Origin: an uncultured Rubritalea sp.
GTDB taxonomy: Bacteria; Verrucomicrobiota; Verrucomicrobiia; Verrucomicrobiales; Akkermansiaceae
Direction: 5' to 3'
Length of the DNA: 64,000 nt
Assembly (NCBI GenBank): GCA_937923145.1
Contig: CALAJT010000036.1
Span: forward strand, 1-64,000
Shown: in pieces, positions 1 through 64,000 of the stretch
Layout of the letters: the number at the start of each line of letters is the position of its first letter
How positions within the stretch are numbered: position 1 is the stretch's first letter
Notes under the pieces: generated by a model
Seen by the model: only the letters and a program-made list of their open reading frames with translations
Told to the model about the DNA's origin: nothing
Databases searched by the model: none
Position numbers and translations under genes: made by a program

Positions 1-1
1 A

Positions 2-42
2 TGGGGTTGCCACCCCAAACCCGCCTAAGCTAAGTTAGCTTA
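2..42. repeat. Two adjacent short hairpins upstream of a REP-type transposase gene
   Basis: The first is a 5-bp stem TGGGG/CCCCA (2-6 with 13-17, loop TTGCCA). The second is a perfect 8-bp inverted repeat TAAGCTAA/TTAGCTTA (26-33 with 35-42, one spacer base). ATGGGGTT at 1-8 can also pair with AACCCCAT at 42-49. Paired palindromes beside a Y1 REP transposase gene are what REP/BIME elements look like, but only one copy is visible here, so this identity is inference. Confidence 0.3.
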
Positions 43-49
43 ACCCCAT

Positions 50-349
50 AAAGTCCCCCTAAATCCCCCCAGGGACTTCGCCCCTTCCGTCCCCCCGGGG
101 AACGGGAGATAAACCCTAGCAAGCACCCCAAGAAAGTCATCTAACAATCCACCATCGAGGGGTTCACGGTCGCAGGGTTCTGGGCAAGCATCACTCAACC
201 TCAACCGTTCCAGCAACAGGGCAGGGAGTTCAAAAGTCCCAAGCTATACCTCACCCAGTCCACCCCCTCCCTAGGCTTTTATATAGTAAGTCAGGCTTAT
301 AAAAAAGAAAGACGTTTACCTTCTGCTCACTATTTGTTACCAATGCTTT
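50..349. other. Non-coding stretch before the transposase gene
   Basis: I see no convincing reading frame on either strand in this stretch; the minus strand is interrupted in all three frames. The first 280 bases are C-rich (runs of CCCCC/GGGG), unlike the AT-rich intergenic DNA elsewhere in the window. The last 60 bases before the ATG turn A/T-rich and probably hold the promoter, but no clear -35/-10 pair stands out. Confidence 0.4.
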
Positions 350-1489
350 ATGAATCGAAATAGACGTTTATTTTTAGCGGGATTTAATCCTGATGTGGCT
401 CTTAAAGTGCATTGTGTAAGTCGTGTCGTAGATAGGAATTTTGTTCTAGGAGATGAAGAGCGGGAAATGTTTGTCGCATTAATGCGCAGGTATGAATTGT
501 TCTGTGGAGTGAATGTCCTAGCGTATTGTGTGATGTCTAATCACTTCCATATCCTTTTAGAGGTTCCCCCTCAGAATGAAGTGATTGAGATGGAGGACGA
601 GCAATTTCTTAAGCATTTGCGGCTAATTTATTCAGAGGATTATGCACGGTCTGTGGAGCAGCATTTAAAAAGGTTGAATAAAAATCAGGCTCCTAAAGCT
701 AGACGTGAGTATATGGAAAAATACACCCGGAGGATGGGTAATATGTCAGAGTTCATGAAGGCTCTTAAGCAAGGATTTAGCCGATGGTTTAATAAGCAGC
801 ACGGTCGACGAGGCACATTGTGGGAAGATCGCTATAGCTCTACAGCGGTAAGTGCTGGGAGTGCCGCTAGGATGGTGGCAGCATACATCGACCTTAATCC
901 TGTTAGGGCAGGAATGGTAGATGACCCGATGCGTTATCGCTGGTGCAGCTATGCTGAGGCCGTCGCAGGTGATGATCACGCAGTAAATGGCTATGAGATA
1001 TTATATGCAGAGGATGATACCTCTGAAGTAATTAGCTCGAATGAGAGAGCTAAAAGTATCTTAACTATTGATCGAGGTGATAATGCTCATGTATTGAAAA
1101 AATACCGAATACTATTAGCTGAAGAGGGAGAGCAATCTGACGGGAATAGCCCCCCAATACGTGGTGAACGTAAAAGTAAAAGCCATAAGCGCCGAAATGG
1201 ATACAGTAGAGAAGAAATAGATACAATTATTAAGAACAATGGTAAGCTCAGTAGGGCTGAGATCTTACGGTGTAAGACACGGTATTTTACCGATGGTGCA
1301 GTGATCGGTAGCAGGTCATTTGTGAATGGATTTTTCAAGCGTATGCAGGAAAAACTTCGCACCAAAGATGATAACACTCAAAAAGAACGCAAGAAAAGAG
1401 CTAGTCTTATGCACTCGACGGGAGGTATGAAGACAGGAGAAAAGCTGTATAGCTACCGCAATTTACAGAAAGATGTCTATGGTAGCTGA
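350..1489 (+). CDS. REP-associated tyrosine transposase (IS200-like Y1 fold)
   Basis: Single-strand DNA transposase of the Y1 HUH superfamily, of the type thought to mobilise REP/BIME palindromes. The HUH motif is visible as HFH at residues 65-67 (context MSNHFHILLEV). The likely catalytic tyrosine is Y179 in AYIDLNPVRAG, aligned with the YIYINPVKHG segment of E. coli RAYT. GTLWEDRYSS, typical of the family, lies between the two. The C-terminal 130 residues are basic and carry no motif I know. At 379 residues it is long for the family (about 150-330) but looks intact. The gene stands alone, followed by a tandem repeat and an inverted repeat. Start ATG chosen because it gives the standard N-terminus; no Shine-Dalgarno is visible. 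Transposase class is secure; activity is inference. Confidence 0.88.
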   Translation: MNRNRRLFLAGFNPDVALKVHCVSRVVDRNFVLGDEEREMFVALMRRYELFCGVNVLAYCVMSNHFHILLEVPPQNEVIEMEDEQFLKHLRLIYSEDYARSVEQHLKRLNKNQAPKARREYMEKYTRRMGNMSEFMKALKQGFSRWFNKQHGRRGTLWEDRYSSTAVSAGSAARMVAAYIDLNPVRAGMVDDPMRYRWCSYAEAVAGDDHAVNGYEILYAEDDTSEVISSNERAKSILTIDRGDNAHVLKKYRILLAEEGEQSDGNSPPIRGERKSKSHKRRNGYSREEIDTIIKNNGKLSRAEILRCKTRYFTDGAVIGSRSFVNGFFKRMQEKLRTKDDNTQKERKKRASLMHSTGGMKTGEKLYSYRNLQKDVYGS

Positions 1490-1510
1490 CCAATAGACAG
1501 CTAGGTTATT

Positions 1511-1661
1511 ACAGGTGCTTACAGGTGCTTATGGGAACTTCTGAAAAATTCAGATATTGCTTTTTTAGTTATTAGTTTTCAAAGTTTGCAAGTAAAGCTT
1601 GTCTGATTAAACTGTAACTCTTTTGCAGAAGAATAAATATAGCTGGTTTCCAGAAGTTCCC
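1511..1661. repeat. Tandem 10-mer and 11-bp inverted repeat between transposase and dnaG
   Basis: ACAGGTGCTT occurs twice head to tail (1511-1530). GGGAACTTCTG at 1533-1543 is repeated in inverted orientation as CAGAAGTTCCC at 1651-1661, enclosing 107 AT-rich bases. A small perfect hairpin CTGAA-AAA-TTCAG sits at 1541-1553 and may end the transposase transcript. The inverted repeat lies entirely downstream of the transposase gene, so it does not bracket it; it could be a substrate-type palindrome or a remnant of a small non-coding element. Confidence 0.45.
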
Positions 1662-1705
1662 TTATCAGAAAAAATCGAATTTTAGCCAAAGAAAAGATTC
1701 ATCTC

Positions 1706-3583
1706 TTGAAGCCCGCACTTGACATCAGGAGACCATCCACATTCACTGAATGCGTGGCAATTATACCTGAGGAAACTATTAAGGCTGTTCTAGACGCTAC
1801 GGATATCGTGGATGTCATTGGGGCTTATTTCCCAGTAAAGCGGGCAGGCTCTGCATTCGTCTGTAATTGCCCGTTTCACAACGAGAAGACACCTTCATTT
1901 AACATTAACCCAGCACGACAATTCTTTCACTGCTTTGGCTGTGGTGAGAGTGGTGATGCTATCTCATTCGTTCGTAAATACGAGAACCTTCCTTTTAGTG
2001 ACGCGGTCAAAAAGCTAGCGGAAAAAGCAGGTGTCCCAATCATGGAAACAGCGCATGATCCTATGGCAGAAAAACGCCAGCGTCAGCGATCTAGGTTGAT
2101 CCAACTACACAATGACGCAGCGAAGTTCATGCACCAGATGATCCGTAAGTCACCCCAAGCTGCTCATGCTCGTGAATATCTAAAGAACCGTGGCTTTGAT
2201 GCAGAGATGGCTAAACGATGGATGGTCGGCTGGATGCCAGATAATGCAGGACTATTCCTCCAGTGGGCAAAAGAAAAAGGCTACAAAGGCCGTGAACTCT
2301 GCCAAGCAGGACTTGCTGGAATGAAAGACGATCGTAACCCTGCTGCAGGACTTTGGGTGCGTTTCCTGAATCGTCTCATGTTCCCGATTCATAATGATTA
2401 CGGAGACATCATTGCCTTCAGTGGGCGGCAGCTAGTTAATGATCCTAACACAGGAAAATACATCAACTCTCCCCAAACTCCCCTCTTCGATAAATCACGC
2501 ACACTCTTCGGCCTAGACAAGGCACGAAAGCACATGACTAAGGCAAAATTCGCTCTAGTATGCGAAGGTCAGATCGATGCCATTTCATGCTATGAGCAAG
2601 GTATTCAGAACGCTGTAGCACCTCTAGGAACCGCCTGCACCGAGCAACATGCAAAACTACTCAAGCGCTACACCAACGAAGTAGTTCTCTGCTACGATGC
2701 TGATGGAGCTGGTTATAAAGCTATGGGTAAAGCCTTTGATCATCTAGCTCCCGCTGGTCTCCATGTGCGCTGTATTGATATGCCACAGGGTGAAGATCCT
2801 GATTCCTACATTCAGGCGAACGGAGTCGAAGCTTTTCAAAAGCTAGTCGATGACGCCGAAGAGTATTTCGAATGGCAACTTAATATCGAGGCACGTGAAA
2901 ATAACCTTAATGATATACGGACTAAAACTAAACTTTCAAACGATCTCGCAGCAAAAATAAACCTACTTTCTAATAAGGTAGCGCAAGACACTGTCATCAA
3001 CTTGGTAACTGCTAGACTAGGAATAGGACAGCAAGACTTCCGCACTACAATGTTTAAGGAGTCTCAGCAGCAAAGCCGCCAGCGGAAGTTTACTAAAGAA
3101 ACCACCCTAGCTGAAGAAGGTCATGACCGAGTAGACCCTACCCCACTAGACAGCTCAGTCGCAGCGCTCTGCTCTCTCGCACTTTCATCAAACGAAGCCC
3201 AAGAATGGCTCCGTGAGCAGCTAGAGTCACTACACGAACCTCTAAGTAAAACCACTGGAGGTCATCTACTCAGTACCATTCTTTCACGCAAGCCAGATGC
3301 TAGTTCTAACAGCGGCATCGCTGCCTACCTTAATACTCTAGAAGCATCCGATACCCTAGCTCTTCAGCAAACCCTCTCCTACCGCGTTCCAGAAAACGTC
3401 ATCCAAGCTGCTACTGAAGCGGCCTCCATGATTATAAATTCTCACTACCAACGTGAAGAAGCAGCAGTCCGAGCAGCTCTATCCCAGCCAGGTCTCTCCC
3501 CAGAGCAATTTAAATACCTGTTAGAGAGAACCAAGGATTTACAGGACATTCTTAAGAACCTTAAGAATCGTTATATCCGCTAA
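1706..3583 (+). CDS. dnaG: DNA primase DnaG
   Basis: Synthesises RNA primers for chromosome replication together with DnaB. Domain order is canonical: CHC2 zinc-binding domain with C55-x2-H58 and C76-x2-C79 (CPFHNEKTPSF ... HCFGCGESGD), the primase core, then a TOPRIM fold with the acidic residue E287 (VCEGQIDA) and DxD at 331-333 (CYDADGAG), followed by a C-terminal helicase-interacting region of about 180 residues. Length (625) is normal. The coordinates use a TTG at 1706; the family usually begins around the AIIPEE segment, and an in-frame GTG at 1754 (residue 17) would give that start, so the first 16 residues are uncertain. Neither start has a proper ribosome binding site. Confidence 0.96.
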   Translation: MKPALDIRRPSTFTECVAIIPEETIKAVLDATDIVDVIGAYFPVKRAGSAFVCNCPFHNEKTPSFNINPARQFFHCFGCGESGDAISFVRKYENLPFSDAVKKLAEKAGVPIMETAHDPMAEKRQRQRSRLIQLHNDAAKFMHQMIRKSPQAAHAREYLKNRGFDAEMAKRWMVGWMPDNAGLFLQWAKEKGYKGRELCQAGLAGMKDDRNPAAGLWVRFLNRLMFPIHNDYGDIIAFSGRQLVNDPNTGKYINSPQTPLFDKSRTLFGLDKARKHMTKAKFALVCEGQIDAISCYEQGIQNAVAPLGTACTEQHAKLLKRYTNEVVLCYDADGAGYKAMGKAFDHLAPAGLHVRCIDMPQGEDPDSYIQANGVEAFQKLVDDAEEYFEWQLNIEARENNLNDIRTKTKLSNDLAAKINLLSNKVAQDTVINLVTARLGIGQQDFRTTMFKESQQQSRQRKFTKETTLAEEGHDRVDPTPLDSSVAALCSLALSSNEAQEWLREQLESLHEPLSKTTGGHLLSTILSRKPDASSNSGIAAYLNTLEASDTLALQQTLSYRVPENVIQAATEAASMIINSHYQREEAAVRAALSQPGLSPEQFKYLLERTKDLQDILKNLKNRYIR

Positions 3584-3696
3584 TAAAATTAGCCCTCTTG
3601 ACGGAAGTCATTACAGTTGTAGTGTGCAAGCAAGTGCCCAATGTTGTGCATTTAATTCAAATCAATCATTTCGAACTAAATTAAATACACAAAATC

Positions 3697-3867
3697 ATGA
3701 GTAATAAAATCGTAGCAATTATCCTTTCCGTCCTTTTACCTCCAATAGCAGTTTTAATAAAAAGCGGTGCAGGTAAATCACTAATCATTAATATAATTCT
3801 CTGTCTACTAGGCTGGATACCTGGCGTAATTCATGCCTTGATAGTGACGGTTGATGACGGTCACTAG
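3697..3867 (+). CDS. Small Pmp3/YqaE-family (UPF0057) membrane protein
   Basis: A 56-residue protein with two hydrophobic helices separated by a short polar loop: MSNKIVAIILSVLLPPIAV, then a basic/glycine loop, then IINIILCLLGWIPGVIHALIV. The pattern LLPPxAVLIK-SG, the central cysteine and LGWIPGxIHA match the Pmp3 / YqaE family of small plasma-membrane proteins associated with salt and cold stress. It starts with an ATG without a Shine-Dalgarno, stands alone between dnaG and the ABC transporter, and is followed by a hairpin. The family assignment is from recognised motifs; the physiological role is not known for this phylum. Confidence 0.85.
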   Translation: MSNKIVAIILSVLLPPIAVLIKSGAGKSLIINIILCLLGWIPGVIHALIVTVDDGH

Positions 3868-3889
3868 ACAGCCCTTGCTATCTTAACTA

Positions 3890-3922
3890 AAGCCAGCAAG
3901 CCTTATGGGGTTTAGCTGGCTT
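3890..3922 (+). terminator. Hairpin after the Pmp3-like gene
   Basis: Perfect 8-bp stem AAGCCAGC/GCTGGCTT (3890-3897 with 3915-3922) with a 17-base loop, followed by ATTTGTGT. CTAAA/TTTAG offers a competing pairing. Its place just after the small membrane-protein gene suggests a terminator, although the T-tract is weak. Confidence 0.5.
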
Positions 3923-3936
3923 ATTTGTGTCAAAAA

Positions 3937-3998
3937 ACCGCTAGACATCTGTTGCATTTACGACACATTAGCGGTGACTAAGTCGTTTTCTACACGAC
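3937..3998 (+). promoter_or_regulatory. Structured leader before the ABC transporter operon
   Basis: ACCGCTA (3937-3943) pairs with TAGCGGT (3969-3975) around a 25-base loop, and a second small hairpin GTCGT/ACGAC follows (about 3983-3998). They lie 25-85 bases before the start of the binding-protein gene. They could be a 5' leader structure or a second terminator; I recognise no known riboswitch class. Confidence 0.25.
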
Positions 3999-4022
3999 CT
4001 TAATAATTACTAAAAATATACT

Positions 4023-4916
4023 ATGAACACCAAACAACTACTTATGGCAGCCGCTATTGGCGCCTCTTCTATCTTTGGGCTCTCCTCATGTGGAGATAAA
4101 GAAGAAACTACTAACGACGCTTCTGATAAAGTGCTACGTTTCACTGCTATTCCTGATAAGGACACCACTGCACAGGCAGAGCGCTTCAAGCCAGTGCAAG
4201 ACTATCTAGCGAAGAAGCTCGGCATCAAAGTCGAATTTGTAGCTTCTCCTGATTACGGAGCTTCTGTAGTTAAGTTCAAGCAAGGCGATGTCCAGGTGGC
4301 ATGGTTCGGCGGAGTCAGCGGTGTGCAGGCTCGTAATGCTGTTGAGGGTGCTGAGGCACTTGTATCTGGTGAGGCTGATCTTGCATTCAAGAGTTACTTC
4401 ATCGCTAACAAATCTACAGGTCTTACACGTGGAGAAGAATTCCCAATGGGTATCAAAGATCTCAAGTTCACATATGGTAGCTCTGGATCTACATCCGGAT
4501 GCATCATGCCTACTAGCTTCCTCATGAATGCTACTGGCAAGACTCCTCAAGAGTTCTTCACACAGCCATTCGGTTTCTCTGGTGCACATGACCTGACTGC
4601 TGAAAAGGTAAACAATGGTGAGTTCCAAGCCGGTGCTCTTAACTTCTCTACTTTCGATAAAATGAAGGCAGCAGGTAAAGCAGACAATGCAGTGATCATC
4701 TGGGAGACACCTCCATTTGCTGACTACAACCTCACTGCTCACCCAGCTCTCAAAGAAACATTCGGTGACGATATATTCGATAAAATCCAAGATGCACTTC
4801 TCAACTGTGACGACCCTGCTGTTCTTAAAGCTCTCGACCGCAAGAAGTTCGTGAAAGTCACTAACGACACATTCAAAGGTGTTGCTCAAGTCATGGAAAA
4901 AGTGAGCTTCAAGTAA
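4023..4916 (+). CDS. PhnD-like ABC transporter substrate-binding lipoprotein, putative selenate/phosphonate type
   Basis: Membrane-anchored receptor of an ABC importer. A lipoprotein signal peptide ends at the lipobox LSSC (C23), followed by a typical PhnD-type fold. Segments such as LRFTAIPDKDT, AWFGGVSGVQARNAV, SYFIANKSTGL, YGSSGSTSG and IWETPPFADY match, from memory, the subgroup annotated as putative selenate ABC transporter binding protein (TIGR04553-like) better than classical PhnD. It is the first gene of an operon with an ATPase and a fused permease. Ligand assignment is inference; phosphonate, phosphite or another oxyanion remain possible. Length 297 is normal. A long reading frame on the opposite strand (4206-4997) is a shadow of this gene. 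Confidence 0.85.
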   Translation: MNTKQLLMAAAIGASSIFGLSSCGDKEETTNDASDKVLRFTAIPDKDTTAQAERFKPVQDYLAKKLGIKVEFVASPDYGASVVKFKQGDVQVAWFGGVSGVQARNAVEGAEALVSGEADLAFKSYFIANKSTGLTRGEEFPMGIKDLKFTYGSSGSTSGCIMPTSFLMNATGKTPQEFFTQPFGFSGAHDLTAEKVNNGEFQAGALNFSTFDKMKAAGKADNAVIIWETPPFADYNLTAHPALKETFGDDIFDKIQDALLNCDDPAVLKALDRKKFVKVTNDTFKGVAQVMEKVSFK

Positions 4917-4940
4917 GCGATCACCTTTTAAATCATCTAA

Positions 4941-5693
4941 ATGATTCAATTCAATGATGCTACCTTGTGTTTTGGTTCTACCAAGGCTCTCGATCATTGC
5001 TCACTAGAGATCAAATCTGGTGAGCAAGTAGCTCTCATTGGTCCCTCAGGCTCGGGTAAGAGTTCTCTTTTGAAGACCATAACATCTGAGAATTTATTAA
5101 CCTCAGGGAGTTTAAAGATTGATGGAAAAAAATTAAATTCCGTCAATTCTAAGGAACTAAAATCGATCAGAAGATCTATTGCTTACATTCCGCAAGATCT
5201 CGCATTGATACCTAATATCAAAGTAAGTCAGAATGTTTCACTCGGCTCTGTAGGTCAGGAAAACACTCTCACTACGCTTAAGAACCTTACGTTTGCTAGT
5301 AAGAAGCGCCTCGATAAGGTCTATACTATTCTACAAGAAGTAGGGATTACCGATAAGATGTTTCACAGAACTGATTCACTCTCTGGAGGTCAACAGCAAC
5401 GTGTGGCTATAGCACGTGCTATATTTCAGAACGCTACTTATTTGTTAGCTGATGAGCCTGTATCTGCAGTTGACCCTACGCGTGCTCACTCTCTGTTAGA
5501 TTGCCTCACCGGCATAGCTAGAGACCACGGGTTCACCCTAATTTGCACACTTCATAATCTCGAATACGCTAAGAAGTTTTTCCCTCGTCTGATCGGGATG
5601 CGAGCTGGATCTGTCAGCTACGATGGGCTCTCTACAGAGTTCACTGAGCGAGATTTTAATGCGCTCTACAATCTCGATTATACAGATGAATGA
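4941..5693 (+). CDS. PhnC-like ABC transporter ATP-binding protein
   Basis: ATPase of the importer encoded by the flanking genes. Walker A GPSGSGKSS (residues 34-42), Q-loop near IPQDLAL, ABC signature LSGGQQQR (147-154), Walker B YLLADEP with D171/E172, and a switch histidine in CTLHNLEYA are all present, so it should be active. It resembles PhnC (phosphonate importer ATPase) in length (250) and sequence. It starts 24 bases after the binding-protein gene and its last 8 bases overlap the permease start (ATGAATGA), indicating tight translational coupling. Confidence 0.93.
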   Translation: MIQFNDATLCFGSTKALDHCSLEIKSGEQVALIGPSGSGKSSLLKTITSENLLTSGSLKIDGKKLNSVNSKELKSIRRSIAYIPQDLALIPNIKVSQNVSLGSVGQENTLTTLKNLTFASKKRLDKVYTILQEVGITDKMFHRTDSLSGGQQQRVAIARAIFQNATYLLADEPVSAVDPTRAHSLLDCLTGIARDHGFTLICTLHNLEYAKKFFPRLIGMRAGSVSYDGLSTEFTERDFNALYNLDYTDE

Positions 5694-7494
5694 GCAGCTC
5701 CATCTAGAGAATAGCTTCTGGAGCTGGAGAAAGTTCGTCTTACTCCTTTTCCTATTCCTCTTTGTATTTTGCTTCAAGGAACTCGGCTTTCAATTCACTA
5801 ATCATAGTCCCGGATCTCAACCTTGGAAGACTGCTGGCAAGTTTTTTTCAGCCGCTTTAAATCCCAGCTTTACTGATCAAAATCCCTCTCTCCCAGCAGA
5901 TGCTACTTCTTTTCTAAACAGACTAGGAACAAACCTTCTCAATACACTCCGCTATGCCTTCATCGCTATGTCGTTGGCCGTTCCGGCGGGACTACTGTTA
6001 GGCTTAATCTCATCTCGTTCATGGTGGAAAGATCATTCCTCTAGGGCTAATCTATCTCTGCCATTGAAGCTTACATTTGGTTTCTTTTTTACAGTTATTA
6101 GATTCTTCACTACTTTCATCCGCTCTATTCATGAGTTGATCTGGGTGTTGTTATTCTTCTCCATGATTGGTGACTCCCCTCTTGCTGCTTGTATCGCTAT
6201 AGCACTGCCATTCGCAGGGACATTAGCTAAGGTCTTTTCTGAAATTATCGATGAGCAGGATGATACAGCATCTAATCACATGCTTTATTCAGGTGCTCAT
6301 AGTTTGCAAATTTTCCTCAGCACGCGCTTCACTCAGGCCCTCCCCGATCTCATTACGTATAGTTTTTATCGACTAGAATGTGCTGTTAGAGCCTCTGCTG
6401 TCCTTGGATTTGTAGGGATTGAAACGATAGGGCTTTCTATCAAGCAATCCTTCCAGAATCTTTACTACGGGGAAGTCTGGACTGCACTGTATTTACTGAT
6501 CATTACGATTGTTATCTTTGATATTATAGGACGAGCGATTAGAAAGCGCCTTAATATTGCACCTACCTCAGATCTAGCTAGTGAGGTTGATAGCGTCAGA
6601 GCACTGGAGAGAAATGCCCCGTCATGGCCTCTCTTGAAATGGATCGCTATTAGTCTAGGGTTCACCTCTATCCTTGCTTGGTTCGTAGGTCCCGAGCTGA
6701 ATACTTATCACTCTCACCTAACTAGATGGGAGCGTACTCAGCAGTTTTTCAAAGATATCATTCCTGAACCTGTGAAAGACTCGGGAAACTTCGTTGATGC
6801 AATCCCATGGGCTTCTGATTTATGGACTGCTTATGGAGCTGAAGCTCTGTTTTCAACTTTGATCATCGCTACAATGGCTCTATTGCTTGCTGCTTTATTT
6901 AGCTACATGATCGTTCCTTGGGCTAGCCGGACGATTGCTAATCATCATCCATTCCGCACACCTAGTCCTTATAATAAGATGACTAAATTACACCAATTTG
7001 GTTGGTCATTGGTTGGGCATTTTACTCGTTTTGTATTTATCGTATCCCGATCTATTCCTGAGTATATTTTAGCGTATCTTCTACTCAGTATACTTGGCGT
7101 TGGAGTCTGGCCATTGGTGCTTGCGTTAGCACTGCATAATTTTGGGATTCTTGGTAGGCTCTGGGGAGAGATTATTGAGAATAATAATCAAGTTACGGCT
7201 AAGCATATCCATTTGAACTCTGGTAGTCGATTGCAGGCGTATGGTTTTGGGATTCTACCAGCTAGCTCTAACAGACAGTTACTTTATATCTTTTACCGAT
7301 GGGAGACTTGTATTCGTGAGTCTACAGTTTTGGGAATGTTAGGGATTAGTTCATTGGGATATTATATCCACATTGAGAGTGCTAATTTCCGCTATGATGC
7401 GATGGTGTTTTATATTCTGTTAGGAACTATAGTGATCTTCATTTCCGATTTATTGTCGGTCTTCTTGAGAGCTAAGTTGAAGGATGCTGGATAG
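5686..7494 (+). CDS. Fused double PhnE-type ABC transporter permease
   Basis: Membrane component of the importer, 602 residues from the ATG that overlaps the ATPase stop codon (ATGAATGA); an upstream in-frame start at 5623 would lie inside the ATPase gene and is unlikely. Two homologous permease halves lie in one chain (roughly residues 50-290 and 330-600). Each carries the cytoplasmic coupling segment: FYRLECAVRASAVLGFVGI in the first half and FYRWETCIRESTVLGMLGI in the second. Separate PhnE subunits normally dimerise, so this fusion forms the whole channel. It ends 32 bases from the convergent topoisomerase gene; I see no strong terminator between them. Confidence 0.9.
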   Translation: MNEQLHLENSFWSWRKFVLLLFLFLFVFCFKELGFQFTNHSPGSQPWKTAGKFFSAALNPSFTDQNPSLPADATSFLNRLGTNLLNTLRYAFIAMSLAVPAGLLLGLISSRSWWKDHSSRANLSLPLKLTFGFFFTVIRFFTTFIRSIHELIWVLLFFSMIGDSPLAACIAIALPFAGTLAKVFSEIIDEQDDTASNHMLYSGAHSLQIFLSTRFTQALPDLITYSFYRLECAVRASAVLGFVGIETIGLSIKQSFQNLYYGEVWTALYLLIITIVIFDIIGRAIRKRLNIAPTSDLASEVDSVRALERNAPSWPLLKWIAISLGFTSILAWFVGPELNTYHSHLTRWERTQQFFKDIIPEPVKDSGNFVDAIPWASDLWTAYGAEALFSTLIIATMALLLAALFSYMIVPWASRTIANHHPFRTPSPYNKMTKLHQFGWSLVGHFTRFVFIVSRSIPEYILAYLLLSILGVGVWPLVLALALHNFGILGRLWGEIIENNNQVTAKHIHLNSGSRLQAYGFGILPASSNRQLLYIFYRWETCIRESTVLGMLGISSLGYYIHIESANFRYDAMVFYILLGTIVIFISDLLSVFLRAKLKDAG

Positions 7495-7526
7495 GTCATA
7501 TAGAACTCGTAAGAACTATGCTTCAA

Positions 7527-9515
7527 CTACTCTAGAGAGAAGCCTGACTCATCATTGAGATCCTTAGGAGCTCTCACTACTCTATCAACACCATGCTTCG
7601 TAACGATGTTACCCTTAGCTGCTCTGCCTTTTAGGGCTATCTCACTGAAGAGGAATAGTCGCGCTAGATTGCGTAGTCTGAGTGCAGGCTTAAGGTGCAC
7701 CACTACAGCGTTAGCTTCGCTTTCTTCCTCATTATCATGGATGATGAAATACATGATTCGAGTGCCTTTAGTTCCTTTTGTGAGATCGTATTCTTTATCG
7801 CGGGTAATACCGCCGATCTTGAATCTCTTAGCATAGAGTGGTCCGTCTCTACCATCGCGGTAGATCATGGAGTAGACTTTCTCTTCGTCTTTTCTGAATA
7901 TAGCGATGTGTTGAGGGCGTTTGCCCACGAATGATTTTTCTGAGACTCTGGAAACGGTAAGTTTACCATCGGTAGAGAAGACCACCATGTCGTCAATATC
8001 AGAGCATTTTTCAATCGGCTCTTCTTTCTTAAGTCCCCAACCAGCGAAACCACTTTTGCGGTCGATGTAGAGAATCTCGTTCGCCATTACTACTTGTGTA
8101 CGATCTACCTTTTCGAATGTTCCAATCTCAGTTTTGCGCTCACGTCCCTTACCGAATTTCTTCTTGAGATCATTGAAGTATTTGATGGTATAGCGAGTAA
8201 GGTTATTGAGATTCTTCTCTACTTCCTCTATTTGGTCTTCGATTCCTTTGATGAATTCGTTTGCTTTGAAGCTGTCGAATTTAGAGATACGCTTAATTTT
8301 AATTTCAGTGAGTCGGACGATATCTTCCTCAGTGACTTCTCTTAAAAGTTTCTTCTTGTGAGGTTCAAGCCCATCATCGATTGCCTTTATGACTGCTTCC
8401 CATGTCTCACATTCTTCGATATCTCGATAAATTCTGTTCTCGATAAAGATCTGCTCTAGCGAGCTGAAGTGCCACTTGTCTCTGAGTTCACGCAGCTTGA
8501 TTTCTAGTTCGAGCTGGAGCAGATCTTTGGTAATGAAAGCATTGTGCTTGAGGATCTCTGTCACTCCCATGAAGAGCGGCTTACCATCTACAATGACGCA
8601 GGAGTTAGGCGAAATACCTACTTCACAGTCAGTGAACCCGAAGAGTGCATCACGGCTCATCTCTGGGTCGGAACCTACAGGTAAGTGGACTAGGATATCA
8701 GCGACTGCAGCAGTGTTATCCTCTATCTTCTGAATCTTAATTTTACCCTTCTCATTCGCGTTAACGATGTTGTCCATCAAGCTTCCGGTAGTCACACCGA
8801 ATGGAACTTCCGTTATACGCAGGAGCTTTTTATTTACGATATCGATCTTAGCACGGACACGAACTTTGCCGCCTCGGATACCGTCATTGTAGAGACTGGC
8901 GTCCATCATACCACCCGTTGGGAAGTCCGGAACTAGCTCGAAGGTTTGTTTACGCAGTACCGCGATGCAGGCATCGACAAGTTCAATAAAGTTATGTGGT
9001 AGAATCTTACACGCTAGTCCTACAGCAATCCCCTCTACACCCTGTGCAAGGAGAAGTGGGAACTTCATCGGAAGGGAGACAGGCTCTTTATTTCTGCCAT
9101 CATAACTCGAAGTCCAGTCGGTAGTTTTCGGGTTAAACGTAATCGCGTTTGCCAGCGGAGTGAGTCTCGCCTCGATATATCGAGGTGCAGCGGCACTGTC
9201 GCCAGTTAGAACGTTTCCCCAATTACCCTGAGTATCGATGAGGATGTCTTTCTGCCCCATCCAGACCATTGCAGCACCGATACTGGCGTCACCGTGTGGG
9301 TGGTATTTCATGGTATTACCCACCACGTTGGCGACCTTGTTATAGCGGCCATCGTCCATTTCATTGAGCGAGTGGAGGATGCGGCGTTGCACTGGCTTAA
9401 GACCATCCCCTACGTGAGGAACTGCACGCTCCAGAATTACGTAACTGGCGTAATCCAGAAAGTAATCTGAATACATGTCACGTAGTGTTGCTTCTGGCTT
9501 CTCTTCTTTACTCAT
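7527..9515 (-). CDS. parC: DNA topoisomerase IV / gyrase-type subunit A
   Basis: Type IIA topoisomerase DNA-cleaving subunit. The N-terminal breakage-reunion domain is clear: DGLKPVQRRIL, the quinolone-pocket helix YHPHGDASIGAAMV, and the catalytic pair R112-Y113 in AAPRYIEARLTP. A coiled-coil region follows (about 420-470). The C-terminal part is short (662 residues in all) and resembles the topoisomerase IV A subunit of Bacteroidota more than a full GyrA with six beta-pinwheel blades; I see no GyrA box. The partner ParE is not adjacent. The ATG has no Shine-Dalgarno. Type IIA identity is certain; the ParC rather than GyrA label is inferred from length. Confidence 0.9.
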   Translation of the reverse strand: MSKEEKPEATLRDMYSDYFLDYASYVILERAVPHVGDGLKPVQRRILHSLNEMDDGRYNKVANVVGNTMKYHPHGDASIGAAMVWMGQKDILIDTQGNWGNVLTGDSAAAPRYIEARLTPLANAITFNPKTTDWTSSYDGRNKEPVSLPMKFPLLLAQGVEGIAVGLACKILPHNFIELVDACIAVLRKQTFELVPDFPTGGMMDASLYNDGIRGGKVRVRAKIDIVNKKLLRITEVPFGVTTGSLMDNIVNANEKGKIKIQKIEDNTAAVADILVHLPVGSDPEMSRDALFGFTDCEVGISPNSCVIVDGKPLFMGVTEILKHNAFITKDLLQLELEIKLRELRDKWHFSSLEQIFIENRIYRDIEECETWEAVIKAIDDGLEPHKKKLLREVTEEDIVRLTEIKIKRISKFDSFKANEFIKGIEDQIEEVEKNLNNLTRYTIKYFNDLKKKFGKGRERKTEIGTFEKVDRTQVVMANEILYIDRKSGFAGWGLKKEEPIEKCSDIDDMVVFSTDGKLTVSRVSEKSFVGKRPQHIAIFRKDEEKVYSMIYRDGRDGPLYAKRFKIGGITRDKEYDLTKGTKGTRIMYFIIHDNEEESEANAVVVHLKPALRLRNLARLFLFSEIALKGRAAKGNIVTKHGVDRVVRAPKDLNDESGFSLE

Positions 9516-9584
9516 AAATTTACGATACTTAGCTTTGGTTAAGTATTATGAGTTTCGTCTAGCGAGTCAAGCTGGAATGTCCCA

Positions 9585-10448
9585 CTATTGCTTCTTCTCA
9601 GGCTTAGAGAATTTAAGTCGCGTAGTAACTACACGGCAGACGCCAACGGATTTTCCTGAGTTAGTCGCTGGATCTGCATTATAGAATGCAAAGGTCGTGA
9701 GATTTTCTGGCGGGATACGGATTCCAGTTCGTATGAGTAAGACTTTTCCTGATCTGCCTTTACCCGCTAAAACTTTGATCATGTTTTGAGTTTCTTCACC
9801 TTTGAAGACGTATCCTTCATTTGGCTTTAAGACTACTTGATCCGCATCACCGATTCTTAGGTAGACTCTCTCTGAAGAGATGTTTTTCATGAATAGTCTG
9901 GCATTTTTAAGTTTTTTAGAGTTTAAATTTATGCTGTTCGTGATTGGTTTATTTAGCCAACGGCTAGTCCTTTTGCTCTTCTGAGTGAGAAATAGTAGTG
10001 CCTGTGAATTCTCTGCCATCATTGGGAGAGTGATATATTGATTGTAGTCGCTCCCAGATTTTTCATTTCTACGGTAGAGCCGATACTGCTTATTTGCTTT
10101 AAGTTCATTTATGCTGGCTGGATTGTTGAAGCCAATACGGATTTTTGCGTATTCTTTGTCATCATTCTTCTCTCTATAATAAAGTGTGGCTGGAGGAGAC
10201 TCACCTTCTAGTGGTGGTATGAGTATCGGAGTTCCCTTTTCTGCTATTTCTTTTCCTGCTTTATTTTTCTTAATTTTTTCTGGAATATGGAAACGCCTTT
10301 TAGCGATTGCTCCTAGTGCAATGACGGTGACATGTGCCTTGGGAGGCTCTAACTTTTCCTTTTTTTTAGGTTCTGGTTTGGTAGTTAGAGCAGACGCTAA
10401 GATACTTGTTAGTACATATCCTAATATGAGTGATAATATTATTTTCAT
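9585..10448 (-). CDS. Secreted protein of unknown function, partner of the pseudopilin-like gene
   Basis: I do not recognise a family. The 287-residue product begins with a hydrophobic segment (residues 3-20, IILSLILGYVLTSILASAL) that looks like a signal peptide or N-terminal anchor, followed by a Lys/Glu/Pro-rich linker and a basic, beta-rich domain. LYYREKNDD, KQYRLYRR and several spaced beta-type segments suggest a folded extracytoplasmic domain. It follows the upstream pseudopilin-like gene by only 6 bases, so the two are almost certainly co-transcribed and probably act together at the envelope. It ends 69 bases before the topoisomerase start, on the same strand. Confidence 0.75.
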   Translation of the reverse strand: MKIILSLILGYVLTSILASALTTKPEPKKKEKLEPPKAHVTVIALGAIAKRRFHIPEKIKKNKAGKEIAEKGTPILIPPLEGESPPATLYYREKNDDKEYAKIRIGFNNPASINELKANKQYRLYRRNEKSGSDYNQYITLPMMAENSQALLFLTQKSKRTSRWLNKPITNSINLNSKKLKNARLFMKNISSERVYLRIGDADQVVLKPNEGYVFKGEETQNMIKVLAGKGRSGKVLLIRTGIRIPPENLTTFAFYNADPATNSGKSVGVCRVVTTRLKFSKPEKKQ

Positions 10449-10454
10449 AGTATG

Positions 10455-13400
10455 TTAGATCTCTTCTTTACTCATCCAGCGAATTGATTTGATGATGAAT
10501 TTACGACCATACCTTAGGTTCAAGTCTGAGAGATTACCTTCCTCTAGTTCTCCGGTTACGTAGTTTAGTTTCAGAGTGGGGTCAGTGGCTCGGTTTGATT
10601 CTAGTGCTAGTCTCGTCGCTTCTACCGCTATGCTATTTACGTATTCTGCAGTGCGCTCTACAGTGGCTTCTAGAAAGGCTGTCGCGGTGATATTACCTCC
10701 GCTATCTCTAGATTCTCCATAACACCGGATCACAAAGACATCTCCACGGACAGTCATGGCAGGTGCGAACGGTTCAAGAATGTCAGACTGGGTAATAAAG
10801 CCAGGGATTCCCCATGCTTTACTTTCAGCTTGCTTGTCGAGATCAGGTTTAAAGTCTGGGTGGTTATTATCACTCTGCGAGCCAGTCACTGTTAGATAGG
10901 GGGCTTGGTTGAAGTGCTTGTTAAGTCCAGACTTTATGATCGCAGATTCTAGAGCGCCTCGCCTTGAGGTTTCATCTGCCTTAATTGTTAGGCGCCGATT
11001 GACAAAATCTGAAAGAGATATGAATGGTCCACGTAGTTTCACCTCTCTGACTATATGTGAAGCGAGAGTAAATATCTCAAGATCAGCAAGCTTACGCGCT
11101 CCCGCCCAACCACCCGGTGCCCCGACTTCTGCATCTATCGTAGTAGCTGCTCCTGATGGATTTCTTAGCCTAGAAATAATAGAATCATCCCCAGCAATGG
11201 TGCCATTTCTATCTAGTGTTCTTAGTCCTGATAGAAATGCCGACCAGGCTTCTACCGAGGTAGAATTAACATTAAAGGCTGCTTTATTTTTGAGGAGGTA
11301 TCCATTGAGCCAGAATCCATGGTCGAGTGAAGACTCTAGGAGACCTTCTATATTGCCTTGATTGATATTAGTAGATTGGCTTACTTGATAGCGCAGTTGG
11401 TTCAAAGATGCGGGCTCATCAAATTCCCAGTCGAACCCGTCTCCAGCGGCATTTATCTTCATTCCCGAGAAGAAGAAATGATCCCATAGGTTTTGATTTA
11501 CTTCGAAACTTATATCGTAGACTAGGTGCTCATCGTCATGACTGATTTTAACACCATTGAGTTCAACTGAAGTTTTATATCTCCCTATCTGCATTAAACT
11601 TTCAGCTTCTACTGACTTCACACGAGCTCCATGAGAATATGGATCTCCTCTAAAACCACCACCTATGGCATACTCCCAGCCTGTATTCACATCTCCATCG
11701 TTGTAGCTATTTTCAAAGTATTTGCTATGTGAACTAGCATCAAATGGGGAGTGAAAGTCTGCTAGAGAGTTACCTACTATATAAGTAGGGTGCCATGAGA
11801 ATGGGCTTAACTGAGCGTGGCGTAGGCTTCCTAAAGATAATGCACCAAAGTCAGGGTCTGGGAGGGCGAATAATATCATATTGGCAGGAACTCCCATCTC
11901 GGTGGCTAGGGTGAGAGCGGGCTTGGTAAAATAGCCTGCGCTAGTGAAATTAGGAGAGTCATTGAAATCTTGGGGAGATTTTGGGGCGAACTGCTGCAGC
12001 CATGCTCCTTCACTGACAGCATACCATGAAGCTCTACCAGCGACCTTTCCCACTGGCGATGACGGTGAGCGAGTAATCAGATGTGGTCTCACATTCCAGT
12101 TGGCAATAATACTCGGATTATAAGCTAGGCTACCTGAGTCCCAGGTATTGACTCTCAACGGGACAGAATTATTGTCATTACCTTCTGTAGTAGATTCATT
12201 TAGCCAGAGTAGTTTGCTGCCGATTTGGTGCAGACTCGGAGCGTCCTTTCTAGGTGCATCAGAGAAGAGTGCTAGATTACCGAATGCAGCGCCACTATCC
12301 CCCCAGCTGTCTCCTCTATAATTAAACTCATAAACAGAGGTGCCCCCATTCCCATGGCAAATAACCTGGAGATTCGTCAGGAGCTTACTAGCTTCTGTCG
12401 CGGATGTCGCCAAGGCTCCTGCTTTTAGTATGAATGTCAGCTCATCCTCTATTGTAGCCCAACCTTCGTATCTAGTGACTTCATCTAGTTTCATTTCTTT
12501 CCAAACTTTTGAAGCCAAGTTAATTTTTGAACCACTAACAGACTTCAATTTTAGATAGTTAGAATCATAGTCATGGACAAAGTGACCTTCACCCTGAGGT
12601 TCTTTGGCACTGAGTGTGTTTTGGGAAATATCATTCGCATTGTAATACTGAATACTTATCCCTTGGGAAATTTCTGCTACTGTGGTTATTTGAGGAGAAA
12701 AGACTAGGCACTCACCTGGCTCTATTGTCGATTTTACTAATGTAAAACCGAGAAATCTATCTGATGGGAAAAGTCCATTTTCATTTCCTCTGAGGTAGAT
12801 ACGACCTTCTACCCACTTTTGAACATTAGCTACAGTCGGGAAGAGTAACTTCAGACGAGCTACTTCCGCATCAGAAAAGAAAAAGTGAACTGGCTTTGTA
12901 TTATCTCCCGTCCCTAAGTCTTTAGCGCCAAAAGGATTCGGCATAAGCACGGTCATTGGGTCTACCTCCATGGCTACATTATAGGGATTCCAGATACAGA
13001 CGCGTGGAATGAGGTGAGTCCGCATTTTCTGATTATCTCCTGATACTGTATAACTAAAATAATAGTGAAAACGGCAATCGGTCATCACAGGTCTTAGCTT
13101 GGGCACAGCTTCCGCCCACTCAGAAGCTTTAAAACTTTTTCCATCTGAGACGCCGTAGACCCATCCATCTATGGGGGTTAGTCTAGTGGCTGAATTAGGT
13201 GTAGTGAGATGTGCATTGACTTTACTCGCTGAGGTCTTCATTTTACCCCAATCTCTCAGAGCTGCAAATGAAGGTCCTTGAGCAGCTTTCCTCTGACCTG
13301 GAATAATCGGGTATCTACTACTAAATGAATAATCTGCAAGCTCTGGATAAGGAGGAGAGAAATCAACACGCCTCTGGCTAGGCTCACCAAATAGAAGTGG

Positions 13401-14414
13401 TGTAAGATCTCTTTTAAATCCGCCATAGACTGGATCGGTGAAGAGTCCGCCCGAGTCAGTGGTGAAGTGATGAACTTGAGCACTCAGTGCAGCTTTAATC
13501 TTTTTTTGACTACTCTGAGAACCAGCTGTTAGAGCAGAGGTCTGGTGACTAATTATCTTCTCAATATCGCCAGCAGCATTAGCTAGATAATCGCTATAAG
13601 GTTTGCTTCCACTATAAAACAGACCACTAGGGTTATCTAGAGCACTGGATGCCAGAGCTTTGATCGTATCTTGGCTATTAGGTAGTCCAAGGCTGAGGCT
13701 TGCTTTTTGACTATTGTCAGAGATATACCACGCGTAGGCTCCCTGCTTATTGTTAGAAATTACGTTGATCTTTTCCACCACGACCCTGTCACGTAAATAG
13801 CTGTCCTCGTCTACTAATGAGCTATTACCTAATGTTCCTCTACCTAGAATCTCTAAGGCATTCCCATTAGGATCACTGGGATCTAGGTTCGTGTTAACAT
13901 CAGCAGTTCTAATACTCACCAGCCAAGCAAGTCTGAGCTTATCTCGCCACTTGTTAGAGTTCAGATCTGACTCTTGGTATCGTAGATCAGTGTAAATCCC
14001 TTTATAACTATATGGCTCGTCTACTTTCTTAATATCGGGAGCTTTACCGATGATTGGCCATTCTCTAGCTCCAAAGCTGTGAGTTGTCTTCCACACGCCA
14101 AGCCAGTTTCTGTTAAGCATTACATTGGTGCTGTCAGGGTCTTCTAGAATAGCTGCTCTAGCTGTGGCTCTCTGATCTTGACCTGTGGTTTCTTGTAACT
14201 TAGCGATTGCCTCGATTAATGCTAGGCGAGCATTTGCATCAGCTTCCATCTGGGCAACACGATTCGAAGATGATCGAGTTTCTATGCTTGAAATACTTAG
14301 TAAACTAATTGCGATAAGCATCAGTAAGCTAATGATGATAACAGTAGAGATTAGGGCGAAGCCCTTCTCTTTAGTTAATCGCTTTTCAATGGCAGATGAG
14401 GTTTTGATAATCAT
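10455..14414 (-). CDS. Verru_Chthon cassette protein A-like pseudopilin/PilX-type protein
   Basis: Very large (1319 residues) protein with a type IV-pilin-like N-terminus: KEKGFALISTVIIISLLMLI gives a prepilin-peptidase-like G/F site followed by a single hydrophobic helix and an Ala/Glu helix (LALIEAIAKLQ). The rest is a Ser/Asn-rich extracytoplasmic region. From memory this matches the family called Verru_Chthon cassette protein A (TIGR02600-like), known only from Verrucomicrobia and normally accompanied by cassette proteins B, C and D. Here only one unknown partner gene follows. The ATG at 14414 is preferred to a TTG six codons upstream. Likely role: minor pseudopilin of a secretion or envelope apparatus, by inference. 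Confidence 0.75.
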   Translation of the reverse strand: MIIKTSSAIEKRLTKEKGFALISTVIIISLLMLIAISLLSISSIETRSSSNRVAQMEADANARLALIEAIAKLQETTGQDQRATARAAILEDPDSTNVMLNRNWLGVWKTTHSFGAREWPIIGKAPDIKKVDEPYSYKGIYTDLRYQESDLNSNKWRDKLRLAWLVSIRTADVNTNLDPSDPNGNALEILGRGTLGNSSLVDEDSYLRDRVVVEKINVISNNKQGAYAWYISDNSQKASLSLGLPNSQDTIKALASSALDNPSGLFYSGSKPYSDYLANAAGDIEKIISHQTSALTAGSQSSQKKIKAALSAQVHHFTTDSGGLFTDPVYGGFKRDLTPLLFGEPSQRRVDFSPPYPELADYSFSSRYPIIPGQRKAAQGPSFAALRDWGKMKTSASKVNAHLTTPNSATRLTPIDGWVYGVSDGKSFKASEWAEAVPKLRPVMTDCRFHYYFSYTVSGDNQKMRTHLIPRVCIWNPYNVAMEVDPMTVLMPNPFGAKDLGTGDNTKPVHFFFSDAEVARLKLLFPTVANVQKWVEGRIYLRGNENGLFPSDRFLGFTLVKSTIEPGECLVFSPQITTVAEISQGISIQYYNANDISQNTLSAKEPQGEGHFVHDYDSNYLKLKSVSGSKINLASKVWKEMKLDEVTRYEGWATIEDELTFILKAGALATSATEASKLLTNLQVICHGNGGTSVYEFNYRGDSWGDSGAAFGNLALFSDAPRKDAPSLHQIGSKLLWLNESTTEGNDNNSVPLRVNTWDSGSLAYNPSIIANWNVRPHLITRSPSSPVGKVAGRASWYAVSEGAWLQQFAPKSPQDFNDSPNFTSAGYFTKPALTLATEMGVPANMILFALPDPDFGALSLGSLRHAQLSPFSWHPTYIVGNSLADFHSPFDASSHSKYFENSYNDGDVNTGWEYAIGGGFRGDPYSHGARVKSVEAESLMQIGRYKTSVELNGVKISHDDEHLVYDISFEVNQNLWDHFFFSGMKINAAGDGFDWEFDEPASLNQLRYQVSQSTNINQGNIEGLLESSLDHGFWLNGYLLKNKAAFNVNSTSVEAWSAFLSGLRTLDRNGTIAGDDSIISRLRNPSGAATTIDAEVGAPGGWAGARKLADLEIFTLASHIVREVKLRGPFISLSDFVNRRLTIKADETSRRGALESAIIKSGLNKHFNQAPYLTVTGSQSDNNHPDFKPDLDKQAESKAWGIPGFITQSDILEPFAPAMTVRGDVFVIRCYGESRDSGGNITATAFLEATVERTAEYVNSIAVEATRLALESNRATDPTLKLNYVTGELEEGNLSDLNLRYGRKFIIKSIRWMSKEEI

Positions 14415-14626
14415 GTGGAGAGTAGGCAACAATTAAATACAAAACTATAAATAGATCATGCAGAGTGCATTATGCCATACTTTAATAATTACCCTTTCTA
14501 CCCACCCATAGCAAGAAGCATTATAGATACATTCAGATTATTGTATTTAAGAAAAAATTATTATAATAAATCAATAAATACTGCTTAACTATTTTAGCTT
14601 TTGAACACATTACTTAATCAAAAAAA

Positions 14627-14658
14627 ATCCCACGTAGCATTAACATGCGACGTGGGAT
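14627..14658 (-). terminator. Rho-independent terminator of the haem-binding dehydrogenase gene
   Basis: Stem ATCCCACGT/ACGTGGGAT (14627-14635 with 14650-14658) continued by GCAT/ATGC around loop TAAC. On the minus strand it is followed by a run of seven T. It lies 24 bases after the stop codon of the minus-strand gene. Confidence 0.85.
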
Positions 14659-14681
14659 GAGATAGTTTGGTTGATTCCAGA

Positions 14682-17600
14682 TTATTTCAGAGGGTGAGCC
14701 TTCAACAGGTCAGATCCTTTATAAGGTCCCAGCTTAGTTTGAGCCTTAGTCTCTTTTTGGACTTTATCTACGTCTTCCTTAGTAATGGCATCACCAGCTT
14801 TATTTGACCATGCGTTTCTCACGTAAGTTAGGATGTCCGCTAACTCTTTATTATCGATACGACCATTGTAGCCAGCCATTGCAGAGTTATACTTCTTACC
14901 ATTAACTTCGATTTCACCCATGACTCCATGAAGACCTATCTTGGTAATCAATGTCTTGTCTTGGGTAGCCCACTTACTACCATCCAGTGGAGGTACTAAT
15001 GTGAGCACATTGCCTTCGCCTTTCAAGCCGTGACAAATCACACAGTTTTCTTCCTCGCGATATGCTTTTTCGCCATGTTGGTAAGACTTCTTTATCTGCT
15101 TGGGAGCGTCTTTAAGATGCTCAGGGATTTTTGCCAACTTTACTTTCTCTACTTTTGCCGGCTCACCATTGAGATGAGCTTTAGCATATTTATGCGCATC
15201 CATAGAATGTTCATTAGTAGGTGTATTTTCGAATACAGAGACTATCTCTAGACCCTTTTCTTTCCCCATCCATGATGCGGCAATAATCGCTTCATGTCTG
15301 ACGTGCGCATGTGGATCTGCAGCAGATGCCTTGAGTAGTTCTACAGCATTAGATAGCTTGTCTGCATTGTAGCGGACTGCTCTCGTAGCCGCTGCTCTGG
15401 CTTTAGGCTCATTCGCTTTCAGAGTTGCTTCTAGGATAGCAGAATCAATTTTGTTGATTCCCCATGATACCCACATTGCTTCCGTAAGCTGGTGATCGTA
15501 GCCTTTATCAGCCTTATCAAGTGAAGCTACCCACTTAGTAAGTGCTGCTGCTACCTCATCTGCATCTCTGCCACGTAGCTCTCTACGAGTGCGGTAGCGA
15601 GTACGGATCTCAGGAAGTTTGAGGTTCTCTAGTAGTTCTGGGATACTAGCTCCGTCTACCTTCGCAACTGGCACGAGAGGGCGTGATGGATAAGTGATTC
15701 TATAGATTCTTCCATGTTTTTTATCACGCTTAGGGTCACGTGCATTGTGCTGCATATGCCCGATCAAAACATTGCTCCAGTCCACTACATAGAGTGAGCC
15801 ATCTGGTGCGAATTCTAGATCCACTGGGCGGAAGTATGGGTTAGATGATTTGAACAGCTCGTGACGAAACTCTGTCTTGTAACCATTTTCACCATCCATT
15901 GCCATTGAGTGCTGCATTGCACCTACAAAGCCGATGTTATTACAAATTATAGCATCACCCTGGACTTCATCTGGGAAGTGACGAGAGGAAACGAACTCTA
16001 CACCTGAAGTAGGACGCACTTTATTGCTAGTGAGCAAGTCTGGTGCGCTGAGATTTACGTTGTAACGTGGCTTAACAGCTGATTGTTGCATCCAAGTAAA
16101 TTTAGATCCGGATGTATGAAGGAAGAAATTCTGCCCCCAATCATCAATCGCAATACCCCAAGGGTTTGGAATACCGTATTGAGCTGTTCTTTCGAGTCTG
16201 TTCTTATTAGGGTTGAAACGGTAGAAGCCACCATTTGTTCCTCTAACAGGTCCATAAGGAGTCTCTACGTTAGAGTGGAGGAATACTCCTTCACCCATGA
16301 AGAATGCACCTGATGGATCAGCACAGAAACTAGAGATTGCATGGTGAGTATCGTGGTCATCAAATCCGCTGAGGACGATGTGTTTCTCGTCTGCCTTATC
16401 ATCACCGTCAGTATCTTTGAAAAGAACGAGGTCGTTTTGTAGTGATACAAATACTCCATGCTCAGTGATTTCAAATCCCATCGGCGTAACAATCTTATCA
16501 ACGAAGGTAATCTGCTTATCAGCTTTTCCATCGTTATCAGTATCTTCTAAGATAATAATCTTATCGTTAGGAAGCTCATCACCAATTTTATATTGTGGGT
16601 AACTAGGCATACAGCTCACCCAGAGGCGACCTTTATTATCAAATGCCATCTGTGAAGGATTAGCAAGATCAGGGAACATCTTCTCATCTGCGAATAGCTC
16701 CATCTTGTAACCTTCTGGAAGAGTCATTTTCTGCTCCATTTCTTTACCTGAAACGTAAACGTTAGGTCTGTCTGAGTTGGATGCCACTGGCTTTAGTTTA
16801 GTGGTCTTGGCATCAGCTGCTGCGATGTCGAAGTCCATACCTTGATTCGTTGCCCAGATTGCCTGGTCTCTGATTGCAGTCATCTCACGAGTCTTTTTCA
16901 ATTCATCAGGATAGTTTACATTACCAAATGGCTTGTATCTTCTACCGTGAACGTGAACTCCATTAGGAATCTTATAGTCGAGTAACCAAATACGGTTTTT
17001 CTCTGTTACAGCAGCATGAATTTTCTGAGCATCTCCTTTGACATTTTTTTCGCCAAATAATCCGTTAGCTAGCAGAGGAGCCAGTTTAACGTAGCCCTCA
17101 CTGTTCAGGTTATGACCATTTGAAGTAAGGTCGTTTTCAGTAGAAGCATATAGTGCTTTCGTAAGAGTGTGAGCATCTACAAAGATTACTCCCTCTTCCA
17201 TACAAACTTCTTTCATTGCTGTAGTATAAGCCTCTAGCAATTCATTAGCCTTTGTTCCATCAGGAAGGTCTCTCTTAGCAGAAAGATCTTCAAATGCTGC
17301 TGGAGATACGATTGCTAATTGTGGAGAATTTACAGCATAATTTTGACCTAGTGTGTGCTTAATAAATGCTCTTAGCTCAGCCTTGTAGCCATCTATTCTA
17401 CCAAGTCCATCAAATGCTTCACTGTATCCAAAGAAGCCGATTACCGTGTCTATGTTATGACGATCCATCCACTGATCTGGAGTCTCGAAGTGACCACGAC
17501 CGCCACCTTTATTGAATTCCTTTTTTACCAGCTTTTGACCGTTTGGTATTACCCAGTGAGAGTCGCGAGATGGGTGTGGTCTGAATGCAGGAGTGTCGCC

Positions 17601-18827
17601 TTCCTTACACCAGTTACGGATGTAGAGATTTTTCTCAGGGTAGCGACGCTGGAGTTCAGTTTCAAAGTGGTTATTGAGATTCATACGTGAACCAAGACCA
17701 CCACCGATGAAGCCGATGCGCATGTCCTTGACAACCTCAAGTGACTTTGGTGGAGAGCCAGCAGTTACAGCAGGATACTTAGGCCCTATGAAAATTGGAG
17801 TAGATTTTAAATTAATTAAATCCTCAGGAGTTTGGTACTTCTTAAATGATCTAAGAGGACCTTCTGCAGCGTCTCTGACACCATAGAATGTAGGTTCGAA
17901 TGGGCTCTGAGGAGTCACATCTGCCTTCTTAGGGACATTCATTCCTAATCCCCAATAAACACCATTAACTACCAGCCTTGTGAGATCTTCATCAAGAAAG
18001 TCATTTGATGAGCCCAGTGTTGTAGTGAAGATATTATTGGTCTTACCATTTTTTTGCTTGAATTCACGTGTCCAAGCTACTGGCATCATCGGATCATTTT
18101 TCTTTCCTTCGATAGGCTTAGAAGCGGGATCAAGTGAGTCAGTCACTGCTGCACGAAGTAGGATAGTAGATGGCTGGAGCGGGTTAGCACCGTAAACATC
18201 TGTTCTAGCGAAGATCGGTCCTACGCCATTGAGTATAGCATGATCTTCATTTTTTTTCTCAGGGCTTGTTAGAGCTCCTTGCTTAGCATGAACACCATGG
18301 TGATTCACCCAAGTTTCTCCTAGTACTTGTCTGCCAAAACCTTTTTCCCATCCTTCAACTTTAGAATTGAATGAATATTTATGATATTTGCTTTTTTTAT
18401 CATCGATTTTAAATGCATGAGTCGAAGTTCTTAAAGCAACTATTGGCACACCGCTTTCGAATGCGGCATTGAATTTTTCGAAGGCTGGTTCTTCCCAGTT
18501 TCTAAATCTTAGCGACATCACTATAGCGTCTGCTGATGATAGAGCTTCAGGATTAGAGAGGCTTTTCTGGTTATTAGGATCTACAAAGTTGTTGTGTTTG
18601 TCCATTGAGAATAGGACTGTGCATTTGAAGCCATTATTTGCGAGCACTTGTCCCAGCATTGGCATTGCTTCTTCTGAGCGATATTCCTCGTCGCCAGCTA
18701 GTAAGACGACATGCTTACCGTTGGCTTTTCCTTTTGCCTCAAATACCAGGTGATCTGCAGCTGCTTGAGCAAAGCTTGTGCTGGCTAGAATCGCTGATGA
18801 GAGCGTGATTACTTTATTAATATTCAT
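14682..18827 (-). CDS. ThuA / SGNH / PVC-type membrane-bound dehydrogenase / HEAT / cytochrome c fusion
   Basis: Secreted multidomain protein of 1381 residues. After a signal peptide ending near SFAQA (1-22) come: a ThuA-like domain (about 35-290, VVLLAGDEEYRSEE); an SGNH-hydrolase-like region (about 365-620, FIGGGLGSR at the first block, SNGHNLNSEGY at the last); a beta-propeller of the planctomycete/verrucomicrobial membrane-bound dehydrogenase family (about 700-1060, starting LPEGYKMELFADEKMFPD); HEAT-like repeats (about 1090-1220); and a c-type cytochrome with CVICH near residue 1260 and a later Met ligand candidate (SAMAGYNG). Such fusions are thought to oxidise sugars or degrade polysaccharides in the periplasm; the substrate is unknown. 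The SGNH serine position appears altered (GGG instead of GDS). A strong terminator follows. Confidence 0.88.
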   Translation of the reverse strand: MNINKVITLSSAILASTSFAQAAADHLVFEAKGKANGKHVVLLAGDEEYRSEEAMPMLGQVLANNGFKCTVLFSMDKHNNFVDPNNQKSLSNPEALSSADAIVMSLRFRNWEEPAFEKFNAAFESGVPIVALRTSTHAFKIDDKKSKYHKYSFNSKVEGWEKGFGRQVLGETWVNHHGVHAKQGALTSPEKKNEDHAILNGVGPIFARTDVYGANPLQPSTILLRAAVTDSLDPASKPIEGKKNDPMMPVAWTREFKQKNGKTNNIFTTTLGSSNDFLDEDLTRLVVNGVYWGLGMNVPKKADVTPQSPFEPTFYGVRDAAEGPLRSFKKYQTPEDLINLKSTPIFIGPKYPAVTAGSPPKSLEVVKDMRIGFIGGGLGSRMNLNNHFETELQRRYPEKNLYIRNWCKEGDTPAFRPHPSRDSHWVIPNGQKLVKKEFNKGGGRGHFETPDQWMDRHNIDTVIGFFGYSEAFDGLGRIDGYKAELRAFIKHTLGQNYAVNSPQLAIVSPAAFEDLSAKRDLPDGTKANELLEAYTTAMKEVCMEEGVIFVDAHTLTKALYASTENDLTSNGHNLNSEGYVKLAPLLANGLFGEKNVKGDAQKIHAAVTEKNRIWLLDYKIPNGVHVHGRRYKPFGNVNYPDELKKTREMTAIRDQAIWATNQGMDFDIAAADAKTTKLKPVASNSDRPNVYVSGKEMEQKMTLPEGYKMELFADEKMFPDLANPSQMAFDNKGRLWVSCMPSYPQYKIGDELPNDKIIILEDTDNDGKADKQITFVDKIVTPMGFEITEHGVFVSLQNDLVLFKDTDGDDKADEKHIVLSGFDDHDTHHAISSFCADPSGAFFMGEGVFLHSNVETPYGPVRGTNGGFYRFNPNKNRLERTAQYGIPNPWGIAIDDWGQNFFLHTSGSKFTWMQQSAVKPRYNVNLSAPDLLTSNKVRPTSGVEFVSSRHFPDEVQGDAIICNNIGFVGAMQHSMAMDGENGYKTEFRHELFKSSNPYFRPVDLEFAPDGSLYVVDWSNVLIGHMQHNARDPKRDKKHGRIYRITYPSRPLVPVAKVDGASIPELLENLKLPEIRTRYRTRRELRGRDADEVAAALTKWVASLDKADKGYDHQLTEAMWVSWGINKIDSAILEATLKANEPKARAAATRAVRYNADKLSNAVELLKASAADPHAHVRHEAIIAASWMGKEKGLEIVSVFENTPTNEHSMDAHKYAKAHLNGEPAKVEKVKLAKIPEHLKDAPKQIKKSYQHGEKAYREEENCVICHGLKGEGNVLTLVPPLDGSKWATQDKTLITKIGLHGVMGEIEVNGKKYNSAMAGYNGRIDNKELADILTYVRNAWSNKAGDAITKEDVDKVQKETKAQTKLGPYKGSDLLKAHPLK

Positions 18828-19060
18828 GAATGTTGTTAGTTATTTAAAAATTGCGTTAACTTTTATACGGATATTTGGAGATAATATTACTTAAAATCTA
18901 ATTTAAATCTACTCTGAAAAACATATTGTTTTATTACGTAACTTGATCGCCTATTACTTTTACAGAAATCAAAAAAATGTCATGAACATTTTCCGTATTT
19001 TTTGGACTATTTCGTCAAAATCTAGAATGACAACCTATTAGCTACACTCTAACAACATAA

Positions 19061-19091
19061 AAAAGCACTCTGCTCACCGAGCAGAGTGCTT
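19061..19091 (-). terminator. Rho-independent terminator of the transketolase gene
   Basis: Perfect 12-bp stem AGCACTCTGCTC/GAGCAGAGTGCT (19064-19075 with 19079-19090) with loop ACC; the minus strand continues with a run of T. It lies 30 bases after the transketolase stop. Confidence 0.92.
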
Positions 19092-19121
19092 ATAAATATA
19101 TTAGTTAGATTAAAACTAAGA

Positions 19122-21098
19122 TTAGCCGAGTAACTCTTTAGCAGCAGCGACAACGTCATCCGAAGTCATGCCGAGTTCCTTCATGACTGTGTCACCAGGA
19201 GCTGATATACCGAAGCGGTCGATGCCGAGCACCTTACCTTCTGATCCAACATACTTCCACCAGAGACCAGATACTCCAGCCTCTATAGCAATCTTGTTCT
19301 TCACGTCACAAGGTAACACGCTCTTCTTATAGTCGCAGCTCTGACGATCAAAGCGCTCCAGACAAGGCATAGAAACCACGCGAACTCCGTCCCCTAGTTC
19401 CTTAGCAGCATTCACTATGTGATCTACTTCAGAGCCAGATGCCATGAGCACTAGCTTAAGATCACCAGTTTCTTTCTTAAGAACGTAGCCGCCTTTGAGA
19501 GCGCCTTCACGTCTAACAGATACTGGCACATCGCTGTGGTTACCGATCTTCTGACGAGTCAGGATGAGTGCTGTAGGTCCGTCTTTTCTCTCAACTGCAC
19601 CTACCCAAGCTGCTGCTACTTCCTCAGGATCTCCTGGGCGGTAGACATCTAGATTAGGGATTACGCGTAGTCCACTCACAGTTTCGACAGGCTGGTGAGT
19701 AGGTCCGTCTTCTCCTACTCCCACAGAGTCGTGTGTGAAGATGAATGTAGTCGGTAATTTAGCAAGAGCAGCAAGTCTAACAGCTGGTCTTACGTAGTCA
19801 GCAAACACACAGAATGTAGCTCCACTAGGGAGAAACAGACCATCGTATGCGATACCATTACAGATCGCACCCATAGCGTGCTCACGGATACCGAAGTAAA
19901 TATTACGTCCTTCTGGGTTCTCATAAGAGAAGTCTCCTCCGTCTGCTATGTAGTTCTTAGTAGAACCATATAGGTCAGCAGATCCAGAGATGATCTGTGG
20001 GACTTCTTTAGCGATTGCATTAAGAACCACACCACCAGTGCCACGAGTAGCATCTGCGTAGTCAGAGTCGAACTCAGGAACCTTAGCAAGTAGACCTTCA
20101 GTATTAATTCCACCTTCTAGCTCAGCTGCGAGATCAGCGTTAGCTGCCTTCCATGCATCATAAGTGCTCTGCCATTCAGCATGAGCAGCCTTCTTCTCAT
20201 CAGCCTTAGCTGCGAAGAGTGCTGTAGTCTCATCAGAAACGTAGAAACCTGTAGTTGGGAGACCCATTCCAGTCTTAGCAGATTCAGCGAAATTCGCTCC
20301 ACCTTCACCGTGACCTTTAGCTGTGCCCGCTACTTCTGGGATACCTTTACCGATCAGAGTCTTAGCAATGATCACTGTAGGTTTGCCATTATCGTTCTTC
20401 TTAGCCGCTTCAACTGCCTTAGCTACTGCATTAAGATCATGTCCATCGATAGTCTCGAAGTCCCAGCCCTGTGAGCCGAAGTAAGCTTCAGAGGCGTCTC
20501 CCTGAGTTTTATCTGCCATCGCATCTAGAGTAACGTCGTTGCTATCATAGATGAGGATAAGGTTATCAAGTTTATTGTGTCCTGCAAATTCAATAGCTTC
20601 ACGAGCCACACCTTCTTGGAGACATCCGTCACCGTGGAGTGCCACTACGTGATGATTGAAAATTTCGTGATCCGCAGTGTTATAGCGAGCCGCAGCTCGT
20701 TTACCACTCATAGCGAAACCTACTGCATTAGCGATTCCCTGACCGAGTGGACCTGTAGTAGCTTCGACACCTGGAGTCTCGAAGTTCTCTGGGTGACCTG
20801 GAGTCTTGCTGTGTAACTTACGGAAATCCTTGAGATCCTGAAGTGATACATCATAGCCGCTGAGATGCAGCCAGCTGTAGATGAACATTGAGCCGTGTCC
20901 TGCTGAGAGGATAAAACGGTCACGGTTGAGCCATGTAGGATCTACTGGATTAAAATTAAGGCCTTCGCTAAAAAGGACGGCTCCGATCTCAGCACAGCCG
21001 AGTGGTAATCCGAGGTGACCTGAGGAACATGCATGGACAGCATCTATAGCTAATCCACGCGCTTCATTTGCTGTGTTAGTGAGTACTTCTGTATTCAT
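19122..21098 (-). CDS. tkt: Transketolase
   Basis: Thiamine-diphosphate enzyme moving two-carbon units between sugar phosphates in the pentose phosphate pathway. The N-terminal ThDP-binding domain has GHLGLPLG, the LGQG segment ([12 protein letters not shown]) and the GDG...N motif ([11 protein letters not shown] ... DSNDVTLD); the pyrimidine-binding domain has [14 protein letters not shown] and [19 protein letters not shown]; a C-terminal domain follows. The 658-residue length from ATG 21098 is typical; an upstream in-frame start adds ten residues (to 21128), which I judge unlikely because the family begins around [14 protein letters not shown]. Monocistronic with its own terminator. Confidence 0.96.
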
Positions 21099-21171
21099 AG
21101 TTGAAAGTAACATCGCTAGATCTCCCACTTACGACAAGCCGTAAATGTCAAAACTTGCGAAACTTTACTTG

Positions 21172-21666
21172 TCAAATCTCGGCAACAACTTCCTTAAACA
21201 GATTGATAGCCTTCATACTATTTGAGTTATACCTCACCTCTCCTCCTGTGTGCTCTTGCTCTATAATTACTTTAAAAGTGTCTTCTTCCATTGATCTGGT
21301 GTCTTCAAAACCATATTCGATGTCACTGGAGGCTCTAAAATCAGTTATAAAGTTCGATAAACGTCTCCTACAAGAGATGACCCGAAGGACCTTATAAAAA
21401 ATAAAGCTTTCACTATTAACACCCTCATAACAACGCTCCATTATTCCGATGTTTCCATCCTACCAAATATCCCTGATAAAAAAAGTATTGCCAAGTAATG
21501 GTAAGATGGTAGAAATCTTTTTGTTGAACGACTTGGTGGCACATTTACTTAGCCTACCATATGATTTACTCTGAATCATATCGACCCTAATCATTATTTT
21601 AGCTGGTGTATTCCAACAATCCTGATTAACCGAAATGTATTTATTATGAGTGAGATGTAAGAACAT
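21172..21666 (-). pseudogene. 165-codon reading frame interrupted by a single amber codon
   Basis: On the minus strand one frame runs from ATG 21666 to a stop at 21172, broken only by TAG at 21460-21462. The upstream part gives 68 residues ending IRDIW; after the stop the same frame continues for six codons to an ATG at 21441 and then 89 residues ending in an amphipathic segment (NLFKEVVAEI). The C-terminal part (TFKVIIEQEHTGGEVRYNS) reads like a folded beta-alpha unit. I recognise no family. It could be a small gene inactivated by a nonsense mutation, a shorter functional gene starting at 21441, or a chance open frame. It lies between the tkt start and the rho promoter. Confidence 0.35.
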
Positions 21667-21699
21667 CTAAAATCATCAGTTCCCGAACTTTTATCATTT

Positions 21700-21705
21700 T
21701 ATAAT
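21700..21705 (+). promoter_or_regulatory. Likely -10 element of the rho promoter
   Basis: A perfect TATAAT hexamer ends 25 bases before the rho ATG, in the only spacer upstream of this gene. No good -35 hexamer is visible at 16-18 bases distance. Short leader, no Shine-Dalgarno. Confidence 0.4.
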
Positions 21706-21730
21706 ACACTGCACACCCTGCACCTATCCT

Positions 21731-23374
21731 ATGAGCGATTCTAAATCCGCCCCCCCTTCTGACTCTACTAACTCAGAAGAGAACAAGCCTGCTATAAAAG
21801 CTGTAAAAAAGACTGTTAAGAAAGCAGCAAAAAAGACTGCTAAAAAAGCGGCTAAAAAAGTAGCTACTGCGAAAGCTCCGGCTCCTAAATTAGATGCCAA
21901 GGCTGAAGCTAAAGCAGCGATGATGGCTGAGATCAAAGCTGAGATCAAAGCAGAACTAAAAGCCGAAGCCAGAGCGGCAATGATGGCTGAAGAAAAAAAG
22001 CCTCAAGGTCAAAGTCAAGGACAGCAAAATCAAAGCCAACATAAGAATCACCCTAAAAAGAAACATGCTGTCAAACGCGGCAAGATTAGGAATGCGAAGA
22101 CTAACCCTAATCAGAACCCCAATCAAAGCCAACACCCTAACCAACAAAACAAGCAGGGTAAGCAAAACAACCGCCGTAACCGCAGTCCTAGGCACAATAA
22201 CAATAATCAACACCAGCACCAACATCCACCCAAGAAAATTGAACTCACAGGAGATCCTGTAGAGGTTAATGGCATGCTGGAGCTAGCTCCTAAGGGCTTT
22301 GGCTTTTTACGCACACTTGATAAAGGACTCGTACAGGCTACTGATGATGTATTCGTGACACCAGAGCTCATCCGTACATTCGGCTTACGCCTCGGCGTAT
22401 GGATTCATGGCGAAGCCAAGCAGGGACCTAAAGGTCTGCAACTTTTCAAAATAGCTGAAGTGAATGGCAAGCCAGCTGATGAAGCTCGTAAGCTGCCACA
22501 CTTTGAAGAACTCAAAGCAGTGAATCCTAGTAAGAAAATCTCATTTGAAACCACGCCTGAGAAATTCACCACTCGTGTTCTAGACATCATTTCTCCCGTA
22601 GGAAGGGGTCAACGCGGACTCATCGTATCCCCACCACGCTCTGGTAAAACTACCATCATGATGGATATGGCTGAAGCTATTCAAGATAAGTATGATGAGA
22701 CAATGCACCTCATGATCTTACTAGTGGACGAACGTCCCGAGGAGGTAACAGAATTTAAACACAAACTTCCCGATGCAGAAATCTTCGCTAGCTCCAATGA
22801 CTCAGGCGCTAAAAACCACTGCCGTGTAGCCGAACTATGTATCGAGCGTGCTAAGCGCCTGGTAGAAGCTGGAGAACACGTCTTCATCCTCATGGACTCC
22901 ATCACCCGTCTAGCCCGTGCTTATAATTCCGCTATGGGAGGTGACAAGAAGGGAAAAGGCAGAGGAATTCAGTCTGGTGGTATTATCTCTGGTGCACTTG
23001 AAATGCCTCGCCGCATCTTCGCTGCTGCTAGAAATACTCGCACAGCTGGCTCACTCACTATCGTAGCGACTGCTCTAGTTCACACTAACTCTCGTGCGGA
23101 CGATGCTATCTTTCAAGAATTTAAGGGAACAGGTAATATGGAACTAGTTCTCGATAGAAGAATCGCAGAGAAATACATCTATCCTGCTGTAGATATTTTC
23201 AAATCAGGCACTAGACGAGAAGAACTACTTCTACCAGAAATAAGCCTTCACAAAATCCATCTCATCCGCCGCGGTCTTGCTGGACACCGACCAGAAGAAG
23301 CGATGGAAAGACTCACATTCTTCCTCAAGAAATTCTCTAACAATGCTCAGATGCTGATGGAGATTAAAGGGTAA
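21731..23374 (+). CDS. rho: Transcription termination factor Rho with long disordered N-terminus
   Basis: Hexameric RNA-dependent ATPase that ends transcription. The conserved part begins at about residue 175: an RNA-binding cold-shock-like domain (ELAPKGFGFLR), the connector (KISFETTPEKFTTR), the P-loop SPPRSGKTT with K306, the Walker B region (ILLVDERPEEV), the Q-loop/R-loop (MGGDKKGKGRGIQSGG), and the C-terminal RIAEKYIYPAVDI segment. Before it lies about 170 residues of low-complexity sequence: first Lys/Ala repeats of histone-H1 type (KKTVKKAAKKTAKKAAKK), then a Gln/Asn/His/Pro-rich stretch. This replaces the usual N-terminal helical domain. Total length 547 against about 420 for E. coli Rho. 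Confidence 0.96.
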   Translation: MSDSKSAPPSDSTNSEENKPAIKAVKKTVKKAAKKTAKKAAKKVATAKAPAPKLDAKAEAKAAMMAEIKAEIKAELKAEARAAMMAEEKKPQGQSQGQQNQSQHKNHPKKKHAVKRGKIRNAKTNPNQNPNQSQHPNQQNKQGKQNNRRNRSPRHNNNNQHQHQHPPKKIELTGDPVEVNGMLELAPKGFGFLRTLDKGLVQATDDVFVTPELIRTFGLRLGVWIHGEAKQGPKGLQLFKIAEVNGKPADEARKLPHFEELKAVNPSKKISFETTPEKFTTRVLDIISPVGRGQRGLIVSPPRSGKTTIMMDMAEAIQDKYDETMHLMILLVDERPEEVTEFKHKLPDAEIFASSNDSGAKNHCRVAELCIERAKRLVEAGEHVFILMDSITRLARAYNSAMGGDKKGKGRGIQSGGIISGALEMPRRIFAAARNTRTAGSLTIVATALVHTNSRADDAIFQEFKGTGNMELVLDRRIAEKYIYPAVDIFKSGTRREELLLPEISLHKIHLIRRGLAGHRPEEAMERLTFFLKKFSNNAQMLMEIKG

Positions 23375-23438
23375 ATCATTTGTAGAATAGCAATCCTCTC
23401 TACTTTAAATTTACGTGAGTAGCAGAGCTATAAACAAA

Positions 23439-23470
23439 AAGCCTCGGAACTGTTTCCAGTCCCAAGGCTT
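23439..23470. terminator. Bidirectional terminator between rho and a convergent lipoprotein gene
   Basis: AAGCCT pairs with AGGCTT at the base (23439-23444 with 23465-23470), and AACTG/CAGT-type pairing extends it inside. T-run on the minus strand (TTTTTG) is stronger than on the plus strand, so it mainly serves the minus-strand lipoprotein gene but sits symmetrically between two convergent genes. Confidence 0.75.
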
Positions 23471-23507
23471 AATATTTCTTATAAAGAGATTATTTAAATT
23501 TTTATAA

Positions 23508-24023
23508 TTACTTAGGCTCTACTGCTTCAGCTGCATCTGCCTTAGCCTTTTCCACTGCATTCTTAGTGTTTTCAACACCAGTTCCAGCTGCTTCTTTTGC
23601 TTTTTCTACTGCATTCGCTGCGCCGTCTTTGACTGCATTAGCACCGTCTTTAACTTTTTCAGCACCTGCTGCGCCTAGCTCCTTAGTCTTTTCCACTGCA
23701 TTGCCAGCAGCTTCTTTAGTAGCATCTACTGCTTTAGCTGCTCCATCTTTCATTGCAGCAGCGCCTTCTTTGACTTTTTCTATTCCTCCGCTTCCGAGCT
23801 CTTTAGCTCCCTCTACAGTTTTAGCGGCACCTTCCTTGACTGCTGCTGCTCCATCTTTAGCTACTTCAGCTGTTTTAGCGCCAACTTCCTTAGCTTCGTC
23901 AGCTATTTTACCTGCTGCGTCTTTAGTGCCTTCTACTGCATCATTAGTCATTTCTTTAGCTTTTTCACATGATGTGAAAGCGAATGCTGCTCCTGCGATT
24001 ACGATAATATTTTTTAATTTCAT
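23508..24023 (-). CDS. Repeat-rich LEA-like lipoprotein
   Basis: A 171-residue protein with a lipoprotein signal (lipobox FTSC, C19) followed almost entirely by Ala/Lys/Glu/Gly-rich amphipathic repeats such as KDGAAAVKEGAAKTVEGAKELG, of about 11-22 residue periodicity, reminiscent of late-embryogenesis-abundant group 3 and apolipoprotein-like helices. Cysteine appears only at the lipobox. Such proteins are usually extended helices that lie on membranes or protect against desiccation or osmotic stress; the role here is inference. It is monocistronic, with a terminator shared with rho. Confidence 0.75.
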   Translation of the reverse strand: MKLKNIIVIAGAAFAFTSCEKAKEMTNDAVEGTKDAAGKIADEAKEVGAKTAEVAKDGAAAVKEGAAKTVEGAKELGSGGIEKVKEGAAAMKDGAAKAVDATKEAAGNAVEKTKELGAAGAEKVKDGANAVKDGAANAVEKAKEAAGTGVENTKNAVEKAKADAAEAVEPK

Positions 24024-24142
24024 GAATTTATAATGTTTAGTTTTTTTAATCCGTGCGTTGCCCTAATGGAATTACACGTAATTTATATAAGCTTCACTAC
24101 TATAGACAACAAGCAATCAAAAACAGTCACTAATTTCGTCAT

Positions 24143-26185
24143 TTATTTAACAATTTTGATCGGAGCGGGAGGTAATGCGTCTAAAAACATTTTTCCATAG
24201 CGCTTCGTGACAACCCTATTATCCAGAATTACGACCATGCCTGAATCATTTTCATTTCTAATTAGTCTTCCTACCCCTTGTCTGAGTTTAATTATTGCTT
24301 CGGGAACGGAATATTCCATAAAGGCATTACCTCCCTCTTCCTCGATCGCTTCTATCTTACAAGCGATGAGTGGATGGTCTGGGACGCTGAAGGGCAAGCG
24401 AGTGACTATTACATTTGATAAACTTTCTCCAGGAACATCGACTCCAGCCCAGAAACTATCAGTGCCGAATAGCACACTATGAATGTCTTCGCGGAAAATT
24501 TCTACCATCTGGTGACGCGGAGTTCCATCTCCCTGGACCAGTAGGCGCCAGCCCATTTCATCGAAATAATCCTCCATCGCTTCCGCCACATTACGCATGA
24601 CTCGGTAGCTGGTGAAAAGAACAAATGCCTTACCCTCGGTGTATTTAAGCACGCGCTCAATCCAGTGGATTAGCTGCCCTTCATACTTTTCAGTGCCTGG
24701 GTCAGGCATACTCTGCATAACGTAGACTTCCATCTGTTTTTGATAATCAAATGGACTACCAATCTTCAATGCACGACCTTTCTCAGCTCCTACTCTACGG
24801 CGGAAGTAACCTAAGTCATCATCCCCAGCACCAAGTGTGGCACTAGTAAGAACGCATGTTTTACCTCTACCAAACATCGTATTCCGGAGGCGTTCTGCTA
24901 CATTGATAGGCGCTGACTGGAGCACCATATTATCACCATCTCTGCCAGTTTTCTCTACCCAATAGACACTCTGCGAGTCTTCTTGATCTAAAAACATTTT
25001 TAATGCTCCGTGCACTTCACGCATCCTACGCGCTCCGTCCATGAGTTCATTTCGCACTGCGCTATCTTTTTCTAGCTTTTCTGCTGCTTCTTCCACAGAT
25101 GTCCAAAAATCTCTTAGATGAAGAGCCAGTGTATTATCTACGAAGCCTTCTTTCCGAACTCTAAACTCACGCGAATACTGACCAAACTCTACCGCCTCAG
25201 CCACTTCATCGAAAAAATCGTCCGCTCTAGCTAGTAACTCTTCTGCACATTGCATCCCCTCACCCGCTCGTAAAGTTTTGAGCAATCCACGTTTAGTTTT
25301 AGGATTATAGAGACGCTGAACATCAAAGCAGAGTCCAGCATGGCTGAGCCTTAAACCTAGTTGCTTAGCCGCTACATCTTCTATAGTGTGAGCTTCATCT
25401 AGGATTGCGAAATCATTTGGGAAAAGAAATCCATCGTCTTGGCTTTCACCTAACTCGATACTTTCTAATTCCTGACCGAATAAGGTAAAAAAGAGTGTGT
25501 GATTTACCACAATAACTTCAGCCTTCTCTGCACGCTTTCTAACATTCTGATAAAAGCAATCATCTCCCCTACCGCAAGTCTTACGCGTGCAGACATGCGC
25601 CTCGCTACAAACCTGGCTCCATACTTTACCGCTAGGCTCGAAATCCATGTCACTCAGACTACCATCATTAGTCCCCTCTGCCCAGTCAGCGATGGCTTTG
25701 AGCTCCTCAGTCTCGCTGGATGAAAATAAATCTCTCGGTCTCTCTAATACTCTGCGTAGCCTCTGTGGACAGATGAAATTACCTCTGCCTTTTAATAAAA
25801 CCGCATCGAACTCTTTGCCTATAAGTTGCTTCACAATGGGCAGGTCTTTGCCTATCAGTTGTTCTTGTAGGTTGATCGTATGGGTAGAAATAACGGCCTT
25901 ACGGTCGCGCTCGATAGCAAATTTCACTGCTGGTATAAGATAAGCCAATGACTTCCCTACGCCTGTTCCAGCCTCTACAGAAAGAACACCTTTCTGCTCT
26001 AAAGTCTGAGCTACAGCAACTGCCATTTCCTGCTGCTGTGGGCGGTAAGCGAAGCCAGACGACTTTGATAGGAGCCCTGTCTCTGAAAATACATCAGAGA
26101 TTTCGTCTGCTAAATATTCTTCATACTCAGCTCCTCCACCTCCAGGAGCACCTGCCTCTCCAAATCCGTCGTTAATTGAAATCAT
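24143..26185 (-). CDS. dinG: DinG/YoaA-type ATP-dependent DNA helicase
   Basis: XPD/DinG-family superfamily 2 helicase, 680 residues, acting 5'-3' on damaged or R-loop DNA in relatives. Visible motifs: Q-motif region (FAYRPQQQEMA), Walker A EAGTGVGKS with K78, DEAH box in AILDEAHTIED, four clustered cysteines (VCSEAHVCTRKTCGRGDDC) placed where the family binds a 4Fe-4S cluster, and motif VI GVGRLIRNENDSG. The first 45 residues are Gly/Glu-rich and variable. Its ATG overlaps the stop of the upstream HIT gene (ATGA), so the two are translationally coupled. Confidence 0.92.
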   Translation of the reverse strand: MISINDGFGEAGAPGGGGAEYEEYLADEISDVFSETGLLSKSSGFAYRPQQQEMAVAVAQTLEQKGVLSVEAGTGVGKSLAYLIPAVKFAIERDRKAVISTHTINLQEQLIGKDLPIVKQLIGKEFDAVLLKGRGNFICPQRLRRVLERPRDLFSSSETEELKAIADWAEGTNDGSLSDMDFEPSGKVWSQVCSEAHVCTRKTCGRGDDCFYQNVRKRAEKAEVIVVNHTLFFTLFGQELESIELGESQDDGFLFPNDFAILDEAHTIEDVAAKQLGLRLSHAGLCFDVQRLYNPKTKRGLLKTLRAGEGMQCAEELLARADDFFDEVAEAVEFGQYSREFRVRKEGFVDNTLALHLRDFWTSVEEAAEKLEKDSAVRNELMDGARRMREVHGALKMFLDQEDSQSVYWVEKTGRDGDNMVLQSAPINVAERLRNTMFGRGKTCVLTSATLGAGDDDLGYFRRRVGAEKGRALKIGSPFDYQKQMEVYVMQSMPDPGTEKYEGQLIHWIERVLKYTEGKAFVLFTSYRVMRNVAEAMEDYFDEMGWRLLVQGDGTPRHQMVEIFREDIHSVLFGTDSFWAGVDVPGESLSNVIVTRLPFSVPDHPLIACKIEAIEEEGGNAFMEYSVPEAIIKLRQGVGRLIRNENDSGMVVILDNRVVTKRYGKMFLDALPPAPIKIVK

Positions 26186-26628
26186 TTGTTACTACTGGAT
26201 TGTGATTTGCTAAATAATCCCATTAGCTCTCCTGAATCAAAAAGCTCTCTGATCCTCTCGACTTCTTCATCATCATAAGCTTTTTTCTCTGAGCACCCCC
26301 AAACTACACCTGGCCATGCAGGGTCTCCCTTAGCTCTTCCCACCACATGAATATGTAGCTGAGGCACTACGATCCCTACGCAGCCTAGGTTCACCTTAGC
26401 GACTTCGAAGTGTTCCTTGATAAAGAGACTTAACCCAAGCGCTAGACGCATAACATCTTCGTATACTTCAATACTCAGATCCGTAAGTTCTTCGACGTCA
26501 TTCTCCACTTCAGGAACGATTACGAACCATGGGTAGTGGGCGTTATTTTTAAGTAATACACGGCAACCAAGGACGGCCCCAAAATCGAACCCTCCATTAG
26601 CTAATCTCTCACTCATCTCAAATGCCAT
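26182..26628 (-). CDS. HIT-family nucleotide hydrolase/transferase-like protein
   Basis: A 148-residue histidine-triad protein. The signature is PQLHIHVVGRAKGDPAWPG with H92 and H94; the first histidine of the classical triad is glutamine, as in a recognised bacterial HIT subgroup that shares the DPAWPG block. The middle (nucleophilic) histidine remains, so activity on phosphoramidates or dinucleoside polyphosphates is possible. It is first in a two-gene operon with the DinG-like helicase, overlapping it by four bases. ATG start without Shine-Dalgarno. Substrate is unknown. Confidence 0.9.
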   Translation of the reverse strand: MAFEMSERLANGGFDFGAVLGCRVLLKNNAHYPWFVIVPEVENDVEELTDLSIEVYEDVMRLALGLSLFIKEHFEVAKVNLGCVGIVVPQLHIHVVGRAKGDPAWPGVVWGCSEKKAYDDEEVERIRELFDSGELMGLFSKSQSSSNK

Positions 26629-26768
26629 ACACTAGATCTGCACCAAAGTCATTGAGGCGTAAATTCTAATCTTTTATTTCTGCAAAATATTCGCTCTCTG
26701 AGGCTTAAAAACTAGTTTTCTAGTAATCTAATATTGCACCTTAAGAAAAATGAATTCATAATATATAC

Positions 26769-27665
26769 ATGCAAAAGACCAGATTTACTAAATTTTCACA
26801 TGTCAGTCGTGCTATCTATAAAGGTGGAATCTTTCGCACTAGCATTGCCTCACTCACTTTTGCATTCACCGGCTGTGCTCAATCTATTCCAGATGGTCCA
26901 GTCACCGCACCTACCACTGAAGCTAAAGCAGTAAATCAAAGGGTCATCGATAAGAACGGCTGCGGTCCCACATCTCTGATGAACGCCTACCGCTTTGGTT
27001 CTCCCGCTTGGCACGTAGGCTACGATAAGTTAGGAGCAAATATCGACTCTACCAATAAGCAGAAGTTCACAGATCTTGTAAATCGCTTCGGTATCCACAT
27101 TTCCCGTCATAATGGAATGGTCCGCTGGGATAAGCGCAACGGTATCAGCACTCCCGATCTATGCGATATGGCAAATGATTACCAGCGCTCAAGACGCACT
27201 AATTTACCACAGCTAAGCGTTTACACTCATTTCAACCCTAGTGATGAAGCTAACGTAACACTACTCCAAGATGTCCATAAAAAGCTGCGTAACTCGATGC
27301 TAAAAGGTTTCCCTCCGATCCTCACCATCAAGCGATTCACTCAGAGGTCAATGGGTGGTTTTCTGATCTGGAAGCAAGTCCACGGTCACTTCGTCACTCT
27401 TTATGAAATACCAGGTAGAATAGCTCCAGAAGCTACATCTTTTAAGATAAAATATGTAGACCCATGGGGTGGTAGAATCCTTACAGGAACGGTCAAAATC
27501 CCTGAGCAATCCTTCTACGCTATCGATAGTACACTCAGTAAGAATTTAAAATTCAGGAAGTCACCCACACTAGTAGTAGACTTCCCCCACTCTAGTCTAG
27601 GTAGACATCTAATCAGAAAAGGAGAGCGCAATGTAGCAATACTCGCGTCATCAATAACTCCATAG
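26769..27665 (+). CDS. C39-like (papain-fold) cysteine peptidase lipoprotein
   Basis: Putative envelope-bound cysteine peptidase of 298 residues. A long basic N-region leads into a hydrophobic segment and lipobox FTGC (C36). The catalytic pattern of the C39-like fold can be seen: C65 in NGCGPTSLMNAY, a histidine in QVHGHFVTLYEI, and an Asp in YVDPWGG. The order Cys-His-Asp and the HGHFVTL block match the Peptidase_C39_2/BtrH-like superfamily. Cargo or target is unknown. It opens a run of six co-oriented genes (26.8-32.5 kb) that all encode exported envelope proteins, including two L,D-transpeptidases. Confidence 0.8.
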   Translation: MQKTRFTKFSHVSRAIYKGGIFRTSIASLTFAFTGCAQSIPDGPVTAPTTEAKAVNQRVIDKNGCGPTSLMNAYRFGSPAWHVGYDKLGANIDSTNKQKFTDLVNRFGIHISRHNGMVRWDKRNGISTPDLCDMANDYQRSRRTNLPQLSVYTHFNPSDEANVTLLQDVHKKLRNSMLKGFPPILTIKRFTQRSMGGFLIWKQVHGHFVTLYEIPGRIAPEATSFKIKYVDPWGGRILTGTVKIPEQSFYAIDSTLSKNLKFRKSPTLVVDFPHSSLGRHLIRKGERNVAILASSITP

Positions 27666-27768
27666 TATTGCAAATGCTTTACAAATGGGATTTAGTTTTT
27701 TAGATGTGACTAAGTGAGCACATCACACCCTCTTAATAAATAACTTTACTTAAAACCAATCAAACAAA

Positions 27769-29025
27769 ATGAGCGATACATCAACAACAGACAAAGTAGT
27801 CGTAGGCGGCGCCCTAGTAGGCGGTCTACTATTTTTCGGATTCCTTACTAACACATGCACTAGTCCATTTTCTATGGGTGGTGACACTACTGGTAACGAC
27901 TCCCAAATCACCACTCCAGTAATAGCAGGAGATGCAACTTCCGCCAATAACGGTAATGCTCGCGTAGCAGAACTACAGAAGCAGATGGATGCGCTAAAGC
28001 TCAAAAACAGAGAGCTCTCAACCCTTGAAAAGGACAATGATGCTCTCAGAGCAGAAGGTGTCAACCTCTCTAAAACTCACGAAGATGCTCAAGCTAGATT
28101 GAACAAGAAAATAAGCGACCTTCAGAGGCAAATTGATGCATCTAGAGACTCAGCTAATGATCTGCAAACTAAGCTAGCTGCTATGCCGACAAATGGCTCG
28201 TCTGGTCTTGAAGCTAAAATCAATGCTCTCACATCAGAGTTAGCGCAAAACAAAACTGTTAATCTAGATCTTAAAAAGCAACTTGCAGCTATGCCAGTAA
28301 CTCCTGATAATGACTCATCTGCTAAAGTAACAACTCTAGAAGGAACTATCAAAGAGCTCAACACGAAGAACGCTTCATTAACAGCTGACCTAGAGAAGCT
28401 TAACCAGCAAATGAAAACAGCTAGCGCTAATTCAGAGAACGGTGCAGATGCAAACACTGATTCAAACAGCAAAGTCAAGCAACTCTCTGACGCTATCACA
28501 GCTCAAAAAGCACTGCTAGCTACCAAGAGTGCAGAAATTACTAAGCTCACTGCTCAGGTAAATCAATTCAAAGCACAGAAGAACGTCTTCGTAAAATCTA
28601 CTGATGATCTTCCTGACAAAGCAAAAAACCTTCTAGCTGATCTAAAGACACTCGAAGGCAAATCTGCTGAAGAAGTGGTCACTGCTTACGAGCAAATCAC
28701 CAAAAAGAATAATGCAGACGCTAAAGCTAGAATTAAGTTTCGCTCTGGAAAATCAGATCTCTCTGGTGCAGACAAAGCAAAAATAGCTGAACTAACTCAA
28801 GCAGCTGGGGAAAACTCCTACTTCCTAATTGTAGGATATGCAGACAAGACTGGAAGTGCAGCAGCTAATGAGAAACTATCCTCAGCCCGCTCGACTTCTG
28901 TAGCTAAAGAACTCGGCGCCAAAGCCAAAGGTTTCCAGGCCGCTCAAGCAGTATATCTAGGACAGACAGACCGCTTCGGACCAGCTTCTGAAAACCGCGT
29001 AGTTGAAATCTGGGAAATCAAATAA
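27769..29025 (+). CDS. OmpA-domain protein with long coiled coil
   Basis: A 418-residue envelope protein. A hydrophobic anchor lies at about residues 10-28, followed by a short linker, a coiled-coil region (about 60-290) rich in Leu/Lys/Glu/Ala heptads, and a C-terminal OmpA-like peptidoglycan-binding domain (about 320-418) with IKFRSGKSDLS, LIVGYADKTGSAAANEKLSSAR and ENRVVEIWEI. The Asp/Arg residues that bind diaminopimelate in OmpA domains appear as D in GYADKTG and R in ENRVVE. It probably tethers the membrane to peptidoglycan across a coiled-coil spacer. It precedes two L,D-transpeptidases. Confidence 0.87.
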   Translation: MSDTSTTDKVVVGGALVGGLLFFGFLTNTCTSPFSMGGDTTGNDSQITTPVIAGDATSANNGNARVAELQKQMDALKLKNRELSTLEKDNDALRAEGVNLSKTHEDAQARLNKKISDLQRQIDASRDSANDLQTKLAAMPTNGSSGLEAKINALTSELAQNKTVNLDLKKQLAAMPVTPDNDSSAKVTTLEGTIKELNTKNASLTADLEKLNQQMKTASANSENGADANTDSNSKVKQLSDAITAQKALLATKSAEITKLTAQVNQFKAQKNVFVKSTDDLPDKAKNLLADLKTLEGKSAEEVVTAYEQITKKNNADAKARIKFRSGKSDLSGADKAKIAELTQAAGENSYFLIVGYADKTGSAAANEKLSSARSTSVAKELGAKAKGFQAAQAVYLGQTDRFGPASENRVVEIWEIK

Positions 29026-29088
29026 TACTGAATAAAGTTGATAAAAATTACTCTTAATACTAAGTGTAATCTATCCAACAATACAAAA

Positions 29089-29117
29089 AGTTCAGATTCA
29101 CCTCCCAAATCTGAACT
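29089..29117. terminator. Perfect 10-bp hairpin between OmpA-like and L,D-transpeptidase genes
   Basis: AGTTCAGATT (29089-29098) pairs perfectly with AATCTGAACT (29108-29117), loop CACCTCCCA. The T-run needed for termination lies on the minus strand (CTTTTTG), while the flanking genes are on the plus strand, so it may be a processing or attenuation hairpin rather than a simple terminator. It ends 16 bases before the transpeptidase ATG. Confidence 0.5.
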
Positions 29118-29133
29118 ACAACGCATCTATATC

Positions 29134-29799
29134 ATGTCTACTATTAAGCATTTAAGCCTACTAATATCATTCGCAACTGTATCTTTATCATTTACTAGTT
29201 GTGGACCGACTGCTAGCCCAACAGTTCCCAACCCAATCGCTAAAAAAGCACTTAAAGCGGTATATATCAATCCACACAAGTCTGGATCTTACGCACACTT
29301 CAAAGCTTCTAAAAGCTATCCTAAGACATCTAATGTCTATAAGAATAAGGATCTACTATCACGCACGAATTCATCTAACTCTAAAGTCGTGATCGACCAG
29401 AGTCTACAGAGAGGTTTTTTGATGAACAATGGAACAATCGCTATGGACTACCCTGTGTCAACAGGTCGTAGCAAGTATCCTACACCTAATGGATCATTCC
29501 GCATCACAGAGAAAATCGTTGATAAGCGATCAAACTTATACGGAACAATCCTAAACTCTAGTGGCGGTGTAGTAAAATCAGGTGCTGATTCACGTAAAGA
29601 CAAGGTCCCTGAGGGAGGTGAATTCCGCGGAGCTCCTATGTCACACTGGATGAGACTCACTGGTGACGGTATCGGTATGCACAAAGGCAGAGTGCCTCGC
29701 TACCCTGCATCTCACGGATGCATTAGAACTCCTGGCTCAGTTGTCCCTACAGTCTACGCTAAGACTCGTGTTGGCACTAGCGTTACCATCCGTAGATAA
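29134..29799 (+). CDS. L,D-transpeptidase (YkuD family) lipoprotein
   Basis: Peptidoglycan cross-linking or lipoprotein-attaching enzyme of the YkuD fold. Starting at ATG 29134 gives a proper lipoprotein signal (lipobox FTSC) and 221 residues; an upstream in-frame ATG at 29038 would place 32 polar residues before the signal. The catalytic block is complete: TGDGIGMHKG with the first His, then SHGCIRT with C196. VSTGRSKYPTPNGSF is the usual substrate-loop motif. It is followed after 33 bases by a paralogue, and preceded by an OmpA-type peptidoglycan-binding protein, which supports a role in cell-wall modification. Confidence 0.92.
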   Translation: MSTIKHLSLLISFATVSLSFTSCGPTASPTVPNPIAKKALKAVYINPHKSGSYAHFKASKSYPKTSNVYKNKDLLSRTNSSNSKVVIDQSLQRGFLMNNGTIAMDYPVSTGRSKYPTPNGSFRITEKIVDKRSNLYGTILNSSGGVVKSGADSRKDKVPEGGEFRGAPMSHWMRLTGDGIGMHKGRVPRYPASHGCIRTPGSVVPTVYAKTRVGTSVTIRR

Positions 29800-29832
29800 T
29801 CCGTTTCATGTATTTAACTCTATATAACTACT

Positions 29833-30420
29833 ATGAAACTACTTAGACTATCATTAATCGCCCTTTCGGCAGTTCTAGCTAGCTGTGGTACAACTAACAG
29901 CCTGTCATCATACGAGAAATTTTCAACCCGTAGTGACTACAGAGACACCTACGAGACATTCACTAACAAAGAACTACTAGATAGCGCTGATCGTAGCAAA
30001 ACTAGTGTCCACGTTAGTGTGAAGAACCAGCGTATGCAACTCAGACAGGAAGGCAAAGTACTAGTTGACACACCTTGCACTACTGGAAGATCTGGCAAAC
30101 GCACACCCTATGGAACATTTAAGCTTCATGATAGACAAGCGAATAAACGCTCTAATATCTATGGGACTCTCTACAAGAATGGTAAAAGAGTCTGTGGCGG
30201 TCATCGCTACGAGAAGTGCCGAGGAGTCTCCTATGACAAATATGTAGGATCACCACTCGCATACTGGCAGCGTCTCACTGGCGACGGCATTGGTATGCAT
30301 GCTTCTAAAAGCGTAAAGCGCTACACTGCATCAGGTGGCTGTATCCGTGTTCAGCCTAGCTGGGCTAAGCTCATGTTCGATAAGACTAAATCAGGCACTC
30401 GGATCATTGTTTCCGACTAA
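29833..30420 (+). CDS. L,D-transpeptidase-like lipoprotein with altered SHGC motif
   Basis: Paralogue of the preceding gene: 195 residues, lipobox LASC (C18), TTGRSGKRTPYGTF and TGDGIGMHAS retained, and the cysteine (C170) at the same distance from the C-terminus (25 residues) as in the neighbour. However the catalytic signature reads ASGGCIRV instead of SHGCIRT, so the conserved histidine before Gly-Cys is glycine. In characterised L,D-transpeptidases that histidine is near-invariant, though its backbone rather than side chain has been given a role. The enzyme could be active with different specificity, or inactive. Tandem duplication followed by divergence is inferred. Confidence 0.88.
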   Translation: MKLLRLSLIALSAVLASCGTTNSLSSYEKFSTRSDYRDTYETFTNKELLDSADRSKTSVHVSVKNQRMQLRQEGKVLVDTPCTTGRSGKRTPYGTFKLHDRQANKRSNIYGTLYKNGKRVCGGHRYEKCRGVSYDKYVGSPLAYWQRLTGDGIGMHASKSVKRYTASGGCIRVQPSWAKLMFDKTKSGTRIIVSD

Positions 30421-30455
30421 AGATTATTAACGATAGACTGGCTGCTGAAAATCAA

Positions 30456-30980
30456 ATGACTAAACTAAGAAAAACCTTTTTCACCCTACTCGCTCTCTCT
30501 ACTACCTCGCTCCTACCTAGCTGTGGCACAGGAGGTGGAGCTATATCAGGGAGACCTGGGAATCTTGGACCTCTCCCTACTCCAGCAGTCAGAAGCGCAC
30601 AGATCGCTAATGAAGAAAAAGGAAATTTCTACTACGGTCGCCGCTACTATGTCGAAAAAACTCGTCTCTGGGGATACCTTCGTAAACCTGGTCAGTCATA
30701 TAAATCATCTAAATTAGTCCTCATCAACGAAGATCGAAAGCGTCAACCTGATCGACTCCCTGAAAATGGATCTGGCAACAACCGTTACGGGCATGATCAA
30801 AACTACGAATATAAAATTTATGGTAGCTACACTGGTAGAAAAGCCTACGATCCAAACTCTAACTTATTCCTCCCAGAGTTTCGTCTTACCAACTACCAAC
30901 TGATAAACAAAAACCCGGGTTGGATTTTCAATACCAACGACTACTACGACCCAACGCGCGTCACACTGCGTAGCTACTAA
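30456..30980 (+). CDS. Lipoprotein of unknown function in the envelope cluster
   Basis: I recognise no family. The 174-residue product has a lipoprotein signal (lipobox LPSC, C23) followed by a Gly/Pro linker and a Tyr/Asn/Arg-rich domain with many aromatic residues (NFYYGRRYYVEKTRLWGYLRK). It contains no cysteine beyond the lipobox. It lies 35 bases after the second L,D-transpeptidase and only 3 bases before the GTG start of the next lipoprotein hydrolase gene, so it is co-transcribed with them and probably acts at the cell wall. Confidence 0.75.
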   Translation: MTKLRKTFFTLLALSTTSLLPSCGTGGGAISGRPGNLGPLPTPAVRSAQIANEEKGNFYYGRRYYVEKTRLWGYLRKPGQSYKSSKLVLINEDRKRQPDRLPENGSGNNRYGHDQNYEYKIYGSYTGRKAYDPNSNLFLPEFRLTNYQLINKNPGWIFNTNDYYDPTRVTLRSY

Positions 30981-30983
30981 TCA

Positions 30984-32456
30984 GTGATCACGCTAAAAAC
31001 TCCATCTACTATTTTACTTCTAGCCGTCACGATGTTTCATCTGGCGGCTTGTTCGTTCCAAAATAGTCAATCTCTCGTCTCTAAAAAAAGCGCAGTTTAC
31101 GATATCGATCAGCAGGACATTCTGCTCACCGATCACCAGACTAGCAAATTTCTGAAACAGTGGGCTGCAATTGGCTATCCCACACAGTCTCCTAATCAGA
31201 AAGTCACCTTCAATAATAAGCACACTTATGGAAAGTCATTTGATCAAATCATCAGTGGCTTTTCCATCTCCACATTCCCCCAACGCACCAAAGGCATAGG
31301 TCTGCCCGTGGTCGTGCAGACAGGGAAAGCGATGTTTAAACCAATCACTGAAACAGCTTTTCAATCTAATCTTTACCCCGGAACCTTAATCGTCACTAAA
31401 TCTGCTACAGGCAACATAGACATCAGCCTATTTGATCCCAGAGACAACAGTAATTACAGAGGCAAACCACTCAAGACTCAACATAACATCGTCATTGATC
31501 ACATATTAAATGATCCTAATAACCGCGCGTTAGACTTTCTAGGACTCATCAACCCTCAAAAATATGAAAATCTTCAAGGCTTCTATCTATCGCGTCCTTA
31601 CGATAAAACCAAAATTCCTATCGTCATGATTCACGGGATATTCTCATCTCCGAAAACCTTCATGGACATGGCAGAGAAAATAGAGTCCCAACCTGATCTC
31701 TATAATAAATATCAGATTTGGCACTACTACTACCCCACTGGAAAACCATGGCTTGCCACTGCCCAAGAGTTCAGAACCTCATTCCGCTCGCTCATCAAAA
31801 AACTCGATCCACAAGGATCTCATGGCAATCTTCGCAAAACTACCATCATCGCCCACTCCATGGGAGGACTCATCACCAGACTCTCACTTTCCAAACCTAA
31901 GAATCATCTATCTGATGCATATCTAGGCAAGTTAGGTCCGAAAATTCTTACAGAAGCACAGCACAATAGAATCCATCCATTCTTTCACTACAAACCTCTG
32001 ACTGAACCGAATCAAGTGATCTTCCTATCTGTTCCACACCGTGGTTCTAAAATGGCTAGTGGAGTTGTAGGATGGTGTACTAATAAACTAATCAACATAC
32101 CAAATATTCTAATCAAAGGAACTGTCAAAGCTATACGACCAAAGCAGAAGTCGAAGCTTTCTAAGGATACTCTAAGACTTCTCAATGAAGGTGAAAATGC
32201 AGTCTACCAACTTCAACCCAATAATCCAGCACTCATAGCACTCAATAAAATGAAGCTACCGAAACGCCTGAAAGTTCATTCACTCGTAGGCGATATAGGA
32301 CTTCCAGCATTTAGATTTTACACAGATGGAGTAGTCACCTACAAGAGCGCTAGTCTCAATAAAGTTGGCACTGAAACCCTCATCCCATCTAATCACGACA
32401 TCACGGACGACCCAAAATCAGTTCGTCGTGTGCTTCAAATTCTCCGCCAGAAATAA
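30984..32456 (+). CDS. Lipoprotein alpha/beta hydrolase
   Basis: Putative secreted lipase/esterase-type hydrolase of 490 residues. GTG start three bases after the previous gene; signal peptide with lipobox LAAC (C23). The alpha/beta hydrolase core shows the oxyanion strand IPIVMIHGIFSSP, the nucleophile elbow IIAHSMGGL with its serine, and a candidate catalytic histidine in SNHDITDDP close to the C-terminus. A basic lid region (KGTVKAIRPKQKSKL) precedes the last strands. The 200-residue N-terminal region is unrelated to the core and without known motif. Last gene of the envelope run; the substrate (lipid or ester) cannot be told. Confidence 0.85.
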   Translation: MITLKTPSTILLLAVTMFHLAACSFQNSQSLVSKKSAVYDIDQQDILLTDHQTSKFLKQWAAIGYPTQSPNQKVTFNNKHTYGKSFDQIISGFSISTFPQRTKGIGLPVVVQTGKAMFKPITETAFQSNLYPGTLIVTKSATGNIDISLFDPRDNSNYRGKPLKTQHNIVIDHILNDPNNRALDFLGLINPQKYENLQGFYLSRPYDKTKIPIVMIHGIFSSPKTFMDMAEKIESQPDLYNKYQIWHYYYPTGKPWLATAQEFRTSFRSLIKKLDPQGSHGNLRKTTIIAHSMGGLITRLSLSKPKNHLSDAYLGKLGPKILTEAQHNRIHPFFHYKPLTEPNQVIFLSVPHRGSKMASGVVGWCTNKLINIPNILIKGTVKAIRPKQKSKLSKDTLRLLNEGENAVYQLQPNNPALIALNKMKLPKRLKVHSLVGDIGLPAFRFYTDGVVTYKSASLNKVGTETLIPSNHDITDDPKSVRRVLQILRQK

Positions 32457-32529
32457 ACGCATCAACAAATCAATATGTGTCGATATGAAGCTTGATTTCT
32501 GGATAATTCACGTTTAAATTCTCATCATT

Positions 32530-35500
32530 ATGCCACAAGTAAGACCAGACGCCACCGCAGAACTCACCGCAGCCTTAGAACAACGTATTCTCGTGCTAGA
32601 TGGAGCTATGGGAACAACGATCCGAGGTTATGGACTCTCTGAAGAAGACGCTCGTGGCGAACGCTTTAAGGACACCGATAAGGACATTCTAAATAATGGC
32701 GATATCCTCTCACTCACACGTCCAGATGTTATCCTAGACATCCACAAACGCTTTCTAACAGCAGGCTCAGACATCATCGAGACCAACTCCTTCTCAGGCA
32801 CCTCTATAGCCCAGTCAGAATTTTTCGTAGAAGATCCACGTGAAAAAGGTGACGGAGCTCGTAAAGACCCAGACTTCTATCAAGGCGTCATCGAAGACCA
32901 ATTCCTCATTGATCTAGCCCACGAAATCAATTTCGAATCCGCAAAGCTCGCACGTCAAGCATGTGACGAAGTAGAGAAAGAAACAGGCATCAAACGCTAC
33001 GCTGCTGGAGCCATAGGACCAATGACCGTAGGTCTTAATAATGCCGCTGTAGATCCTGATGATGCAGGATTCCGAACCGTCACATGGGACCAAGTCTACA
33101 CCGACTACAAGCGCCAAATCCGCTCACTCATCGAAGGTGGAGTAGACATCCTCATGGTCGAAACTATCTTCGATGCACTCAACTCAAAGTGCGCACTAGT
33201 CGCCATCCAAGACGTCTACGAAGAAGATGACCTCTATCTCCCTATCATCATCTCAGCCGCAGTAGGTCTTGGTGGTGAAACCATGATCTCAGCCCAGAAA
33301 GCAGAAGCTCTCTGGAATGCCGTTGCCCACGTTAAGCCACTAGCAATAGGGCTCAACTGCTCGCTAGGACCTGAGCAGATGCGCCCATTCATCGAAGAAC
33401 TCAGCTCAGTTGCAGAATGTTTCGTCTCATGCTACCCAAATGCTGGAATGCCAGATGCCCTTTCAGAAACGGGATTCCCATTCCTACCGCTAGACATGTA
33501 TCATCGTCTCAAGGACTTTGCCGAATCAGGCTTCATCAACTTCGCTGGCGGATGTTGCGGAAACACACCAGAGCACATCGCTGAAATCGCACGTGCTGTC
33601 AAAGACGTGCCACCTCGTAAGATTCCAGTGATCGAGCCGCTCATGCGCCTCTCGGGAACAGAGCCATACAACCACTCAGCCGAGAAAAACTTCCTCATGA
33701 TCGGTGAGCGAACCAACGTAGCTGGTTCACCTGTCTTCAGAAAAATGATTAAAGAAGGTCGCCTCGAAGACGCCCTAGCAGTAGCGCGTCAGCAAGTAGA
33801 AAATGGTGCTCCAGTCATCGACATCTGTTTCGATGATGGACTCATCGATGGCGAAGAAATGATGACTCGTTTCCTCCAGCTAGTCCAATCCGAGCCAGAC
33901 ATCACCAAAGTCCCAATCACCGTAGATTCCTCCAAATGGGAAATTATCGAAGCTGGTCTAAAATGTCTCCAAGGCAAAGGCATCGTCAACTCTATCTCGC
34001 TCAAAGAAGGCGAAGAAGCATTCCGCAAGAACGCTAAGACCGTTATGAAATACGGTGCAGCAGTCGTAGTCATGGCATTCGATGAAGAAGGTCAAGCAGC
34101 CACCTACGCGGAAAAAATTTCCATCTGTGAACGTGCTTATAACATCCTCGTAAACGAAGTCGGATTCAATCCACAGGACATCATCTTTGACCCAAACATC
34201 CTCACCGTCGCTACAGGAATCGAAGAGCATAACAACTACGCTGTAGACTTCTTCCAAGCCACTAAATGGATCAAAGAAAACCTCCCTGGAGCGAAAGTCT
34301 CTGGCGGAGTATCCAACGTATCATTCTCATTCCGAGGTAACAACCCCGTCCGTGAAGCCATGCATGCCGCATTCCTCTACCATGCCGGACTCAATGGCAT
34401 GGATATGGGCATCGTCAATGCTGGTATGTTAGAAGTATACGATGAGGTTAAACCAGACATGCTCAAGCACGTAGAAGACGTACTCCTCAACCGTGACCCA
34501 GACGCCACCGAGCGACTGTTAGATTTCGCCGAGCAATTCAAAGGCATCAAAAAGAAAGACCAAAAAGAAGACCTAGAGTGGCGTAAAACTTCTGTAGAGA
34601 AACGCCTAGAACACGCACTACTCAGAGGCATCGACACCTTCATCACTGAAGACACTGCCGAAGCTCTAGAGCAATACAAGATTCCACTCAAAGTCATCGA
34701 AGGACCACTCATGGACGGCATGGGCATCGTCGGAGACCTCTTCGGAGCGGGAAAAATGTTTCTTCCACAGGTGGTCAAGTCCGCTCGTGTGATGAAAAAA
34801 TCTGTAGCTTACTTGGAGCCATTCATGGCAGCTGAGAAAGCAATCAAAGTCAAAGACATCGCCAAAGAACTCATCGCTAAAGACCCTTCCCTTACTCAAG
34901 CAGAAGCAGAGATCGACGCAGAGAAAACCATGACCGCAGGACGCGTCCTCATGGCTACTGTAAAAGGAGACGTTCACGATATCGGCAAGAACATCGTAGG
35001 CGTAGTACTCGCATGTAATGGCTTCGAAGTCATCGACATGGGCGTCATGGTTCCCGGTAATAAAATCATCGACACAGCAATCGAAAAGCGCTGCGACATC
35101 ATCGGACTCTCTGGACTCATCACCCCATCACTAGACGAGATGGTGAATATCGCCAAAGAACTCGAACGCCGTGAACTCAACTTCCCAGTCCTCATCGGTG
35201 GAGCCACCACCTCACCTGCTCACACAGCAGTAAAGATAGCACCACACTACAGCGGACCTATCATCCACGTCCTAGACGCCTCACGCTCCGTCCCTGTCAC
35301 CACCACACTTCTCTCAGAAGAGAACAAAGAGCAATACGTCAAGGACAACGACGCCAAGCACGAAAAACTACGCGACACCTTCAACAAAAAGTCAAAGCCA
35401 ACAGTCAACCTTGCGAAAGCCAGAGCGAACAAAGTCAAAATCGACTGGGACAACTACACCCCACCCCAGCCAGAATTCACCGGCACCAGAGAGATCAAAA

Positions 35501-36369
35501 ACCAATCTCTCCGCGAGCTAGCAGAATACATCGACTGGACTCCATTCTTCCACGCATGGGAACTCCGCGGAGTATGGGACAGAGAGACCAAAGTCCTCAA
35601 AACAAGAAATGCCGAAGCCGCAGTAGTGGCACAACAACTCTACGAAGACGCAATCGTCTTACTAGAGCAAATCATCACTGAAAAGAAATTCACAGCTAAT
35701 GGCATCTACGGATTCTTCCCAGCTTACGCAGATGGAGACGACATCATTCTCCCCGAAAATGACGCCACCTTCCACACCCTCCGCCAGCAAAACGCCAAGA
35801 CCAACAACAACCAAAACCCACACTGGGCACTCAGCGACTTCGTCTCCACAGATAAAGAAGCTAAAGACCACGTAGGGAGTTTTGTTGTCGGAATCAATGG
35901 TGCTGACGAATGGGCAGCAGACCTCAGAGCCAAGCACGAGCTAGACTCCGCCATCATGGTGCAAGCCATCGGCGACCGCCTAGCAGAAGCCTTCGCCGAG
36001 CTACTCCACCACCGTGCCAGAATCGCATGGGGAATCGAGCGTCCTGGACAGTTCAACAACAACGAACTCATCAAAGAAATCTACCAAGGCATCCGCCCTG
36101 CCCCCGGCTACCCAGCCCAGCCAGACCACACAGAGAAAATCACCCTCTTCAAGGTCCTCAACGCCACCGAAAGCACCGGCGTAGAACTCACCGAGTCCTG
36201 CGCCATGCACCCCGGCTCAGCCGTCTCCGGACTCCTATTCTCCCACCCAGACTCCAAATACTTCGCCCTAGACAACCTCCAAAAAGATCAGATCGAAGAC
36301 TACGCCAAGCGTAAAGAATGGGATATCGATACAGCTGAGAAATGGCTCGGACCTTGGTTGGGGTATTAA
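32530..36369 (+). CDS. metH: Cobalamin-dependent methionine synthase
   Basis: Transfers the methyl group of methyltetrahydrofolate to homocysteine via cobalamin. All four modules are present in 1279 residues: homocysteine/zinc domain with C277, C342 and C343 ([16 protein letters not shown]); pterin-binding barrel (about 365-640, starting [13 protein letters not shown]); cap and B12-binding domain (about 690-930) with the cobalt ligand H816 in [10 protein letters not shown]; and the reactivation (AdoMet) domain to the end ([12 protein letters not shown]). Length matches the family. The coding strand becomes C-rich and G-poor toward the 3' end, continuing into hsdR. The 73-base upstream spacer is too short for a cobalamin riboswitch. 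Confidence 0.97.
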
Positions 36370-36482
36370 GAATAGAAGGGGTTTCCAAACTCCTTGTCAA
36401 ATCATCTTCAAGACAAGCTAATTAAGCTTTAATCTTTAAGCTAAAACCTTATAGTCCTATTGTTACCCGCAATATCCACTAT

Positions 36483-39400
36483 ATGCCGCCTTCAGACTAC
36501 ACATACGACAAACAGTTAGATAGCACTATATCTGTAGTCAAGGAACAGGACATCGAATACGGATTCATCGGTACTCTCCAAGACCTTAAATATACCTATC
36601 GTAAAGATATCCGTGACCGCCAAGCCCTCGAAGCTAACTTCCGTGAAAAGTTTAACCAGCTCAACGCCGTCACCCTGTCCGACAGCGAATTCGGCCGCCT
36701 CCTCGCTCAGATCACTACACCAGACGTCTATCAGGCCTCTGAGACTCTCCGCACACGCAATGGCTTTGAGCGGGACGACGGCACACCGTTGAACTTCACC
36801 CTCGTGAATATCAAGGACTGGTGCAAGAATGACTTCGAAGTCGTCAACCAGCTCCGCATCAACACCCGCAGCAGCTTTCACCGCTATGATGTCATCATCC
36901 TCATCAATGGCATTCCCTGCGTCCAGATAGAGCTTAAGACACTCGATGTAGACCCTCGCCGCGCCATGCAGCAGGTTGTCGATTACAAGAAAGACCCTGG
37001 CAATGGCTACACTAACACTCTCATGTGCTTCATGCAGCTCTTCATTGCCAGCAACCGCACTGACACGCGCTACTTTGCCAACAACAATAACGAGCACTTC
37101 GCCTTTGATGCAAAGGAAGTCTTCCTTCCCGTTTACCGCTGGGCAGATCGGGATAATGCCCCCATTCCCCATCTCAATCGCTTTGCTGAGACCTTCCTCC
37201 CTAAGTGCACCCTCGGTCACATGGTCAGCCGCTACATGGTGCTCGTCGCTAGTGAGAAGAAAATGCTCATGATGCGTCCTTACCAGATCTATGCAGTGCA
37301 AGACATCGTCAAATGCATCGAACAAAACAGCGGCAACGGCTTCATCTGGCACACCACCGGCAGTGGTAAGACACTTACCTCATTCAAGGCTTCCACCCTT
37401 CTAAAGCACAACCCAGACATCGATAAATGCCTCTTCGTAGTCGACCGCAAAGACCTCGACCGACAGACTCGTGAGGAATTTAATAAATTTCAAGAAAACT
37501 GTGTGGAGGAAAACACCAATACCCACACCCTCGTCCGCCGCCTCCTCTCAGACGACTACGCAGATAAGGTCATCGTCACCACCATCCAGAAACTCGGCCT
37601 CGCTCTAGATGAAACCAGCAAACGGAACCAAGGCAGAAAGGAACGCAATAAGCAGACCTACAAGGAAATCCTCACTCCTATCTCTGACAAACGTATCGCC
37701 ATCATCTTTGACGAGTGCCACCGCTCACAGTTCGGAGAGAGCCATCAGGCGATTAAGAATTTCTTCCCACAGTCCCAGCTCTTCGGCTTCACCGGAACCC
37801 CCATCTTCCAGGACAACTCCACTGCCAAACAGATCGATGGAGAAGTCGCTACGCTAAAGACCACCGAGGACACCTTCCAGCAAGAGCTGCATAAATACAC
37901 CATCACTCACGCTATCGAAGACAAGAACGTCCTCAAGTTCCATGTCGACTACTTTAAACCAGAAACCACAGGCAACACCCCACCTCCTAAATCTGGCGAA
38001 CCACTCGCAAAGCAAGCTGTCATCGAAGCCATCCTCAGCCAGCACGACCAATGCACTGCCAACCGCAAGTTCAACGCCATTCTCGCCACCGCCTCCATCA
38101 ATGACGCCATCGCCTTCTACGAGCTCTTTCAGAAAATACAGCAGGAGAAACAAGCAGCCGACCCCGACTTCAAGCCCCTCAATATCGCCTGCGTTTTCTC
38201 TCCACCCGTGCCTCCCAATCCTAAGGACAAAAACGGCAAAGACATCAAGCAACTCCAAGAAGACTTAATTCAAGAAAGCCAGGATAACCAAGAGCAACCC
38301 AACGAGAAAAAGAAAGCCCTCGAAGCCATTCTCAAGGACTACAATGCCAACTTCGGCACCAATCACCGCCTCAGCGAGTTCGATGCCTACTACCAAGATG
38401 TCCAAGACCGCATCAAGGCTCAGAAATTCCCACTAGCAGACCTCCGTGCAGCCCAGCCAAAGGCAAACGCACACAAGATCGATATCACCATCGTCGTCGA
38501 CATGCTACTCACTGGATTCGACTCGAAATACCTCAACACCCTCTACGTTGATAAAAATCTCAAATACCACGGACTCATCCAGGCCTTCTCGCGCACCAAT
38601 CGCATCCTGAATGACTCCAAGCCCCACGGCCACATCCTCGACTTCCGCCAACAGGAGGACAATGTCGATGATGCCATCAAGCTCTTCTCTGGAGAAAAGC
38701 AAAAGGAAGAAGCCGCTAAAATCTGGCTAGTCGAAGCCGCTCCCGTCGTGATAGAGAAACTCGGCACCGCCGTCCAGCAGCTAGAGGACTTCATGAGCTC
38801 CCAAGGTCTCACCTGTGCTCCCGAAGAAGTGCCCAAGCTCAAAGGCGATGCCGCCCGTGCCCAGTTCATCAAGACCTTTAAAGAAGTCCAGCGCCTCAAA
38901 ACCCAGCTGGATCAATACACCAGCCTCGCACCCGAGCAAAAGGCAGCCATAGAAGAAGCCCTGCCACTCAACACTCACCGAGCATTCAAGGGCGCCTACA
39001 TCGACACTGCTCACAAGCTCAAGAAGCAGCGTGACAGCGAAGACCCTGCCACTCTATCACCAGAGATCGATGACCTCGACTTCGAGATGGTCCTCTTCGC
39101 CTCCGCCACCATTGACTACGACTACATCATGGAACTCGTCGCCAAGGCAGATGGACAAGCCCCAGGCAAGGAAAAGATGACCCGTGAGCAGCTCGTCTCC
39201 CTCATCGCCTCAGACGCCCAGTTCGCAGATCAGCGTGATCTCTTAGAACAATACATCAACCAGCTCGACCTCGGCCAAGGCCGCTCCAAGGATGACATCG
39301 TCAATGGTTTCCAGACCTTCAAAACCAAAGCAGGCAATCAGCGACTCAAAACCATCGCCCAAACTCACCAGCTCGCACCCGATTCCCTCAACGACTTCGT

Positions 39401-39584
39401 CGAGGAAATCCTCAACCGCCACGTCTTCGACGGCCAACTCCTCACCGACCTCATGGCACCACTAGAACTCGGCTGGAAAGCACGCAGTAAAGCGGAGCAC
39501 TCTCTGATGAAGGAGCTGGTTCCTCTGTTGAATCAGCGAGCGGGCGGACAGGAAATCTCGGGACTGGCTGGATACGGAGAGTAG
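36483..39584 (+). CDS. hsdR: Type I restriction enzyme R subunit
   Basis: Motor and nuclease subunit of a type I restriction-modification complex. The N-terminal nuclease shows the PD-(D/E)xK end E150-x-K152 (CVQIELK) with the acidic residue upstream in RYDVIIL. The translocase has Walker A TTGSGKT with K296, DECH at 410-413 (IIFDECHRSQFGE), and motif III FGFTGTP. A C-terminal helical region binds HsdM. Length 1033 is normal. The gene order is hsdR, hsdS, three accessory genes, hsdM, which differs from the usual contiguous hsdM-hsdS. Codons are C-rich (CTC, GCC, ATC), unlike the AT-rich accessory genes that follow. Confidence 0.95.
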   Translation: MPPSDYTYDKQLDSTISVVKEQDIEYGFIGTLQDLKYTYRKDIRDRQALEANFREKFNQLNAVTLSDSEFGRLLAQITTPDVYQASETLRTRNGFERDDGTPLNFTLVNIKDWCKNDFEVVNQLRINTRSSFHRYDVIILINGIPCVQIELKTLDVDPRRAMQQVVDYKKDPGNGYTNTLMCFMQLFIASNRTDTRYFANNNNEHFAFDAKEVFLPVYRWADRDNAPIPHLNRFAETFLPKCTLGHMVSRYMVLVASEKKMLMMRPYQIYAVQDIVKCIEQNSGNGFIWHTTGSGKTLTSFKASTLLKHNPDIDKCLFVVDRKDLDRQTREEFNKFQENCVEENTNTHTLVRRLLSDDYADKVIVTTIQKLGLALDETSKRNQGRKERNKQTYKEILTPISDKRIAIIFDECHRSQFGESHQAIKNFFPQSQLFGFTGTPIFQDNSTAKQIDGEVATLKTTEDTFQQELHKYTITHAIEDKNVLKFHVDYFKPETTGNTPPPKSGEPLAKQAVIEAILSQHDQCTANRKFNAILATASINDAIAFYELFQKIQQEKQAADPDFKPLNIACVFSPPVPPNPKDKNGKDIKQLQEDLIQESQDNQEQPNEKKKALEAILKDYNANFGTNHRLSEFDAYYQDVQDRIKAQKFPLADLRAAQPKANAHKIDITIVVDMLLTGFDSKYLNTLYVDKNLKYHGLIQAFSRTNRILNDSKPHGHILDFRQQEDNVDDAIKLFSGEKQKEEAAKIWLVEAAPVVIEKLGTAVQQLEDFMSSQGLTCAPEEVPKLKGDAARAQFIKTFKEVQRLKTQLDQYTSLAPEQKAAIEEALPLNTHRAFKGAYIDTAHKLKKQRDSEDPATLSPEIDDLDFEMVLFASATIDYDYIMELVAKADGQAPGKEKMTREQLVSLIASDAQFADQRDLLEQYINQLDLGQGRSKDDIVNGFQTFKTKAGNQRLKTIAQTHQLAPDSLNDFVEEILNRHVFDGQLLTDLMAPLELGWKARSKAEHSLMKELVPLLNQRAGGQEISGLAGYGE

Positions 39585-39586
39585 TG

Positions 39587-39618
39587 AATTAGGAATTTTA
39601 AATTAAGAATTAGAAATT
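39587..39618. repeat. Left copy of a 32-bp inverted repeat flanking the hsdS-yhcG block
   Basis: This segment and the reverse complement of 43364-43395 match at 27 of 32 positions, including a perfect 11-bp block AATTAGGAATT at the outer end. It starts just after the hsdR stop codon and its end overlaps the TTG start of hsdS. See the right copy before hsdM. Confidence 0.7.
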
Positions 39619-40825
39619 GAAAACAGCACAGACATTACAGCCGCAATTGAGGTTTCCTGAGTTTGAGGATGATGGGGATTGGATACATGAAAAACTTGGT
39701 TCTCTGACAACCTGTCACAACAATGCTAGAAGGCCAATTACTGCAATTAATAGAGTTAAAGGTAGTGTTCCTTATTATGGAGCTAGTGGAATAGTAGACT
39801 ACGTAAATGACTTTATTTTTGACACCCCAAAACTATTAATCGGTGAAGATGGAGCAAAATGGGGTTCTTTCGAGTCCACCGCATTTATTGTAAAGGGAAA
39901 ATATTGGGTCAATAATCACGCACATGTTTTTAGTTCTTTAGAGCTCGAATTACGATTTATTGAGAACTATTTGGTGATGCTTGATATTGCGCCTTTCGTC
40001 ACTGGCGCCGCTCCACCTAAATTAACTTTGGATAACGTCAGGCGTATTCCAATACCATGTCCTCCTTCTGAGCCTGAACAACAAAAAATCGCCGATTGCC
40101 TAGGTTCCTTGGATGAACTGCTCACCGCTCACCGCAGCAAGCTCACCGCCCTCCAAGACCACAAAAAAGGCCTCCTCCAACAACTCTTCCCCCCCGAAGA
40201 CCAAACCACCCCCAACCTCCGCTTCCCCGAGTTTAAGGATGATGGGGGTTGGATAGCTACAGCGCTTAAGGATGTTTTTTCTATTTTTCAAGGATACGCA
40301 TTTTCAAGTAACGACAGCTGTAACTCAGGTGCTAGGTGGCTTAAAATCGCTGATGTTGGAATTCAAAAGATGAGCCCTTCAAGCCCATCCTTCCTCCCTG
40401 AAGGTCATACAAAGGAACACAGTAGGTTTATAGTTTCAGCTGAAGATCTCGTCGTCGCCTTGACCCGCCCCTTTTTAGATCACGAGCTTAAAATCGCAAA
40501 AGTTGATTCAATATATGATGGAGCTCTACTAAATCAAAGAGTCGGCAAAATACTCCCAAAAGAAAAATCTGATTTCGTATACTATCTTCTACAAACATCA
40601 CGTCTCACCTCTGCCATCGAAAAACAAATCTCAGGAAATGACCCTCCAAATTTATCCTCTTATCAGATTGAAGACATCGAAACTCTTATTCCTAAGCCCA
40701 ACGAACAACAAAAAATCGCCGACTGCCTCAGCGATCTAGACGCCCTCATCACCGCCGAAACCAAAAGCATCGAAGTCCTCCAAACCCACAAAAAAGGACT
40801 CATGCAACAACTCTTTCCACAGTAA
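39617..40825 (+). CDS. hsdS: Type I restriction enzyme specificity subunit
   Basis: DNA-recognition subunit, 402 residues, shared by the methyltransferase and restriction complexes. Two target-recognition domains (about residues 14-150 and 205-350) alternate with helical conserved regions ending in HKKGLLQQLFP and HKKGLMQQLFP. Each recognition domain opens with the same peptide (LRFPEFEDDGDWI, LRFPEFKDDGGWI), and each spacer helix opens with EQQKIADCL, showing internal duplication. The start is a TTG inside an inverted repeat. Recognition domains are AT-rich while the conserved helices are extremely C-rich, which indicates mosaic ancestry. Target sequence cannot be deduced. Confidence 0.94.
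   Translation: MKTAQTLQPQLRFPEFEDDGDWIHEKLGSLTTCHNNARRPITAINRVKGSVPYYGASGIVDYVNDFIFDTPKLLIGEDGAKWGSFESTAFIVKGKYWVNNHAHVFSSLELELRFIENYLVMLDIAPFVTGAAPPKLTLDNVRRIPIPCPPSEPEQQKIADCLGSLDELLTAHRSKLTALQDHKKGLLQQLFPPEDQTTPNLRFPEFKDDGGWIATALKDVFSIFQGYAFSSNDSCNSGARWLKIADVGIQKMSPSSPSFLPEGHTKEHSRFIVSAEDLVVALTRPFLDHELKIAKVDSIYDGALLNQRVGKILPKEKSDFVYYLLQTSRLTSAIEKQISGNDPPNLSSYQIEDIETLIPKPNEQQKIADCLSDLDALITAETKSIEVLQTHKKGLMQQLFPQ
39659..40255 (+). repeat. First direct-repeat pair inside hsdS
   Basis: A 27-bp segment at 39659-39685 recurs at 40229-40255 with two mismatches, marking the start of each target-recognition domain, 570 bp apart. Homologous recombination between the copies, or with other hsdS alleles, would exchange a recognition domain. 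Confidence 0.8.
40076..40728 (+). repeat. Second direct-repeat pair inside hsdS
   Basis: A 26-bp segment at 40076-40101 (encoding EQQKIADCL) recurs at 40703-40728 with one mismatch, at the start of each conserved helix, 627 bp apart. Together with the first pair it brackets each recognition domain. Confidence 0.8.
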
Positions 40826-40828
40826 TTT

Positions 40829-41917
40829 ATGCCCGAACTAAATGACATAGCCCAAACTTTGCTTTCGGGTGAACAAAACATTCAACTTATTTATGCATTT
40901 AATAGCACAGGCAAAACCCAGCTTTCGCTAGCATACAAGGATTTGACAAAAGACGAGGAAGGAAATCATGTAGGCGTTTATTACAATGCTCTTAGTGAAG
41001 ACCTTTTCACCTGGGATAATGGAGATGATAATGACGAAGGAAAAATCAAGCTTCTAGTAAAAGAAAGTAGCCTAAACAGCTTTCACGGCTTCCTAAACGA
41101 GGAGAACCTTGAACAACACCTTGAAAGGTTTAAATTTAACTTTGATTACCGATTTAATCAACATGAAGACTCTGAAAAAGGCATTCAATCCATTGAGTTT
41201 TCTGAACGCTCTGACAATCCTGATACCGAACGAAAAACGATCAAAGTATCTCGAGGTGAGGAACGAATCTTTTTATGGTGCTTTTACCTTAGCCTATTCG
41301 AAGTTGAGGAATTGGCGGACAATCAATCTGAGCATATTTTTATAGACGATCCAGTATCTAGTTTAGACGACCATAATATCTTCATCACAGCATCTACTAT
41401 TTTTGACCTTATTGAAAAACACTACGAAGATCGAAAAATCATTTTAACGACTCATCACATGGGGCTCTTTTCCATCCTAAGTGATTGGCTCAGAAAAGGA
41501 GAATTAAGTTCTAAACTGAAAGGTAAATACAAGATGCATATACTTTCAAAAAAATCAGGAGAAGTCAAATTAGAGACCTGCCGGAAAGATGTTTTCCTCT
41601 ATCACCTTAGGTTGCTTCAAGTTTTAGAAACGGCACGCAGACAAAACGACCTAAGAGCCTTCCATCTAGCACTACTACGACAAGTTCTGGAAAATATATC
41701 GTCTTTCTTGGGTGTAGGTCGTGTAAGTTACGTCTTAGAACAAATAGGAATAGATGATGCCAATAGAGTTACCAATATTGTAAATAGCCTCTCTCACAAA
41801 AATATCTACTACTATGAAAGTGACGATCTCGTCTCAGACAATGAAGAAATGCTAATAGAAATTTTGGACAAACTTATGATTAAATATGAATTTGTCCTCC
41901 ATCTGCCGAGAACCTAA
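40829..41917 (+). CDS. PrrC/RloC-like ABC-ATPase with candidate anticodon-nuclease domain
   Basis: A 362-residue protein encoded between hsdS and hsdM, the genetic setting of PrrC. The N-terminal part is an ABC-type ATPase: Walker A-like AFNSTGKT with K29 (first Gly of the motif is Ala), signature-like VSRGEE, Walker B plus D-loop HIFIDDPVSSLD, and switch histidine in ILTTHHMGL. The C-terminal 120 residues contain R284-x3-E288 and H323 in NSLSHKN; the spacing of Arg-4-Glu-35-His is close to the nuclease triad of PrrC (R320, E324, H356 as I recall it). There is no long coiled coil, so it is PrrC-sized rather than RloC-sized. Proposed role: RNase held silent by the restriction complex. Function is inference. 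Confidence 0.7.
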   Translation: MPELNDIAQTLLSGEQNIQLIYAFNSTGKTQLSLAYKDLTKDEEGNHVGVYYNALSEDLFTWDNGDDNDEGKIKLLVKESSLNSFHGFLNEENLEQHLERFKFNFDYRFNQHEDSEKGIQSIEFSERSDNPDTERKTIKVSRGEERIFLWCFYLSLFEVEELADNQSEHIFIDDPVSSLDDHNIFITASTIFDLIEKHYEDRKIILTTHHMGLFSILSDWLRKGELSSKLKGKYKMHILSKKSGEVKLETCRKDVFLYHLRLLQVLETARRQNDLRAFHLALLRQVLENISSFLGVGRVSYVLEQIGIDDANRVTNIVNSLSHKNIYYYESDDLVSDNEEMLIEILDKLMIKYEFVLHLPRT

Positions 41918-42183
41918 TAATCCATGAACTTCACCCAGCTCATCACCGATCTCCGCGACCTTGACGGCTCACTAAAGAGCCACGTCAAGCAATCGGCGAA
42001 CATTGGGCTGACGTTACGGAATTGGTTCGTGGGTGCTTACATTGTGGAATTTGAACAGAATGGAGATGAGCGGGCAGAATATGGCACTAACCTTATTAAA
42101 GAAGTAGCCAAAAACCTCCAAGTAAGCGGATTACACCCCACCAATCTGGAGCTTTGCCGTCGTTTATTTCTAGAATACCCCTC

Positions 42184-42210
42184 AATTCCACAGACACTGT
42201 CTGTGGAATT
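42184..42210. repeat. In-frame palindrome P1 in the truncated DUF1016 gene
   Basis: Perfect inverted repeat, arms AATTCCACAGACA and TGTCTGTGGAATT around one C. The centre is the first base of CTG codon 92. It encodes PQTLSVEL. Confidence 0.9.
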
Positions 42211-42226
42211 AGACCATACCGCAAAG

Positions 42227-42251
42227 ATTCGACAGACGCTGTCTGTCGAAT
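42227..42251. repeat. In-frame palindrome P2 in the truncated DUF1016 gene
   Basis: Inverted repeat with 11-bp arms ATTCGACAGAC/GTCTGTCGAAT and a 3-base centre; centred on the first base of CTG codon 106. It encodes RQTLSVEL. Relative to P1 a C:G pair is changed to G:C in both arms, keeping the pairing. Confidence 0.9.
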
Positions 42252-42357
42252 TGAATTCATTCCTCTCTCAGATTCCACGAGTCATTCAGAACTCTCTGAA
42301 GAATAGATGTGAAATTCAACCTGTCACACACATACAATCCCGAAGTCCCCAAACGCT

Positions 42358-43365
42358 ATGAGCGAAAATGTAACTAACAACCATTTCTTCACCGAGGTTC
42401 GCCAGATTCTCGATCAAGCCCGAAGCAAGACGGTTAAAGCCGTAAACTCGGCGATGGTGGAAGCCTATTGGCTGATAGGGAAGCGGATCGTAGAGGAGGA
42501 GCAAGGTGGCGAGGATAAAGCGGAGTATGGCAAAGAAACAGTAAAGCACCTATCTCAATACCTCTCAAAGGAGCTTGGCAGAGGATTCTCAGTAGCAAAC
42601 CTCTGGAACATGCGTCAATTTTATTTAACTTATGGGAAAGAGGACTTTCTCTACGCACTGCGTAGAGAATTAAGCTGGACACATCACCGCACTATTATGC
42701 GAGTAGAAGACTCCCAAGCTCGCCAATACTACCTCTCCGCTTGTGCTAAAGAAAACTGGAGTTCAAGAGTATTAGAACGCCAAATCAGAACCAACACCTA
42801 CGCGCGTATTCTAACGAATAAAAAGCACAAGACTAACCTGTCAGAAGAAAGCCAATCAACTACGGGAGCTTCAAAACTGGATCTCCTAAAAGACCCCTAT
42901 GTGTTAGAATTTCTAAACCTCCCAGAGGATCCCAGTGTTCGAGAAAAAGATCTTGAAAGTGCACTGATCAATGATCTGCAAAAATTTCTCCTTGAACTGG
43001 GAGGAGGCTTTTCCTTCGTCGCTCGTCAAATGCGAATCAGCACTGAAACCAGCCATTTTTACTTAGATCTAGTTTTCTATAACTATCTACTCAAGTGCTT
43101 TGTCGTTATCGACTTAAAAACGACTAAACTCGCTCACCAAGATATTGGGCAGATGGACATGTATGTCCGTATGTTTGATGATCTCAAGCGCGGTAAAGAT
43201 GACAATCCCACTATTGGTCTCATCCTCTGTGCGGACAAAGATGAAGCAATGGTTAAATATTCCGTGCTTAGCGAAAGTGAGCAACTCTTCGCCTCCAAAT
43301 ACCGAACCATTCTTCCAACGGAAGAAGAACTCATAGCGGAACTCGAACGCAAACTCATCGAGTAA
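42358..43365 (+). CDS. DUF1016 / YhcG-type PD-(D/E)xK nuclease
   Basis: Intact 335-residue member of the DUF1016 family. The N-terminal domain (about 1-140) includes YWLIGKRIVEEEQGGEDKAEYG and RGFSVANLWNMRQFY, then the ELSWTHHR block. The C-terminal nuclease fold (about 215-335) shows the catalytic strand FYLDLVFYNYLLKCFVVIDLK, giving D-x-E/D-x-K-like residues with IDLK, and a conserved DIGQMDMYV helix. Family members occur next to type I restriction genes in many bacteria, but their job there is not settled. It overlaps the upstream truncated homologue by four bases. Palindrome P3 lies inside it at the position equivalent to P1/P2. Confidence 0.87.
   Translation: MSENVTNNHFFTEVRQILDQARSKTVKAVNSAMVEAYWLIGKRIVEEEQGGEDKAEYGKETVKHLSQYLSKELGRGFSVANLWNMRQFYLTYGKEDFLYALRRELSWTHHRTIMRVEDSQARQYYLSACAKENWSSRVLERQIRTNTYARILTNKKHKTNLSEESQSTTGASKLDLLKDPYVLEFLNLPEDPSVREKDLESALINDLQKFLLELGGGFSFVARQMRISTETSHFYLDLVFYNYLLKCFVVIDLKTTKLAHQDIGQMDMYVRMFDDLKRGKDDNPTIGLILCADKDEAMVKYSVLSESEQLFASKYRTILPTEEELIAELERKLIE
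42647..42669. repeat. In-frame palindrome P3 in the intact DUF1016 gene
   Basis: Perfect 11-bp arms TTCTCTACGCA/TGCGTAGAGAA around one C, again the first base of a CTG codon (codon 101). It encodes YALRREL, ending just before the SWTH block. Confidence 0.9.
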
Positions 43366-43395
43366 TTCCTAATTTTTAATTCCTAATTCCTAATT
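43364..43395. repeat. Right copy of the 32-bp inverted repeat, before hsdM
   Basis: Three tandem AATTCCTAATT-type units between the yhcG-like stop codon and the hsdM ATG. Its reverse complement matches 39587-39618 at 27 of 32 positions. The repeats bracket hsdS, the PrrC-like gene and both DUF1016 genes (3.8 kb). Confidence 0.7.
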
Positions 43396-43399
43396 TCCC

Positions 43400-45034
43400 A
43401 TGTCTACAGAACAACAAAAAGAACTCGGTAAAATCCTCTGGAACATCGCAGACCAGCTCCGCGGTGCGATGAGTGCGGATGACTTCCGTGACTACATGCT
43501 CTCCTTTCTCTTCCTCCGCTATCTTTCAGATAACTACGTGGAAGCAGTGAAGAAAGAACTCGGCAGCGACTACCCAGAGCAAGGCGAAGGCCTCCGCTTC
43601 ACCCCACTCAAGACTTGGTATGAGGAAAACGAAGCAGATATCCCAGACTTCGAGCAACAGATGCGACTCAAGGTGCACTATGTGATCCAGCCAAACTTCC
43701 TCTGGAGCCACATCGCCGAAATGGCACGCACCCAAGATGAGGAACTCCTCACTACCCTGCAAGCGGGCTTCAAATACATCGAAACCGAATCATTCCAAAG
43801 CACCTTCAACGGTCTCTTTTCCGAAATAAACCTTGGCTCAGAAAAGCTGGGTAAAAACTACTCTGCGAGAAACAAAAAGCTGGTCAACATCATTAGTGAA
43901 ATAGCAAAAGGGCTAGAACAATTCTCCACCGATCGTGATGCTCTAGGCGATGCCTACGAATACCTGATAGGGCAATTCGCAGCTGGCTCAGGCAAGAAAG
44001 CTGGCGAGTTCTACACTCCACAACAGATTTCTAACATACTCTCCGCTATCGTCACTCTCGATAGCCAAGAGCCTAAAGAGGGCAAGCGCAAGAAACTCGA
44101 CAAGGTGCTCGACTTTGCCTGTGGCTCAGGCTCCCTGCTCTTAAACATCCGAACCCAAATCGAGCAAGCTGGTGGAACGATTGGTAAAATCTACGGGCAG
44201 GAAAAGAACATCACCACCTACAACCTCGCCCGCATGAATATGCTCCTTCACGGAGTCAAGGATGCCGAGTTTGAGATCTTCCACGGAGACACTCTAGATA
44301 ATGAATGGGACACATTCCAAGAGGAAAACCCAGCGAAAAAAGCAGTCTTCGATGCCGTGGTTGCGAATCCTCCTTTCAGCCTACGCTGGTCACCAGGAGA
44401 AGAAACAGCCAAAGACATCCGTTTCAAAAACCACGGAGTTGCGCCTAAGTCAGCCGCTGACTTCGCCTTCCTCCTACACGGCTTCCACTATCTGAAAGAC
44501 GATGGGGTCATGGCTATCATCCTCCCTCACGGCGTCCTCTTCCGTGGCGGCGTAGAAGCCAAGATCCGTAAAAAGCTCCTCGATGATGGACACATCGACA
44601 CCGTCATTGGTCTCCCTGCTAACCTATTCTATTCTACTGGTATCCCCGTCTGTATCCTCATACTAAAGAAGTGTAAAAAACCTGATGATGTTCTCTTCAT
44701 CAACGCTAGTGAGCACTATGCCAAAGATAAACGCCAAAACCGCCTTCAAATCGGTGAGGATGGGGAACCTGATGATATCAAAAAAATCATCGAAACCTAC
44801 ATAGAACGCCCCAAAGAAATCGAACGCTACGCTCGTCGAGTCGAGATGAAAGAGATCATCGAAAACGACTACAACCTCAACATCACCCGCTACGTCAGCA
44901 CTGCCAAGCCCGAGCCGATTATCAACCTAAAGAAAACCCATTCAGATATCGTAGCAGCAGAAAAAGACATCCGTAAGATGACAGACAAACACAACAAATT
45001 CCTCAAGGAGCTAGGACTGCCACCACTACCTTAG
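43400..45034 (+). CDS. hsdM: Type I restriction enzyme methyltransferase subunit
   Basis: N6-adenine methyltransferase subunit of the type I complex, 544 residues. Motif I (AdoMet binding) is VLDFACGSGSLLLNI starting at 236, and motif IV is NPPF at 323-326. The N-terminal helical domain (LWNIADQLRGAMSADDFRDYML, LFLRYLSDNY) binds HsdS and DNA. The C-terminal tail is coiled coil. It lies last in the cluster, separated from hsdS by three accessory genes, and its start follows an inverted repeat. No Shine-Dalgarno; expression presumably needs its own promoter within the AT-rich repeat or read-through. Confidence 0.96.
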   Translation: MSTEQQKELGKILWNIADQLRGAMSADDFRDYMLSFLFLRYLSDNYVEAVKKELGSDYPEQGEGLRFTPLKTWYEENEADIPDFEQQMRLKVHYVIQPNFLWSHIAEMARTQDEELLTTLQAGFKYIETESFQSTFNGLFSEINLGSEKLGKNYSARNKKLVNIISEIAKGLEQFSTDRDALGDAYEYLIGQFAAGSGKKAGEFYTPQQISNILSAIVTLDSQEPKEGKRKKLDKVLDFACGSGSLLLNIRTQIEQAGGTIGKIYGQEKNITTYNLARMNMLLHGVKDAEFEIFHGDTLDNEWDTFQEENPAKKAVFDAVVANPPFSLRWSPGEETAKDIRFKNHGVAPKSAADFAFLLHGFHYLKDDGVMAIILPHGVLFRGGVEAKIRKKLLDDGHIDTVIGLPANLFYSTGIPVCILILKKCKKPDDVLFINASEHYAKDKRQNRLQIGEDGEPDDIKKIIETYIERPKEIERYARRVEMKEIIENDYNLNITRYVSTAKPEPIINLKKTHSDIVAAEKDIRKMTDKHNKFLKELGLPPLP

Positions 45035-45055
45035 TATCATTGTATTAATAAAATT

Positions 45056-45244
45056 ATGGACTCATCAGAACAAGGTATCGTCTATGTCCTCACTAATCCT
45101 GTAATGCCTGGATTAGTCAAAATTGGTAAAACAAGCCGAGACGAAGTACAAACTCGACTCAACGAGCTCTATTCCACTGGTGTCCCTGTTCCCTTTGACT
45201 GTGCCTCCGCAGCAAGGGTAGAAGATGAATCCAAGGTAGAGTAA
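45056..45244 (+). pseudogene. Truncated GIY-YIG (T5orf172-type) nuclease gene
   Basis: Sixty-two residues matching the first half of the T5orf172/MUG113 GIY-YIG domain: GIVYVLTNPVMPGLVKIGKT, then RLNELYSTGVPVPFDCASAARV. Full members continue after the KVE segment with a histidine-containing helix and a catalytic glutamate. Here the frame stops immediately after KVE, and the stop codon is completed by the first bases of a 31-bp direct repeat. The missing half is not found downstream of the second repeat copy. Loss of the glutamate means it should have no nuclease activity. Confidence 0.75.
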
Positions 45245-45273
45245 ACCCGTTAAGGGACAGACCTTTTATTATT
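45243..45273. repeat. Direct repeat, left copy, flanking the CPBP protease gene
   Basis: 31-bp segment starting AAACCCG and ending in CCTTTTATTATT; matches 46605-46635 at 29 of 31 positions in the same orientation. It begins inside the stop codon of the truncated GIY-YIG gene. Confidence 0.85.
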
Positions 45274-45303
45274 TCTTAAGGCTCTCAAATAGCCTCCCAG
45301 CAC

Positions 45304-46596
45304 ATGCGAAGTTATAAAAAAACGGGCACAAGAAAAGTTTCCAGTATTTTACTCGGGATCGTCACTATTTGCTGGGTATATTCCTTAGTCTTTGGTTATA
45401 CGACTCCTCCCTACGCCAGCGAGCATAGCTTCGCCTTGCTTCGTGAAGCAGATGTTGAGCTTAGAGTCTCTCGTGAACTGGAAAATAAATCTGAGCTATC
45501 TAAAGTCCTCTTCAATTACAAGCCTACGGAAGAAGTTCTTGAAGAAATACTTGGCGAGTTTGAGAAAGGTATAGATGAAAATCTGTTGGATGATGAGGCC
45601 CTACTCGCTTACGAATACCTTAAGGCATGGCATACGCTAGATCCAACTCGCGTGGATACAAAAGTTCTGGAGCAGAATATGGAGGTCGACATTCTCTGGT
45701 CATGGGAAACCGAGGTTCTGAGGTTGTCTAAAAAATCATTCGATGAGGTTACAGAGCTAGCCTTGGAGTATGATCGTGATAGCGATGCATCTGTCTATCG
45801 CCTGTGTCTCTTGACTCCCTATCTATCCTTTAGCGTGTTCCTCATTGGTTTCCCTTTTATTGGACATGCACTGCGCACTTTTAATACGGCAGGAAAAGCG
45901 GAGGCTCGTCCCATCGTTGGGCAATGGAGCTGGCAAACGCTCTTAACGATTATCTTAGGAATTGGGTTAGTTGATACAAACATTTTCACCCTCACTTATC
46001 TCCTGCCCGATTCAATATGGATGCTAGCTCCAAATTTTTTCGAAATACTTGTAGATGGCGCATGGCGTTTTCTAATCCCTATTGTTTTAATCTTCTACTT
46101 TATAACCCGTTGGCGTCATGTAGCCCCGTTACTAGGTTTAGACACAGCACCTCAGCTAAAGCCCATATTAGGAATGATGAGCCTGGCATTGATCTATCAG
46201 GAAATCCTCTTTCGTATTTTTAATGCTTTAGGCAAAATCCCTTGGGCAACAATTTCAAGCACAGAGGATGGCGTAAGCGGGCTCATCTACGTTCTTCTTT
46301 CGGCAGTCATTTTTGCTCCCATCGCAGAAGAAATCATCTACCGAGCCTTTCTCTACCGTGGTCTTCGCAATCGATTTCCCTACAAATGGTCCATTGCTCT
46401 TTCCACGCTCTTCTTTGTGCTGATCCATTATTACGGATGGTATGGAAGCCTCTCCGTAGCTGCCTTTGGCATTTTAGCAGTTCCTCTCTACATAGCCACT
46501 CGCTCCCTTTGGACTCCCATCATTTATCACGCGCTAACCAATCTCCTCATTACAGCTTCCTCTTGGCCCCTATATCACGGTTTTTACTCGTTCTAA
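45304..46596 (+). CDS. CPBP (CAAX/Abi) family intramembrane metalloprotease
   Basis: Multi-pass membrane protein of 430 residues. Hydrophobic segments near 18-30 and 165-195 flank an acidic extracytoplasmic or cytoplasmic region (about 35-160) with no known motif, followed by a further membrane bundle. The metalloprotease signature is in the last third: E342-E343-x3-R347 (AEEIIYRAFLYRG), H375 in FVLIHYYG, and a final HALTN. Family members process prenylated proteins in eukaryotes and serve in bacteriocin immunity or abortive infection in bacteria. Its placement as a solitary gene between two direct repeats at the edge of a restriction locus suggests an acquired cassette. Start ATG; no Shine-Dalgarno. 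Confidence 0.88.
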   Translation: MRSYKKTGTRKVSSILLGIVTICWVYSLVFGYTTPPYASEHSFALLREADVELRVSRELENKSELSKVLFNYKPTEEVLEEILGEFEKGIDENLLDDEALLAYEYLKAWHTLDPTRVDTKVLEQNMEVDILWSWETEVLRLSKKSFDEVTELALEYDRDSDASVYRLCLLTPYLSFSVFLIGFPFIGHALRTFNTAGKAEARPIVGQWSWQTLLTIILGIGLVDTNIFTLTYLLPDSIWMLAPNFFEILVDGAWRFLIPIVLIFYFITRWRHVAPLLGLDTAPQLKPILGMMSLALIYQEILFRIFNALGKIPWATISSTEDGVSGLIYVLLSAVIFAPIAEEIIYRAFLYRGLRNRFPYKWSIALSTLFFVLIHYYGWYGSLSVAAFGILAVPLYIATRSLWTPIIYHALTNLLITASSWPLYHGFYSF

Positions 46597-46604
46597 TTTT
46601 CAAG

Positions 46605-46635
46605 AAACCCGCTAAGGAACAGACCTTTTATTATT
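46605..46635. repeat. Direct repeat, right copy, flanking the CPBP protease gene
   Basis: Second copy of the 31-bp repeat (29 of 31 positions identical), starting 9 bases after the protease stop codon. Confidence 0.85.
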
Positions 46636-46728
46636 ATTTTGGTTGGAATATTAGCAGAAAATATCCAAGCTATATGACTTGCTGAATTTTATCCGATAGC
46701 TAGCCTGGTGATCCTTAATCTAATCATT

Positions 46729-47631
46729 ATGACAAAACTATCATTTACTTCTATTTGCGCAGGTCTTGCCATGGCGACTACCTTCGCTCAAGCTCAAGAA
46801 ACAATCGTTCCTTTTCCTCATAAGCTGACAATGACTTATGAGACCACTGGCTTTGATAATCCAGAATCGGTCGTCATCGATCATGCTAACAAAGCTCTCT
46901 ATGTTTCTAATGTCAATGGGCCTGGTGCTGAGAAAGATGGCAATGGCTATATTTCTAAAGTCTCCATGGATGGAAAAATTCTGAAGAAAGAATGGGTTCC
47001 TGGACTCGATGCACCTAAAGGAATGGCGATGCATGATGGTAAGCTCTATATTGCAGATATAGACACACTCGTCATCGTCGATATTAAAAAAAGTGAGGTT
47101 ATTGCCAAGCATAAAGCTGAGGGAGCTACATTCCTCAACGATGTTACTGCAGACACGAAAACTGGAGACATTTATATCGCAAACACATTTGGGAAATCAC
47201 AGCTGTATCGATTCCAGAAGGGCAAGCTATCTCTCTTTATGGAAGGTAAGCAACTTGATTCACCTAATGGAGTTCTCATTCATGGCGATAAGCTGCTAGT
47301 CGGCAGCTGGGGCAACGATCTAGATCCTAAAACCAAAGAGTCCAAGAACCCTGGCAAGCTACTCAGCCTTGATCTTACTAGTAAGAAAATCACACCGCTA
47401 ACAAAATCACTTGGAAACCTAGACGGTCTATCATTCTCACAGAATGGTCTCTTCATAAGCGACTGGATATCTGGGAAGGTCTACTATCGTGCTAACAAAT
47501 CAGGCGAAGTATCCCAGCCACTATCCTTCAACAAAGGCACAGCTGACCTGGTATTTGATAAGGACACCAATACTCTCATTATTCCTCACATGATGGATAA
47601 CAAAATCATGGCTTATAAGCTGGGAGAATAG
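46729..47631 (+). CDS. Secreted SMP-30/NHL-like beta-propeller protein
   Basis: A 300-residue periplasmic protein. ATG 46729 gives a Sec signal peptide ending FAQAQ; an upstream in-frame start seven codons earlier adds a hydrophobic tail of no clear use. The mature part has repeated blade motifs of six-bladed propellers: NPESVVIDHANKALYVSN, APKGMAMHDGKLYIADID, SPNGVLIHGDKLLVGSWG, NLDGLSFSQNGLFISDW. The pattern resembles SMP-30/gluconolactonase and ATP/GTP-binding propeller proteins of marine bacteria. Enzymatic activity cannot be deduced. It stands alone and is followed by a terminator hairpin. Confidence 0.82.
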   Translation: MTKLSFTSICAGLAMATTFAQAQETIVPFPHKLTMTYETTGFDNPESVVIDHANKALYVSNVNGPGAEKDGNGYISKVSMDGKILKKEWVPGLDAPKGMAMHDGKLYIADIDTLVIVDIKKSEVIAKHKAEGATFLNDVTADTKTGDIYIANTFGKSQLYRFQKGKLSLFMEGKQLDSPNGVLIHGDKLLVGSWGNDLDPKTKESKNPGKLLSLDLTSKKITPLTKSLGNLDGLSFSQNGLFISDWISGKVYYRANKSGEVSQPLSFNKGTADLVFDKDTNTLIIPHMMDNKIMAYKLGE

Positions 47632-47651
47632 AAAGTAGAGAATAAATTTCG

Positions 47652-47696
47652 CCTCATTCTGAACTATCGATTTATCTTTGGTAGTTCATTTTGAGG
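47652..47696. terminator. Terminator-like hairpin between convergent genes
   Basis: CCTCA...TGAACTA pairs with TAGTTCA...TGAGG across a 15-base loop (47652-47666 with 47682-47696), with a 3-base internal loop. It lies between the plus-strand propeller gene and the minus-strand nuclease gene and may serve both. T-tracts are poor. Confidence 0.55.
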
Positions 47697-47721
47697 TTAC
47701 TAAGTATTTATCTTATTAGCG

Positions 47722-48561
47722 TTACTCGAACACAAGAACCTTAGCCAATTTATCAGCGGTTTTTCCTCCCACACCTTTTACACGATCGTCTAGATTACTC
47801 ATATTTTTGAAAACAGCCTTATCTTTTTCCTTTAAAACTGCTTGAGCGATCTTTTTACTCACACCAGATCGAAAAGCGATCAAATCCACATTGGCAGGGT
47901 TATTTTCCATGACATTGATATTCAACTTACTGATCAGTTTACGGTATGCAGCACGCTCATTTTCAAACTCTCTCCAGTTAGTCCACTTCCAGGCTCCGAC
48001 TCTAGCTTTAATGGCTAGGATTTCTTTTATCTCTAGTTTATTCCTGTATTCGTATGGCATGAGTGCATTAGGTAGATCATCTGCTCTTCCGTAGATACGG
48101 GCTAAACCTGCGTTCACTAGTAGCTCTCCGAGGTCTTTACCATCGGCCGTTATCACGTAAGCGTAGTATCGTAATTGTTTGCCCATCGCATTAACGTGTT
48201 TGGTTTTGATTGTGAATGGTTTTTGCAGTGCTTTCTCAACAATACTTGTGGCACCTTTGCCAAGTTTGAGGGTGACTTTAAAATTATCATCTTTGCCTTG
48301 AACCCCAAAGTAAAACCCTTGTTCACGAAGCCTTGCTTTCATGTAGTCTTCTCTGTCGTTAGTCTCCATGCAATCGACTCCGTAGAGGCGGACAACCATG
48401 AGCTTTCCTTTATCACCTCCTAATCTGACTTTGAAACTATCGCCATCGTTAGTGAATTTATCTTTCTCTAGTTCACAGTTCTTGATGATGACGAATTCTT
48501 TGAATGCCCTAGCATCAAGTGAGAGTGTGATAAGCAGGAAACAATAAAGTAATCTAAGCAT
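47722..48561 (-). CDS. Secreted thermonuclease-like protein with C-terminal helix-hairpin-helix motifs
   Basis: A 279-residue exported protein. A signal peptide (1-19, ending DARA) is followed by a staphylococcal-nuclease (OB-fold) domain of about 155 residues: VRLYGVDCMETNDRE corresponds to the Asp/Arg active-site strand, and RLYGRADDLPNALMPYEYRNKLEIKEILAIKARVGAWK to the C-terminal helix. The last 60 residues (VDLIAFRSGVSKKIAQAVLKEK ... VKGVGGKTADKLAKVL) are ComEA-like helix-hairpin-helix DNA-binding motifs. The combination suggests a nuclease acting on extracellular DNA, for feeding or DNA uptake; this is inference. Confidence 0.85.
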   Translation of the reverse strand: MLRLLYCFLLITLSLDARAFKEFVIIKNCELEKDKFTNDGDSFKVRLGGDKGKLMVVRLYGVDCMETNDREDYMKARLREQGFYFGVQGKDDNFKVTLKLGKGATSIVEKALQKPFTIKTKHVNAMGKQLRYYAYVITADGKDLGELLVNAGLARIYGRADDLPNALMPYEYRNKLEIKEILAIKARVGAWKWTNWREFENERAAYRKLISKLNINVMENNPANVDLIAFRSGVSKKIAQAVLKEKDKAVFKNMSNLDDRVKGVGGKTADKLAKVLVFE

Positions 48562-48654
48562 AGTAAATGGTCGCTAATTCTAGGCTGTAGCACAAGGATC
48601 TTCTTTTCTTCTTGGTTCTTTACCTAGGATAGATTCTTGGACATAACTTGGTGT

Positions 48655-50880
48655 ATGGAGATGAATGCGGCTAAGGTCCTGATCGATGGACCGTCTGAGC
48701 TGGTCTTTGACTATGCGATTCCAGAGTCCCTCGGTGAGGTGGCTGTGGGTTGCCGTGTGCGTATTCCATTGAGAAATCGGAATTCTACTGGGACGGTGTT
48801 AGAGGTAGGTCCAGCTCCGCAGACTAATTTTACTCTGCGTCCGCTGCATTCACTAATTGATCCTGAGCCGCTGATTACTCCTAATCTGATGAAGCTCGGT
48901 AAATGGCTTTCAGAGTATTATGGGACGCCTATGGAGCAGGTGATGAGAGCATTACTACCTGAATCTGTGAGGCAGGATGCTCACTCAGAGAAGACTCGAA
49001 AGGTAGTGGTGCTAGAGAGCATGCCGGATGAGGAGGCGCTGGAGAAGCTGAAGAAACGGGCACCTAAGCAGCATGTTATTCTCACTTTAGTGAAAGCTGC
49101 AGCTGGGCAGATCTCTCTTGCAGACTTGGGCGGAGGTTCGGTGACTGCTTCGGTAAAATCACTTGAGAAGAAAGGCTTTGTCTCTCTAAAATCTGAAGCG
49201 GTGAGACGTGATCCGGATCAAGATCAGGAATTTATGGAGACCTCCCCTCTCAAGCTTAACGCTGAGCAGGAGGTGGCTCTAACAGAAATTTTAAAGGAAC
49301 CTAAAGAAGGTGAAACTAAAAAGCCAATATTGCTACATGGTGTTACTGGATCAGGTAAGACTGAAGTGTATTTACAAGCTGTCCAGCATCATGTGGATCA
49401 GGGGAAATCAGCTTTGATCCTAGTGCCTGAGATTTCTCTAACACCTCAGACGGTGCAGAGGTTCAAGTCACGATTTGCAGCCCTACAAGATCAAGTAGCA
49501 GTTCTACATTCACACTTATCCCAGGGTGAGAGATTTGATGAATGGCATCGAATCCGTAAGGGTGAAGCTAAGATAGTGATCGGTGCTCGCTCGGCGATCT
49601 TTGCCCCACTTAAAAATCTAGGAATCATCGTCGTAGATGAGGAGCACGAGAATACCTATAAGCAGGAAACATCGCCCCGCTATCATGGTCGGGATATAGC
49701 GGTGCTCCGTGCTCATCTAGAAAGCTGCTGTATCGTGCTAGGTTCCGCGACTCCGTCTCTGGAGACTTATCAGAACACGTTGAAAGGAAAATACACGTTG
49801 CTAAATATGACGCAGCGAGTGGACAATCAAACGATGCCGATCATCCGTGTGATGGATATGAAGATCGAGGCACAGAAGCAGAAGGGCCGTTTAGCGATTC
49901 TCTCTGATAAACTTCGTGTTTCGATGGAGGCTAAGCTGAAGGAAGGTGAGCAGGTTATACTATTTTTAAACCGTAGAGGATTTGCGAGAGCACTTCAATG
50001 TCCTCCATGTGGTCATGTGTGTGAATGCCAACACTGTGCTATTCCACTCACGTATCATCGCGGTGATGAGAGGCTTATCTGTCACATGTGTGGCTACCAG
50101 ACAATCACTCCTAACAAGTGCCCTGCCTGTGGTGACAAGGCGATCAAGCTACAAGGCTACGGCACTGAGAAGGTAGAAGAAGTGATCCGAAAGGTCTTTC
50201 CGCAGTCAAGAATAGCTCGGATCGATACTGACACCATGCGTAGGAAGAATGCGCTGCGTGATACACTCGCTAAATTTAAAGCAAAGAAGATCGATATTAT
50301 TATCGGAACTCAGATGATCGCGAAAGGTCTCCATTTCCCGAATGTGACTTTAGTAGGAATCTTGAATGCTGACTTAGGTCTACATGTTCCTGATTTCAGA
50401 GCTGGAGAAAGGACGTTTCAGCTGATCACTCAGGTCGCTGGTAGAGCTGGTCGTGGAGAGTTGGAAGGTGAAGTAGTCATTCAGACTTTCACTCCGCATT
50501 CACCATCAATCCAGTTTGCTAGGCATCATGATTACGTTGGTTATGCTGAGCAGGAGTTGCAGTTTCGGGGGCAGTTTGGTTATCCGCCATTCACTCACGT
50601 AGCGATGCTAGGAACACGCTCTACGCACGAGCGCAGAGCTGAATTTACATTACAAAATCTGCACAAACGCCTCAAAGCAAACTTACCTGCACAAATCGAG
50701 ATGGGAGAACCTATGCCATCTCCTCTTACCAAAGCACACGGTCAATATCGCTATCAACTCATGTTAAAGTCTAACTCTGCTCGTGGACTTTCGCAGTATG
50801 TAGCTCGAGTCTTAAAACAAACTCCGCCGCCAGAGGATGTCATTGTAGTATTCGATATGGATGCCATGAGTTTCTTCTAG
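48655..50880 (+). CDS. priA: Primosomal protein N' (replication restart helicase)
   Basis: 3'-5' DNA helicase that reloads the replisome at collapsed forks. Recognised by the N-terminal 3'BD-like region, Walker A GVTGSGKTE with K235 (numbering from ATG 48655), DEEH in IIVVDEEHENTYKQ, motif III GSATPSLET, a zinc module with eight cysteines (CPPCGHVCECQHC ... ICHMCGYQ ... KCPACGDK), and GTQMIAKGLHFPNVTLVG. Length 741 is typical. An upstream in-frame TTG at 48637 would add six residues; neither start has a Shine-Dalgarno. It is preceded by a 93-base spacer from the divergently oriented nuclease gene. Confidence 0.96.
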   Translation: MEMNAAKVLIDGPSELVFDYAIPESLGEVAVGCRVRIPLRNRNSTGTVLEVGPAPQTNFTLRPLHSLIDPEPLITPNLMKLGKWLSEYYGTPMEQVMRALLPESVRQDAHSEKTRKVVVLESMPDEEALEKLKKRAPKQHVILTLVKAAAGQISLADLGGGSVTASVKSLEKKGFVSLKSEAVRRDPDQDQEFMETSPLKLNAEQEVALTEILKEPKEGETKKPILLHGVTGSGKTEVYLQAVQHHVDQGKSALILVPEISLTPQTVQRFKSRFAALQDQVAVLHSHLSQGERFDEWHRIRKGEAKIVIGARSAIFAPLKNLGIIVVDEEHENTYKQETSPRYHGRDIAVLRAHLESCCIVLGSATPSLETYQNTLKGKYTLLNMTQRVDNQTMPIIRVMDMKIEAQKQKGRLAILSDKLRVSMEAKLKEGEQVILFLNRRGFARALQCPPCGHVCECQHCAIPLTYHRGDERLICHMCGYQTITPNKCPACGDKAIKLQGYGTEKVEEVIRKVFPQSRIARIDTDTMRRKNALRDTLAKFKAKKIDIIIGTQMIAKGLHFPNVTLVGILNADLGLHVPDFRAGERTFQLITQVAGRAGRGELEGEVVIQTFTPHSPSIQFARHHDYVGYAEQELQFRGQFGYPPFTHVAMLGTRSTHERRAEFTLQNLHKRLKANLPAQIEMGEPMPSPLTKAHGQYRYQLMLKSNSARGLSQYVARVLKQTPPPEDVIVVFDMDAMSFF

Positions 50881-50939
50881 CTTGAGAGAATAGCACTTGG
50901 AAAAATGAAGATTTCTCCTAGGGTATCGATATATAAATC

Positions 50940-51953
50940 ATGCGTAAAATCACTTCATTCCCAATTATTTCTGTCTTACTCTGTGGATTTACTTACTTAG
51001 CTCTGAATAGCTGTAAGGAACCTGCAAAATTACCCCCATCAGCTTCTACTGGCTCTGAGGACGTCAAGATTTTCTCCAGTTATAAAGGCTGGCCTTTCGG
51101 AAAGCAGGCTTATAAGCACACTAAGGCTATCGTAGATTTAGGTCCGCGTCCTATCGAGTCTGAGGCTCATAAGCAGACTCAGGATTACATTTCTAGTAAG
51201 CTCGCCAAGTATGGCTGGACTGTGAAGAAGCAAGTATTCCAAGCTAACACTCCATACGGCAAAAGAAATTTCACCAATATTATAGCGCGAAAGAAAGTGG
51301 GATCTGATGAACACTCAGCATCTAACTCTCCTGAGATTCTACTAGCGGCTCACTATGAGTCTAAGATGATGGATGGTTTTGTGGGTGCTGATGACGCGGC
51401 TTCATGTGTCGGTGCTCTGTTAGAGATCGCTGAGTTTCTGCCTAAGGTGGATGCAACTACTGCAGCTCGTGTGGAGCTAGTATTCTTCGATGGTGAGGAA
51501 GCTTTAAAACGTGATATCGTGCCGAATAAAGATGGGCTTTATGGTAGTCTCTACTATTCCAGCTACCTAAATAAAGACGTTACTTCTACCAACTCAAACT
51601 ATAGCAAGCGTCCGAAGTTTGGAATCCTGTTAGACATGATCGGACATAGAAATCTCTCTGTGAAAATCCCTGGAGATAGTCCTTATGGATTGATGAAGAG
51701 TTACTTTAAAATAGTAGAAGAGCATCGTCTGGATGATCAGTTCGGTGTTGCGGGAGGATCGATCATTGATGACCATCTATTTGTAAATGAAATAGCTAAG
51801 GTTCCTATGATAGATATCATTGGCGACTTTGCTTCACCCTCTAATAGATGGTGGCATACTAATGGAGATAACTTCTCTAACATTTCACAGAAAAGTCTCA
51901 CAACAAGCATACAGCTCGCTGTAGAGCTGATGCGTGATTATGATGCTAAGTAA
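50940..51953 (+). CDS. M28-family / glutaminyl-cyclase-like lipoprotein
   Basis: Zinc-dependent enzyme of the M28 aminopeptidase superfamily, 337 residues, with a lipoprotein-like signal (C at LNSC). Metal ligands are visible: LLAAHYESK, GADDAASCVGALLE, VFFDGEEA, LLDMIGHRN and a late DDHLFVNEIAKVPMIDIIG. The FDGEEA block, the W-W-H-T segment near the C-terminus (RWWHTNGDN) and the single-metal layout favour the glutaminyl-peptide cyclotransferase branch over general peptidases. Substrate in this organism is unknown. The convergent lipoprotein gene ends two bases after it. Confidence 0.85.
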   Translation: MRKITSFPIISVLLCGFTYLALNSCKEPAKLPPSASTGSEDVKIFSSYKGWPFGKQAYKHTKAIVDLGPRPIESEAHKQTQDYISSKLAKYGWTVKKQVFQANTPYGKRNFTNIIARKKVGSDEHSASNSPEILLAAHYESKMMDGFVGADDAASCVGALLEIAEFLPKVDATTAARVELVFFDGEEALKRDIVPNKDGLYGSLYYSSYLNKDVTSTNSNYSKRPKFGILLDMIGHRNLSVKIPGDSPYGLMKSYFKIVEEHRLDDQFGVAGGSIIDDHLFVNEIAKVPMIDIIGDFASPSNRWWHTNGDNFSNISQKSLTTSIQLAVELMRDYDAK

Positions 51954-51955
51954 GA

Positions 51956-52585
51956 TTACTGCACTACCGCTGGTAATCTAGATAGAGCTCTGGGATCCAG
52001 CTTAGGTTTACCATACGGCTTCGTATTAGTGAGAGCTGAGGTTGCTATTCCTATGGCGCTGAATCGCTTTGCACCACCGCTATAGTTAATTCTCAGCTTG
52101 CCTTTGTGGATGTAGTTCGTGACATAGCGCGGTGGAACATACTGTGGCGGACACCAGACTTGCTCGTCGTCGTAGTGGCAATCTTCCTGCTTAGTTTTAC
52201 GGTTATATACGCAGTGTCTAACACTGACAGTATCCCAATGACCTGGGATAGTGTAAGAGGGAAAATAACTTTCTTCATCTCGGCTAGAGACACTAGGTAG
52301 CGATGCGTAGAAGTGTGTTTCACCATCGATCAAGGTGCGCTCTGCAGCGCGTAGCATGAGAAAGTGAGCCACTGCCTGACGGTCAGGTTTGTTATATGCC
52401 TCGAAAGCTATTTCGTAGCTGCCATTCCCATTAGACCTCTCAATGTATCCACCGTAGCGTGACGAGCTGTCATCCCAAGGCATCGATGGGCGTTGCGTCA
52501 GCGGCTTGTAATAGAGAGTCGAGGTAGAGCAAGATGCCAAGGTTAGGCAGAATGCGAGGAATCCGAGTAACTTTAGTTTTAACAT
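51956..52585 (-). CDS. CC0125/CC1285-like lipoprotein
   Basis: A 209-residue lipoprotein with lipobox LASC (C19). The central segment YGGYIERSNGNGSYEIAFEA, followed by a helix ending FLMLRAAERTLIDGETHFY, matches the pattern of the CC0125/CC1285 lipoprotein family (a GGY strand, a YxVxFxGN-like strand, then LLRAAELTLxxG). The function of the family is unknown. The C-terminal half is Tyr/Pro-rich with three cysteines (C138, C145 region). Monocistronic; its 3' end abuts the M28-type gene on the other strand. Confidence 0.7.
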   Translation of the reverse strand: MLKLKLLGFLAFCLTLASCSTSTLYYKPLTQRPSMPWDDSSSRYGGYIERSNGNGSYEIAFEAYNKPDRQAVAHFLMLRAAERTLIDGETHFYASLPSVSSRDEESYFPSYTIPGHWDTVSVRHCVYNRKTKQEDCHYDDEQVWCPPQYVPPRYVTNYIHKGKLRINYSGGAKRFSAIGIATSALTNTKPYGKPKLDPRALSRLPAVVQ

Positions 52586-52649
52586 ATAGTTGAGACTAAT
52601 CGGATTGATAGTTTATTCAATGGAAATAGATATACTTCATATTTATTTT

Positions 52650-53540
52650 CTAACCTCTCGGGTGAAACTTTTTATGGGTTTCACTAAGGCGTTTTTGGTC
52701 TACGTGGGTGTAAATCTGGGTAGTGGAAATGTCCGCGTGACCAAGCATTTCTTGAATAGCTCGAAGGTCTGCTCCATTTTGTAAAAGATGAGTGGCAAAG
52801 GAATGACGTAGAAGATGTGGGTAGATTTTAGAGTCTATGCCTGCGGCTTTTGCTCGCTCCTTAACGATGGTTCTCATGCGCTCAGGGCTGAGACGTCCAC
52901 CTCTAACAGATAAGAATATTTCTGAAGAGGTTTTGGATTTCACTAGCTGGGGACGCTCTAGTTTCACGTAGCGCTCTATCGCCGCTTTTGCTCTATCTCC
53001 TACTGGGACTATACGGGTCTTATTCCCCTTACCTGTTACTCTGATAAAGCCATCATCTAGGTCTAGATTCTCTAGTCTTGCGGAGCATACTTCTGATAGT
53101 CGGAGTCCAGAGGCGTAGAATAGTTCTAGTATAGCTTGGTCACGCTTACCAAGGAACTTCATGTGGTCGATGGAGTCTAGTAAATTGCTCACACTTACCT
53201 CGTGGAGAGAATCTGGTAGCACAGCATCAGGTTTGGGAGCGATGAGAGGCTCGGCAACATCTGCGACGACGTAGTTTTTGCCAGAGATAAACCGCCAGAA
53301 TACTTTTAGATGGACTACATGGATTCTTAGAGATGAAGCTGCTAAACCCTCTTTCTTTCTAGAACCTAGAAATGCAGCGAGTTCGTCTGTCCCTATATCG
53401 TGGACAGTGTAATGCTTCGTCTCCATCCATGCTTCCAGCTTATCTAGCGTTTGCCTAACAGATAGCTGATAAGCGGCAGACAGTCCGCGCTCAGTAGCTA
53501 GGAATAAGATGAAGGAATCGACTAACTGAGCGTATTTCAT
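52650..53540 (-). CDS. xerD: Tyrosine site-specific recombinase XerD/XerC
   Basis: Tyrosine recombinase that resolves chromosome dimers at dif with a partner Xer protein. All catalytic residues are present: R147 (ASGLRLSEV), K171 (GKGNKTRIVPVG), H242 and R245 (PHLLRHSFATHLLQNGAD), H268 (LGHADISTTQIYTHV) and Y277. The N-terminal SAM-like core-binding domain is complete; length 296 matches XerD/XerC. The name XerD rather than XerC is by general resemblance only. It follows the upstream lipoyl-domain gene by 8 bases and is probably co-transcribed with it. No dif-like site is visible in the window. Confidence 0.92.
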   Translation of the reverse strand: MKYAQLVDSFILFLATERGLSAAYQLSVRQTLDKLEAWMETKHYTVHDIGTDELAAFLGSRKKEGLAASSLRIHVVHLKVFWRFISGKNYVVADVAEPLIAPKPDAVLPDSLHEVSVSNLLDSIDHMKFLGKRDQAILELFYASGLRLSEVCSARLENLDLDDGFIRVTGKGNKTRIVPVGDRAKAAIERYVKLERPQLVKSKTSSEIFLSVRGGRLSPERMRTIVKERAKAAGIDSKIYPHLLRHSFATHLLQNGADLRAIQEMLGHADISTTQIYTHVDQKRLSETHKKFHPRG

Positions 53541-53548
53541 AGTGGGAA

Positions 53549-54334
53549 TTATTCTGGAGGGCGAACTAGGAATTCTTTGTCACCTTCGGTATAGATGAAC
53601 CGTTCTCCGAAACCATCTTTCTTCAAAACCATTTTTTCTCGGGAGCTGAGTCCCTCTTTATTTTGAGTCCTGTATCTGATCTCCATGATATCTTTGCTAT
53701 CGTTGACGTCGATACTCAGTAATTTGTAACTCATGCCCTCACCGATCCAGTATTCTATCTGCTCTCTAACATCTGGTTCCCATGCTGCGTAGCCATCAGT
53801 AGTTCGGACCTCTGAAGTAGGAGTAACGGAAGGCTGTTTAGTAGTTGTCGATTCTTCTTTTGATTTGGATTTCCCAGACTCTTTCTTATCGAAAACTTCA
53901 GTAGATTTATCTGAAATTTGATTCATCAGCGGAGCTCCATATTTCACGAGTACAAATGCAAGAATCACAAGAACTACGAGCTTAACTAGTGCTGAAGAAC
54001 TACTAGGTTTATCTGAATTTACTTTCGTAATAGAAGGCTCTAGCTTTTTCTTCGCGGTATCCCTAAGGTCTTCTTCATTACTACGAATTTCTGCTAGGAT
54101 ATTTCCAAATGCTAAAGATTCTTTTTCCTCCGCTAGGATAGTAATTTCACCTGTAAATTCTGCAATAATCTCTTGGCTTACTTTACCAGTTTTGAGTGTC
54201 ACTATTTCATCCCCATATTCAACCTGTGAGCCATCAGCCACTAGCCATCTAGCTATTTCTAATTCATGAATTTGCTCGCCAGCATACGGCACCAGAACTT
54301 CATTCACAGTTATATCTCTTAGCTCACTCCCCAT
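53549..54334 (-). CDS. Membrane-anchored lipoyl/biotinyl-domain protein
   Basis: An unusual 261-residue protein. Residues 6-90 form a lipoyl domain like those of E2 acyltransferases: IHELEIARWLVADGSQVEYGDEI, the modification-site hairpin LKTGK with K51, and GEITILAEEKESLAFGNILAEI. A Lys/Ser linker leads to a single membrane helix (about 115-133, VKLVVLVILAFVLVKYG), then a Ser/Lys-rich linker and a C-terminal domain of about 80 residues (EPDVREQIEYWIGEGMSYKLL) that I do not recognise. No E3-binding or catalytic acyltransferase domain is present. It heads an operon with xerD. Whether K51 is really lipoylated or biotinylated is unknown. Confidence 0.78.
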   Translation of the reverse strand: MGSELRDITVNEVLVPYAGEQIHELEIARWLVADGSQVEYGDEIVTLKTGKVSQEIIAEFTGEITILAEEKESLAFGNILAEIRSNEEDLRDTAKKKLEPSITKVNSDKPSSSSALVKLVVLVILAFVLVKYGAPLMNQISDKSTEVFDKKESGKSKSKEESTTTKQPSVTPTSEVRTTDGYAAWEPDVREQIEYWIGEGMSYKLLSIDVNDSKDIMEIRYRTQNKEGLSSREKMVLKKDGFGERFIYTEGDKEFLVRPPE

Positions 54335-54462
54335 AAGGTTAGACTGCTATAAATTGTGTTGGATTGCAAGAAATGTGGCATGAATTAAAATAGTAGTAAG
54401 AAAATTGACTATAATGTATCATTTCGCTTTGCCTATCCTCTTGCTAAGCTTAGTTTCTACCT

Positions 54463-55191
54463 ATGGCTAAAGAACGAGCAGACGCACTATTAACAGCACG
54501 TGGATTATGTGATTCGCGGGAGCAAGCAAAGCGTCTGATTCTCGCTGGTGAGGTAATGACCGGCACGGTTAGAGTGGCTAAGCCTAGCACTAAACTTGAT
54601 ACTGAGGCGGACCTAACCGTGCGCGAAAAACCTAAGTTTGTCAGCCGAGGTGGACTTAAGATGGAGGGTGCATTAAAAGAGTTTGAGATCAATCCTAAAG
54701 GATTGACCTGTCTCGACTGCGGTGCGTCTACAGGTGGCTTTACTGACTGTCTACTTCAGGGTGGAGCAGTGAAAGTGCATGCGATTGATGTGGGAACGAA
54801 TCAACTGGTCTGGAAGATCCGTAATGACCCTAGAGTCATCGTAAAAGAAAAATTTAATGCACGCTATATGGTGCCAGATGACATCGGTGAACAAGTAGAT
54901 TTGGCTGTAACTGATGTTTCCTTTATTTCTCTGACTAAAATTCTACCTCCCCTCTTTAGTGTGCTCAAGCCTGGAGGCAGAATTATCTGTCTGATTAAGC
55001 CACAGTTCGAACTGAATAGAGATGAGATCGGTAAAGGTGGTATCGTGAGAGATCCTGAGCTACATCAAAAAGCTCAGGATAAGATTCATAACTTCGTGAC
55101 TCAGGATCTAGGACGAGAGTGGATTCAAGTGACTGACTCCCCTATTACTGGAACCGATGGCAACCGCGAATACTTGGCATTGCTAGGTTAG
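54463..55191 (+). CDS. tlyA: TlyA-family rRNA 2'-O-methyltransferase
   Basis: FtsJ/TlyA-type RNA methyltransferase of 242 residues. An S4 RNA-binding domain (about 3-60, RADALLTARGLCDSREQAKRLILAGEV) precedes the methyltransferase core (FVSRGGLKMEGALKEF, CLDCGASTGGFTDCLLQGGA, AIDVGTNQLVWK, DVSFISLTKILPPL, CLIKPQFE). Relatives modify 16S and 23S rRNA and in mycobacteria set capreomycin sensitivity. Length and K-D-K-E style residues look intact. It is followed after four bases by a RarD-type transporter. Confidence 0.94.
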   Translation: MAKERADALLTARGLCDSREQAKRLILAGEVMTGTVRVAKPSTKLDTEADLTVREKPKFVSRGGLKMEGALKEFEINPKGLTCLDCGASTGGFTDCLLQGGAVKVHAIDVGTNQLVWKIRNDPRVIVKEKFNARYMVPDDIGEQVDLAVTDVSFISLTKILPPLFSVLKPGGRIICLIKPQFELNRDEIGKGGIVRDPELHQKAQDKIHNFVTQDLGREWIQVTDSPITGTDGNREYLALLG

Positions 55192-55195
55192 AATT

Positions 55196-56083
55196 ATGGA
55201 GCCTAGTCAACAACGAACGGGAATTCTATTTGGCATCACTGCATTTTTTCTATGGGGTTCATTACCCGTTTTCTGGAAATCACTTAGTTCTATCCCTCCA
55301 GGTGTGATTACCTCACACCGGGTTATATGGAGCACTGTGACGCTACTTATTATCATTTTGGTGCGAAGAAGGCTGTTTCTTGTAAAGGAGAAAATTATTA
55401 AACCTAAGTTATTACTCAGCTCTGTTTTTATGGGGCTTCTTCTCATGACTAACTGGCTTTGCTATGTCTGGGCTACTAATAATGACCGTGTGGTTGAGGT
55501 CTCGCTGGGCTACTATATATTACCGCTGATGATGATCGTTCTTGGCTACTTCGTCCTCAAGGAGGAGATGAATAAGCTTCAAATCGTAGCTGTGGGAATA
55601 GCCTCCGTTGGAGTAGTTATGCAAGGAATAGGATTAGGTTCTCTGCCATGGTCAGCTCTAGGTGTTGCCTGTTCATTTGCTATCTATAGCGTATTTAAAA
55701 AACGGTTACAGTCCGATGGATTTACATCACTGATTATCGAAACAGGTGCTATCGCTCCTTTTGGAGTTATCTATCTATTAATGCAGAGCGAAGAGGTCAG
55801 TGTGTGGGGAGATGGATCACCTCGAATCGTAGTGACCTTATTACTGACAGGTGCAGTGACTATTGCGCCTCTACTCTGCTTTACTGAGGCTGCTAAACGT
55901 ATTCCGCTCAGTCTGATCGGGATGCTACAGTTTATAGCCCCTACTGGTCAGTTCCTGTTAGGAGTCTTGTATTTCAATGAGCAACTTAACACTACTCAGC
56001 TGGTTTCCTTTACGCTGATATGGATAGCTGTAAGTATCTATCTTTATAGCAAACTGAGGAAAACTAAAACGAGACCTCTTTAA
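55196..56083 (+). CDS. rarD: EamA/RarD-type membrane transporter
   Basis: Ten-helix drug/metabolite-superfamily exporter of 295 residues. FFLWGSLPVFWKSLSSIPPGVITSHRVIWS at the N-terminus, the motif LLMTNWLCYVWATNNDRVVEVSLGYYILPLMMIVLGYF, and FTEAAKRIPLSLIGMLQFIAPTGQFLLGV at the C-terminus are characteristic of RarD. Substrate unknown. It starts four bases after tlyA and is probably co-transcribed. The gene ends 17 bases before the tRNA-Asp pair on the opposite strand. Confidence 0.9.
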   Translation: MEPSQQRTGILFGITAFFLWGSLPVFWKSLSSIPPGVITSHRVIWSTVTLLIIILVRRRLFLVKEKIIKPKLLLSSVFMGLLLMTNWLCYVWATNNDRVVEVSLGYYILPLMMIVLGYFVLKEEMNKLQIVAVGIASVGVVMQGIGLGSLPWSALGVACSFAIYSVFKKRLQSDGFTSLIIETGAIAPFGVIYLLMQSEEVSVWGDGSPRIVVTLLLTGAVTIAPLLCFTEAAKRIPLSLIGMLQFIAPTGQFLLGVLYFNEQLNTTQLVSFTLIWIAVSIYLYSKLRKTKTRPL

Positions 56084-56100
56084 ACAAAAAGATCTAAGAG

Positions 56101-56177
56101 TGGCGGAGCGGACGGGAATCGAACCCGCAACCTCCGGCGTGACAGGCCGGTGCTCTAACCAATTGAGCTACCGCTCC
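56101..56177 (-). tRNA. tRNA-Asp (GTC), downstream copy
   Basis: 77 bases with encoded CCA. Acceptor stem GGAGCGG/CCGCTCC, D-arm AGCTCAATTGGTTAGAGCA, anticodon loop CTGTCAC (anticodon GTC), T-arm GGGTTCGAATCCC. Identical to the copy at 56235-56311. Immediate flanks CTAAGAG and CTCTTAG are mutually complementary and would extend the acceptor helix; a run of five T follows on the minus strand, acting as terminator. Confidence 0.97.
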
Positions 56178-56234
56178 ACTCTTAGAATTGCTAGTGAGAT
56201 CTTTACAGTTATTTGAAGAATGAGACGACTTAAG

Positions 56235-56311
56235 TGGCGGAGCGGACGGGAATCGAACCCGCAACCTCCGGCGTGACAGGCCGGTGCTCTAACCAATTGA
56301 GCTACCGCTCC
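56235..56311 (-). tRNA. tRNA-Asp (GTC), upstream copy
   Basis: Same 77-base sequence as 56101-56177, 57 bases upstream in transcription. Its flanks (ACTTAAG and CTTAAGT) are also complementary but different in sequence from those of the other copy. The pair is probably one transcript. Confidence 0.97.
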
Positions 56312-56402
56312 ACTTAAGTTATCTTTCTTCTACTGAGTTACCTCGTAGCGAGCAGGAAACTAATGATTTTGGGGAAAGGTGCAAGCCTAATTTTAGAGTT
56401 TT

Positions 56403-57986
56403 TTAAGATTTCGCTCTGTCACCCACTATTTTACGGGGTAATTTCTGAACCCAGTTTAGCCATAACTTTGTAAATCCGCCGACAGGCTGCTGAGGCGCAA
56501 GGACTTTTAACTTATGCTCGGTGGGTGCGAAGCTGACTTCCTTTGCTCTACCAAGATATTCGCCATCGACCTGAATAGGTACTTCTCTATCAGATGTGAC
56601 AGTGAATGAATCAGCCTGGACGTATTCTACTGTAGAATTTACTAAATCTAGAACACCAGCGAGACCTTTGAGAGAATCCACGACGAGCTTATAACCTTTT
56701 TCTTTGAAGACTAGGATATCTAGGAGACCATCAGTATTGTCGGCCTTGGGAAAGAGTCTGACTTGTCCTCCGTAGAGCTCTCCATTACCTGCTAGCACGG
56801 CAACGCCTTCGATTTCCTTGCCGTCTTTAAGGCGAATTGTCATCTTGGGTGGGTTATCGCCTAGGAGCTTTACTGCACTCATTAGGTAAGCTAATGGTCC
56901 GATTAGCTTTTTTGATTCAAGGGAGGTTTCTTCGATGACTTGAGCATCGAATCCTACACCAGCCATTTGCACAAAGGGTTTATTATTGGCTGTGAAGAGG
57001 TCTACGTTTGTGATGTAGCCTTTCTTAACTACTTCCAGTGCCTTATCTAAATTAGCGCTTTGTAAATTGGGCACTGGGATGCCAAGTTCACGGGCAAAGA
57101 CATTCATAGTTCCTGCTGGGAGAACACCTAGTGCGGTGTTCGTTCCTACCAGTCCTTGGATGACTGCATTTAATGTGCCATCTCCACCTGCGGCGAGGAT
57201 TACAGGTTCGTCGTTTTCGGCAAATCTTGCGGCTAGCTGTCTAGCGTCGTCGATGTCTCTAGTAGCGTAGAGGACAAAGTCTTTGGCATTGGACATGAGG
57301 AATCTAAGCGCTCTCCTTCCCCTTTTGCTTCTAGCGTGAGGATTGAATAGTAGTGGGTAGCGGTGTCCTTCTGGGATTTTCTTTTTCACTGAGCATGGTA
57401 GAATCTTAAATTTTTCTAGGTGCTCGAAGATTAGTTTCTGAGGGAGTCCTACTACATTTTCATAGTCTCCGTCTATTGATTCAATAATGAGTTCACCACA
57501 TTCTTGGATAGCGTAGCTTCCCGCTTTATCCATGACTTCGACCTTTTCCATATAGTCTTGGATCTCTTCATCCGAAATAGTTTTAAACGTGACATTCGTG
57601 ATCTGATGGATAGTGATTTCTGAATGCTCAGAATCTTTTGGTGGGATAATCGCTAAACCTGTGCAGACCTGATGGGTTTTACCTGAAAGAAGCTGCAGTG
57701 TCTGAAACGCTTCTGCTTTGCTTTTAGGTTTTCCTAGTGGGGTCTGATCTATGTAAACTAATGTGTCAGCTCCAAGTATAGTAGCGTCAGGAAATTGATT
57801 AGCTATATCTCGAGCCTTGGAGTTCGCATTAATTTCACAAAGCTCTGCCAATGGTATTTGTGAAGTGTGAATCTCTTCGGCTGAAGATGGGAAGATCTCA
57901 AATTTATAACCTGCCTCAGCTAACAAGTCTTTGCGCCTAGGAGAGCCTGAAGCAAGGATGAATCTGGACTCTGACTGATTTTCCAT
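56403..57986 (-). CDS. Maf nucleotide pyrophosphatase fused to diacylglycerol kinase
   Basis: A 527-residue fusion. The N-terminal half is a Maf/septum-formation inhibitor-type nucleoside triphosphate pyrophosphatase: ILASGSPRRKDLL (P-loop-like SGSPRR 13-18), GADTLVYID, GKPKSKAEAF, and DKAGSYAIQECGELIIESIDGDYENVVGLP. The C-terminal half (from about residue 205) is a DagK/YegS-type lipid or diacylglycerol kinase: LLFNPHARSKRG, ILAAGGDGTLNAVIQGL (GGDGT 267-271), GVLPAGTMNVFARELG, and a C-terminal beta domain ending EVPIQVDGEYL. Such fusions are not the norm; the two activities are normally separate genes. It follows a TrmH-type gene by 7 bases and shares its transcript. Confidence 0.9.
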   Translation of the reverse strand: MENQSESRFILASGSPRRKDLLAEAGYKFEIFPSSAEEIHTSQIPLAELCEINANSKARDIANQFPDATILGADTLVYIDQTPLGKPKSKAEAFQTLQLLSGKTHQVCTGLAIIPPKDSEHSEITIHQITNVTFKTISDEEIQDYMEKVEVMDKAGSYAIQECGELIIESIDGDYENVVGLPQKLIFEHLEKFKILPCSVKKKIPEGHRYPLLFNPHARSKRGRRALRFLMSNAKDFVLYATRDIDDARQLAARFAENDEPVILAAGGDGTLNAVIQGLVGTNTALGVLPAGTMNVFARELGIPVPNLQSANLDKALEVVKKGYITNVDLFTANNKPFVQMAGVGFDAQVIEETSLESKKLIGPLAYLMSAVKLLGDNPPKMTIRLKDGKEIEGVAVLAGNGELYGGQVRLFPKADNTDGLLDILVFKEKGYKLVVDSLKGLAGVLDLVNSTVEYVQADSFTVTSDREVPIQVDGEYLGRAKEVSFAPTEHKLKVLAPQQPVGGFTKLWLNWVQKLPRKIVGDRAKS

Positions 57987-57993
57987 GACGATA

Positions 57994-58644
57994 TTAGATG
58001 ACTCGCTGGCGCACTGCTTCGTAAAGGCAAACTCCTGTAGCTACACTGACATTGAGACAGTCTACACTTCCAGCCATGGGCAGGTTAATTAAAACATCAC
58101 AGTTCTCCTCTGTCAGTCTCCTCAGACCTGATCCTTCTGCTCCCATGACGATGGCAGTAGGACCTTTGAGGTCAGTCTGGTAAAGAGACTGAGTGGCTTT
58201 ATCACTAGTGCCTATGAGCCACATCCCGTAGTCTTTCTGTAGCTTTTTCATCGTTCTCGCTAAGTTAGTGACACGGACGAAGGGTGTGCTCTCAGCAGCA
58301 CCTACGGCGACACGCTGGACAGTTTCTGTTAGACCTACTGATTTATCCTTAGGAGCGATGACAGCGTCTACACCTGCACCATTCGCAGTTCTGAGGATAG
58401 CACCTAAATTATGGGGATCTGTAACGCAGTCAATGATGAGGACAAAGGGAGTTGAGCTCTTAGTGAGTAGGGATGCGAGGGCTTCTTCACCCTTGGCTAA
58501 TCCTCCGCCACCTTTGACGCCACGCGATTCTTGGTCTCTGCCATTATCTTGCTTTCGACTATGTTTATTATCGCGTGCGATATGCTCTGTTCCTCGTTTG
58601 CGCATGCTAGCTTCTAGCTGATTATTCTTGTAGATTAAAGACAT
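57994..58644 (-). CDS. TrmH/SpoU-family RNA 2'-O-methyltransferase
   Basis: SPOUT-fold methyltransferase of 216 residues. The three SpoU motifs are present: [38 protein letters not shown], and [25 protein letters not shown]. The N-terminus (first about 60 residues) is basic, Gly-rich and without the L30e-like substrate-binding domain of RlmB, so target recognition may differ. It is first in an operon with the Maf-kinase fusion. 23S rRNA or tRNA as substrate is plausible; the exact position cannot be given. Confidence 0.9.
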
Positions 58645-58779
58645 TTCTAATCATATTGAAATCCTATATAACTAGGTTTTTACTGGTAAGTAGAAGTCAC
58701 TTTAGATAAGGATTAACAAAGATAACGGAATTAGCCGACCACTGTATTTAACTTCTCTCAAAGGCACAAATTTAACACC

Positions 58780-59601
58780 ATGGATAAAGATAGATTTGGA
58801 GGAGTCGGACGACTCTATGGAGAAGATGCACTAGAATGGTTTAGCCAAGCTCATGTTGCTATTATCGGTATCGGTGGAGTGGGGTCTTGGGCAGTGGAAT
58901 CCCTGGCTCGTTCAGGTATAGGGAATATTACTAAGATCGATCTTGATGATATCTGCGTGACGAACACTAATAGGCAGATTCACGCTTTGAATGGGAACTT
59001 CGGAAGACAGAAAACGGAAGCGATGGCAGAGCGAGTAGCAGCTATTAACCCTGAATGTAACGTGACTAAGATAAACACCTTTTATAGCTCAAGAAATGCA
59101 GATGAATTACTCTCCGTCCCTTATGATTGTGTGATTGATTGTATTGATCAGGTGAAAGAAAAAACACACCTTATCGCTAGTTGTGCGAAGCGTGGTATAC
59201 CCATCATTACTTGTGGTGGTACAGGAGGGAAACATGATCCTACGAAAATTAAGATCGGTGACATCATAGAGGTAACTAATGACCGCCTACTCTCAAAAAT
59301 CCGCTACGCACTTCGCTCACAATATGGCTTCCCTGGTGGAACCGATAATCGAAAAGGGATGAAAGAATTTGGGATTGATGCTATCTACTCTATAGATGAT
59401 CCAGTCTATCCGCAATGCGATGGAAGCGTGTCCCCTATTCAAAATAAAGACGGGGCGAAATCCGGATTGCGCCTGAATTGTGCCTCTGGCTTTGGAAGCG
59501 TGACTCACATGACAGCCACTATGGGATTGTTTGCATCCTCTAGAGCGTTGGACATCATTTGTAGAAATAATCGTAAAAAGAATAACCTCTGCCATGAATA
59601 A
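58780..59601 (+). CDS. tcdA: tRNA threonylcarbamoyladenosine dehydratase (TcdA/CsdL)
   Basis: ThiF/E1-like ATP-dependent enzyme that cyclises t6A to ct6A at tRNA position 37. Residues: RFGGVGRLYG start, nucleotide-binding GIGGVGSWAVESLARSG, LDDICVTNTNRQ, VIDCIDQVKEKTHLI, and CGGTGGKHDPTKIKIGDI, with a C-terminal FGSVTHMTATMGLFAS. Length 273 matches. The stop codon overlaps the start of a J-domain protein gene by eight bases, indicating coupling. Orientation is divergent from the TrmH-type gene, 135 bases away. Confidence 0.93.
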   Translation: MDKDRFGGVGRLYGEDALEWFSQAHVAIIGIGGVGSWAVESLARSGIGNITKIDLDDICVTNTNRQIHALNGNFGRQKTEAMAERVAAINPECNVTKINTFYSSRNADELLSVPYDCVIDCIDQVKEKTHLIASCAKRGIPIITCGGTGGKHDPTKIKIGDIIEVTNDRLLSKIRYALRSQYGFPGGTDNRKGMKEFGIDAIYSIDDPVYPQCDGSVSPIQNKDGAKSGLRLNCASGFGSVTHMTATMGLFASSRALDIICRNNRKKNNLCHE

Positions 59602-60127
59602 TTATTTCGAACTACTCAACATAGCCCCTTCTCCCAAGATAGATTTAGCATTGCTAGATGATCACTATAAAATATCTGCAGCAGATGCACACCCTGATCA
59701 AGGAGGCTCAAAGGAAGAGTTTGATATGCTCAATATTGCTAAGAAAACACTGCGGAATCCATCCTCACGCATTAAGCACCTGTTAGATATTCATTCTATT
59801 ACCTACGAGAAACGAGGTTCTGTGAGTAACCATCTTATGAACTATTTCATGAGCACGGGCGAGTTGATTCAAAAAGTGGATGCTTTTATAAAGAAGAAGC
59901 AGCAGGCTACTTCTGTGCTGACGAAGGCATTGCTTGAAAATGATTCGGTTGAGATGCAGGAGAATATCTCGATCCAGATAGACCTGTTAGAGACTGCACA
60001 GGAGGAAACACTCAATACGCTTCCAGGGGCGATCGATAGTCAAGTCTATGAAATAGCAGCCCGAGATCTAGCCTTCCTCGAAAAATGGCAAGCCCAGTTG
60101 AAAGAACGCTATTCTAGTCTATTCTAA
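59594..60127 (+). CDS. HscB-like J-domain co-chaperone
   Basis: A 177-residue protein from ATG 59594 (a longer in-frame start lies inside tcdA and is unlikely). The N-terminal J domain has NYFELLNIAP at the start and the HPDQGG motif, with the helices expected on both sides. The C-terminal half is helical and charged with a coiled-coil character (SVEMQENISIQIDLLETAQEE), like HscB, the Fe-S cluster co-chaperone of HscA. HscA and IscU are not in the window. Overlap with tcdA suggests shared expression; HscB identity rather than a generic J protein is inferred. Confidence 0.78.
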   Translation: MNNYFELLNIAPSPKIDLALLDDHYKISAADAHPDQGGSKEEFDMLNIAKKTLRNPSSRIKHLLDIHSITYEKRGSVSNHLMNYFMSTGELIQKVDAFIKKKQQATSVLTKALLENDSVEMQENISIQIDLLETAQEETLNTLPGAIDSQVYEIAARDLAFLEKWQAQLKERYSSLF

Positions 60128-60157
60128 AATCTTACACCCACGTATCAAAAGTTGTAT

Positions 60158-62422
60158 ATGAAACCATCCACTTTAAGTATATTCACTCTACTTCTATTTA
60201 TTTCTATAATACAGCTACCTGCGCAAGAGGCTCCGCTTCCTGGACATTCACATCAAGGAGCTGCTTTCAATGAAGGTCCGCGTCAGGCAAGTCCTCTTTT
60301 CGAAGGTAATGGTAATGTCCACTTTCCTATCACCTCCAGCTGGGATCAAGGACAGGCTTATTTTAATCAGGGTTTAGGTCAGCTGCATGGATTTTGGTAT
60401 TACGAAGCAGAGCGTTCTTTCCGACAAATCACTGCTCATGATCCCGACTGCGCTATAGCGTATTGGGGAATGGCGATGGCGAATATTGAGAATAAAAAAC
60501 GAGCGACTGAATTTATAAAGAAAGCTGAAAGCCTAATCAAAAAAGCGAGTTCTCGTGAAACTCTCTATATTATAGCCTATGCTAGCTATTATAATGGCAA
60601 AGAAAAAGATGCTAAGAAAAATCAGCTGAAACTCATCAACGATCTAGAAGAAATCATTTTCGCTCATCCAGATGACATAGAAGCAAAAGCCATTCTAGCT
60701 GTAACTCTCTGGCAGTTTTCTCGCAAAGGGAATCCCATCACTAGCTATACTGCTGTCGACGCTCTACTACAGCAGGTTTTAGCTAAATCTCCTCTTCATC
60801 CTGCACACCACTACCGTATCCATCTCTGGGATAAACGGAAAGCCTCAGAGGCACTAGACTCCGCTGCGATCTTAAATACTACCGCTCCATCTATAGCTCA
60901 CATGTGGCACATGTCAGGACATGTTTACTCGAAGCTGCAGCGCTACCAAGACGCAGCATGGCATCAGCAAGCCTCGGCTCGCATAGACCATGCACACATG
61001 GCTAAGCACAAGCTTCTACCTGACCAGATCCATAACTACGCTCACAACAACGAATGGCTAGCACGTAACTGGATTAATCTCGGTAATGCATCTTCCTCTC
61101 TCGCTATGGCAAAGTCACTTTTAGCAAACCCAAGGCACCCTGAGTTTAATACTCTGAAAAAGAAGGCTCATTCCTACCGCTACGGAAGAGAGCGTCTGAT
61201 AGAAATTCTAGAGAAATTTGAGCTCTGGGAAGAAGCTCTAAGCTATGCTGAAACTCAATGGCTCCCAGCTTCAGGCGATCCAAAATATGATCGTGCTCGT
61301 CTCAGGCTCATCGGTATTGCTCAATCTCATTTAAATAATAAAGCCGAACTTACTCAGACAATTGAACAACTAGCGGAACTTATTTTGAAGGCAGAGATGA
61401 CGCACAAGAAAAAGAGAGATAACGCTCAGGCTAAAGCTAAAGCAGACGAAAAGTCTGCCAAAGAAACTAAAAAAATCCTCACTGCTATTGATAAAGATAA
61501 AGCCCACAGCGACTTGGTAAAAAAAATCAAACACACCCAAGCTGAACTCAAAGGTGAGCTAGCAGCACTTAATGGAGATGAGAAAGCCGCTATTAAAGCA
61601 CTAACTAAATCTGGACGTCCTCATTACGCAAAGGCTCTTCGCTCTCTAGCTCTAGGCAATTCTAAACAAGCACTCAACCTATCTAAAAACACTCCGACAA
61701 ACCAAGCCCTACCTCTCGCTGCTCGTATAGAAATACTTCATAAGCTTGGTCGGCTAGATGATGCCAAAGAAGCTTTTAAGCTACTACGCGAGAACTCTTC
61801 TCAGCTTGACCTGAGCGTAGATCCCTTCAAACGCTTGATCCCTATAGCCAAAGCATACAATCTACCTGAAGAATGGAAATTAACTTATCAAGCTCCAGCT
61901 GACTTCGGCACACGACCTGCATTAAACACGCTAGGACCCATCCACTGGAGTCCACCTCTCGCACCCAGTTTCACCCTTCCTGATCAAGAAAATAATAAGA
62001 TCTCCCTGAACAGCTATAACGGCAAACCACTTCTTATAGTTTTCTATCTCGGTCATGGCTGCCTTCACTGCGTGGATCAGCTTAATGCGCTAGCTAAAAG
62101 ATCAGAAGACTTTAAGAAAGTAGATATCCCGATTTTAGCTATCAGCTCAGATAATGTTGCCGGTCTTAAGAAATCACAGGATAACTATGATGGCTCTGAA
62201 AAAGGAACGAACTTCCCATTCCTGCTGGTCGCAGATCCTAAAAAGAGCACATTCAAGCTTTACGGGGCGTATGATGACTTTGAAAAAGAAGACCTTCACG
62301 GCACTTTCCTCATTAGTCCAGAAGGACGTATTCTGTGGTCCGATATTTCAGCTGATCCGTTTATGGATACGGATTTCTTGTTGAAAGAGTCACAGAGATT
62401 ATTGCTACTCCATGAGAAATAG
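60158..62422 (+). CDS. Secreted TPR protein with C-terminal thioredoxin-like domain
   Basis: A 754-residue exported protein from ATG 60158 (a TTG two codons upstream is less likely). A signal peptide ends near LPAQ. Residues about 60-330 carry tetratricopeptide-like helices (SWDQGQAYFNQGLGQLHGFWYYEAERSF, AYWGMAMANIENK). A Lys/Ala-rich segment lies at 420-470. The last 150 residues are an AhpC/TSA-type thioredoxin fold: FTLPDQENNKISLNSYNGKPLLIVFYLG with a C635-x2-C638 pair (GCLHC), then FLLVADPKKSTFKLYGAYDD and FLISPEGRILW. It may be a periplasmic thiol-disulfide or peroxidase-type protein docked through TPRs. The function is inference. Confidence 0.85.
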   Translation: MKPSTLSIFTLLLFISIIQLPAQEAPLPGHSHQGAAFNEGPRQASPLFEGNGNVHFPITSSWDQGQAYFNQGLGQLHGFWYYEAERSFRQITAHDPDCAIAYWGMAMANIENKKRATEFIKKAESLIKKASSRETLYIIAYASYYNGKEKDAKKNQLKLINDLEEIIFAHPDDIEAKAILAVTLWQFSRKGNPITSYTAVDALLQQVLAKSPLHPAHHYRIHLWDKRKASEALDSAAILNTTAPSIAHMWHMSGHVYSKLQRYQDAAWHQQASARIDHAHMAKHKLLPDQIHNYAHNNEWLARNWINLGNASSSLAMAKSLLANPRHPEFNTLKKKAHSYRYGRERLIEILEKFELWEEALSYAETQWLPASGDPKYDRARLRLIGIAQSHLNNKAELTQTIEQLAELILKAEMTHKKKRDNAQAKAKADEKSAKETKKILTAIDKDKAHSDLVKKIKHTQAELKGELAALNGDEKAAIKALTKSGRPHYAKALRSLALGNSKQALNLSKNTPTNQALPLAARIEILHKLGRLDDAKEAFKLLRENSSQLDLSVDPFKRLIPIAKAYNLPEEWKLTYQAPADFGTRPALNTLGPIHWSPPLAPSFTLPDQENNKISLNSYNGKPLLIVFYLGHGCLHCVDQLNALAKRSEDFKKVDIPILAISSDNVAGLKKSQDNYDGSEKGTNFPFLLVADPKKSTFKLYGAYDDFEKEDLHGTFLISPEGRILWSDISADPFMDTDFLLKESQRLLLLHEK

Positions 62423-62737
62423 TTTTTTTAATGAGATGCATGTTAGAGCCTAACCTCTATCAGAAGTGGCGTGAATCTAATATTTTGTTCATCGACTAAA
62501 TACCAATATCATACAATTACGCAGAAAGTTCAAAAGCTGCATCCCTATATGTCTGGATTTGAGGATATATGACCACTGAATGTGAATTTTAGAGCTATTA
62601 CTTTTGTGAACACTCAGGCTTAGTCTAAAACTAATCCTCTGCTGAACTGTAGACATAAGCTAGACTAGATAGGGCAATAAAAATGAGCAACTTTTGCAAG
62701 CTACCCATGGTATTTTAAAATATGTGTGTAGTTAGAA
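62423..62737. other. Spacer between the TPR-thioredoxin gene and coxB
   Basis: About 315 AT-rich bases between convergent genes. Apart from a possible 25-codon hydrophobic frame on the minus strand (62631-62708) I see no gene, RNA or clear terminator. Confidence 0.4.
62631..62708 (-). CDS. Possible 25-residue hydrophobic peptide after coxB
   Basis: ATG at 62708 opens a frame giving MGSLQKLLIFIALSSLAYVY then SSAED and a stop: a short basic start, one membrane-helix-length hydrophobic stretch and an acidic end. It lies 29 bases after the coxB stop on the same strand. Small single-helix subunits occur beside oxidase genes, but a chance frame cannot be excluded. Confidence 0.3.
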   Translation of the reverse strand: MGSLQKLLIFIALSSLAYVYSSAED

Positions 62738-63541
62738 TTACTTCTTTTTGTCAGCAGCTGTTTTACTCTGCTTGGCGATGAAGTCGTTGAATTCCTTTTG
62801 TGGAATAACTTTGAGTGATCCTACCATACGGGCGTGTCCTTCTCCACAGAGTTGTCCACAGACTACAGATGTTTCCATCTCTTTGATCGGCGTGAACCAC
62901 ATTGGGATGTCTTTTCCTGGGAACGCATCCTGCTGGATTCTCATCGGGATAATAGAGAAGTTGTGGATTACGTCTGTAGAAGTTACCTGAAGAATTACTG
63001 GGCGATCTACTGGGATCTTGAGTTCTGTTGTTACAAAGTCGTCAAAGCCATTTGGATCTGCTGGGTCTAGGCAATGATCACCTTGAGACTTAGCAAGTGT
63101 GCGGTCAATGAAGCCGAATTTCCCGTCAGCTCCAGCATAGTGGAATTTCCAACCAAACTGGAAACCAACTGCTCTGACACGAACTGCGTTCTCTTTCTTA
63201 GCTTGATCGAAATCATCTGTACGCTCTGACCACAGTGGAAGAGCGAAGCCGAGTAGTAGCACTGCTTCGATAATAACCACACCAATCTCAAGGTGAGTTG
63301 AAGCGTGATTTTTTACTCCTTGGTAAGATGCTTGAGGGTTCTTTTTCTGGCGAAACTTAACCAAGCATAGTAGAAAGAACAGTGTCCAACCTACGAAGAG
63401 AACGATCATGAACCATGTGATGACGTCGATCAAGTGACCTACTTCATCACCGTGGAATGAGCCATTCTCAGGTAATCCCATCCACTCAGCTGGGGAGAAT
63501 GGGGATACGGCTAGTTTAGTTAAGATGTTTTGTATAAACAT
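62738..63541 (-). CDS. coxB: Cytochrome c oxidase subunit II
   Basis: Electron-entry subunit of a haem-copper oxidase, 267 residues. Two N-terminal membrane helices (about 40-60 and 86-103) precede the CuA domain. Ligands: H193 (DVIHNFSI), C228 and C232 with H236 and M239 in the CGQLCGEGHARM motif. W/Y residues of the electron-entry region (GFQFGWKFHY) are present. No fused cytochrome c domain. It lies downstream of two small membrane protein genes on the same strand with 6-12 base spacers; subunit I would be expected in the same operon but is not in the window downstream. Confidence 0.95.
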   Translation of the reverse strand: MFIQNILTKLAVSPFSPAEWMGLPENGSFHGDEVGHLIDVITWFMIVLFVGWTLFFLLCLVKFRQKKNPQASYQGVKNHASTHLEIGVVIIEAVLLLGFALPLWSERTDDFDQAKKENAVRVRAVGFQFGWKFHYAGADGKFGFIDRTLAKSQGDHCLDPADPNGFDDFVTTELKIPVDRPVILQVTSTDVIHNFSIIPMRIQQDAFPGKDIPMWFTPIKEMETSVVCGQLCGEGHARMVGSLKVIPQKEFNDFIAKQSKTAADKKK

Positions 63542-63547
63542 GGATAA

Positions 63548-63787
63548 TTATTTTTTTGAATTGTTGTCTGAAAGGAATGGATCGTCATAACTGCTATCTG
63601 CATGAGCCTTTTGACGCTGAGCGATACGAAAGATGAAGAAACCTACAGCTGCTAGCATAGGTATAATGATCATAAGCATGAAAAATATAGCCCATCCTGC
63701 TGCGTCTTTACCATCGTCTAGGAAATTTCCTCTACATGCTTGGCATGCAAGATTTAGGTCTATGAGATTAAGTTTGAGAAGTTGCAT
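63548..63787 (-). CDS. Small single-helix membrane protein in the oxidase operon
   Basis: A 79-residue protein with a short N-terminal region containing C-x2-C (ACQACRGN), one membrane helix (about 32-54, IFFMLMIIIPMLAAVGFFIF) and a charged Ser/Asp-rich tail. I recognise no named family. It lies between an upstream membrane protein gene and coxB with spacers of 12 and 6 bases, so it is very likely an accessory or assembly factor of the oxidase or of the neighbouring complex. The CxxC could bind copper or form a disulfide; this is inference. Confidence 0.75.
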   Translation of the reverse strand: MQLLKLNLIDLNLACQACRGNFLDDGKDAAGWAIFFMLMIIIPMLAAVGFFIFRIAQRQKAHADSSYDDPFLSDNNSKK

Positions 63788-63799
63788 GGTCTAATTAGT

Positions 63800-64000
63800 T
63801 TAAGTGGTTAGATGCTGTTGCTTTGATTTCTTGAAAAATATGGCTCCGTATATTGGTAATATTAGCGCAGCTACTGCACATGTCCAACCCATGGTTTTCA
63901 GCACTAGATCATTCGACTCAGCATTGAAGTGTAGAGACCATATCGCGACTGCGATACAGAACAGTGTAGCGATAGTGATGAAGATGAGGTGGAAAGCGCG
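63800..64000 (-). CDS. C-terminal end of a membrane protein in the oxidase operon (partial)
   Basis: The last 66 residues of a protein that runs off the window edge. Two hydrophobic helices are visible (HLIFITIATLFCIAVAIWSL and GWTCAVAALILPIYGAIFF), followed by a basic tail KKSKQQHLTT. It lies 12 bases upstream of the small membrane protein gene, on the same strand. Position suggests a subunit or accessory protein of the alternative complex III / oxidase cluster, but the fragment is too short to name. Confidence 0.7.
   Translation of the reverse strand, partial: RAFHLIFITIATLFCIAVAIWSLHFNAESNDLVLKTMGWTCAVAALILPIYGAIFFKKSKQQHLTT

Follow-up and report, generated by a model that had tools for sequence, protein, structure and literature searches.

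A predicted PrrC-type anticodon nuclease in a type I restriction operon belongs to a widespread PrrC clade with altered tRNA-recognition residues

Among toxins guarded by a restriction enzyme, the anticodon nuclease PrrC is the textbook example. Orthologues of the E. coli protein from Haemophilus influenzae and Streptococcus mutans have been reported to be active (PMC3014915), and PrrC170 from K. quasipneumoniae has been shown to deplete tRNA-Lys and stops the phages T1 and T7 (PMC11555353). According to PMC3014915, E. coli PrrC makes contact with the modified wobble base of tRNA-Lys through residue Asp287. The recognition region has been described as variable among PrrCs. The nuclease domains of PrrC and of RloC have both been assigned to the HEPN fold (PMC3710099). 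Here we describe a gene from a 64,000-nucleotide stretch of DNA, hereafter the window, that very probably encodes a PrrC-type toxin in which an ABC-type NTPase head would control a C-terminal, HEPN-like and metal-independent RNase. We compare it with 88 other PrrC proteins, with the operons that carry them and with the known systems to which it appears to be related.

The type I restriction-modification (R-M) operon in the window runs in the order hsdR-hsdS-prrC-(yhcG)-hsdM with all of its genes on the + strand (Table 1). The three hsd genes were called from Pfam and PADLOC matches. HsdR matches EcoR124_C (1.1e-61) and HSDR_N (2.7e-33) and scores 1086 bits against the PADLOC model REase_I, HsdS matches Methylase_S in two stretches (1.2e-35), and HsdM matches N6_Mtase (1.6e-103) and HsdM_N (8.7e-23). 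The exact start of hsdS is uncertain, the list of open reading frames giving a TTG. The prrC gene shares the frame of hsdS and starts 3 nt past its stop, and the next gene begins 6 nt after prrC. Because the hsdS stop thus stands in frame one codon ahead of the prrC ATG, no upstream extension of prrC exists and an N-terminal truncation of the gene is ruled out. The initial annotation had described the gene as lying between hsdS and hsdM. It is indeed a member of a type I operon and adjoins hsdS, but hsdM is not the immediate next gene, as a DUF1016_N fragment and an intact YhcG-family gene stand between prrC and hsdM. The latter gene is cargo in the hsdS-hsdM gap.

Table 1. Coordinates of the operon genes, domains and associated features; positions that follow an L handle are those of related loci
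Feature	Coordinates	Strand	Description
hsdR	36483..39584	+	type I restriction subunit, 1033 aa
hsdS	39617..40825	+	specificity subunit, about 402 aa
exchanged segment	40819..41921	+	homology by blastn ends at 40818 and resumes at 41922; junctions compared by sequence
prrC	40829..41917	+	PrrC-type anticodon nuclease (predicted), clade 3, 362 aa, ATG start
ABC-ATPase head, residues 1-258	40829..41602	+	motif columns, Rad50-like model
C-terminal nuclease domain (predicted), residues 244-362	41558..41914	+	four-helix HEPN-like model
truncated DUF1016_N (YhcG-type) gene	41924..42361	+	Pfam DUF1016_N 6e-11
intact YhcG-family gene	42358..43365	+	DUF1016_N + PDDEXK YhcG_C (Pfam YhcG_C 3.4e-58)
hsdM	43400..45034	+	methyltransferase subunit, 544 aa
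hsdM 5'-end copies	L139 11205-11360, 12345-12430; L025 7203-7290; L035 2605-2741		
hsdM 5'-end copies, further	L064 7071-7107; L079 6755-6836		
YhcG guests	window 42358-43365; L064, L070, L079, L083, L086, L087		

The PADLOC model for PrrC covers residues 3-356 of the product (E=7.6e-98, 326 bits, with the next family at 41 bits), and the gene is therefore already recognised by an existing defence-gene model and represents a known system type. Pfam assigns AAA_13 only, and no PrrC-specific family was found for the protein in searches of Pfam or NCBIfam. Its match in PHROGs is the unnamed family phrog_23661 (2.2e-37), and a search of phage records gave no match. As a reference we used an E. coli gene annotated as 'anticodon nuclease' (L096:4902-6092, 396 aa) together with the E. 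coli PrrC residue numbers from PMC3014915 and PMC2610378. Since D222, D287, R320, E324 and H356 are all found at their published numbers, the L096 product is of the E. coli PrrC type, and the window protein is 31% identical to it over 341 columns. The initial annotation had pointed to a triad formed by R284-x3-E288 and S322-H323, and the alignment bears this out, with R284, E288 and H323 standing at R320, E324 and H356 of E. coli PrrC. Conservation of the triad among homologues had been named as one of two points on which the proposal would stand or fall; the three columns are invariant in 89 of 89 PrrC proteins, a set used for both alignment and tree that consists of 17 members of clade 1, 10 of clade 2 and 62 of clade 3, as defined below. 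The spacing between the Glu and the His is 35 in the window protein, 32 in E. coli PrrC and 32-36 across clade 1.

The ATPase head carries a Walker A motif (N25-STGKT), a signature (K139-x-SRGEE), a Walker B and D-loop stretch (I172-DDPVSSLDD) and an H-loop (T208-HH). The elements GKT, S-RGEE, IDDPVSSLD and TH are conserved in the PrrC alignment, with the core Walker A, Walker B and linchpin His residues invariant in all 89 proteins and the signature nearly so. The block Y51-YNALSEDLFTWDN in the head is near-invariant in this alignment and is likely the counterpart of the PrrC box, a 15-residue motif of the N-domain named in PMC2610378 and PMC3014915, beside which we set it by the description of the box only. 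The head had earlier been described as a complete ABC ATPase save for an altered Walker A glycine. The NTPase motifs are kept, but the alteration turns out to be none: residue S26 stands at G43 of E. coli PrrC, in a column that holds Ala in 36, Ser in 13, Gly in 10 and Thr in 3 of the 62 clade-3 proteins, while 88 of 89 PrrCs, including that of E. coli, have Ala in the 'first glycine' column of Walker A. An inactivating lesion of Walker A was rejected, as S26 is typical of clade 3.

AlphaFold2 was run for the window protein on 51 window and locus sequences. The full-length model (pLDDT 86, pTM 0.78) is free of coiled coil, and its residues 1-258 resemble the ABC heads of Rad50/SMC proteins (5da9, Z 12.9, rmsd 3.3, 215 residues). 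The C-terminal domain, residues 244-362, was also modelled alone with a pLDDT of 87. A plain Foldseek search with this domain alone gave no significant match. In VIA-align comparisons, HEPN proteins account for six of the seven best rows (7ae6, 7ae8, 7ae9, 8xeh, 2hsb and 3o10), with Z values of 4.9-6.9 over 96-104 of the 119 residues, a Z below 8 being weak alone for a helical domain. These HEPN-specific matches agree with the published assignment of the PrrC and RloC nuclease domains (PMC3710099). In the model, R284 and E288 lie in helix 277-293 and H323 closes helix 311-323; in HEPN proteins these predicted positions are those of the acidic residue and the motif His. The four-helix fold of HEPN proteins is thus present in the predicted model, and of the HEPN Rx4-6H motif the His is kept and the position of the Arg is occupied by N316; HEPN families that lack this Arg are on record (PMC3710099). 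Searches of PDB sequences by phmmer and by profiles found no PrrC structure, just weak matches to ABC and Rad50 proteins. The check on the fold that the initial annotation had asked for is consequently favourable in so far as a model can tell, and its PrrC-like nuclease candidate is upheld by homology to PrrC over the full length, by the triad, by the HEPN-like predicted fold and by the hsd operon.

A maximum-likelihood tree divides the 89 PrrC proteins into three clades, whose mutual order we do not claim because long branches separate them. Clade 1 includes E. coli PrrC and shows the order hsdM-hsdS-prrC-hsdR where this was seen. Clade 2 contains the K. quasipneumoniae plasmid relatives of PrrC170 and has the order hsdR-hsdS-prrC-hsdM. 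Clade 3 consists of the window protein and 61 others (support 100/100), nearly all of their loci being arranged as hsdR-hsdS-prrC-hsdM. PrrC170 itself is placed in clade 2 by way of its relatives, given its species, the arrangement of its operon genes and an identity of 35% to E. coli PrrC reported for it (PMC11555353), a value that is the same for its relative L097. At least one hsd gene adjoins prrC in all 75 of the 75 relatives taken from named genomes. Clade 3 was sampled in nine phyla (Pseudomonadota, Bacteroidota, Verrucomicrobiota, Cyanobacteriota, Nitrospirota, Bacillota, Spirochaetota, Bdellovibrionota and Campylobacterota). The closest match of the window protein is a Pseudoduganella protein (61% identical), and within the phylum of the window a search of 289 genomes found a PrrC in 8. 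In a further genome of the same genus (G317; L017/L100), the operon hsdM-...-prrC-yhcG-hsdR encodes a clade-1 PrrC, so that all three clades are present in one genus. The tested PrrCs in the literature searched comprise E. coli-type orthologues and one clade-2 member only, and we know of no tested member of clade 3. Clade 3 is therefore a widespread and apparently unstudied branch of PrrC.

The recognition residues set clade 3 apart from the other PrrCs. The Asp287 column holds Asp in 16 of 17 clade-1 and 7 of 10 clade-2 proteins versus 1 of 62 in clade 3, where it is mostly Asn or Lys. The window protein has K253 at this place and, judged by Asp287 and region 284-303, would fall outside the tRNA-Lys-reading sub-type. 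Arg349, which forms a HEPN-type R-x6-H with H356 in E. coli PrrC, is Arg in 9 of 62 clade-3 proteins versus 27 of 27 other PrrCs (N316 in the window), and no other conserved basic residue occurs in clade 3 (n=62) within 12 residues upstream of the catalytic His. Directly after this His the window protein has K324, in a column that is Lys or Gln in 56 of the 62. The column of Lys325, which follows the catalytic Glu, is Asn in 55 of 62 clade-3 proteins, T326 of E. coli PrrC is also replaced, and H295, H315 and N352 are retained. Our reading of these columns is that the RNase would be kept in clade 3 but that the holding and reading of the RNA would be changed. Most of the clade has other residues in place of the wobble Asp, the post-Glu Lys and the HEPN-type Arg, so that clade-3 PrrCs probably do not read their preferred tRNA in the way in which tRNA-Lys is read, and their target possibly is not tRNA-Lys. 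For the window protein the replacement of Asp287 and Arg349 means that lysine-tRNA specificity should not be assumed. A PrrC clade with recognition residues altered in this way looks new.

These same columns bear on the strongest rival explanation, in which the window PrrC is active and guarded by the R-M complex but cuts an RNA other than the anticodon of tRNA-Lys, such as a different tRNA, a tRNA region outside the anticodon or an mRNA. This overlaps with the PrrC-type toxin explanation, which leaves the target open. It is favoured by the near loss of Asp from the Asp287 column and by the additional replacement of K325, T326 and R349, and a review holds that substrates may differ where the recognition region differs. 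However, the triad and H295, H315 and N352 are all retained, Asp254, which lies one column off beside a two-residue alignment gap, could substitute for Asp287, and PrrC170 still targets tRNA-Lys although it is merely 35% identical to E. coli PrrC (PMC11555353). On balance we give a different RNA a chance that falls a little short of even.

A PrrC-type toxin could also have lost its activity. Three near-invariant places are altered in the window protein alone (L55, G65 and F103), Q31 is a rarer residue, and on the tree the tip branch of the protein measures 0.53 versus 0.28 for its nearest relative. The private changes and the longer branch make a weakened function possible, and together with the truncated DUF1016 fragment that is the next gene they could be taken to indicate a decayed, inactive PrrC whose remaining role in the R-M complex is structural. 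Such decay is unlikely given that the reading frame is full-length, that all catalytic and NTPase core residues are kept, that the Walker A Ser is typical of the clade and that the structure model is good.

The same operon is found in another genome of the genus (G325), elsewhere in that genome and with a clade-2 PrrC in the prrC slot. Between the two operons HsdR is 96.9% and HsdM 97.4% identical versus about 30-34.5% for PrrC, and DNA identity is 93% over hsdR and its leader and 91-92% over hsdM. In hsdS, DNA identity to G325 is 95% in the constant region 40076-40234 and 91.5% in the constant region 40701-40818, and the target-recognition domains differ. The start of the DUF1016_N gene matches the G325 gene that follows prrC at 96% identity over 158 nt. 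Homology ends in the last hsdS codons and returns immediately ahead of the next gene's start codon, with no blastn match to G325 in between. Among same-clade pairs whose HsdM proteins are at least 90% identical, PrrC identity is at least 84% (15 pairs, mean 90%), which places the ~30% of the window and G325 PrrCs far outside the norm. Comparable cases are a P. distasonis plasmid (L010) versus B. ihuae (L056), with HsdR 84%, HsdM 88% and PrrC 41% identical by local alignment, and G450 versus three clade-3 loci, with HsdM 89-90% and PrrC 32-35% identical. The labels of clades 2 and 3 shift seven times on the HsdM tree, five of these shifts being forced by supported branches, versus once on the PrrC tree. 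At least five changes of clade on the HsdM tree indicate that prrC has been exchanged like a cassette. The two operons whose HsdM is closest to that of the window each have a clade-2 PrrC, so the window's clade-3 gene is probably a newcomer. HsdS may also contribute, as the sister operons differ in its recognition domains too. The literature searched contained no description of PrrC clades replacing one another within a single operon backbone, and such exchange looks new; a related idea is that of the campylobacter 'restriction-linked orfs', which are cited in PMC2610378.

Both genomes are drafts, of 53 and about 110 contigs, with the G325 locus split over two of them, and an artefact of assembly or binning could thus be suspected. 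In each genome, however, hsdR-hsdS-prrC lies on a single contig together with the beginning of the gene that follows, and the breaks fall exactly at gene ends. The incongruence moreover recurs between L010, a finished plasmid, and L056 and between L139 and L027, L028 and L031, and with the label changes that the HsdM tree demands an artefact becomes very improbable.

The R-M operon as a whole looks to have moved horizontally. Its homology to G325 starts at the metH stop (36366) and ends ~143 nt past hsdM, and over this stretch (36366-45177) the identity is 91-93%, at a different genomic place in G325, versus only 80% for the flanking core gene metH. The gene that comes next after the operon, at positions 45243-46621 (by eye a CPBP-type membrane protease), is 92% identical to contig C49 of G325, which is far above metH and marks a second recently shared segment beside the R-M operon.

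Relatives with extra genes often have copies of the hsdM 5' end (37-156 nt, 78-96% identical) in the prrC-hsdM gap. These sit mostly right past the prrC stop, as if cargo had been inserted by duplication of the hsdM start. Such an insertion was rejected for the window, where the extra genes are present but no such repeat is. YhcG (DUF1016/PDDEXK) guests recur at varied positions in prrC-carrying type I operons, and the truncated DUF1016_N gene of the window holds copies of a QTLSVEL peptide. At the same place after prrC, G325 has the start of a gene, and the C-terminal part of a YhcG protein heads its contig with hsdM, so that a longer gene split by the contig end is likely. Short AATTCCT tandem repeats lie between operon genes of the window (43363-43399 and 39585-39618) and are also placed at L124 (about 590-630 and 970-1060); they are longer in G325, and short matches occur elsewhere in the genus.

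By analogy with E. coli PrrC and PrrC170, the window PrrC would be silent while bound to HsdRMS. A phage that blocks or misleads the restriction enzyme would free PrrC, the freed protein would undergo NTP-driven activation, and a cut in the anticodon loop of a tRNA would then halt translation; as a guess, the target tRNA would be a different one in clade 3. HsdR and HsdM proteins that are 97% identical to those of the window serve a clade-2 PrrC in G325, and for this reason the Hsd guard probably contacts features common to clades 2 and 3, for example the ATPase head. We tentatively propose, with more doubt than confidence, an exchangeable anticodon-nuclease slot in which one guard holds ~30%-identical PrrC clades that read different tRNAs, with tRNA-Lys not being the target of clade 3. 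If this were true, a lineage could switch its suicide target by gene exchange while leaving the guard as it is, in a manner that resembles the switching of DNA specificity via HsdS recognition domains, and clade 3 would form a large group of R-M-guarded RNases with a target other than tRNA-Lys. The presence of clade 3 in many phyla without the tRNA-Lys-reading residue raises the question of which tRNA is cut. As the sister operons differ mainly in the toxin and in the HsdS recognition domains, recognition of PrrC by Hsd proteins is open to testing.

For completeness, we set the window system beside the known ones. E. coli PrrC (EcoprrI, clade 1) likewise joins an ABC NTPase to a C-terminal nuclease with an R-x3-E...SH triad, has the YxNAxxEDLFxWxN block, is encoded beside hsdS in a type I operon and is devoid of a zinc hook. 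It differs in being about 31% identical and 396 rather than 362 aa long, in the operon order hsdM-hsdS-prrC-hsdR versus hsdR-hsdS-prrC-hsdM, and in Asp287, Lys325, Thr326 and Arg349, all of which are replaced in the window PrrC. The cloned order for PrrC170 is hsdR-hsdS-prrC-hsdM as in the window (PMC11555353), and clade-2 PrrCs of this type occupy the same slot in near-identical operons. The clade-2 protein from L097, a K. quasipneumoniae plasmid, is about 32% identical to the window PrrC, and clade 2 keeps Arg349 (10 of 10) and mostly Asp287 (7 of 10), whereas the window PrrC is without both. RloC from Geobacillus kaustophilus and Acinetobacter baylyi shares the ABC NTPase and an R-x3-E-x(36-52)-H arrangement, often with Ser before the His (PMC2610378), but carries a Rad50-like coiled-coil/zinc-hook insert and is rarely found in an R-M locus, unlike the window family, which lies in hsd operons and has no insert. 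That the window protein is itself an RloC or another AAA_13 defence ATPase of the PtuA/Septu type, as its Pfam label and the retron/Septu PtuA structures among the weaker fold matches of its model might suggest, is extremely unlikely, and RloC identity was rejected, because sequence and model of the 362-aa protein show neither a zinc-hook/coiled-coil insert nor a CxxC, the PADLOC PrrC model scores far above all others, a PtuB-type partner is absent and the gene sits in a type I operon. HEPN RNases such as the HEPN/MNT toxins 7ae6, 7ae8 and 8xeh differ from the window PrrC in a sequence identity of about 10% and in the Rx4-6H Arg that it is missing, yet they share the four-helix fold predicted for it, with a catalytic His that ends the motif helix and a conserved Glu in the preceding long helix.
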